A DNA stretch of 34,396 nucleotides from Bacteroidia bacterium (GCA_016779945.1 JADHMR010000011.1:1-34396); one strand, 5' to 3'; positions 1 to 34,396 are shown, counted from the first letter of the stretch. The notes: generated by a model not told the origin, from the sequence alone. Made by a program: numbers and translations.

Positions 1-214
1 CCACGTCTAACAATACAGCTACTCATACACTTACTAATAGTGTAGGCTGTGACTCAATAGTTACGCTTAGCTTAACTATACTTAACTCGAGTACCGGAAC
101 AGATAATCAAACGCACTGTGACAACTACACTTGGATAGACGGTAATACCTACACCACGTCCAATAATACAGCTACTTATACACTTACCAATAGCGTTGGC
201 TGTGATTCGATTGT
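1..214 (+). repeat. Tandem 153-bp coding repeat
   Basis: The sequence from base 1 recurs from base 154 with a period of 153 bp (51 codons) and only a few, mainly third-position, differences. Two copies are visible at the window edge, and more are expected to the left. The near identity at DNA level suggests recent expansion or homogenisation, in contrast with the diverged units from about 260 to 540. Confidence 0.85.
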
Positions 215-818
215 AAATTTAAACCTAAATATGTTTTATTCTGAGGTTGATTCTTTTAATATACAAGCTTGTCAAACTTTTTTTTGGGAGTTAAATAGTG
301 TGACATACACAGAGTCTGGATTTTATTCGATTGATACTACAAATGAGTTTGGGTGTGATTTTAAGGCCTTTCTTGATTTAAATATCTACGATACGGTGGT
401 TGTTGAACAAGTTGAAAATTCTTGTAATAAGTTTTTTTGGACTTATAATAATCAAACATACCTGTACTCAGGAAATTATCAAACAATAATAGAAAATAAT
501 ACTACGTGTGATACTATAATTAATTTATCCCTAAGTATATTAGAAACTAACTTTTATATACCTAATACCTTTACCCCAAACTTAGATAGGAAAAATGAGG
601 TTTTCAAAATTAGCACCTTTTATCCAGTTGAAAATTATGAAATTTGGATTTATAACAGGTGGGGTGAACAAATTTTTCACACTGATGATATAGAGGAAGG
701 CTGGGATGGATTTTATGATGGAAGACTTTGTCAAATTGGTGTCTACGCATATAAAATTAAATACGATTGTTCTGGTGAAAACACATATAAAGTAGGTTCA
801 TTTACACTAATAATGTAA
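3..818 (+). CDS. C-terminal part of a T9SS type B repeat protein (5' partial)
   Basis: The frame is open from the left edge, so only the last 271 or so residues are present. The first part holds tandem 51-residue repeats of the form HCDNYTW..GNTYTTSNN..TLTNSVGCDSI, followed by two more diverged units with the same Cys/Trp spacing (ACQTFFWELN, SCNKFFWTYN). The last 85 residues form a gliding-motility-associated (type B) T9SS C-terminal domain: IPNTFTPNLDRKNE, then YNRWGEQIFH, WDG and GVYAYKI. Known proteins with this ending are exported across the outer membrane and are attached to or released from the cell surface; adhesin-like roles are common. The missing N-terminus prevents any specific function. 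The stop overlaps the tail of the convergent pseudogene by 17 bases. Confidence 0.9.
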   Translation, partial: TSNNTATHTLTNSVGCDSIVTLSLTILNSSTGTDNQTHCDNYTWIDGNTYTTSNNTATYTLTNSVGCDSIVNLNLNMFYSEVDSFNIQACQTFFWELNSVTYTESGFYSIDTTNEFGCDFKAFLDLNIYDTVVVEQVENSCNKFFWTYNNQTYLYSGNYQTIIENNTTCDTIINLSLSILETNFYIPNTFTPNLDRKNEVFKISTFYPVENYEIWIYNRWGEQIFHTDDIEEGWDGFYDGRLCQIGVYAYKIKYDCSGENTYKVGSFTLIM

Positions 819-1478
819 ACCCCAATCTTATGTTTAGTATGGGATCTTTAAGATTGAATTTTTCAATTAATTCATTATAAACTTTAAACTCATTTTTATT
901 AAGTATTCGGCTTTTTTTAAGAAGATTTTGAGAGACCATTGTTCTAGTCTTGTTATTATTTAATGATGTAGCAACACTAACTAATCTTCCGCCATTGTCA
1001 AATACTTCAATAATGATTTCTTCCGACCAATTAGAATTTGAAGTAAGCTCATGTATATTTGATCTTTGGTAGGATTAGGATAAATAATGATATCATCTGC
1101 ATCACTACTATTTTCTTTTATTCCAGTTCCTTCTTCAACTTCAACAGGAACATTGACTACATTTGCATTTATTCCACAAGCAGATCCGTCAGGACAGACT
1201 ATTTCAATAGCTTGACTTCCTAAGTCAGAAGACGATGTTGGACTTGTAAACTCTGTGAATTCTAAATCATTGTCTGCTTTAATATCTGCTCAAAATGATA
1301 CCCATCGTCTGGCTTGTTTAATGAAAAGTTGATCATCAGCTGTTATCTTGTATTCAATGTCCATACCGAAGCCTTCAATACCCACCACATCGTACAAAAT
1401 GGCAAATTCATCATGGATAACAGATAAGTAATCCCTCATTTGATTGAGATAGCTTAGTTCCACCAAAAAGAAACCCAC
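802..1478 (-). pseudogene. Remnant of a PEP/pyruvate-binding protein with T9SS type A tail
   Basis: Reading the minus strand, codons from about 1466 down to 1291 encode a stretch ending DIEYKITADDQLFIKQARRW. This matches the end of pyruvate phosphate dikinase/PEP synthase nucleotide-binding domains (DIEFKI..g.LyIKQaRPW). A TGA at 1288-1290 interrupts it, but the same frame continues through an acidic linker into DADDIIIYPNPTKDQIY, a T9SS type A sorting start. A frameshift near 1050-1060 then moves the reading to HELTSNSNWSEEIIIEVFDN and on to a stop at 802-804. The 5' part is missing: the recognisable homology stops at the terminator of the neighbouring gene. It is therefore a truncated, twice-disabled gene. 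The only open piece (62 codons from a GTG at 1478) is not a real start, because it begins inside the terminator hairpin. Confidence 0.75.
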
Positions 1479-1499
1479 TCAATGAGTGGGTTTCTTTTT
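1465..1499 (-). terminator. Strong intrinsic terminator, palindromic
   Basis: AAAAAGAAACCCACTC and its exact reverse complement are separated by three bases, followed on both strands by a T-run. It overlaps the stop codon of the minus-strand gene at 1498 and should end its transcript. The symmetry means it could also act on plus-strand transcripts. Confidence 0.85.
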
Positions 1500-2871
1500 A
1501 TTCAATAACTATCTTTTTCTCAACTTTACCATCTTCATAAATGTAGAATAGTATTTGATTATTTTCTTTAGCTTCTCTGCCCAACAAATCAATAATTTTT
1601 ATCACTAGATTTGGATGTTCAGTTAGATTGTTGTTTACAGAAGCCGGACTATTACTACCATTAATAATTTTCATGACACCTACTTCTTCATCACCTTGGG
1701 CATCTGTATCGTTAAAAATTATGTATCCATTGTCTATAAGCGCACCATATTCTGTTGCTGTATTTACTTGGTCATGACAAAATACATCACTTTTTAAAAT
1801 GTCACCATTTTGATTAACTGAAAGCACCCATCCATTCCATATATCAGAAGAAAGAAAAGGAGGATTGGTTGCGCTATAACTTCCTTCATCTCCCGTTCCT
1901 CCAAACATATAAATACCGTCTGTTCCGGCCTTAATACCATATAGCTCATTTCTAATATGACTTAAACTATAACCTCTTGGATTTGCATAATGTTTTATCC
2001 AATTAACATTGATATTTGTATCAATACTAACACAAGAGTAATCAAATGGATCTCCGGCTCCAAATCTTCCTATATGTCCTCCATAATAAATAATATCATC
2101 TTCTGAAATACATAAATCTGCCGGAATAATATCAGATGTATTGACAATATCTACTGTCCATAATCTATTACCAAACCGATCTATTTTAGTTATAGTCAAA
2201 TCTTCTTCCCATGCTGTGCCCGCAGAAAATATATAGTCATTTGATGACTCAACTAAAGCAACGGAGTATTCAGAATTAGGATTAATATCTGTCCATACCT
2301 CACTTCCATCTGAAGGATCAACTTTCATTACAACTTCCTGTCCTGCATATACAATAAATATTGTACCGGCCTCATCACCACCAACAAAACCAGCCGCATA
2401 TATATAGCCATCTGAACCGATTATTGTCATTCGAATACCGTCAAATTCATTTGCACCACCTGAATAAGTATATGTTTTATCCCAAATAACCGACCCGTCC
2501 TCACCATTCAACCTTGCTATCCATCGCTCTTGAGTAGCTCCTATTCCGCCAGAAACGATATAATCTACTCTATCAGATTCATAAATTTCTGTAATACCAA
2601 AACCAACAGTATTATTTATTGTTTTAGACCACATTAACTCTCCATTAACACCATCAATTTTATGTATTCTAGACATATTTTCAGGCATAAAAATAAGCGC
2701 GCAATTTCCATCTGAATCGACTAACCCCCTGTTTACTTTTCCTGAAGGTCCATTTGTAAAAACATTTTCCCAAACAATGTCTTGATTGTAGTTAGTATTA
2801 CTTGGAACTAATTGACAAGCAACAGTAAACGGAATCATTAAATAGATTAAACAAATTAAACTGTTTTTCAT
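1498..2871 (-). CDS. Secreted beta-propeller-like protein with variant C-terminal tail
   Basis: 457 residues. A signal peptide is visible at 1-19 (MKNSLICLIYLMIPFTVACQ). The body has repeated blades of the type 'KIDGVNGELMWSKT', 'RLNGEDGSVIWDKTYT', 'KVDPSDGSEVWTD' and 'KIDRFGNRLWTVD', which resemble PQQ-like or Kelch-like beta-propellers of secreted Bacteroidota proteins. The last 36 residues (IKIIDLLGREAKENN..LFYIYEDG.VEKKIVIE) replace the usual YPNP-type sorting domain. The same tail closes the serine hydrolase at 15146-16339, so it is probably a sorting signal. No enzymatic residues were recognised; a binding or structural role outside the cell is likely. It is monocistronic, with a strong terminator overlapping its stop. 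Confidence 0.85.
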   Translation of the reverse strand: MKNSLICLIYLMIPFTVACQLVPSNTNYNQDIVWENVFTNGPSGKVNRGLVDSDGNCALIFMPENMSRIHKIDGVNGELMWSKTINNTVGFGITEIYESDRVDYIVSGGIGATQERWIARLNGEDGSVIWDKTYTYSGGANEFDGIRMTIIGSDGYIYAAGFVGGDEAGTIFIVYAGQEVVMKVDPSDGSEVWTDINPNSEYSVALVESSNDYIFSAGTAWEEDLTITKIDRFGNRLWTVDIVNTSDIIPADLCISEDDIIYYGGHIGRFGAGDPFDYSCVSIDTNINVNWIKHYANPRGYSLSHIRNELYGIKAGTDGIYMFGGTGDEGSYSATNPPFLSSDIWNGWVLSVNQNGDILKSDVFCHDQVNTATEYGALIDNGYIIFNDTDAQGDEEVGVMKIINGSNSPASVNNNLTEHPNLVIKIIDLLGREAKENNQILFYIYEDGKVEKKIVIE

Positions 2872-2910
2872 AACACAAAACCATCTATTTTTTTCTGAAA
2901 AAAGTTCAAT

Positions 2911-2943
2911 ATAAGGACGCTTAGATCCACCAAAGCGGAATCC
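2911..2943. repeat. 33-bp intergenic direct repeat, left copy
   Basis: The stretch contains TTAGATCCACCAAAGCGGAA and matches 7571-7603 (TTAGCTCCACCAAATCAGAA) in the same orientation, with about seven differences over 33 bp. The two copies lie outside the Lrp gene and outside the polyamine operon respectively, so they bracket that module. Confidence 0.5.
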
Positions 2944-3039
2944 TTATCATTTTGGGACAGCGTTCTACTCTTTTTATTTTCACAGATCACAATCATTTAT
3001 CTTAATTTCATATTAAAAGAGGTTTTTAATAATGATACT

Positions 3040-3495
3040 TTAGTCAAGAATAATTTCAGTTGTAAATTTCATTTCTTCTAATACAATTTGACTTTCAATA
3101 TCGTTAATGTTTGGAATAGACGACAATTTTGTAATCAAAAAGTCTTTGTATTCCTCAATTGACGACATTCTTATTTTTGCCATAAAATCATAAGCTCCAG
3201 AGGTATGATATAGTTCGCAAATTTCATCAAATGCTAAAATGCTTTTCACGAACTCATTTCTTTTAGTATGGTTATGTTCTTTAATTGTAATGTTTACAAT
3301 TATAGTAATTTTTACTCCCAATTTTACTGGGTCTAAAATGGCAGAATAGTTTTTAATGACGCCTTCTTTTTCCAATTTTTTTATTCGCTCATATACAGGT
3401 GTAATACTTAATCCTACATTACTAGCGATTTCCTTTATTGAAAAGTTAGAATTTTGTTGTAAATATTTCAATATTTTTTTATCAACTGTATCCAT
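3040..3495 (-). CDS. Lrp/AsnC family transcriptional regulator
   Basis: 151 residues, the normal length for the family. Residues 3-50 form the winged helix-turn-helix (DKKILKYLQQNSNFSIKEIA, recognition helix SITPVYERIKKLEKEGVI). Residues 65-145 form the RAM ligand-binding domain (HTSGAYDFMAKI, SIPNINDIESQIVLEEMKF). Proteins of this family bind amino acids or related small molecules and form octamers that wrap DNA. The gene is divergent from the arginine decarboxylase operon across a 168-bp gap that contains two perfect inverted repeats. It is therefore plausible, by inference, that it controls both itself and the polyamine genes, perhaps in response to arginine or another amino acid. The start at 3495 gives the standard MDTVDKKIL N-terminus. 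Confidence 0.9.
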   Translation of the reverse strand: MDTVDKKILKYLQQNSNFSIKEIASNVGLSITPVYERIKKLEKEGVIKNYSAILDPVKLGVKITIIVNITIKEHNHTKRNEFVKSILAFDEICELYHTSGAYDFMAKIRMSSIEEYKDFLITKLSSIPNINDIESQIVLEEMKFTTEIILD

Positions 3496-3500
3496 AAAAT

Positions 3501-3585
3501 AGTAAATATTTCTTTAAATCAATAATATATAGACTTTAAATAGTTATTTATTTTCCAAATGTAATAAATAACAATAATATTTACT
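3501..3585. promoter_or_regulatory. Divergent promoter region with two inverted repeats
   Basis: Two perfect 10-bp inverted repeats lie between the Lrp gene and the polyamine operon. AGTAAATATT (3501-3510) pairs with AATATTTACT (3576-3585), and GTTATTTATT (3543-3552) pairs with AATAAATAAC (3563-3572). Multiple AT-rich dyads are typical of Lrp/AsnC operators. The assignment to the neighbouring regulator is inference. Confidence 0.55.
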
Positions 3586-3663
3586 AAAATAAACATTGAT
3601 TCAATTAATTACATCTATTTACGCTCATTTTATAAGTATAATTACAACAAATTTATTTAAATC

Positions 3664-4101
3664 ATGAAGTTTTTATTTTTTAAAGATGAGCCTTTAATAA
3701 ATAAGCTCCCGCTTTACTTTCCAAAGCATGAAATTCTTCAATTAGATTATCATATATTTTTTGAAGATAATGTTGAGCCTAATTATTACGCTGATTTTTC
3801 GAAGCAAGCGGATAGTATGGAAATTGATAGTGTATTTATTTTTAGAAAATTTAAAGTGGACAACGATCCTCTTATTGACCTAATCTTGAAAATAGATTTT
3901 TTAGGACTTAACATAAACCAGTACTTTCTTAATAAAGGGATTGACAAGGTCAGCGAAGAGTTTCAATCACACATTGATTTTTTTGATTCTGACAATATGC
4001 TCATCATTACTGATAAAATTGCCGGACAACAAGTTGACCAATTAACAAAGTTGTTGATTGACACCAAAAATATGTACAATAAATTTTACGATAATGACTA
4101 A
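3664..4101 (+). CDS. Unknown protein, first gene of the polyamine operon
   Basis: 145 residues with no signal peptide and no membrane segment. It starts MKFLFFKDEPLINKLPLYFP and is rich in Asp, Asn and aromatic residues. I do not recognise the family. It is the first of five genes that run to 7529 with overlaps or one-base gaps: its end overlaps the next start by 8 bp. This tight coupling suggests that it is made together with the polyamine enzymes. Nothing in the sequence points to catalysis: there is no nucleotide-binding loop, no Cys/His cluster and no obvious active-site motif. The upstream 168-bp region holds the likely Lrp-type operators. It could be a small regulatory or accessory subunit, but that is only a guess from context. 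Confidence 0.75.
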   Translation: MKFLFFKDEPLINKLPLYFPKHEILQLDYHIFFEDNVEPNYYADFSKQADSMEIDSVFIFRKFKVDNDPLIDLILKIDFLGLNINQYFLNKGIDKVSEEFQSHIDFFDSDNMLIITDKIAGQQVDQLTKLLIDTKNMYNKFYDND

Positions 4102-4342
4102 AAAAATTATTCCCTTTTCTAAATTGGAAGCCCCTTTAAAACAAGAGGTTCTCAAGCTACTTTCTGATAATTCTCAAAAAATTGAAGTCAACTTTAAGGG
4201 TCAAAAGTTAAAGGCTACTTTTCTTACTAAAGGTGACATTCAGTATCTAATCCCTCTAGATGTATCCAGTCAAGATGATTTTGATTTTGATGAGGTTGAT
4301 GATGATCAATCATTGGACGATTTAGAAATTTCAGATTTGTAA
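4094..4342 (+). CDS. Small acidic-tailed unknown protein
   Basis: 82 residues from the ATG at 4094 (MTKKIIPFSKLEAPLKQEVL). An upstream in-frame ATG at 4058 would add 12 residues inside the preceding gene and fits less well. The N-terminal two thirds look like a small alpha/beta fold. The last 25 residues are strongly acidic (DDFDFDEVDDDQSLDDLEI). It overlaps the previous gene by 8 bp, and its stop overlaps the start of arginine decarboxylase by one base (TAATG), so translation is probably coupled. An acidic tail next to polyamine enzymes might bind cationic polyamines or a partner protein, but this is speculation. The family was not recognised. Confidence 0.75.
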   Translation: MTKKIIPFSKLEAPLKQEVLKLLSDNSQKIEVNFKGQKLKATFLTKGDIQYLIPLDVSSQDDFDFDEVDDDQSLDDLEISDL

Positions 4343-5721
4343 TGAAGACAACTTATATTGATTGGATTTGTCAAAATTTCGACTTTCCTCAGCCACCCTT
4401 TTCAGTTAATAATAACCAACTCTATTTTAAAGGGATAAATTTAGTTGAACTTCATCAAGAATACGGCTCTCCCTTACGAGTCAGTTATTTACCTCTAATT
4501 CAAGAACGTATAAAACAGGCAAGAAACGGCTTTAAACAGGCTTTTGAGACACTTCATTATGTTGCCGATTATCACTATGGATATTGTACTAAAAGTTCTC
4601 ATTTTTCATTTGTAATTGACGCCATTTTAGAGGAAAATTGTTTTATAGAAACTTCTTCAACTTTTGATATTGAAATTGTAAACAAGCTATATGATGCTAA
4701 AAAAATTGATGTAAATCATTTGATTATCTGCAATGGTTATAAGACAGATTCTTATTTAACAGCCATAGCTAATTTGGCCAATAAAGGATTTAAAAACATT
4801 ACTTTAATTGTTGACGATTATCACGAACTAGAGTTCATAGAGCCTTTACTCAAAAATCGGCTTAAAATTGGAATTAGAATAGCTACAGACGAAGATCCAA
4901 AATTTGAATTTTATACTTCAAGGTTAGGTGTAAGAATTGATAAAATAGAACGATTCTATTTGGACAATATTCATGGGTCGAAAAAATTTAGTCTTGAATT
5001 GTTACACTTTTTTATAAATGCAGGTATAAAAGATAATTTACATTATTGGAATGAACTCAATAAATGCATGGAATGTTATTTGCGGTTGCATCAACTACAA
5101 CCATCTTTAAAAGGCTTAAATTTAGGGGGAGGATTTCCAGTAAAAAATTCGTTACTAGACAATTTTTCTTATGAGTATATGATTCATGAAATTGTAAAAA
5201 CTATTCAAGAGAGTTGTGATAGTAAAAATGTGCCATATCCTAATTTATATACAGAATTTGGTTCTTATACTGTGGCTGAATCAGGATTTATACTATATCA
5301 AGTGCTGGCACAAAAAAAACAAAATGATAAAGAGCGGTGGAATATAATAAACTCTTCATTTATTACCACCTTACCTGATACTTGGTCCATTAATAAACGC
5401 TATATTATGCTAGCCATTAACAATTGGGAAGAAGAATACGAAAGGGTTTTACTTGGGGGTATTACCTGTGATGGTGACGATTACTATAATTCAGAACAAC
5501 ATACCAATGCTATTTATTTACCAAAGTACGACCATTCCAAACCCCTATTGATTGGTTTTTTTAATATGGGAGCCTATCAAGAATCAATATCTGGTTATGG
5601 AGGAATAAAACATTGTTTAATACCTTCGCCAAAACATATTATTATTGACAAAAACCATAACATCAAGGTTTTTGCCGAAGAACAAAATGCTAACCATATG
5701 CTAAAAATTTTAGGTTATTAG
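4342..5721 (+). CDS. speA: Arginine decarboxylase, fold III PLP enzyme (Bacteroidota short form)
   Basis: 459 residues. It converts L-arginine to agmatine and CO2, the first step from arginine to polyamines, in the cytoplasm. The PLP lysine should be K84 in HYGYCTKSSHFSFV. The phosphate-binding glycine loop is LNLGGGFPV (GGG at 262-264). The active-site cysteine motif near the C-terminus is CDGDD (376-380), and GAYQ follows. The length and the opening (DWICQNFDFPQPPF, HQEYGSPLRVSY) match the short flavobacterial group, not the roughly 650-residue E. coli SpeA. Agmatinase follows after one base, which supports arginine rather than diaminopimelate or ornithine as substrate. The substrate is assigned by similarity and context. 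Confidence 0.88.
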   Translation: MKTTYIDWICQNFDFPQPPFSVNNNQLYFKGINLVELHQEYGSPLRVSYLPLIQERIKQARNGFKQAFETLHYVADYHYGYCTKSSHFSFVIDAILEENCFIETSSTFDIEIVNKLYDAKKIDVNHLIICNGYKTDSYLTAIANLANKGFKNITLIVDDYHELEFIEPLLKNRLKIGIRIATDEDPKFEFYTSRLGVRIDKIERFYLDNIHGSKKFSLELLHFFINAGIKDNLHYWNELNKCMECYLRLHQLQPSLKGLNLGGGFPVKNSLLDNFSYEYMIHEIVKTIQESCDSKNVPYPNLYTEFGSYTVAESGFILYQVLAQKKQNDKERWNIINSSFITTLPDTWSINKRYIMLAINNWEEEYERVLLGGITCDGDDYYNSEQHTNAIYLPKYDHSKPLLIGFFNMGAYQESISGYGGIKHCLIPSPKHIIIDKNHNIKVFAEEQNANHMLKILGY

Positions 5722-5722
5722 A

Positions 5723-6565
5723 ATGAATACTTTTGCAGGAATACCGTCAGAATACGCCCAACTTAACACCTCCAAAGCGATTATAATACCCGTTCCGTAT
5801 GATGGCACGAGCACTTGGATGAAAGGAGCTGATAAGGGCCCACAAGCATTGCTCGAGGCAGCATTGTATATGGAGTTGTATGATATAGAAACACAGCAAG
5901 AAACGTATAAACATGGTATATATTTGTCAAAACCCATACCTATTTTAAGTAATCCAACACTAACCAACAACAATATCTATCGATTTACACAAAACCTACT
6001 TAAAGAAGATAAGTTATTAGCTTTTTTAGGAGGAGAACATTCTGTATCTATAGGAATTATACAGGCGTTCAAAAAAAAATATTCAGATTTGAGTGTGGTT
6101 CAGTTCGATGCTCATGCCGATTTAAGAGAAAGTTATGAGGACTCTGAATATAATCACGCTTGTGCCTTGCATTGGGCAAGCAAAAACACGGATTTGCATC
6201 AAATAGGAATCCGAAGTATGGATATTTCTGAAAAACAATGGATGAATCCCGATAAGGTGATATTTTCTCATCAACTTTCAGAAGACTACAATTGGCAAAA
6301 GTTGACCCAAAAGCTTCATGAAAAGGTCTATATTACTATTGATCTAGATGCCTTAGACCCAAGTATTATGCCAGCCACTGGAACCCCTGAACCAGGCGGG
6401 ATGAGTTGGCAACAACTCATAGGAGCAATAAAAGCTATTAGCCAAAACAAAACCATTGTTGGTTTTGATATTGTTGAGTTATGCCCAAGCCCTAATCATC
6501 AACACGCTAATTTTACGGCAGCAAAATTATTGTACAAAATATTAAGTTTCATTTTAAACAAATAA
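5723..6565 (+). CDS. speB: Agmatinase (agmatine ureohydrolase)
   Basis: 280 residues, normal for the arginase/ureohydrolase family. It hydrolyses agmatine to putrescine and urea with a dinuclear Mn centre. All metal-ligand motifs are present: GGEHS (H106), DAHAD (D129, H131, D133) and TIDLDALDP (D207, D209). TGTPEPGG (219-226) is also conserved, and H145 lies in the substrate loop. The gene starts one base after the arginine decarboxylase stop and ends one base before the next start. This order of decarboxylase, ureohydrolase and deoxyhypusine-synthase-like protein gives arginine, agmatine, putrescine and probably a longer polyamine. Formiminoglutamase or guanidinobutyrase activity cannot be excluded from motifs alone, but the operon favours agmatinase. 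Confidence 0.9.
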   Translation: MNTFAGIPSEYAQLNTSKAIIIPVPYDGTSTWMKGADKGPQALLEAALYMELYDIETQQETYKHGIYLSKPIPILSNPTLTNNNIYRFTQNLLKEDKLLAFLGGEHSVSIGIIQAFKKKYSDLSVVQFDAHADLRESYEDSEYNHACALHWASKNTDLHQIGIRSMDISEKQWMNPDKVIFSHQLSEDYNWQKLTQKLHEKVYITIDLDALDPSIMPATGTPEPGGMSWQQLIGAIKAISQNKTIVGFDIVELCPSPNHQHANFTAAKLLYKILSFILNK

Positions 6566-6566
6566 T

Positions 6567-7529
6567 ATGAGTATTAAGCAATTTATGACTACGCACTTTA
6601 AGCATTTTAATGCTGCATCAATAGTTGATGCCTCAAAGGGCTATGAAATGGCTTTGGCTAATGGAAATAAAATGATGATTACCCTTGCTGGGGCAATGAG
6701 TACGGCCGAAATAGGTATTTCTTTAGCTCAAATGATTCGCCAAGACAAAGTTCACATCATTTCTTGTACTGGTGCTAATATTGAAGAAGACATCATGAAT
6801 TTGGTTGCTCATGATTTTTACAAAAGAATTCCCAATTATAGAGACTTAACCCCTCTGCAAGAAGAAGAATTGCTTAGTCAAGGTCTAAACAGGGTAACCG
6901 ATACATGTATTCCTGAAGAAGAGGCTTTTAGAAGGATACAAACTCATATTTTCGAAATTTGGCAACAAGCTCATAGTGACGGTGTACGAAAGTTTCCTCA
7001 TGAGTTTATGTATGATCTTCTGATTTCTGGCAGTATGGAGCATTACTATCAAATCAACCCCGAAAACAGTTGGGTTTTGGCGGCTGCCGAAAAAGGAATT
7101 CCAATACTCGTGCCAGGATGGGAGGATAGTACCCTTGGAAACATTTTCACCTCATATTGTATTAAAGGCGATTTAAGCACTCACACTATGAAGTCGGGCA
7201 TTGAATATATGCAATGGTTTGCCAATTGGTACATCAATAATTCTCAAAATGGTATAGGTTTCTTTCAAATAGGAGGAGGCATTGCCGGAGATTTTCCTAT
7301 CTGTGTAGTGCCTATGTTGCATCAAGATTTGGAAATGGATGATGTGCCGTTATGGACTTATTTCTGTCAAATATCAGATTCTACCACAAGTTATGGATCC
7401 TATTCAGGAGCAGTACCCAATGAAAAAATTACTTGGGGTAAGTTGGGCGCACATACTCCAAAATTCATTATTGAGTCTGACGCTTCTATAGTTGCTCCTT
7501 TAGTCTTCGGCTGGATTTTAGATTTATAG
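6567..7529 (+). CDS. Deoxyhypusine-synthase-like protein (putative polyamine-forming enzyme)
   Basis: 320 residues. The family fold is clear: LAGAMSTAEIG (41-51) and SCTGANIEED (NAD-binding half), then the C-terminal half QIGGGIAGDFP (234-244), SDSTTSYGSYSGAVPNEKIT and WGKLGAHTPKFIIESDAS. True deoxyhypusine synthases use a lysine just after the GGG (human enzyme: GGG..K-H) to carry the aminobutyl group. Here that stretch reads GGGIAGDFPI, without lysine. Bacteria lack eIF5A, and some bacterial relatives are known to make homospermidine or similar polyamines. With arginine decarboxylase and agmatinase directly upstream, a role in using putrescine to form a longer polyamine is likely, but how it works without the lysine is unclear. 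The gene closes the operon; no terminator hairpin was found after it. Confidence 0.85.
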   Translation: MSIKQFMTTHFKHFNAASIVDASKGYEMALANGNKMMITLAGAMSTAEIGISLAQMIRQDKVHIISCTGANIEEDIMNLVAHDFYKRIPNYRDLTPLQEEELLSQGLNRVTDTCIPEEEAFRRIQTHIFEIWQQAHSDGVRKFPHEFMYDLLISGSMEHYYQINPENSWVLAAAEKGIPILVPGWEDSTLGNIFTSYCIKGDLSTHTMKSGIEYMQWFANWYINNSQNGIGFFQIGGGIAGDFPICVVPMLHQDLEMDDVPLWTYFCQISDSTTSYGSYSGAVPNEKITWGKLGAHTPKFIIESDASIVAPLVFGWILDL

Positions 7530-7570
7530 ATAGTGTGAACTTAATAATTTGTTTTTAAAACTAGTTAGAA

Positions 7571-7603
7571 ATAAGGTCATTTAGCTCCACCAAATCAGAA
7601 TAC
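7571..7603. repeat. 33-bp intergenic direct repeat, right copy
   Basis: Counterpart of 2911-2943, starting ATAAGGTCATTTAGCTCCAC and in the same orientation. It lies 41 bp after the stop of the last polyamine gene. The rest of the 7530-7726 gap is AT-rich and shows no other clear signal. Confidence 0.5.
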
Positions 7604-7726
7604 ATCTATTCATCTGATAGTTTCTATAACTTTACTTATTCGAATGATAGATTGCCTTTAGATAAATTAGTCAAACCAAAACAATTCTATTTAAATTTTT
7701 TATATTATAATTGAAAAAAAAAGAAA

Positions 7727-8287
7727 ATGAGTAAAATTTTAATAAATAGTTTTTTAATGATTAGTTTTTTTGCACATTCTCAAACTCATAGTATTGATGA
7801 ATTAGTCTTAAATTTATCTGATGATGCTAGTGTTTCAGATTTTTATGCAAATACTTTTTATAACGCTTATGATTCTGTTAATATAAGTTGGCAAATAATT
7901 GAAAGCGAAATGCCTGATCAATGGAGTTTTTCTAATTGTTTCCCAAATTGTTATAATCCTGGTGTTCTTAGTGGTGAAAGTAGTTTTCTGCCAAACACCC
8001 AACAGTATTTAAATTGTCATTTTTACCCGAACAATACATCTGGAACAGGGGTTGTCAAAATGGAAATAACAACTAATAGTCAATTTATTGATACTGTTAC
8101 ATGGATTGGTGTCGCTAATTCAACAAGTGCAATTAGTGAATTTATTCAAAATCAGACAATCAATAATAATAATATTACGATTTATGATTTGTCTGGCAAA
8201 AAATTAGAAAGATTACATGAAAATAAGCTTAATATTATTGTAGATCAAAATGGTATTATTGAAAAATATTTTTATGTGAATGAATAA
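7727..8287 (+). CDS. Small secreted protein with variant C-terminal sorting tail
   Basis: 186 residues. A signal peptide is visible at 1-18 (MSKILINSFLMISFFAHSQ). The middle part (NISWQIIESEMPDQWSFSNC, then a second Cys in FPNCYN) resembles a beta-sandwich segment seen in secreted Bacteroidota proteins: Trp, then 'P..W....C...C'. The last 38 residues (ITIYDLSGKKLERLHENKL, then DQNGIIEKYFYVNE) keep the IYDLSGK core of type A sorting domains and the acidic/basic ending of the tails at 1498 and 15146. No enzyme motif was seen. It is likely exported by T9SS. The gene stands alone between gaps of about 200 and 250 bp. Confidence 0.75.
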   Translation: MSKILINSFLMISFFAHSQTHSIDELVLNLSDDASVSDFYANTFYNAYDSVNISWQIIESEMPDQWSFSNCFPNCYNPGVLSGESSFLPNTQQYLNCHFYPNNTSGTGVVKMEITTNSQFIDTVTWIGVANSTSAISEFIQNQTINNNNITIYDLSGKKLERLHENKLNIIVDQNGIIEKYFYVNE

Positions 8288-8536
8288 GAACGTATTTTAA
8301 TTATTTTGCATCTGCTTTTCATTTATCAATCATTATTTTTTTGTTAGTTCACAATCAAAAAGCAGAATTGAATTAAAATATGTTACCTTTATAAGTGAAA
8401 TATAACTCAAAACAAGTTCAATTATTTGATATTGATTAGTCTGTTGCTAATGTTGGTTAGGATACTAATACATACTTAAGGCGACAGATGAAAACTATTA
8501 TAACCTGAACAATTGTTTCAAATATGATACAAAACA

Positions 8537-9508
8537 ATGAAAACTATACTAATCATTTTTATTGCATTACTTTCTAACTTCTGCTACTCGCAAGTTGATG
8601 TTAATCTAATTTTGAATCATCAGTATAATGGAGAACAATTTATGTATTCTCAAAATTATCAAGATGAAAATGGAAACGTTATTAATATTTCTCGATTACA
8701 ATATTATATTTCCTCAATAGAGTTAACTGATAATTCAGAACTAAACATCCCACTCTCTGATGTATACGTTTTAGCTAATGGAAATGTAAGCAACTATTCT
8801 CTTGGAAGTTTTGATGTTAGTAGTGTTAGCAAACTCGAGTTTGATTTAGGGGTTGATTACACTACTAATCATGGAAATAGTAATAATTACCCGTCAGATC
8901 ACCCTCTAGGGCCACAGTCACCCTTAATGGATTGGGGTTGGCCAGCAGGATATTTTTTCCTTGTAATAGATGGTACAATTGATGACAACGGTGACGGAAT
9001 TCCCAACAAACAGTTTCAACTTCGTTCTCTTGGAGATATAATGCTTCAAAATGTTGATTACCTTAATGGTGCTTATGAGAGTTTAAATAATTCTATCAAT
9101 CTTGCATTAAATGTAAATATTGAAAAATGGTTAAGTGGAATTGATTTAATAAATGTTGGGATTGACCACAGTAGTAGTGGTAACAATCTGAGCATGTGTA
9201 ACAACACAATAAACAATCAAGTTTTTCAAACTATTAATCCTGCTAGTACAGATTATTTTAATAATGTTATTGATATAACTACAGATTATAATATTAGCTA
9301 TGCTCCGACAATAAATTATAAGTTAAATAATAACCTTGATTTTAACTTGAAAATATTTAACTCTATTGGTCAATTGGTTTTAAAAACAGATAATGTTGGT
9401 TTTGAAGGTAATTATTTCATAAGAAAGGAGCTTAAAAACGGAAACTATTTTGCTGTATTTTACAATGACCAATTTAATTACAAGCATAAATTTACTGTCA
9501 TAAGATAA
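8537..9508 (+). CDS. MbnP-family (copper-associated) protein with T9SS type A tail
   Basis: 323 residues with a signal peptide at 1-19. The MbnP-type pattern is clear: ISRLQYYISSIEL (51-63), YPSDHPLG (118-125) and MDWGWPAGYFFLVIDG (131-146, with W133 and W135). The typical His of the later 'F.fHLG' motif is replaced (FQLRSLGD, 160-167). The C-terminal 70 residues form a type A sorting domain (LKIFNSIGQLVLKT, NGNYFAVFYN). In studied MbnP proteins a tryptophan is oxidised to kynurenine by the partner di-haem enzyme MbnH and takes part in copper binding. The gene for such an enzyme follows after two bases. A role in copper handling outside the cytoplasm is therefore likely, though the altered His may affect metal binding. 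Confidence 0.82.
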   Translation: MKTILIIFIALLSNFCYSQVDVNLILNHQYNGEQFMYSQNYQDENGNVINISRLQYYISSIELTDNSELNIPLSDVYVLANGNVSNYSLGSFDVSSVSKLEFDLGVDYTTNHGNSNNYPSDHPLGPQSPLMDWGWPAGYFFLVIDGTIDDNGDGIPNKQFQLRSLGDIMLQNVDYLNGAYESLNNSINLALNVNIEKWLSGIDLINVGIDHSSSGNNLSMCNNTINNQVFQTINPASTDYFNNVIDITTDYNISYAPTINYKLNNNLDFNLKIFNSIGQLVLKTDNVGFEGNYFIRKELKNGNYFAVFYNDQFNYKHKFTVIR

Positions 9509-9510
9509 AA

Positions 9511-10479
9511 ATGAACATTAAAAATTTCATTTTTATTTTGTTATTCGTAACAATTTATTCTTTCACAAAAATTGAAATTTATAAACCTAATCACTTTCCA
9601 GAGCCATTTATTCCAGAACAAAATCAATTGACTGAGGATAGAATTAAATTAGGTAAAAAACTATTTTTTGATCCTATTTTAAGTAGAGACTCTACCATAT
9701 CGTGCTCAACATGTCATAATCCGCGTTTTGCTTTTACTGACAGAAAAGAAAAGGCGGTCGGAATAAAAGGTAATGTAGTTAATCGAAATACACCAACTTT
9801 AACAAATGTTGCATATAACAATTCATTTATGTTAGATGGTGTTAATCCTTCTCTTGAAAATCAAGCGCTTGTTCCATTTCATGAAAAAAACGAATTTGAT
9901 CTTCATATTTTAATAGCATCCGATAGACTTTTAAATGATTCTGCTTATGTTGATTTATCAATGCGTGCATATGGTAAAAACCCAAGCCCTTATGTTATTA
10001 CTAGTGCTCTTGCTAATTTTCAAAGGACATTAATTAGTGGAAATTCAAAATATGACCAACATATTAATAATAATATAGTATTGACTGAGTCGGAAGCTAA
10101 GGGAAAAGATTTATTTTTTAATAAACTACATTGTACAGAATGTCATTCTGGTTTTAATTTTACAAATTATTCTCTAACTAATAATGGGTTATATGAATTT
10201 TATCCTGATTCAGGCCGAATTAGGCTTACTGGAGATATTAACGATAGAGCCGTATTTAAAGTTCCTACATTAAGAAATATTGAAGTTACATACCCGTATA
10301 TGCATGATGGAAGCATAAATACTTTGGAAAATGTAATTTATCATTATATGTCTGGGGGCAAGAATCATGAAAATAAACATGAAATTTTAAAGCCATTTTT
10401 TCTAAATACTGATGAAGTAAATAGTTTAATTTCATTTTTATATACTTTAACAGATACATCTTTTATAAACCAACAATAA
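9511..10479 (+). CDS. MbnH/MauG-like di-haem cytochrome c peroxidase family protein
   Basis: 322 residues with an N-terminal export signal of about 18 residues. Two c-type haem sites are visible: CSTCH (65-69) and CTECH (208-212). The first sits in a conserved context (DPILSRDSTISCSTCH, then AFTDRKEKAVGIKG, NRNTPTLTN, HEKNEFD). PYMHDGS near residue 269 supplies the distal region of the second haem. The length is typical of bacterial cytochrome c peroxidases and their MbnH relatives. The start lies two bases after the MbnP-like gene, so the pair is co-transcribed and the likely substrate is that protein, with H2O2-driven tryptophan oxidation. A plain peroxidase remains possible. It acts in the periplasm and needs the cytochrome c maturation system. 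Confidence 0.88.
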   Translation: MNIKNFIFILLFVTIYSFTKIEIYKPNHFPEPFIPEQNQLTEDRIKLGKKLFFDPILSRDSTISCSTCHNPRFAFTDRKEKAVGIKGNVVNRNTPTLTNVAYNNSFMLDGVNPSLENQALVPFHEKNEFDLHILIASDRLLNDSAYVDLSMRAYGKNPSPYVITSALANFQRTLISGNSKYDQHINNNIVLTESEAKGKDLFFNKLHCTECHSGFNFTNYSLTNNGLYEFYPDSGRIRLTGDINDRAVFKVPTLRNIEVTYPYMHDGSINTLENVIYHYMSGGKNHENKHEILKPFFLNTDEVNSLISFLYTLTDTSFINQQ

Positions 10480-10607
10480 AGCTCGAAATAAGAACCTAGC
10501 CTTACAAAAGCGCAATCTCAATATGAGAAAGTTCCCCATTTTTTTATTCTAATAAAGCTCATTTCTATTGAGTAAAAAAGCCTTGAACTCATAAGACAAA
10601 ACCACCA

Positions 10608-10663
10608 TTTTGTATAATATATCTTTAATAAAGTTATACAAAATAAATGATTTTGTATATTTG
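10608..10663 (+). promoter_or_regulatory. Three copies of TTTTGTATA with a Bacteroidota -7 element
   Basis: TTTTGTATAA (10608-10617) and its exact reverse complement TTATACAAAA (10634-10643) form a dyad, and a third copy, TTTTGTATA, follows at 10651-10659. The third copy overlaps TATATTTG (10656-10663), which fits the Bacteroidota -7 consensus TAnnTTTG. The ATG is 24 bp further on. The layout suggests a promoter covered by a repressor-type operator for the cupredoxin/fasciclin gene. No convincing -33 TTG was seen. Confidence 0.55.
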
Positions 10664-10686
10664 TCTATCATAATTACAATTTCATT

Positions 10687-12948
10687 ATGAAAAAGATATT
10701 TTTAATCATAACTGTTTTTTATTTAACCCTAGGGTTAAGAGCATATTCACAATGTGAGGCAGATCACCTGATTATTCTTAATAATTTTGAGTTTGTGCCT
10801 TCTGAACTTACTATTTCACCTGGCGAAACGGTTGCCTTTGTTAATATTGAGGGTGAACATACTCTTAACGGAATAACGAGTAGTGTAAGTGGTGAGCCAT
10901 TCAATAATCCGTTTGATATTTTTTTAGAACAAAGCACGGGAAATTCAGAAGGTGTATGTATGGGAATTATCAATTTCGATACAGTAGGAGTATTCAACTT
11001 CGATTGTAGCGTCGGTTACAATGCCGAAGCCGGTATGACTTTAACGATTACTGTTGATGCCTTTGATTTGAATGACTTAATGATAGACATGTATAATGTT
11101 CAACAAGTACCCATTTTTAATTCTTGGTATGTTTTTTCCTCTTTTACGGATACTTTTTTAACACAAAGTGCACCATGGACCATATTTGTTCCAGACAATG
11201 ATGCGGTTACTGAAATTTTAGAGTACATGAATTTGGGACAATTTGATGCGCTCAACATTCCTGATTTAACAGAAATCTTAGAATACCACATCGCTGAAGG
11301 AAGATGGTTAGCCGAAGATTTGTATAATGGCTTGCAGTTGCCTACAGCTCAAGGTCAATCCTTAAATATCGCTCAAAATGACCAAGGGACCTTTGTTAAT
11401 GGTTCTAAACTTATTTCAACTGATTTTGAGGCTTATAATGGGGTCGTACATATCATTGATTATTGTTTAGCTCCTCAAGGCATGCCAGAGGCTACCGTTA
11501 TGGAAATCATAAGACAGAGCGATAGTCACCAAATCTTAGAAGAAGCTATTATAGCCATTGGCTTAGACGATGAGTTGTCTGTACAAGCAACTATAGATAA
11601 CAGTATTTCTGGCCCTGGTCCTTGGACTGTTTTTGCTCCTACCGATGATGCTTTTGCAGTTCTTGCCAATGAATTAGGCATACCTGCTAGTGAGCTTTTG
11701 AATTCTCAATTTTTATCAAACATTGTCAATAATCACATTGTTAATTATGAAATTTTTGCTGAGGATATGTATTCTGGCAATGTTGCCAATACCTTACAAA
11801 ATGAGCAGATAGAATTTGAATACAGCGATAGTATTTTTTATGTTATCGGTGAACAAAATACCGTAGAAGTTAGCATACAAGATTTGTATGCCTACAATGG
11901 TGTTGTTCATGTTGTAGATGCGGTAATTTCTCCATTTATACCAAGCCTAGAAGGAACATGTGGGGTTTGGCGTTTAGTATTGCAATCTACCTTAAATTAT
12001 AGTTGGGCTGACTCAGAATTGTTATTATATAAAAACGATGAATTTATCGAATCGCTAACCGTATTTGACGGTGGTGCAGATAGAGTTTACGACTTTGGTG
12101 TAGATATTGGCGATGAAATAGATTTATATTTTATAGATGAAGGTGGATACACTCAATCCTATCAACTATACAATGCTGATTTAGAGTTAGTTGTCAATGC
12201 CACGTCTACACCACAATTTTATTCTTTACATAGCTATACAGATATTATTGCCTGTGAAGAATTTGATGAAGACTACTGCGGCAAGGTAAAAGTTCAAACT
12301 TTTAGTGATTATGGCGCAGGATGGTATGGTGGCGGTCTAGATGTTTACAGAAACGGAGCTTTTGACAAACAGATAGATATGCCGACAAGTTATGCTCAAA
12401 CTACCTTTATCAATACCAATTATAACGATACGTTAAACTTCGTTGTAGTCAACCCAGCTTTTGCTGATGAAACAGGTTATTTGATTTATGATACGAATGG
12501 TCAAATCATACATGATGAAAATGAAGACTTTGTTGCGCCTCAAAATAGCCCTGACTTATTATTTTGTGAACTTATTGTTCCCGATAAATCGTGGAATTGT
12601 TTAGAGGACGCTTGTGTTGAGTTGTCAGATGATACAGGTGATTTTTCTTCTCTTTCCGAGTGTCAAGAGCTTTGTGGAACCTCATCTATTGATAAAAATA
12701 TTATTGATTTAAGTATATATCCTAATCCATCTTCGGGTCTATTTAACATTCAATTTAACTCTGATGAAGTGGATGTGGAATTACTTGTGACTAATATATT
12801 AGGCAAAAAAGTGTACTCATCATCTTTAAACACACAAGAACAAAATAATATCTTATTAGACTTATCTAATTATCCCCATGGGATTTACAATCTTACTTTA
12901 AAAACAACTATGGAAATAAAAACTTATAAGCTTGTTTTTAGTAATTAA
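10687..12948 (+). CDS. Secreted cupredoxin-like/two-fasciclin-domain protein, T9SS type A
   Basis: 753 residues. The order is: signal peptide (1-22); cupredoxin-like domain (about 25-125: FEFVPSELTISPGETVAFVN, EHTLNG, FDCSVGYNAEAGM); FAS1 domain 1 (about 130-275: VFVPDNDAV, EYHIAEGRW, YNGVVHIID); FAS1 domain 2 (about 275-420: VFAPTDDAF, NHIVNYEIF, YNGVVHVVD); two beta-sandwich segments opening GTCGVWRLVLQS and YCGKVKVQTFSDYG; a Cys motif (WNCLEDACVE..SLSECQELC); and a type A sorting domain (LSIYPNPSSGLFNI). The expected copper His after Cys107 is Asn112 (C107, N112, M117; H58 kept), so a normal type 1 copper site is doubtful. FAS1 domains usually mediate adhesion, so a surface adhesin is likely. 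A terminator follows. Confidence 0.88.
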   Translation: MKKIFLIITVFYLTLGLRAYSQCEADHLIILNNFEFVPSELTISPGETVAFVNIEGEHTLNGITSSVSGEPFNNPFDIFLEQSTGNSEGVCMGIINFDTVGVFNFDCSVGYNAEAGMTLTITVDAFDLNDLMIDMYNVQQVPIFNSWYVFSSFTDTFLTQSAPWTIFVPDNDAVTEILEYMNLGQFDALNIPDLTEILEYHIAEGRWLAEDLYNGLQLPTAQGQSLNIAQNDQGTFVNGSKLISTDFEAYNGVVHIIDYCLAPQGMPEATVMEIIRQSDSHQILEEAIIAIGLDDELSVQATIDNSISGPGPWTVFAPTDDAFAVLANELGIPASELLNSQFLSNIVNNHIVNYEIFAEDMYSGNVANTLQNEQIEFEYSDSIFYVIGEQNTVEVSIQDLYAYNGVVHVVDAVISPFIPSLEGTCGVWRLVLQSTLNYSWADSELLLYKNDEFIESLTVFDGGADRVYDFGVDIGDEIDLYFIDEGGYTQSYQLYNADLELVVNATSTPQFYSLHSYTDIIACEEFDEDYCGKVKVQTFSDYGAGWYGGGLDVYRNGAFDKQIDMPTSYAQTTFINTNYNDTLNFVVVNPAFADETGYLIYDTNGQIIHDENEDFVAPQNSPDLLFCELIVPDKSWNCLEDACVELSDDTGDFSSLSECQELCGTSSIDKNIIDLSIYPNPSSGLFNIQFNSDEVDVELLVTNILGKKVYSSSLNTQEQNNILLDLSNYPHGIYNLTLKTTMEIKTYKLVFSN

Positions 12949-12974
12949 GTTTACGAAAGGGTTCGGTTAAGCCC

Positions 12975-13018
12975 AAAAAAGTGGAATTCAACACAACAAC
13001 TTGTTTTCCACTTTTTTT
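12975..13018. terminator. Bidirectional intrinsic terminator between convergent genes
   Basis: AAAAAAGTGGAA (12975-12986) pairs exactly with TTCCACTTTTTT (13006-13017) around a 19-base loop, with T-runs on both strands. It serves the fasciclin gene from the left and the HxlR gene from the right; the HxlR stop lies in the right arm. Confidence 0.8.
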
Positions 13019-13328
13019 ATAAATAATGCGCTCTTACCCAAGTATCAATCTTTTGAAACAATGGCATAAGGTCTTGACCCGCCTTTGTCAATTCATATTC
13101 TACTTTAGGAGGGACTTCCTTATAAACAGTTCTAATGATGAGTTTGTCTTCTTCCATTTGTCTTAAATGTTCTGTAAGTACTTTTCTAGAAATGCCTTCA
13201 ACTAGTGTAGCCAACTGCCCAAACCTCAAACTGCGATTTCTTAAATTATAAATTATAGCTAACTTCCATTTCCCTCCCAATTTGTCGGCAAATATGCTAG
13301 TAGGGCACAGTTCTTCTAATCCTTCCAT
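13017..13328 (-). CDS. HxlR-family transcriptional regulator
   Basis: 103 residues, almost entirely one winged helix-turn-helix: KLGGKWKLAIIYNL (16-29), RFGQLATLVEGISRKVLTEH (36-55), then KEVPPKVEYELTKAG (70-84). Cys8, in the LCPTS motif, sits where thiol-sensing members of the family (such as YodB and HypR of Bacillus subtilis) carry their reactive cysteine. The gene is divergent from the YceI-like and pirin genes across a 123-bp region with repeats, so it probably regulates them and itself, perhaps in response to oxidative or quinone stress. That signal is inference from family knowledge. The stop is embedded in the shared terminator. Confidence 0.9.
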   Translation of the reverse strand: MEGLEELCPTSIFADKLGGKWKLAIIYNLRNRSLRFGQLATLVEGISRKVLTEHLRQMEEDKLIIRTVYKEVPPKVEYELTKAGQDLMPLFQKIDTWVRAHYL

Positions 13329-13333
13329 ATCTA

Positions 13334-13421
13334 TAGTTACTTTATTGAAACTAGTTTTTGGTCAGTTACCCAATGGTAACAGTTACTTTACGTTACTATT
13401 ATTAGTTACTTTGCGAAACTA
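13334..13421. promoter_or_regulatory. Operator region between HxlR and YceI genes
   Basis: The perfect dyad GTTACC-CAAT-GGTAAC lies at 13365-13380. On its two sides are near-identical direct repeats, TAGTTACTTTATTGAAACTA (13334-13353) and TAGTTACTTTGCGAAACTA (13403-13421). GTTAC recurs five times in 88 bp. One repeat lies next to each gene's start region, as expected if one regulator binds both promoters. Confidence 0.6.
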
Positions 13422-13451
13422 AAAATATTAATTTATACAAACAAAACAATT

Positions 13452-14108
13452 ATGAAAAATTTAAGATCACCAAAATGTCAATGTGGCAAAACTAAAAATC
13501 CAAACGGAAATTGTGATGGTTCACACGCTAATTCCAAAAATAGCCTTTCGAAAATAGCCTTAGTTTTTGCACTGATTTTTTCTGCTTTTACCCTACAAAG
13601 TTTTACGTCTAGCGATAATGTTAAAGTAAAAAACAGTTCCATTGAATGGAAAGGAGAGAAGGTAGTGGGTTCACACGAGGGAACGATTGCTTTAAAATCT
13701 TCAGAACTTATTTTTAAAAACAACACACTAAAAGGCGGTAGCTTTGTGATTGATATGACTACGATAGCTTGTACCGATTTGACAGGGGAGTATAAAGGGA
13801 AGCTTGAAGGCCACCTAAAATCAGATGACTTCTTTTCTGTTTCTAATTTTCCAACTTCTAAATTAGTTATTACTAAAGCGTCTAAAAGCTCTAAAGACAG
13901 TTATAATGTAAGTGCTAATCTAACCGTTAAGGGAATCACTAAGAATATAAATTTTGTAGCACAGATTAAAGGCAATAAGTTAAGTGCCACGATTTTAGTC
14001 GATAGGACTCAATTTAACGTAAAGTATGGTTCAGGCAGTTTCTTTCAGAATCTTGGTGACAATATGATTTATGATGAATTTGAGATAAAAGTAAATTTAG
14101 AGATTTAA
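13452..14108 (+). CDS. CDGSH-motif plus membrane anchor plus YceI-domain protein
   Basis: 218 residues. Residues 9-25 (CQCGKTKNPNGNCDGSH) form a CDGSH-type 2Fe-2S motif with one more residue between the second and third Cys than in mitoNEET. Residues 33-51 (SKIALVFALIFSAFTLQSF) are a membrane segment or uncleaved signal. Residues 57-218 form a YceI lipocalin-like domain (SSIEWKGEKVVGSHEGTIAL, GGSFVIDMTTIACTDLTG, GHLKSDDFFSV, VKGITKNINF). YceI domains bind isoprenoid or quinone-like lipids in the periplasm. The topology would leave the Fe-S motif in the cytoplasm. No internal start lies between the two parts, so the fusion appears real. It is divergent from HxlR and followed by pirin. Confidence 0.85.
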   Translation: MKNLRSPKCQCGKTKNPNGNCDGSHANSKNSLSKIALVFALIFSAFTLQSFTSSDNVKVKNSSIEWKGEKVVGSHEGTIALKSSELIFKNNTLKGGSFVIDMTTIACTDLTGEYKGKLEGHLKSDDFFSVSNFPTSKLVITKASKSSKDSYNVSANLTVKGITKNINFVAQIKGNKLSATILVDRTQFNVKYGSGSFFQNLGDNMIYDEFEIKVNLEI

Positions 14109-14263
14109 TATACCTCTAAAAGTTAAGCCAAAGCTGACTGTATATGAGATAAACAATAAACCTAAAAAAATTGTATTTTTAACAAAGCGTTTAATAACCT
14201 TATCTAACAAGAAGAGCTTAGCATAATGGCTTAAAAAATATCGGAAAGGAAATATATTATAAA

Positions 14264-15136
14264 ATGAAAAGATTAGAATTTTTAAAGAAATCACTAGCAT
14301 CAGGAGTTGCCGCTATGGCAGCTCCTTTTGTCCTAAAGTCTAGCAACACTAAAGAGTCTACATTCAATAAACTGATTGAACAAGTTGGCTTTAACCATAT
14401 GCCAAATGATGAAATTAGTACAGAAAGCACTGTGCTGCATAAAGCAAATACTCGTGGTAGTGCTAACCACGGTTGGCTGAAGGTCAATCACACCTTTAGT
14501 TTTGCTAATTATCGCAACCCACAACGAATGAATTTTGGTGTATTGCGAGTGCTTAACGATGACACTATTGCTGGAGGACAGGGCTTTGGCACACATCCTC
14601 ACGACAATATGGAAATCATTACTATTCCACTTGAAGGCGACTTAAAACATAAGGATAATATGGGTAACGGCGCAATTATAAAGAATGGTGACGTACAGGT
14701 CATGAGTGCCGGAACAGGGATTACACACAGCGAGTTTAACGCCAATACAGACCAAGAAGTTAAGCTGCTACAGATTTGGTTGTTTCCAAACCAAAGAAAT
14801 GTTAAGCCGAGATACGATCAACTCTCTTTACAATCCATAAAAAAGGAAGATGCTTTTTATCAAATTTTATCGCCAAATAGCAACGACCAAGGGGTATGGA
14901 TTCATCAAAACGCTTGGTTTAGTTTAGGAGAATTTACAACTACTAAGCGGCTTAATTACGACTTAAAGTCCAATCAAAATGGTGTTTATGCTTTCATTAT
15001 AGAAGGTCAAGCGACTATTCAAAACCAAAAGCTAGACAAACGAGATGGTTTTGGCATTTGGAACACCGATTCTTTAACTATTACAGCAACTAAAGGGGCT
15101 AAAATATTATTGATGGAAGTGCCGATGTATTTATAG
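14264..15136 (+). CDS. Pirin-family protein with N-terminal Tat-like leader
   Basis: 290 residues. The double-cupin pirin fold is evident: GSANHGWLKVNHTFSFANY (66-84), FGTHPHDNMEIITIPLEG (108-125), QVMSAGTGITHSEFN (145-159). The four metal ligands of pirins are at H111, H113, H155 and E157. Some bacterial pirins have quercetinase activity or act as redox-linked cofactors. The first 45 residues are unusual: MKRLEFLKKSLASGVAAMAA resembles a Tat leader (KR.EFLKKS, then a weakly hydrophobic stretch), whereas most pirins are cytoplasmic. The gene lies 155 bp after the YceI-like gene, probably in the same HxlR-controlled unit. No clear signal was seen in the gap. Confidence 0.88.
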   Translation: MKRLEFLKKSLASGVAAMAAPFVLKSSNTKESTFNKLIEQVGFNHMPNDEISTESTVLHKANTRGSANHGWLKVNHTFSFANYRNPQRMNFGVLRVLNDDTIAGGQGFGTHPHDNMEIITIPLEGDLKHKDNMGNGAIIKNGDVQVMSAGTGITHSEFNANTDQEVKLLQIWLFPNQRNVKPRYDQLSLQSIKKEDAFYQILSPNSNDQGVWIHQNAWFSLGEFTTTKRLNYDLKSNQNGVYAFIIEGQATIQNQKLDKRDGFGIWNTDSLTITATKGAKILLMEVPMYL

Positions 15137-15145
15137 AACTGACAA

Positions 15146-16339
15146 CTAATCTACAACGATTTTTTGTTCTACACTACCATCGTCGTAGATATGGAATAAA
15201 GGGGTGTTTTTTAGGACTTTTGACGGTCTGCCCAAAACATCGCTTATCTTCACTAGCTTTTTTGTTTGCCCTTGATATTCATTTAGGTTCGATGTCTGAC
15301 AGTCGAGCTGATTGATATAGGTCCATATTTCATCATTAAAGTTTAAAGGCACTAAAGTTTCTTCAGGAGCATTACCCATTCGTATCCAAACCATATTTTC
15401 TGATGGTACTACATTGATATACTGTCCATTTTTGCCCATGGCAGCAAACATATCACTGGGTGCATTAGGACTTAGCGGACCATCAAAAACGTATTGCGTT
15501 TGTGGTATCATGTAGCTGTTTTTACCATTGAGCCACCATAAATAGCCGTACGATTCATTATGCTCTTGTGAGGTGTTTATCATAGCATTATAATACACAT
15601 CATCACCCAAAATGTCATTCTGATTCCATAGACCTTCATTGAGCATTAATAGTCCAAAACGAGCCATACTTCTTGCTGTACTAAAAAAAATACTGTTATA
15701 ATCATCATATACAAATACGCCATTCATACCTATGGGGGATGTAAGTTTTTGAAAGGCATAATTATTAATACCTAGTCCACTAGCATTTTCGATGACATTT
15801 CTCAATAAAGTATAAGGGCCATTATGATAAGCCCAGCGTGTGCCGGCTTCAGCCAAATACACTAAGCAAGTATCAAGAGTACAATAAGGATCTTCTACGC
15901 CATCGTCCAATCCGCTAGTCATAGTCAGTTGATGCCGTAGGCTTATCATACTTTCTTGTTCTGGAGTGGTGTTTGTCCAACCTTCAGACAGGTAGGTTGA
16001 GGTGCTATTGTTTATATCCAACAAACCGTCTTTCTGTGCTATACCAGTCAATAGAGCTACGATTGTTTTTCCTGCTGATGCCCAATACCAATTAGAAGTG
16101 TCTGTATGTTCATTGAAGTATCTCTCTAAGACTATTTTACCATCTTTTAACAAGATGAATGCTTTCGTGTTGTTAGCATCTAAGTAATCGTAAAGACTAT
16201 CTATATTGGCTTGACAATAATCTAAACTAGAAGGGCTAATGCTGTCCCAGTTAGAACTGCTGTTGGGTGGGAAATAGGATTGAGCATTAAGAGTTATACT
16301 CACAAGCACAAAAAGAATAAACGAGTTAATGAACTTCAT
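15146..16339 (-). CDS. Secreted serine hydrolase (beta-lactamase/class C fold)
   Basis: 397 residues with a signal peptide at 1-20 (MKFINSFILFVLVSITLNAQ). The catalytic motifs are SAGK (88-91; Ser nucleophile and Lys) and YHN (171-173; Tyr base). MGKNGQY near residue 295 takes the place of the usual H/K-x-G. FILLKDGKIVLERYF (61-75) and WASAGKTIVALLTGI (86-100) are typical of esterase/EstB-like members of the family, so an esterase or peptidase role is as likely as any action on beta-lactams. The last 35 residues (LVKISDVLGRPSK, then LFHIYDDG.VEQKIVVD) are the same variant tail seen in the gene at 1498-2871. It converges on pirin with a 9-bp gap. Confidence 0.88.
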   Translation of the reverse strand: MKFINSFILFVLVSITLNAQSYFPPNSSSNWDSISPSSLDYCQANIDSLYDYLDANNTKAFILLKDGKIVLERYFNEHTDTSNWYWASAGKTIVALLTGIAQKDGLLDINNSTSTYLSEGWTNTTPEQESMISLRHQLTMTSGLDDGVEDPYCTLDTCLVYLAEAGTRWAYHNGPYTLLRNVIENASGLGINNYAFQKLTSPIGMNGVFVYDDYNSIFFSTARSMARFGLLMLNEGLWNQNDILGDDVYYNAMINTSQEHNESYGYLWWLNGKNSYMIPQTQYVFDGPLSPNAPSDMFAAMGKNGQYINVVPSENMVWIRMGNAPEETLVPLNFNDEIWTYINQLDCQTSNLNEYQGQTKKLVKISDVLGRPSKVLKNTPLFHIYDDGSVEQKIVVD

Positions 16340-16414
16340 CCCCTAAATATAGAAAGTTTTTAATTATGCAAAACGTCCCAAACAAGACGTGTTTGTCTCG
16401 TTCCATATTAACAT

Positions 16415-16822
16415 TTAGGCAGTTCCTTTTTTAGAACCATAAAGCAATAAGCCCAATGCTGCTAGGTTAAACAAAATGACTGGTAGTGGTGCTGTTGGTT
16501 TTCCAGCAAATGCGTTGATAAGGTCTGGCAAAGCGAAAAAGCCCATAACGACAAACAATAGGAATGAAAGGCGTTTTAGAGCCGCTAAATCTTCGATTGA
16601 AGTGATACCAACCATCATAAAAAAGATGCCCAAAGCAACACAACCCAATACTAGCGCAAAGGTGTCAAACATAAGGTCTCCATCAGGACTTAAAGTTTCT
16701 ATACCAAAAGCATCAAGAATTAGAGCCGCTTTAACATCAGGCGAAATCATTGCACCCAATAGTGGTAATAACTGCAATAACATCAGCACAGCAGCTATCC
16801 AAAAAATAGTTTTTAATTTCAT
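16415..16822 (-). CDS. Small four-helix membrane protein, unknown
   Basis: 135 residues with four hydrophobic segments (about 5-25, 55-73, 82-100 and 112-130), ending in a short basic tail (YGSKKGTA). No known motif was recognised. It may be a host gene at the left edge of the accessory region. Codons close to its start (16785-16806) are duplicated at 25866-25887, at the other end of that region, which links this gene to the boundary. The start at 16822 follows an 86-bp AT-rich stretch. Confidence 0.75.
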   Translation of the reverse strand: MKLKTIFWIAAVLMLLQLLPLLGAMISPDVKAALILDAFGIETLSPDGDLMFDTFALVLGCVALGIFFMMVGITSIEDLAALKRLSFLLFVVMGFFALPDLINAFAGKPTAPLPVILFNLAALGLLLYGSKKGTA

Positions 16823-16953
16823 AATTTGATTAATTGAAAGGTTAATTTTCTCAAACCTAAGATTTTTTCAATTAAAATTCAAAGAAAGATTATGTTAATT
16901 AAATAGCACAATAAGCTCAGAAAACGAGCTTATTGTTTGTTGGATTGAAATCC
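16785..16953. repeat. Left copy of the repeat that bounds the accessory region
   Basis: Two segments here, 16785-16806 (inside the membrane-protein gene) and 16913-16953 (just downstream of the integrase), recur at 25866-25924 in the same order and orientation. In the right copy the 105 bp between them are missing, and they are joined at an A-run. The first segment is identical over 22 bp; the second matches except for a 3-base gap and one mismatch. Confidence 0.8.
16908..16936. terminator. Perfect 11-bp hairpin downstream of the integrase
   Basis: ACAATAAGCTC (16908-16918) pairs with GAGCTTATTGT (16926-16936) around a 7-base loop. It could end the integrase transcript, but the T-run after it on the minus strand is weak. 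A damaged version lies in the repeat copy at 25887-25902. Confidence 0.45.
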
Positions 16954-16979
16954 ATGTGCCTGAGATGGTATATGTTGTG

Positions 16980-17822
16980 CTACAAGTGGTCTAGCGGATT
17001 TGAAATGTTGTTTTTTGAGATTTTGGTTACGTGGGTGTATAGCTCTGTGGTCTTAATGGAATTATGCCCTAACAATTCTTGTACATATCTGATATTGATG
17101 CCGTTTTCGAGTTGGTGAGTGGCGTAGGAATGACGCAACATATGAGGGGTAACCGATTTTTGAATATTGGCTTTATGGGCATATTTTTTTATAAAACTCT
17201 GAATACTTTTGGCTGTATATTTTCCCCCACTTTGCCCTTCAAAAAGGTATTCTTTAGGAAGATATGCCAAATAGTATTGTCGAAGATTTTCGAGTAAAGT
17301 AAGAGGCAAGGGCAATACACGGTCTTTTTTGCCTTTGGCAGCACGAACCATAAGGCGCATGGCAGTAGAATCAATATCTGTAATTTTCAGGGCAATAACC
17401 TCTGATACTCGCAACCCACAGCCATAGAGAATTTTTAAAATGCATTCGTGTTTAAGGTTGGCACATTGTTGAAGCAGTCTTTTTACTTCAGAAACCGTTA
17501 AGTACTTAGGCAGTGGTTTGGCTTTGCGTTTGGGATAAAGCGGTGACAGATTTAGTTTACGCTTGTAGTAAAGCAAATAAAACTTGCTAATACTTGCCAA
17601 AATTTGCTTTTGATAGGTGGCACTAATGCTATCTTTTGTTTGCAAGTGATGTATAAAAGTTTGGATTTGTACTAGGCTTATGTGTTCCAAATCGTACTGC
17701 TGAAAGGCCACCAAAAATTTGGTAAGGGCGTTTTTGTAGGTTTTTATACTGGAAGAGGCATAGCGTTGTAAACGAAGTTTAACTTCAAAATCGGAAAGTA
17801 GCTTGTTGGTGTTGAAACACAT
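16980..17822 (-). CDS. Tyrosine recombinase resembling integron integrase
   Basis: 280 residues. The N-terminal SAM-like core-binding domain covers about 8-88, and the catalytic domain about 107-270. The catalytic set is R138 (GCGLRVSE), K163 (AAKGKKDR hairpin), H227 and R230 (TPHMLRHSYATH), H253 (LLGHNSIKTTE) and Y262 (LYTHV). The catalytic block and the ending NPLDHL closely resemble integron integrases (TPHTLRHSFAT, LLGH, YTHV, SPLDAL). IntI proteins carry an extra segment of some 20-40 residues before the H-x-x-R motif (the I2 patch region). Here only the short LFEGQSGGKYTAKSIQSF links the strands, so it is Xer-like in length. It is divergent from the cassette-like genes and probably acts on the hairpin sites downstream. 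An ordinary island integrase is the alternative. Confidence 0.9.
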   Translation of the reverse strand: MCFNTNKLLSDFEVKLRLQRYASSSIKTYKNALTKFLVAFQQYDLEHISLVQIQTFIHHLQTKDSISATYQKQILASISKFYLLYYKRKLNLSPLYPKRKAKPLPKYLTVSEVKRLLQQCANLKHECILKILYGCGLRVSEVIALKITDIDSTAMRLMVRAAKGKKDRVLPLPLTLLENLRQYYLAYLPKEYLFEGQSGGKYTAKSIQSFIKKYAHKANIQKSVTPHMLRHSYATHQLENGINIRYVQELLGHNSIKTTELYTHVTKISKNNISNPLDHL

Positions 17823-17951
17823 AACTTTCGCTTTAAGGAGATTAATATTTGCTATAAATATAGCCTATCTTATTGATTTACACAATAATAACCATGAAGT
17901 GCTAAAATGGATATACGAAACTCATAAAGATTGGATTTAAGCAATGCGTAT

Positions 17952-17970
17952 ATTTAGGTGTTAGCGGTAA
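17952..17970 (+). other. attI-like recombination point
   Basis: GTTAGCGG (17960-17967) lies about 138 bp upstream of the integrase start and 8 bp before the first cassette gene. It is the exact reverse complement of CCGCTAAC at 18619-18626, the start of the hairpin that closes the same unit. This is what a cassette inserted at G-TTRRRY-type ends should show. No hairpin surrounds it, as expected of attI rather than attC. Confidence 0.6.
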
Positions 17971-17974
17971 CTTA

Positions 17975-18601
17975 ATGAAACGACAGAACTACATATTCAT
18001 AATTTTGACAGCCTTACTTTTTGCCTGTACTTCAAATAAGGACAGAAAAGAAGACGCTGAAATAATCAAAACACAAGTTGCTGAACTAGACAATTCTCTC
18101 GAAAAAGAACCTGAAGAAAAGGAACTCAATGAAGATTTCGACTGTGTTCGTGGAAAAGCAGAACCTATCGTTAAGAGAGACATTTATCCCAACGGCAATT
18201 TTACACTACAATCCGACAGTTTAACTGCAATAGAAACAATAGAATTTGACTATGGCGAAAGAGTAATAATAAAGAATTGGGGCTGCGAATATTATGTTCT
18301 TTCATTTCGTTTTGAAACCTCAAAATACAATGCTGACACTACTGCAATGAAGTATTGGTATGTCAATAGTTCAAAAATTATGACAGAGCTTATCAAGGGA
18401 CTTGATGCTCCTCTTGACATTGAAAAAAGACTTGTAGCTTTAAATGACCACATTTCCAAAAATGTATTTGAGCTTGAAATAGGGACTGAAATTGACTACG
18501 GAGAAAACGAAATTAGAAGATTTGTTTCATTGGACAATATTGAGAAAATAGAGAAGAACCGATTTGCAGTGACAATTTCATTCGCACTCGGACCTTTATG
18601 A
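17975..18601 (+). CDS. Putative lipoprotein, unknown, first cassette gene
   Basis: 208 residues. The lipobox LFAC with Cys18 follows a basic/hydrophobic leader (MKRQNYIFIILTALLFACTS), so the product should be a lipoprotein. Residues 24-55 are charged and probably coiled or disordered (KEDAEIIKTQVAELDNSLEK). The rest is soluble alpha/beta with no motif I recognise (YGERVIIKNWGCEYYVLSF, NDHISKNVFELEIG). It fills a single-gene unit bounded by GTTAGCGG and the hairpin at 18619-18752, close to both ends, which is the compact form of an integron cassette. Its base composition resembles that of the next operon rather than the AT-rich host genes, judged by eye. Confidence 0.8.
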   Translation: MKRQNYIFIILTALLFACTSNKDRKEDAEIIKTQVAELDNSLEKEPEEKELNEDFDCVRGKAEPIVKRDIYPNGNFTLQSDSLTAIETIEFDYGERVIIKNWGCEYYVLSFRFETSKYNADTTAMKYWYVNSSKIMTELIKGLDAPLDIEKRLVALNDHISKNVFELEIGTEIDYGENEIRRFVSLDNIEKIEKNRFAVTISFALGPL

Positions 18602-18618
18602 ATAAAAAATAAAAGCAA

Positions 18619-18752
18619 CCGCTAACAATGGCTAAGAAAACATAGGGGTTGCAGTGCAGCCCGAAACGGTGGATTTCCTTACTTTGTTCTTGTCTCGGTC
18701 GACAAGAACGCAGCTCGAAATCCCCTACGTTTCTTAGCCGAGACCGTTACCT
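18619..18752 (+). other. attC-like hairpin site 1
   Basis: The order is: CCGCTAAC (18619-18626), AATG, stem GGCTAAGAAA (18630-18639), TAGGGG (18643-18648), inner stem GTTCTTGTC (18686-18694) with loop TCGGTC and GACAAGAAC (18701-18709), CCCCTA (18722-18727), TTTCTTAGCC (18730-18739), CGAGACC, GTTACC (GTT at 18746-18748). All stems are perfect, with ACA/CG as an unequal internal loop. AAC and GTT can pair at the base. This matches attC layout: conserved AAC/GTT triplets, a long stem, and bases left unpaired on one side. Confidence 0.7.
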
Positions 18753-18861
18753 GCAAGCTGAATCCAGCCGCACAGTCAAGCACATTTCATTTTGCTCGTA
18801 CCTCACAAAATAAAAAGAGCTTGCCCTTCCCCACCGACACCAAAACTGAATGATAATATTT

Positions 18862-18880
18862 ATACTCATTTAGTGAGTAT
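18862..18880. promoter_or_regulatory. Operator-like dyad upstream of the HTH controller gene
   Basis: ATACTCA-TTTAG-TGAGTAT is a perfect 7-bp inverted repeat ending 48 bp before the HTH gene start. Small HTH proteins placed in front of restriction-modification genes often autoregulate through such a dyad (C-box). The rest of 18753-18861 shows no reading frame and no other signal. Confidence 0.5.
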
Positions 18881-18928
18881 TTCTAGAAAACTTGCCTATC
18901 TTGGTGGACTGAATTAAACAGATTCAAA

Positions 18929-19138
18929 ATGAACCGAATTAAAGAGGTTTTGGACAGGAAAGGAATTAAGCAAATTTGGTTAGCTGAGCAATTGGGAAAG
19001 AGCTACAATATGGTTCACTCTTATGCTCAAAACAAAAGACAACCGAGTATAGACGACCTATACAAGATTGCCGAAATCCTAAATGTGGACATAAAAGAAT
19101 TGCTAGTTTCTAACAAGCCCGAACAAGACACTAAATGA
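18929..19138 (+). CDS. Small HTH (XRE/Cro-type) controller protein
   Basis: 69 residues, essentially one HTH_3 domain: KEVLDRKGIKQIWLAEQLGK, SYNMVHSYAQNKRQPSIDDL, YKIAEILNVDIKELLV. The size and position immediately before a methyltransferase gene (ATGA overlap of 4 bp) are those of restriction-modification controller (C) proteins. These proteins delay or balance expression of the restriction part after entry into a new host. The perfect dyad 48 bp upstream is the probable binding site. The identity as a controller is inference from context; the HTH itself is clear. Confidence 0.9.
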   Translation: MNRIKEVLDRKGIKQIWLAEQLGKSYNMVHSYAQNKRQPSIDDLYKIAEILNVDIKELLVSNKPEQDTK

Positions 19139-21837
19139 AATCAAGTGAGATAAAACATAACGTCCAAAACCTGATTGACAACTTCTCGAAAGATGAATTT
19201 GTCTTTGAGTTGTTGGTTGCCTACGGCATTTCAAAAACCTCTGTAACCAGACTAAAAAAAGGAGACTACAATTTATCCAAAGTTGATGGCGAAATACTTT
19301 ATAAGAAGAAAATCTTTTTTAAAGTTGAAGCAACTGACAAGTTGTTAAGCAGTATTGACACCATTACAAAAGAAGAGCGAATCTTAAAACACAAACCAAG
19401 ATTCGCAATTGTTACCGACTACAAACAAATTGTCGCAAAAGACCTTCAAAAAGGCAAAAACCTTGACGTCAATGTAAAAGAGCTACCAAACTATTTTGAC
19501 TTCTTTTTGCCTTTGGCAGGTAGTGAAGTTTATAATGCGAGCAACGACAATGAAGCGGACAGAAACGCTTCTTACAAAATGGCTTCTCTGTACGATTTGT
19601 TGATTGAGGAAAACCCGAACATCTACAATTCAAAGGAGAGCATTCACCACCTCAATATTTTCTTGTCTCGTTTGTTGTTTTGCTTTTTTGCTGAGGACAC
19701 TGAAATTTTCGAGCAAGACAGCATTTTCACAAATTCACTAGCTCAACATACCGCAGATAATGGCAGTGACACTCATACTTTTTTGGATGAATTGTTTGAC
19801 CGTTTAGACAGCAAAAGTGGAAAAGATTACCCGGACTTTTTAGCCAAATTCCCTTATGTGAATGGTGGTTTGTTTGGTCAAAAAATCAGTTCGCCAAGAT
19901 TTACTTCGAAAGCAAGAAAAACGCTCATTGAATTGGGCGAATTGCAATGGAAGGACATCAATCCTGACATTTTCGGTTCAATGATACAAGCAGTGGTAAT
20001 TCCCGATTACCGTAGCGATTTAGGAATGCACTACACTTCGGTAGCTAATATTCTTAAACTCATTAAACCGCTCTTTTTAGATGAACTATATGAGGAATTT
20101 GAAAATGCCACAACGGTAAAACAACTCAACGCACTCATTCAACGCATTTCAAAAATCAAGTTTTTTGACCCTGCCTGTGGAAGCGGAAATTTCTTGATTA
20201 TCACTTACAAAGAAATCCGTTTGTTGGAAATAAAGATTCTGCAAAAAATTACCGATTTAGAAACTACACCAACGTTCAAATGGACTTCTGTAAACCTCTC
20301 TCAGTTTTACGGTATTGAGATAGACGATTTTGCTCACGAAATGGCTATTCTCTCTCTTTGGTTGGCAGAACACCAAATGAACCGAGTGTTTGAAGAAATG
20401 CTTTTTGATTACGGTAAATCTAAACCAATACTACCACTCAAAGAAGCAGGACAAATACAACAAGGCAATGCCACAAGAAGAAATTGGAATGAGGTATGTC
20501 CTATTTCTGAAAAAGATGAAGTTTATGTAATTGGAAACCCGCCTTATTTGGGGTATAAAGGTTGGGATGCAGAGCAAAAAAAGGATATGTCAATTGTATT
20601 TAGCGGATTTAATACTGTTAACCGCTTAGATTATATAAGTTGTTGGTTTAAAAAAGGTGCTGATTATATAAGAGGAATGAATGCCAAACTTGCATTTGTT
20701 AGTACCAATTCAATATGTCAAGGAGAGCAAGTAAGTTTAATATGGCCATATATTCTTAAACACCTTGAAATTAACTTTGCTTATAATTCATTTAAATGGA
20801 CAAATAATGCAAAGGGAAGTGCAGGCGTCTCAGTTGTCGTTATTTCTTTACGAAACATAACCGAAAAGGAAAAGGTCATTTTCGATGGAAACTTTAAAAC
20901 TCTATCAAAAAACATCAATCCCTATTTAACTTCAGGTAGTAATATTTTCATTCAAAAAAGGGATACACCAATTTCAAATCTGCCAGAAATGGCACTTGGT
21001 AGTAGTGGAATAGATGGAGGGAACCTCATCTTATCTAAAAATGAGCGTGAAGATTTTTTCAAAATAGATTATTCCTCCAAAAAATTCATTAAAAAATTTG
21101 TGGGAGGAAATGATTTTTTAAATGGTGTTGAAAGATATTGTTTATGGATTGACGATGACAAAGTAGATGAAGCGTATAATATAAAACCTATTAAAGATAG
21201 AATTGATAAATGTGAAATATATAGATTAAATGCAGGACGCGATGCTCGTAAGGCAGCAGAAGTGCCACATAGATTTTTTTATAGAAAGTATCAAAGTGGC
21301 GAGTCAATAATAATTCCAATGACTAGTTCTTCAAATCGTAATTATATTCCTGTTGGTATTGAAGCAGATGGCTCAATATTAAGTAATGGAGTGTTCGTTA
21401 TTTATAATTTTTCACCTTACCACTTTGGCATCTTAAGTTCGAAGTTGCATTTGCTTTGGGCGAAAGCTGTTGGAGGTAAAATGAGAGAAGATATTAGGTA
21501 TTCTGTGAATTTAGTTTACAACACCTTCCCATTCCCCGACATTACCACCAAACAAAAGGAGAATTTGAATCAATACGTGTTTGATATTCTAGACGAGCGA
21601 GCCAAACATCCGAGCAAAACTATGGCTCAGTTGTACAACCCAACCACAATGCCCAAAGGCTTGTTGCAAGCCCATCAAGCACTTGACACTGCAATAGAGC
21701 AGTGTTACCGCTTGCAAGCTTTTAAAAATGATACCGAGCGTTTGGAGTATCTGTTTAAGCAGTATGAGGAAATACTACAAAAGGACACGCTGTTTGCCAA
21801 GCAGAAGAAAACAAGAAAAAAGACCGTCAAAAAATAA
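19135..21837 (+). CDS. MmeI-like/type IIG-type DNA adenine methyltransferase with specificity region
   Basis: 900 residues. The N-terminal part (1-135) ends in PNYFDFFLPLAGSE. A helical spacer (about 150-330) contains LSRLLFCFFAEDTEIF and YVNGGLFG. IFGSMIQAV, RSDLGMHYTSVANILK and FFDPACGSGNFLIIT (SAM-binding motif I at about 344-352) follow, then NPPY (468-471; adenine methylation motif IV). A target-recognition region covers about 590-800, and a C-terminal helical part covers the rest. The layout is that of MmeI-family single-chain restriction-methylation proteins. The N-terminal nuclease triad of MmeI (D..ExK) could not be found, so this protein probably only recognises and methylates. Cleavage may come from the GIY-YIG protein of the same operon. 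Confidence 0.85.
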   Translation: MKSSEIKHNVQNLIDNFSKDEFVFELLVAYGISKTSVTRLKKGDYNLSKVDGEILYKKKIFFKVEATDKLLSSIDTITKEERILKHKPRFAIVTDYKQIVAKDLQKGKNLDVNVKELPNYFDFFLPLAGSEVYNASNDNEADRNASYKMASLYDLLIEENPNIYNSKESIHHLNIFLSRLLFCFFAEDTEIFEQDSIFTNSLAQHTADNGSDTHTFLDELFDRLDSKSGKDYPDFLAKFPYVNGGLFGQKISSPRFTSKARKTLIELGELQWKDINPDIFGSMIQAVVIPDYRSDLGMHYTSVANILKLIKPLFLDELYEEFENATTVKQLNALIQRISKIKFFDPACGSGNFLIITYKEIRLLEIKILQKITDLETTPTFKWTSVNLSQFYGIEIDDFAHEMAILSLWLAEHQMNRVFEEMLFDYGKSKPILPLKEAGQIQQGNATRRNWNEVCPISEKDEVYVIGNPPYLGYKGWDAEQKKDMSIVFSGFNTVNRLDYISCWFKKGADYIRGMNAKLAFVSTNSICQGEQVSLIWPYILKHLEINFAYNSFKWTNNAKGSAGVSVVVISLRNITEKEKVIFDGNFKTLSKNINPYLTSGSNIFIQKRDTPISNLPEMALGSSGIDGGNLILSKNEREDFFKIDYSSKKFIKKFVGGNDFLNGVERYCLWIDDDKVDEAYNIKPIKDRIDKCEIYRLNAGRDARKAAEVPHRFFYRKYQSGESIIIPMTSSSNRNYIPVGIEADGSILSNGVFVIYNFSPYHFGILSSKLHLLWAKAVGGKMREDIRYSVNLVYNTFPFPDITTKQKENLNQYVFDILDERAKHPSKTMAQLYNPTTMPKGLLQAHQALDTAIEQCYRLQAFKNDTERLEYLFKQYEEILQKDTLFAKQKKTRKKTVKK

Positions 21838-21840
21838 GAT

Positions 21841-23805
21841 ATGCCAAATTTAGTACACGTAGAATACGACCAAACAGGAAAGAGCAAAAGCACCAACGCT
21901 CTTGGAATGCGGGAAATGCAAGAAAAGGCATACGAAGGCAGAACCGCACAATATTTATTATTGAAAGCACCACCGGCATCAGGAAAATCAAGAGCCCTAA
22001 TGTTTATCGCCTTGGATAAATTGAAAAACCAAGGCATCAAAAAAGTGATTGTTGCCGTTCCTGAAAAGTCTATTGGTGCATCTTTCGGTTCAACAGAATT
22101 GAAGAAGTATGGCTTCTTTGCAGATTGGAATCCAAATCCAAAATACAACCTCTGTACACCAGTAGAAGAAAAAAGTAAAGTAACGGCATTCTTGAATTTT
22201 TTAGAATCGGACGAGCAAATTTTGGTTTGTACGCACGCCACCTTACGATTTGCATTTGACGGTTTAGACCCTAAAAAGCTAGATGATACTTTGGTGGCAA
22301 TAGATGAATTTCACCACGTTTCAGCAGAAGGCGACAATATTTTAGGTCAGGTTTTGAAAAGCATTATGCACAATTCTACCGCTCACATTGTCGCAATGAC
22401 GGGTTCGTATTTTAGAGGCGATAGTATTCCTGTTTTGATGCCCGAAGATGAGGCGAAATTCACCAAAGTAACTTACACCTATTACCAACAGTTGAACGGC
22501 TATGAATTTTTAAAATCCTTGGGTATCGGGTATCATTTTTACACGGGCAAATACTTCAAGAAGCATCCCGAGAAAGAAATGTCGGCTTTGGCGGAGATTT
22601 TAGATGAAAATCAAAAAACCATCATTCACATTCCAAGTGTTAATTCAGCCGAATCATCGAAAGAAAAATACGAAGAAGTCAATCACATCATTGACGTTTT
22701 GGGAGAGTTGGAGTTTCAGGACGAAACCACAGGCGTGTTACACATCAAAAGCCACAAAACAGGCAGGATTTTAAAAGTTGCCGATTTGGTAAACGACAAT
22801 CCAAAATCAAGAGATAAAATAAGTGCCTACCTAAGAACTGTAAAATCAGCAGATGACATTGATATCATTATAGCTCTAGGAATGGCAAAAGAAGGTTTTG
22901 ATTGGCCGTACTGCCAACACGCTTTAACCATTGGTTACAGAGGTTCATTAACGGAGATTATCCAAATCATAGGAAGAGCGACAAGGGACAGCAACAACAA
23001 AACACACGCTCAGTTTACCAACCTCATTGCTCAACCAGATGCCGAAGATGAAGAAGTGAAATTGTCGGTGAACAATATGCTCAAAGCGATTACCGCTTCA
23101 CTATTGATGGAACAAGTATTGGCACCAAACTTCAAGTTTAAAATCAAAAAAGACGATGATGATGAAGACGAAGATGAGGACGATAAAACCATCAAAATAA
23201 GAGGTTTCAAATTACCTACTTCGCAAAGAGCCAAGGACATTATTGAAACAGACTTGAATGACTTGAAAGCTAAAATTCTTCAAGACCCTCAAATGCTCAA
23301 AGCAATGCCAGGGAATATTGAGCCAGAGGTTATCAATACCGTTTTAATTCCTAAAATCATTCGAGAAGTTTATCCTGATTTGGACGAAGAAGATGTTGAA
23401 GCAGTAAGACAGCACGTTGTTGTAGATTCTGTCATCAAGAACGGTACAATTGAGGAACAAGGCGACAAAAAATTCATCCGTATGGCAGGAAGCTTTGTGA
23501 ACATTGATGACATCCACATTGACTTAATTGACCAAGTAAATCCATTCCAAAAAGCATTTGAAATCTTATCAAAATCGGTAACAACTCAGGTTTTAAAGTT
23601 AATTGACGAGCATATTCAATCTACCAAAATTGAAATGACCGAAGAAGAAGCGATTTTGCTTTGGCCAAAAATCAAAGAATGGGTACAAAACAATAAAGGA
23701 GAGCAACCGAGTATTCAGGCTTTTGACCACAAGGAAAAAAGAATGGCAGAAGCACTAGTGTTTTTAAGAGAGTTGAAACGTAAAAAAGCACTTGAGAATG
23801 GCTAA
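21841..23805 (+). CDS. Superfamily 2 DEAD/DEAH-like helicase, restriction-associated
   Basis: 654 residues. Walker A is APPASGKS (43-50), motif II is DEFHH (155-159), motif III lies in MTGSYFRGD (186-194), and motif VI is QIIGRATRD (375-383), preceded by GMAKEGFDWPYCQHALTIG. After about residue 440 there is a run of aspartate and glutamate (KKDDDDEDEDEDDK), then a long helical C-terminal region. This architecture is found in the translocase subunits of restriction-type systems (ResIII-like). The gene follows the methyltransferase after 3 bp and overlaps the GIY-YIG gene by 8 bp. It would supply ATP-driven DNA movement for a multi-subunit defence complex. The acidic run may contact a partner or mimic DNA; that part is speculative. 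Confidence 0.88.
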   Translation: MPNLVHVEYDQTGKSKSTNALGMREMQEKAYEGRTAQYLLLKAPPASGKSRALMFIALDKLKNQGIKKVIVAVPEKSIGASFGSTELKKYGFFADWNPNPKYNLCTPVEEKSKVTAFLNFLESDEQILVCTHATLRFAFDGLDPKKLDDTLVAIDEFHHVSAEGDNILGQVLKSIMHNSTAHIVAMTGSYFRGDSIPVLMPEDEAKFTKVTYTYYQQLNGYEFLKSLGIGYHFYTGKYFKKHPEKEMSALAEILDENQKTIIHIPSVNSAESSKEKYEEVNHIIDVLGELEFQDETTGVLHIKSHKTGRILKVADLVNDNPKSRDKISAYLRTVKSADDIDIIIALGMAKEGFDWPYCQHALTIGYRGSLTEIIQIIGRATRDSNNKTHAQFTNLIAQPDAEDEEVKLSVNNMLKAITASLLMEQVLAPNFKFKIKKDDDDEDEDEDDKTIKIRGFKLPTSQRAKDIIETDLNDLKAKILQDPQMLKAMPGNIEPEVINTVLIPKIIREVYPDLDEEDVEAVRQHVVVDSVIKNGTIEEQGDKKFIRMAGSFVNIDDIHIDLIDQVNPFQKAFEILSKSVTTQVLKLIDEHIQSTKIEMTEEEAILLWPKIKEWVQNNKGEQPSIQAFDHKEKRMAEALVFLRELKRKKALENG

Positions 23806-25006
23806 GAAGAAACTAACCATAGACGACATTTTCAATGATGATGATTTTGGATTGTTAGATTCTAAGGTCAAGACTTCAACTGTAAAAACGGATGAAGAAA
23901 GGCTAATTGACTCCTTTGAAGAAATCAATGTTTTTATTGACAAAAACGATAGAGAACCCAATAAATCAAGTATGTCTGAATATGGTTTAATGGCTAAACT
24001 CAAAAACTTTAGGGATAATGAGGACCAGAAAAAAATCCTCAAACCTTTTGACAGGCATAATTTATTAGGTCACGTAGAAATGGAAAAGCAATCCATTGAT
24101 GACATTTTCAATGATGATGATTTGGGCTTGTTAGATCCTGACAAGGATTTAGATATTTTCAAATTCAAACATACGCCCAGACCAGAAGACCGAGCAGAAG
24201 CCGATTTTGTAGCTCAAAGAAAACCAATGAAGGAAAAGGACTTTGAGAAGTATGAGAAAATGTTCTTGCAAGTTCACAAGGAAATTAAAGAAGGAAAACG
24301 AAAGATTAAGCCGTTTACCAATATCGAAAAAAATCTTCACGTTGGAGATTTCTACTTAATGAATGGCATTATGCTCTACTTAGAATCAGCCAACTTGAAA
24401 AAGGATGAAGTTGACCTCAGTTCAGGTAATCGTGTAAGAGTTGAAGGACGAACAAGGACAGTTTTTGAAAATGGCACTTACAGCAATATGCTTTATCGCT
24501 CGTTAGGTAAACAAATCCAAAAAGACGGTAAGCTTATTACCAACACTTATGACAAAATTGAACAGGACTTATTCATCAATTCAGGACTTGTAAAAGAAGA
24601 AGATATTCAGTCAGGTTGGATTTACGTTTTGAAAACAAAGTCAACTAAAAAGGAACTTTCAGGAATTAAGGATTTGTACAAAATCGGATTTGCAAGTGGT
24701 TCAGTTGACGATAGAATAAAAAATGCCAAAAACGAAGCGACCTATTTGTTTGCAGACGTCAAGAAAATAGCAACTTACAAGGTTTACAATCGGAATGCGG
24801 ACAAACTTGAAAATCTTTTGCATAGATTTTTCGCCAAAGCTTGCTTGGACATTGACTTATACAATGAACAAGGACAAAGACTGAATCCAAGAGAATGGTT
24901 TGTTGTTCCTTTTGAGGTCATCGAAGAAACCATCCAATTGATTTTAAATGAGAATATTGTGAATTACGAATACGACACAGAAACGAAAAGAATTAAACTG
25001 AAATAG
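23798..25006 (+). CDS. GIY-YIG nuclease family protein with duplicated N-terminal motif
   Basis: 402 residues from the ATG at 23798; a TTG at 23792 would add two residues. It overlaps the helicase stop by 8 bp. Residues 272-385 form a T5orf172-type GIY-YIG domain: GWIYVLKT (273-280), LYKIGFAS (293-300), R306 and E338 (DKLENLLHRFF), ending in NPREWFVVPFEV. The N-terminal half is charged and contains the motif IDDIFNDDD.GLLD twice (residues 8-21 and 100-113), probably docking peptides. The domain is the likely nuclease of the operon, cutting DNA located by the helicase and methyltransferase. A structural or signalling role is possible, because the motifs are of the YKIG variant. Confidence 0.85.
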   Translation: MAKKKLTIDDIFNDDDFGLLDSKVKTSTVKTDEERLIDSFEEINVFIDKNDREPNKSSMSEYGLMAKLKNFRDNEDQKKILKPFDRHNLLGHVEMEKQSIDDIFNDDDLGLLDPDKDLDIFKFKHTPRPEDRAEADFVAQRKPMKEKDFEKYEKMFLQVHKEIKEGKRKIKPFTNIEKNLHVGDFYLMNGIMLYLESANLKKDEVDLSSGNRVRVEGRTRTVFENGTYSNMLYRSLGKQIQKDGKLITNTYDKIEQDLFINSGLVKEEDIQSGWIYVLKTKSTKKELSGIKDLYKIGFASGSVDDRIKNAKNEATYLFADVKKIATYKVYNRNADKLENLLHRFFAKACLDIDLYNEQGQRLNPREWFVVPFEVIEETIQLILNENIVNYEYDTETKRIKLK

Positions 25007-25087
25007 AATAATGCCAACGCTGCAACCAAAAATTGCAAAAGAGTATGTCTTTGCCAACGCTGACGGACTGAAAAATAAAAAGTACGA

Positions 25088-25221
25088 CCGCACAACAATG
25101 TGTATAAGCAATAGCGGGTTTAGTGCTAAATTGAAACGTAAAACTATAAATCAAAGGTCGGTGCTATCTGACAGTTTAGTGGCTTGAAATCCGCTACTGC
25201 TCATACACGAGACCGTTATGT
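25088..25221 (+). other. attC-like hairpin site 2
   Basis: AAC (25094-25096), AAT, left stem GTGTATAAGCAATAGCGG (25100-25117), long loop, right stem CCGCTACTGCTCATACAC (25191-25208), CGAGACC, then GTT (25215-25217). The stem is 18 bp with two A.C mismatches, which become T.G wobbles on the bottom strand. That is the strand recombined in integrons. It shares AACAATG, ATAG(G/C)GG, GAAATCC(G/C)CTAC and CGAGACCGTTA with site 1, while the outer stem sequence is different. The gap 25007-25243 holds nothing else recognisable. Confidence 0.7.
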
Positions 25222-25243
25222 ATGATTATTAAAACATGAAAAA

Positions 25244-25867
25244 ATGATACATCCAAATACTGAATTAAAGTTTATCAGCAATGAAGTGGGATATGGAGTT
25301 GTCGCAACTCAATTTATCCCTGCTGGAACAATTACTTGGGTTCTTGATAAGTTAGACAGGGTATTTAGCCCAGTAGAATTCCAAAATATGGAATCTCTCT
25401 ATCAAGAAATTCTTGACACCTACACTTTCCGAAACAATGAAGGTAATTTAGTGCTCTGTTGGGATAACGGTAGGTTTTTAAACCATAGTTTCAATTCAAA
25501 TTGTCTTACAACCGCATACGATTTTGAAATAGCAATTCGAGATATTCAAGTGGGATAACAACTGACTGATGACTACGGATACCTGAACATTTCTAACCCT
25601 TTTAGGGGAATTGACGAAGGCACCAAAAGAAAAATAGTATATCCAAATGACTTGGTAAAGTATCATACAATTTGGGATAAAAAAATAAAAAAGGTCTTTC
25701 CTAAAATAACTAAAGTCAATCAACCTCTAAGGTCATTATTGAATGAAGAAACTTGGAATAGAATCGAAAGAATTTTGAGAGGAGAAGAAATTATGGAATC
25801 CATTTTGGCAAATTACTTTGATGAAAAAAACCACATGCAACAAAATGCAAAACGACAGGAACATTAG
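25244..25867 (+). pseudogene. SET-domain protein-lysine methyltransferase-like gene with in-frame stop
   Basis: The first 104 codons encode the beginning of a SET domain: GYGVVATQFIPAGTITWV and GRFLNHSFNSNC (the N-H-S substrate/SAM pocket). A TAA at 25556-25558 then interrupts the frame. The same frame continues with QLTDDYGYLNISNPF and on to a stop at 25865-25867, giving about 207 codons. The canonical text at this point is 'GEELT.DYG', so a single GAA-to-TAA change would explain the break. SET proteins of this small type methylate lysines on proteins using SAM. The gene follows hairpin site 2 and probably was a cassette gene. Its stop codon overlaps the duplicated boundary segment. Confidence 0.8.
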
Positions 25868-25924
25868 CACAGCAGCTATCCAAAAAAAGCTCAGAAAAGC
25901 TTATTTTTTGTTGGATTGAAATCC
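25862..25924. repeat. Right, deleted copy of the integrase-side boundary sequence
   Basis: 25866-25887 equals 16785-16806, part of the membrane-protein gene. It joins through an A-run straight into a copy of 16913-16953, with three bases lost and one changed. The 105 bp that separate them on the left are gone. The junction has A-tract microhomology. Confidence 0.8.
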
Positions 25925-25935
25925 CTATATTTAGA

Positions 25936-25998
25936 GTATATTTAAAGCCGAAAACGTAGTGCGTAAAACCCGCTAAATTTAATATATATACCGTTGTA
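25936..25998 (+). other. attC-like hairpin site 3, degenerate
   Basis: The right half keeps the family pattern: TAGTGCGTAAAACCCGCTA (25957-25975) aligns with TAGTGGCTTGAAATCCGCTA of site 2, and ATACC-GTT (GTT at 25993-25995) ends it. The left half is poor: TATATTTAAAGCCG pairs only partly, and no AACAATG is present. The duplicated boundary segment lies just where the left half should be. Confidence 0.45.
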
Positions 25999-26010
25999 AA
26001 CATTTCGAAT

Positions 26011-26679
26011 ATGTCAAGTGGAGCAATTGAAGAAGTGCTAGGAGAAGGAGTAATTCAAACTTACTTCAACTCAACAGAAATAGAAATGATTGTGTTTGAT
26101 TTACATGGAACCATTACCAATAGAACTTCCATTCATCCATATCATATTCAGTATCGCAATGATTATATAAAATCCAAATTAGGATTTACTGTTGATGAGT
26201 CATTTAATGGTGGCACAGATGAAGCGTTTTCTCTTTTCCCAGAACTCGATAAATATGAATTCTATAGGCACAGAGACCAAGATCTTTCATTCCGATTCGA
26301 TCTGATACATAAACCCAATCCTGAACTTCAAAAATTACTGAGATTGGTGAATGATAAGTTTAATACGGTGTTATATACGGATAGCTATTTGAAGCAAATT
26401 GAACGAACACTGCAATCAATTGGTATTAATGGATTATTTAACAAACTGATTGGATTAGAAAGTGGTCACCATAAATTTTCATCACAGCATTTAGTTTATC
26501 CCTCTCTGTGTGCACAATTGGGTATTGAAATGAAAAACGTATTAATTATTGGAGACAGAATGGACAAGGACATCAATCCAGTTCTTAAATCTGGAGGAAG
26601 TGGCATTCGTGTGGAATCAAGTAAATATATCATTCCTGCTGTTCAATTACTTCTAAATACGTTTACTAAAAAGAGATAA
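26011..26679 (+). CDS. HAD-superfamily hydrolase-like protein
   Basis: 222 residues. Motif I is FDLHGT (29-34; nucleophile D30), motif II is LYTDS (about 125-129), and motif IV is GDRMDKDI (about 191-198), with a helical cap between. The second aspartate of the usual DxDGT is His32, which alters the acid/base residue of phosphatases. The substrate is unknown. The gene starts 16 bp after the GTT of degenerate hairpin site 3, so it may be the last cassette of the region. No closing hairpin was found in 26680-26872, which is AT-rich and empty of other signals. The start at 26011 could be later, since MIVFDLHG begins at Met26. Confidence 0.8.
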   Translation: MSSGAIEEVLGEGVIQTYFNSTEIEMIVFDLHGTITNRTSIHPYHIQYRNDYIKSKLGFTVDESFNGGTDEAFSLFPELDKYEFYRHRDQDLSFRFDLIHKPNPELQKLLRLVNDKFNTVLYTDSYLKQIERTLQSIGINGLFNKLIGLESGHHKFSSQHLVYPSLCAQLGIEMKNVLIIGDRMDKDINPVLKSGGSGIRVESSKYIIPAVQLLLNTFTKKR

Positions 26680-26872
26680 AGAATTATACTTTCTGCCATT
26701 TTATACTAGACTGTTGATAATCACTTCGAGTTGTATAGACCTTGAATATTTCTAGATATGAATACTCGACCTGAAGGTGTTCATCATCTAAAACATTGTT
26801 CTTCAATTAGGTGGTCTAATTGCATAAGATATAAAGCTATATATTTATGGCATAAATTTTTGAGCAAATAAA

Positions 26873-27493
26873 ATGGCATTAAGTAAGGAACAGCAAGAGC
26901 AATTAACACCCAGTTTAGCGTTAAAAGAGTTAAAAGAAGGTCATCAGCGTTTTGTTAATGGAAACACCTTGACATTATCTGCTTCATCACTTATCAATCA
27001 AACTGCAAAAGCCCAATTTCCTAAAGCAATAGTTGTTTCATGCATTGATTCTAGAGTTCCGGTAGAACAAATTTTTGATCAAAATATCGGAGATATTTTT
27101 GTGGCTCGAGTAGCGGGAAATTTTATCAATAATGACATATTAGCCAGTATTGAATATGCTTGTGCAGTAGCTCAAAGTCCTTTGGTCATTGTATTAGGTC
27201 ATGAAGGGTGTGGCGCGGTAAGTTCGGCTTGTGATGGCGTAAAATTAGGGCATATAACAGAAATGCTTCAAGCCATTACACCTGCTATAGAAAACGCCCA
27301 AAAAACATCTACTAAGCCATTTAATTCCTCAAATGCATCTTATGTTTCTTCCGTTACTGAATCGAATGTGTTGTTAAACATAAATAAGATTACTCAACAA
27401 AGTCAGTTGTTAAAAGAACGTATCGAAAATGGGCAATTAGCAATATGTGGGGGAGTTTACCAAATTAAAAATGGCACAATAAATTGGCTTTAA
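26873..27493 (+). CDS. Beta-class carbonic anhydrase
   Basis: 206 residues, the normal length. It interconverts CO2 and bicarbonate with a zinc ion. Ligands and catalytic residues are visible: C57, D59 and R61 in SCIDSRVPVEQIF, and H110 and C113 in VLGHEGCGAV. RVAGNFINNDILASIEYA (79-96) is the conserved middle segment. The C-terminal ICGGVYQIKNG is typical of the family. There is no signal peptide, so it is cytoplasmic. It appears monocistronic, about 190 bp after the HAD gene and 58 bp before the acetyltransferase gene. Confidence 0.93.
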   Translation: MALSKEQQEQLTPSLALKELKEGHQRFVNGNTLTLSASSLINQTAKAQFPKAIVVSCIDSRVPVEQIFDQNIGDIFVARVAGNFINNDILASIEYACAVAQSPLVIVLGHEGCGAVSSACDGVKLGHITEMLQAITPAIENAQKTSTKPFNSSNASYVSSVTESNVLLNINKITQQSQLLKERIENGQLAICGGVYQIKNGTINWL

Positions 27494-27551
27494 TTTTCTT
27501 ATCGTATTTATTAAAATTGTGCTAGATTTAAACCTTTTTTAGAAGCATATT

Positions 27552-28106
27552 ATGGCTAAGCGAGTAGATCTCTCAACATATAATAATTCTTGGTTTAAAA
27601 AAGGTGCTAGCCTTTTTAAAAGAGCGTTGTGGCATCTCGCTAACTTTTTCATTCTTAAAAGCCACATTGTGCCATTATCATTTACTAAGGTTGCTATATT
27701 GAGGTTGTTTGGCGCAAAAATTGGCTCAAATGTGACCATTAAGCCAGGCGTTAATATTAAGTATCCTTGGAAATTAAAAGTTGGAAACAACTGTTGGATA
27801 GGAGAAAACGTTTGGATTGACAACTTGGACGAAGTGATTATTGCTGATAATGTATGCATTTCGCAAGGAGCATTTTTATTGTGTGGTAATCATAATTATA
27901 AAACCACCAGTTTTGACCTAATGCTAGGATCTATTACTATTGAATCAGGGGCGTGGCTAGGTGCTAAGTCTATTGTTTGCCCAGGCGTTACGGTTGGTTC
28001 TCACGCCATTTTATCGGTGGGTTCATTGGCCAATAAAGATCTTCAGCCCTACATTATTTATAAAGGAAACCCTGCTGTAAAATGCAAGGAACGTATTATA
28101 GAGTAA
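27552..28106 (+). CDS. WcaF-like hexapeptide-repeat acetyltransferase
   Basis: 184 residues. The order is typical of WcaF/colanic-acid-type acetyltransferases: DLSTYNNSWFKKGAS (6-20), a hydrophobic helix, then left-handed beta-helix repeats (AKIGSNVTIKPGVNIKYPW, VGNNCWIGENVWID), the catalytic His in CGNHNYK (H114), and ESGAWLGAKSIVCPGVTVG and YKGNPAVKCKERI at the end. It transfers an acetyl group from acetyl-CoA to a sugar hydroxyl, probably in surface polysaccharide synthesis. No sugar-biosynthesis genes lie next to it in this window. It converges on the next gene with a single base between stops. Confidence 0.9.
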   Translation: MAKRVDLSTYNNSWFKKGASLFKRALWHLANFFILKSHIVPLSFTKVAILRLFGAKIGSNVTIKPGVNIKYPWKLKVGNNCWIGENVWIDNLDEVIIADNVCISQGAFLLCGNHNYKTTSFDLMLGSITIESGAWLGAKSIVCPGVTVGSHAILSVGSLANKDLQPYIIYKGNPAVKCKERIIE

Positions 28107-28107
28107 A

Positions 28108-30531
28108 CTATTCTAACAAGAGAATTTCCCCTGTTGTATACTGATTAGCAAATTGTAAATGGAAATAATATTTGCCTAGAGGGCATTTTTGGTTTTTGTA
28201 TTTACCGTCCCAAATTAGGGTATCTTCTGTTTGATGAATTAAATTGCCTTGTCTATTGTAAATCGTCAATATTGTTGGCTCACGACTGAAGATAGATGAG
28301 ACTTCATAAGTATCGTTTATGCCGTCATCGTTTGGAGTAAATGCCGAGGGAAAATAAAAGCATTCGTTATAAACATAGGGCACAACAACCTCTAACAAAG
28401 ATGATGAGCAACCTGCACTATCCGTTACAATAAGGCGATAACTTTTAGGCGGCAAACTATCAATGAAAGACTCGTTTTTGCCATCGTTCCATTCATAGAC
28501 AAAAGGTGGATAACCTTGCGCTACTTCAACATCTATACTACCATCAAAATTATACTCGCAAGATGGTATTGTTAGGGTGTAGCTTAGCTCAGGTAAGAAT
28601 GGGGGCAAGACTTCAACTTTGTCTAAAGTAGTACAACCATTAGCATCTGTAAAGGTGAAATCATAAACACCAACCCCTAGCGATGGGTTAAAAATAGTAT
28701 CTCCATAGTCCCAAGCGATTGAATAAGGCATAATACCACCAGCGCCTTCTATTGTAATATTGGCTAGGTCAGTAGATTCACAGATAATTTCAACACTTTC
28801 TTTTAGAACTACTAAGTCAGGTTCAGTAATTATAATTGTAGAATCGAAAAAGCAACCTTGATCATTTTGAACTAGAAATTCATAAGTGCCAGGACCGAGG
28901 TTGTTGGTTGATGATGGCGTTATAAGTGTATAAATATCAGTTGAAAAATCAATAGCATAGGTGATTTGTCCATCATCTTCACCAAAACATGTCACATTTT
29001 CAGCAACTAAACTTAATGTTGGATTTTCAATTTTAAAGGTGTCTTCATAAAGACAATGGTTGAGGTCAATGATGCTTAAAACATACGTGTTTACCTCAAG
29101 ATTTTCAAACAACTCTTGCCCACTGCTATTGAGAGCACTGAGGTTTGTGATATCGTTCAGTACCTCTATAGAGTATGGAGCAACACCACCCGTTACATTA
29201 GTACTAATTGAGCCGTCGTTTTCATTTTCACAGCCTACGTGTAAAACAGTTGTTTCAACATTTACAGTTGTAGGCTGACTAAGGTTTATTAGTGTGTCTT
29301 TTTGACAAAAATTAGCATCAAATACTACAACAGATACATCACCTGCCGAAAGGTTTTGTAAAGTCGAGGAGTTAGAGATGTTGCCGTCCCAGTTGTATGA
29401 TAAAACTCCTGTACCGCCATTGGCGTATAATTCTATAAAGCCATTATCTCCATCTCTACAAGAGATGCCATAACCCTGAAAAGAACTTGTAACCACACTG
29501 TCAATAACCAATTCACTTGGGCTGTCGATAAATAAATTATCTAAAGTGAATAGGCAGTTATTGTCATCTATGACCACCAAGTCATAATACCCAGAGCTAA
29601 GGTTTTGCACGGTGTTGCCGTTGTAGGTATTTGATCCACTAATCCAACTGTAGATGTAGTTTGGCGAGCCATTAAATGCCTCAGCATTCAACTCTCCATC
29701 AGTACCATTATAACAGCTAACATCTTGTATCGAAGTTACTGCAAATAATGAATCTGGAGAATCAATTATTACTGGATTTGACGAATAACATTGAGCTTGA
29801 TTTGTTAAGCTATCAAAAACACAGACGTTATATAAGCCGTTGGATAAGTTGTTAAAATTAGGGGAGGCTGAAAAGTTTAGACCGCCATCGATAGAATAGG
29901 CAAGTCCAGAGCCCGTATTTGCAGTTGTGATGTTTATTTCTCCGCTACTTCCACCATAACACAGATTGTCTAAAGAGTTTACATTTTGAATTAGCCCTCT
30001 AATTATCAGAGAATAGTCTTCAGTTTCTCCCCAACCATACATACCACAAGAGTAGTCGTTGGCATTATCTAAGGTAGACCACACGGTAACCACACGCATT
30101 CTAATTGTGTCTTGAACTGCATTTGCTGGTACAGTGATAGTTGTGCTAAAATTAGTTTGATTGGCTGCAATAGCTGAAGTAGCATTAATATGAAAAACTT
30201 CTTCTCCAACATCAAAAATTTCATTTCCATTCCAATCGATATAAACGTTAGAAATTTTTGGCATTGTAAATCCTGAACAGTTGTTTAAGCCAATTGTTAA
30301 ATTGTATATGCCGTTCAGTACAAGTTCTGTGTATATTGAAGTGTAGTCTGAATAATTAGCACAGCCAGAAGAGGCGTTATTTAATGAACCTATAGATACT
30401 AGAGATGTTGAGCAAAAGGATGCAGATGTTGATGAGGAACTACAATATTGAGCAAATGAAAAATGCACTACTCCGAAAGTAAAAGTACAAATTGTGACAA
30501 GTTTTAAAAAAGATAAATTAAACTTCATCAA
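28108..30531 (-). CDS. GEVED and SprB-repeat surface protein with T9SS type B ending
   Basis: 807 residues. A signal peptide covers 1-27. A GEVED domain (about 75-178) holds YIDWNGNEIFDVGEEVF and the signature WGETEDYSL (167-175). At least six SprB-type repeats follow, each opening with a Cys and 'GxxDG' pattern: LCYGGSSGEINI, VSCYNGTDGELNAE, ISCRDGDNGFIELYANGG, VGCENENDGSISTNVTGG, VTCFGEDDGQI, PSCEYNFDGSIDVEV. The last 80 residues are a gliding-motility-associated type B domain (FPSAFTPNDDGINDTYEV, YNRQGNLIHQ, WDGKYKNQKCPLGKYYFHL). SprB is the mobile adhesin of gliding flavobacteria, so a surface adhesin or matrix protein is likely. The start uses MMKFN at 30531; the second Met is equally possible. 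Confidence 0.92.
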   Translation of the reverse strand: MMKFNLSFLKLVTICTFTFGVVHFSFAQYCSSSSTSASFCSTSLVSIGSLNNASSGCANYSDYTSIYTELVLNGIYNLTIGLNNCSGFTMPKISNVYIDWNGNEIFDVGEEVFHINATSAIAANQTNFSTTITVPANAVQDTIRMRVVTVWSTLDNANDYSCGMYGWGETEDYSLIIRGLIQNVNSLDNLCYGGSSGEINITTANTGSGLAYSIDGGLNFSASPNFNNLSNGLYNVCVFDSLTNQAQCYSSNPVIIDSPDSLFAVTSIQDVSCYNGTDGELNAEAFNGSPNYIYSWISGSNTYNGNTVQNLSSGYYDLVVIDDNNCLFTLDNLFIDSPSELVIDSVVTSSFQGYGISCRDGDNGFIELYANGGTGVLSYNWDGNISNSSTLQNLSAGDVSVVVFDANFCQKDTLINLSQPTTVNVETTVLHVGCENENDGSISTNVTGGVAPYSIEVLNDITNLSALNSSGQELFENLEVNTYVLSIIDLNHCLYEDTFKIENPTLSLVAENVTCFGEDDGQITYAIDFSTDIYTLITPSSTNNLGPGTYEFLVQNDQGCFFDSTIIITEPDLVVLKESVEIICESTDLANITIEGAGGIMPYSIAWDYGDTIFNPSLGVGVYDFTFTDANGCTTLDKVEVLPPFLPELSYTLTIPSCEYNFDGSIDVEVAQGYPPFVYEWNDGKNESFIDSLPPKSYRLIVTDSAGCSSSLLEVVVPYVYNECFYFPSAFTPNDDGINDTYEVSSIFSREPTILTIYNRQGNLIHQTEDTLIWDGKYKNQKCPLGKYYFHLQFANQYTTGEILLLE

Positions 30532-30792
30532 TTCATTGTTAGGTTAAGCTCTATGCAAAGGAAAACAATATAATTTATCAACGCTAATTTACACCAATAA
30601 AAATGTAACGCTACAAATACAACAGACTATATATTTGTTTTTCCTAGAGAATGGCACTTAAATTTATTTCACAAGCCATGTCGTTTTCATTAAAATTAAC
30701 AAATAAAAAATTTTGTTAATTACTTTTTTTTTAAAATTTCGCATAATTTATTAATTTAACCAGCAATAAATTTAACCAAAAACAAACTATTT

Positions 30793-33700
30793 ATGAAACG
30801 ATTTTTACTATTTGGAATGGCATTTTTATGTGCCTTTTCGACTAGCTTTGCTCAAATTCCCCTTGCCACACAAGGCTTTGAGTCTGGCGACACTTGGACG
30901 TATACGTCTAACCCAGAGTTTTATGATTTTAATAATGGTGATGCATTTGATATCATGTCAGGAGAATACCAAACTATGGTGGCTGCTTCTGGAAATAGCT
31001 TTTTAGCATTTCATGATATAGTAAATCCAAACGCTCCATTACTCGAGGGTCAGACTAATTCTGATTACTATCATTATTTAACATTTGCTACTATTCAAAT
31101 TCCTCAGCCATCTCCGGCAGATTTGAAATTGTCATTTAGTTATTTAGCTCATGAGCTTGATGGAACAGACTACATGGCTTATGAGTTACAGTTCAATAAT
31201 GATGATACATGGAATAGCAATTGGGTAAGTTCAGTTGATACATCCTTTGCTTTTTCTGCCTATTTATCTAAAAACACTAATGATTTATGGGTAACGCACA
31301 CTATTGATATTCCTGATACGGTTTCTTTTGTGAGATTCAGAATAGGAGCTTTTCAAAACGGTGGAGCTGATTGGGGAGGCTTTGACAGCTTTTCTTTGTT
31401 CTTTGATAGCGCAGGAGATTTTGTAGCACCTAATGTTGAAGACGCTTCGATAACCTCAGATCAAACTATTGTTTTGACGTTTAATGAAGCGGTACAGTCA
31501 GCATCAGTTTCAATTACTGATTATGGCATTAGCAGCACTACATTAAGTGAGGATGGTCTTCAAATGACTTTGAACCTTTCTTCTAGCTTAGTCGATGGAG
31601 ATTTCTTTGATATCAATGTAGATGCTCTTATGGATTTAGCAGGTAATCAAGCTAATTCAGTTTTAGAAAATCTTGTTCATAACGATTTTGTAGGTAATCT
31701 TGTTATTACTGAAATTAACTATAACGATCCAGGGCCATATGATAACTTGGATTATTTTGAAATATATAACAATGGAGAAGAGGCCTATCCATTAGGAGGT
31801 CTAGCCTTTATTGAGGGAGTAAATGTTAACTTCCCTGAATATTCTCTAGCTGCTGGTGAGTATGTAATTGTTGCTCAACCAGCTTATTTTTTAAATGATG
31901 CATGTGGCGCATTGCCTTATGGTTGCGGATTCCAATCTTATTTTGGTTTTGCACCAACTTTTGAAATTGCATCTGGTTACCTTGGAGCAGGTTTGCTACA
32001 ATGTGTTAACACTGTTGGAGATGTAGTAATATCTGTTGATTTTGACTATTCTGGTGAATGGCCAGCCAATGCTAATGGTAACGGTTATTCCATTGTATTG
32101 TGTGATCCTTCTTCTGATATGAACGTTGCAAGTAATTGGGCCTTATCTTCTTCAATTCAGTATGCTGTAAGTCCTGAAGATTCTGTCTTAACAGCAATGG
32201 GGCTAAGTGGCTTTACACAGTACTATGCTGATCCAGGTGGACCTTGTGCAGTAGGTGATATTTTACCTCCTGCAGTGGTTAATATTTATGCTGTTGATGC
32301 ATCGACAGTAGTGGTTGTTTATGATGAAGCGATTGCCGTTGACGGAACTTATGAAGGCTTATCTGTTGCTTCATCTACTATCTCAGGAGATACGGTGACA
32401 TTGTCCTTATCTACACCCTTAGAATTAGCAGTAATTTATTCTGTTACAATTTCAGGCACACAAGATGTTGTAGGAAACCCAATCTTATCTTATGGTGTTG
32501 AAGTATTCTACAATACGGTTTCCAACCTTTTCATCTCTGAATTTGCTGAAGGTTCTTCAAACAACAAATACATAGAAATTTATAATGCTAGTGATAATGA
32601 CGTTGACTTATCATTTTATGGCATTGCCAATACGTCGAATGCGCCAACAACAGTAGGTGTTTATGAATATTGGACTGATTTTCCTGAGGGAGCAACTATT
32701 GCTTCTCAAGGCACATATATTATTACTCACCCTTCAGCAGATTCTATCATTGCTTCAGTTTCAGACATGACTTATGCTTTCTTAAGTAATGGTGACGATG
32801 GCTTTGCGCTTGTTTATGGTAGCCAGCCAACAATTCCAGTAGATCCAGAAACAGGAGGTTATACTATTGTTGATTTCGCTGGAGATTGGAATGGTGACCC
32901 AGGAAGTGGCTGGACTGTTGCTGGCGTAAGTAATGCCACACAAAACCATACTTTAGTTCGTAAATGTTCAGTAGAACAAGGTAATTCAGATTGGGCAGCT
33001 TCAGCAGGAACATCAGCCGAAGACTCAGAGTGGATTGTTTTAGAAATTGATGATTGGTCAAATTTAGATCAACATGTAACACCTTGTCCTGAGATTATTC
33101 TAGGATGTACTGATGAAGCGGCTAGTAATTATAACTCAACAGCTACTGAGGACGATGGAAGTTGTGAATATTTAGGATGTACAGATGAAACTGCTGTTAA
33201 TTTTGATGCGTCTGCTGTTACTGATGATGGTTCATGTATTTATCCACTTGACCCTATGGTTAATTTATTTATTTCTGAGTATTCAGAAGGAAGTAGTAGT
33301 AACAAATATTTAGAGATTTATAACCCTACTGCAGACACGGTGTCATTAGCTTCTTATGCTTGGCCATCGGTTTCTAATGCGCCGTCAACTGTTGGTGCGT
33401 ATGAATATTGGAATTCGTTTGCGGCTGGAGCACAGATAGCACCTTATGGTGTTTATGTTGTAGCCAATCCAGGTTCAGATTTAGCGATTCTTAATAACGC
33501 CGATGAAACCGGAACGGTTTATTTTAATGGTGACGATGGTTATGCTTTAGTTTATGGTTTTGAGCCGACTTCACCATCTACTCCAGAAGTAGGCGGATAT
33601 GTTGTTTTAGACATTGTAGGAGATTGGAATGGTGATCCAGGAAGCGGTTGGGAAGTCGCTGGCGTAACTGATGCTACTAAAGACCACACTTTAGTACGTA

Positions 33701-34396
33701 AGTGTTCTGTGGAACAAGGAAATGCTAACGATTGGACGACTTCAGCAGGTACAAATGCTGAAGATTCGGAATGGATTGTTTTAGAAAACAACGACTGGTC
33801 TAACTTGGGCATGCATACATCTCCATGTCCTGTTGACGCGGTATTCGGCTGTACTGACCCAGTAGCTTGTAACTTTGATGCTAACGCTACCGATGATGAT
33901 GGTTCGTGTGAGATGCCTAACGATTGTGGCTCTTGCGAAGGCGACTTATCATGTTTAGTAAACGTTACTGTTTCAGTTGATATGAGTGTTGAAGGCTTCA
34001 TTGCTGGAAATGGTTCTACATGGGACGGATTAGACGGTTCATCTATGGCTATTAGGTTAGATGGAGGCACTTGGGCAGCTATGACTGATATAGGAGATAA
34101 TGTATGGACAGCAACCTTCTCTGTTGCTCCTAATAGCTCACACGTTTATAACTTTAATGATGGTTGGTATGAGACAGGTTCATTTGGCGACTGTGCTGGT
34201 GGTCAATTTGGTAACGACAGAATGTTTACTGCAACCGATATAGATATGGTAGTGCCAACAGTTTGTTGGGAATCTTGTGAGGCGTGTCCTGATGTTATTT
34301 TAGGATGTACTGATCCTGAGGCAAGTAATTACGATGCTGCTGCCACAGAAGACGACGGTTCTTGTACTTACCCTGCGCCTATGGTTAGCTTATTCT
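30793..34396 (+). CDS. Giant secreted lamin-tail/Ig-like repeat protein (3' partial)
   Basis: The frame is open from ATG 30793 to the window end (1201 codons). A signal peptide covers 1-21 (MKRFLLFGMAFLCAFSTSFA). The order is: N-terminal adhesion-type domain (about 22-215); Ig-like 'VVLTFNEAV' domain (about 216-295); lamin-tail domain 1 (from 302: NLVITEINYNDPGPYDNLDY); a second Ig-like domain (about 495-575); lamin-tail domain 2 (from 577: NLFISEFAEGSSNNKY); two GCTD..DDGSC repeats (about 769-815); lamin-tail domain 3 (from 823); another GCTD repeat and a Cys cluster (about 1018-1055); a domain with YNFNDGWYETGSF that looks carbohydrate-binding; GCTD; and the beginning of one more lamin-tail unit at the edge. 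Such proteins are usually T9SS cargo; the sorting domain would lie beyond the window. No catalytic motif was seen. Confidence 0.9.
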   Translation, partial: MKRFLLFGMAFLCAFSTSFAQIPLATQGFESGDTWTYTSNPEFYDFNNGDAFDIMSGEYQTMVAASGNSFLAFHDIVNPNAPLLEGQTNSDYYHYLTFATIQIPQPSPADLKLSFSYLAHELDGTDYMAYELQFNNDDTWNSNWVSSVDTSFAFSAYLSKNTNDLWVTHTIDIPDTVSFVRFRIGAFQNGGADWGGFDSFSLFFDSAGDFVAPNVEDASITSDQTIVLTFNEAVQSASVSITDYGISSTTLSEDGLQMTLNLSSSLVDGDFFDINVDALMDLAGNQANSVLENLVHNDFVGNLVITEINYNDPGPYDNLDYFEIYNNGEEAYPLGGLAFIEGVNVNFPEYSLAAGEYVIVAQPAYFLNDACGALPYGCGFQSYFGFAPTFEIASGYLGAGLLQCVNTVGDVVISVDFDYSGEWPANANGNGYSIVLCDPSSDMNVASNWALSSSIQYAVSPEDSVLTAMGLSGFTQYYADPGGPCAVGDILPPAVVNIYAVDASTVVVVYDEAIAVDGTYEGLSVASSTISGDTVTLSLSTPLELAVIYSVTISGTQDVVGNPILSYGVEVFYNTVSNLFISEFAEGSSNNKYIEIYNASDNDVDLSFYGIANTSNAPTTVGVYEYWTDFPEGATIASQGTYIITHPSADSIIASVSDMTYAFLSNGDDGFALVYGSQPTIPVDPETGGYTIVDFAGDWNGDPGSGWTVAGVSNATQNHTLVRKCSVEQGNSDWAASAGTSAEDSEWIVLEIDDWSNLDQHVTPCPEIILGCTDEAASNYNSTATEDDGSCEYLGCTDETAVNFDASAVTDDGSCIYPLDPMVNLFISEYSEGSSSNKYLEIYNPTADTVSLASYAWPSVSNAPSTVGAYEYWNSFAAGAQIAPYGVYVVANPGSDLAILNNADETGTVYFNGDDGYALVYGFEPTSPSTPEVGGYVVLDIVGDWNGDPGSGWEVAGVTDATKDHTLVRKCSVEQGNANDWTTSAGTNAEDSEWIVLENNDWSNLGMHTSPCPVDAVFGCTDPVACNFDANATDDDGSCEMPNDCGSCEGDLSCLVNVTVSVDMSVEGFIAGNGSTWDGLDGSSMAIRLDGGTWAAMTDIGDNVWTATFSVAPNSSHVYNFNDGWYETGSFGDCAGGQFGNDRMFTATDIDMVVPTVCWESCEACPDVILGCTDPEASNYDAAATEDDGSCTYPAPMVSLF
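32521..33840 (+). repeat. Tandem lamin-tail coding repeat, about 735-bp period
   Basis: The unit beginning at about 32524 and the one beginning at about 33262 encode nearly the same text (FISE..EGSS.NKY.EIYN, EYW, GDWNGDPGSGW, RKCSVEQGN, AEDSEWIVLE, DWSNL). They share long DNA identities, such as GGAGATTGGAATGGTGA at 32881 and about 33620. A third unit starts at about 34384. The close similarity points to recent duplication. Confidence 0.8.

Follow-up and report, generated by a model that had tools for sequence, protein, structure and literature searches.

The window analyzed here, a stretch of 34,396 nucleotides that makes up the whole of contig C24 in a Bacteroidia bacterium genome (2.24 Mb, 144 contigs), very probably carries a chromosomal integron-type array, in which a tyrosine recombinase without the additional domain of IntI would take attC hairpins from the bottom strand and insert cassettes at attI; the enzyme would represent a second lineage of integron integrases, and the later units of the window would have lost their sites. 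By mechanism the system is an integron, and its integrase lies outside the IntI family. On a wider scale we consider it likely that a second integron lineage extends through the phylum. Its integrase would have lost, or never possessed, a domain held to be required for attC recombination; its attC type would be distinct and free of extrahelical bases; it would be the principal integron in the window's class; and tet(X) would have become a mobile cassette by way of it. The first-pass annotation had described an integron-like capture system with a recombinase that falls outside the usual IntI length class; that description is supported by recurrent hairpins, variable cargo and exact junctions at GTT. 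Features of the window and the tet(X) loci are given in Table 1.

Table 1. Positions of the integrase, sites, cassettes and genes of the window, and of the tet(X) loci
Feature	Position	Strand	Remarks
Integrase gene, 280-aa tyrosine recombinase	16980-17822	minus	frame intact, no IntI additional domain
attI region	17823-17967	plus	insertion point GTTAGCGG at 17960-17967; conserved up to GTT with L026 and L028
Cassette 1	17961-18746	plus	ends match, GTTAGCGG / CCGCTAAC
Cassette 1 gene, 208 aa	17975-18601	plus	lipoprotein-like N-terminus, no known domain
attC 1	18619-18753	plus	hairpin; R'' CCGCTAAC, R' GTTACCTG
Unit 2	18747-25215	plus	ends mismatched, GTTACCTG / CGCACAAC; probably fused cassettes
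Small HTH regulator, 69 aa	18929-19138	plus	
MmeI-type (type IIG/IIL) restriction-modification enzyme, 900 aa	19135-21837	plus	
DEAD/ResIII helicase, 654 aa	21841-23805	plus	
T5orf172/MUG113 (GIY-YIG-like) protein, 402 aa	23798-25006	plus	
attC 2	25089-25222	plus	hairpin; R'' CGCACAAC, R' GTTATGTA
Unit 3	25216-25850	plus	without own attC; SET-domain gene at 25244-25558
Degenerate copy of integrase 3' flank	25860-25924		right edge of region
tet(X) loci	L091 4364-4498; L092 4364-4498 and 2870-3005; L074 about 6028-8150		Proteus/Bacteroides plasmids, Acinetobacter

The integrase and its attI region

The minus-strand tyrosine recombinase noticed at first reading was confirmed, and the motifs HxLR (H227, R230), LGH (H253) and LYTH (Y262) are all found in it. 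The protein, P0001, scores 232 bits against NF040815 (XerA/integron integrase) and passes the cut-off of 220; against TIGR02249 (integron integrase) it scores 205 bits, below the cut-off of 265, in a match split in two (profile positions 2-176 and about 239-315). With the XerC model TIGR02224 and the XerD model TIGR02225 it reaches 179 and 193 bits, where the cut-offs are 335 and 330, and the two best other hits in the same genome are separate 307-aa frames. Alignment to the Vibrio cholerae integrase 2a3v (residues 16-186 with 13-182 and 207-279 with 247-319) leaves about 44 residues absent, and alignment beside canonical IntI proteins and IntI1 identifies this gap as the IntI additional domain (about 44-60 residues), which is absent from all of the recombinases of this kind that were examined. 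Integrons are defined by an integrase carrying the IntI-specific additional domain (PMC9668308, PMC2426708); because that domain was looked for in the integrase and is absent, the system stands outside the usual definition. A statement attributed to Messier and Roy in a passage of PMC2426708, that the additional domain is needed for the activity of known IntI, counts against a domain-less integron integrase. IntI forms one supported clade in the integrase tree, in which the outgroup consists of two Xer rows only; an AlphaFold model built from three sequences had a pLDDT of 40 and was set aside.

The integrase at locus L026 is 83% identical to that of the window, and no relative was found in the viral contigs searched. 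Integrases of the window type occupy one chromosomal site in four Flavobacteriaceae MAGs (L026 3311-5055, and the same place in L027 to L029), next to a UmuC-type (SOS) polymerase gene and 2-oxoglutarate dehydrogenase genes. Many of the integrases that have the same orientation as their cassettes (L036, L041, L044, L049) carry about 60-100 additional N-terminal residues ahead of the recombinase domain.

The attI-like sequence originally placed about 138 bp from the integrase is indeed there: GTTAGCGG (17960) lies 138 bp from the gene and is the exact reverse complement of CCGCTAAC (18619), so the matching ends described for the first unit also stand. The attI partner 8-mer of the first attC is 74-152 bp from the integrase at 12 of 15 loci, the window included; it is kilobases away in L032 and L028 and absent in L033. 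Thus, as in integrons, an attI is found beside the integrase with cassettes joined at G^TT.

Comparison of loci shows how exact the attI/attC junctions are. The window and L026 are 84% identical over 262 bp, and the alignment stops at GTT. On contig C1 of genome G018, a distance of about 1 Mb separates two copies of the integrase (L043 and L044), each with its own array and 99% identical over 1.2 kb; to the left of GTT, 600 of 600 bases are the same, and the right sides share just the GTT. At L028 one piece of DNA is found behind attC in one place and behind a second attI in the other, with an exact switch at GTT, which, judged from the junction itself, is a natural recombination product. Homology between loci therefore ends exactly at the attI GTT, and the single-block insertion that the first-pass annotation had named as the contrary outcome is not seen. 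Two further observations concern these loci: the attI and the start of the integrase gene are duplicated in L028 (4769-4976 and 9861-10068, 94%, about 5 kb apart), the second attI copy having a different cassette start behind it; and 84-nt short hairpins framed TCACCAAC...GTTGGTGA are present in both the L043 and L044 arrays.

Hairpin sites and the cassette-end rule

Long hairpins framed by AAC and ACC-GTT had been reported after successive units. Two of these hold (Table 1) and belong to one structural family, framed AAC...GAGACC-GTT; the third, at about 25868-25998, was not detected by the covariance model with filters off, and its fold (z of -1.16) is like that of shuffled sequences; the degenerate copy of the integrase 3' flank occupies this stretch instead. 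The geometry common to the sites starts with AAC and a short unpaired segment, followed by an arm about 18 bp long that an A.C mismatch interrupts; after a variable loop come the second arm of the stem and a 5-6-nt spacer ending in CC before GTT. Scanning by this geometry found the same structure near relatives of the window integrase. Hairpins 1 and 2 score 92.9 and 114 bits with the covariance model (R1), although both are in its training set, which holds 12 more hairpins from other loci. The exact 10-mer GAGACCGTTA has three matches genome-wide, of which the third is within a coding frame, so this motif is by itself uninformative.

Over the 14 sites, 94% of the named pairs are standard, and there are 68 double-change cells in the true pairing versus 5-14 when the partner column is slid by 1-3. 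The A.C mismatch is a fixed feature of the stem (A in 89 and C in 88 of 91 sites) and becomes a G.T pair on the bottom strand, which is the more stable fold in 75 of 86 sites (p of about 2e-13). Comparison of the sites thus shows an attC conserved in secondary structure with the bottom strand favored, and in known integrons it is the bottom strand that is recombined. Known attC stems also have bulged extrahelical bases; no bulged column is present in the consensus of the 91 sites. Model R1 has no match in the aadA2 class 1 integron, and a search of Rfam gave no match. A second kind of hairpin, TTCCCAAC-GGCC-AGCTCGGCTTCGCC..., occurs in three copies among cassettes on a Chryseobacterium plasmid (L075 12934-17545), where its left end matches a preceding GTTGGGAA.

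Because the sites were first chosen for their pairing, the cassette rule and the attI junctions serve as independent tests of them. The rule, that the R' and R'' outer boxes at the two ends of one cassette are complementary, was examined in 68 pairs of neighboring sites separated by less than 6 kb, taken from model R1 with a few geometry hits and including one pair from L026. All five variable positions are exact reverse complements in 43 of the 68 pairs, where 1.9% is expected at random, and at least four of the five match in 52; none of 10,000 permutations reaches the observed matching. The two ends within one hairpin match barely above random, and the model pairs bases within a hairpin, not across neighbors, so the rule is no product of the model. 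By this comparison the arrays follow the integron rule, as does cassette 1 of the window perfectly; units 2 and 3 do not.

The rule-obeying cassettes (n = 52) have a median length of 808 bp, and their 49 ORFs fall into 40 unrelated clusters. They are thus variable and mainly unrelated one-gene cassettes, as in integrons and as anticipated for cargo between hairpin copies near this integrase family. One cassette of about 3.3 kb is common to two genera at 92.7% identity with different neighbors, a comparison that establishes sharing between genera. A different type of array is seen at L057 (contig C44 of G034), in which at least 13 sites lie in 9 kb, many at a spacing of about 410 bp, and the ORFs are tiny and related (40-77 aa), forming a dense array of near-identical small cassettes.

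If instead the hairpins were terminators or REP-like or MITE-like repeats, and the integrase belonged to an ordinary one-block island, long hairpins behind genes would be expected, and the degenerate direct repeats at both flanks of the window (16779-16953 and 25860-25924) would fit. Terminators and MITEs, however, yield no complementarity between the ends of neighboring sites, and an island gives no account of the exact GTT junctions at the integrase; we regard this explanation as extremely improbable. The direct repeats themselves bracket the region, and the right copy, which is 96% identical to 16779-16806 and 87% to 16907-16953, fuses pieces that about 100 bp separate in the left copy.

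Within the window, the main genes are on the plus strand, as first described. The cassette-strand partner 8-mers CAGGTAAC, GTTGTGCG and TACATAAC were sought for GTTACCTG, CGCACAAC and GTTATGTA, respectively, and none was found, in agreement with the early observation that later units break end complementarity. Of the proposal that the defense operon is cargo, its location between two attC sites stands; its unit has mismatched ends, so it has been fused or eroded and is not established as one cassette. That the window holds just two sites, and that two of its three units violate the end rule, is a point against the integron reading; the likeliest explanation is that units 2 and 3 are fused cassettes from which the intervening sites were lost. 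More attC sites are present in the same genome, close to where two other contigs, C29 and C22, end, so the array may extend beyond contig C24. No empty or filled strain-level version of the window locus was found, and the adjoining carbonic anhydrase gene is without a close orthologue in most members of the genus.

The mismatched ends, together with the broken integrase frames in the related copies L028 and L029, would also suit a window copy that is a dead remnant, in which nothing has moved for long and to which the R-M operon came by another route. We consider this somewhat unlikely, since the integrase frame and motifs of the window are intact, its attI is conserved and cassette 1 is perfect. 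It touches only present activity and not the identity of the system, and so overlaps with the integron-type array that we favor, which may well be active in this genome today.

Distribution in Bacteroidota and tet(X) as a probable cassette

Sites of the R1 type are present in 27 of the 38 genomes of the window's family. Across the Bacteroidota they occur in at least 180 of 395 genomes, a minimum figure given the small number of candidates scored in each; phylum and class membership was assigned by kinship, and it is through these relatives that the window is placed in the Bacteroidota. The search that had been suggested at the outset thus shows the hairpins widely in the phylum, and they recur beside this integrase family. 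No canonical IntI was found in the 38 family genomes, and in the window's class just one is over the cut-off (G144). The domain-less enzyme was found in 49 genomes of the class in addition to the window's, and R1 sites are present in 46 of these 49; the proposed second integrase lineage would be dominant in this class. Comparison also shows that integrase and sites are linked: of the 34 integrases with a listed attC on their contig, 26 lie no more than 30 kb from one. At all 26 the sites point away from the integrase, 19 having the same orientation as the integrase gene and seven being divergent like the window.

One could suppose that the hairpins are integron sites and the domain-less recombinase a bystander, with a canonical IntI or XerC/XerD acting in trans. 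Other tyrosine recombinases do occur in these genomes, canonical IntI is present in 105 of the 395 genomes of the phylum, and some arrays have no listed integrase nearby; indeed 22 of the 68 attC-positive genomes of the class lack a listed integrase, so a second enzyme is possible. The scarcity of canonical IntI in the window's family and class, the closeness of attI to the domain-less gene at 12 of 15 loci and the uniform direction of the 26 arrays nevertheless make the bystander role very unlikely, and we infer that the domain-less recombinase itself catalyzes the exchange.

Plasmids carry relatives of the system. TnpF, encoded beside tet(X3), is 46% identical to P0001 and also domain-less. 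A complete R1 attC follows tet(X) on a Proteus mirabilis plasmid (74.8 bits) and on a Bacteroides fragilis plasmid (72.5 bits), and the two plasmids are 92.6% alike across tet(X) and attC and divergent from GTT on. This attC opens with CACATAAC, and its partner GTTATGTG precedes tet(X3) in Acinetobacter, where half an attC of R1 type comes after the gene. With a complete attC and the partner GTTATGTG, tet(X) shows every structural element of a cassette. The mobility of tet(X) in Acinetobacter has been ascribed to ISCR2 (PMC7722449), in a paper from which the word "integron" is absent. On a Flagellimonas plasmid (L076 9900-10743) a gene of the dihydrofolate reductase family lies between two attC sites with matching ends (ATGCCAAC / GTTGGCAT); this cassette adjoins erm(F) and a domain-less integrase.

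Proposed mechanism and comparison with known systems

We propose that the 280-aa recombinase recognizes attC in the form of bottom-strand hairpins and would act on single-stranded DNA. The attI, which lies 138 bp upstream of the integrase gene, would receive circular cassettes at its G^TT, and these would be read away from the integrase. Cassette 1 of the window would be intact, and the units of the R-M operon and the SET protein would have lost the sites between them. An enzyme acting like IntI without the additional domain would constitute the second lineage of integron integrases.

If this is true, much of the gene-capture machinery of the phylum has been overlooked. In an earlier survey, the IntI domain or patch was the criterion by which integrases were chosen (PMC2426708). 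IntegronFinder 2.0 names only Salinibacter ruber as having a complete integron within the Bacteroidetes (PMC9024848). Integron recombination could not depend on the additional domain in general, the last-line tigecycline resistance determinant tet(X) would be a cassette of this system, and a domain-free enzyme would offer a simple system for studying the recognition of folded single-stranded sites. No description of such a system was found in the searchable literature, which lies outside most subscription journals and all bioRxiv preprints.

The system shares with chromosomal integrons an integrase, an attI and an array of mainly one-gene cassettes, the G^TT insertion point, R'/R'' end complementarity, and hairpins kept in structure more than in sequence with the bottom strand favored; the window also has the usual divergent orientation of the integrase. 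It differs from them in that the integrase is missing the additional domain of IntI and does not reach the cut-off of TIGR02249, the sites have a fixed A.C mismatch and no bulged extrahelical base in the consensus, and many relatives have the integrase co-oriented with the cassettes. The window enzyme resembles XerA, XerC and XerD in length, domains and catalytic motifs, and is over the NF040815 cut-off (232 vs 220); unlike XerC and XerD, it is far under the cut-offs of their models, is not single-copy, and is tied to attI and attC arrays. The sites differ from those of XerCD/dif modules, in which short dif-like XerC/XerD sites flank the genes; here they are mostly hairpins of about 134 nt with variable ends and one direction per array. 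The TnpF/tet(X3) unit of Acinetobacter differs in having a truncated attC and, according to PMC7722449, in moving by ISCR2, but the TnpF/XerD-like recombinase of such ISCR2 units is domain-less and 46% identical to that of the window, with GTTATGTG before tet(X3) and half an attC after it.
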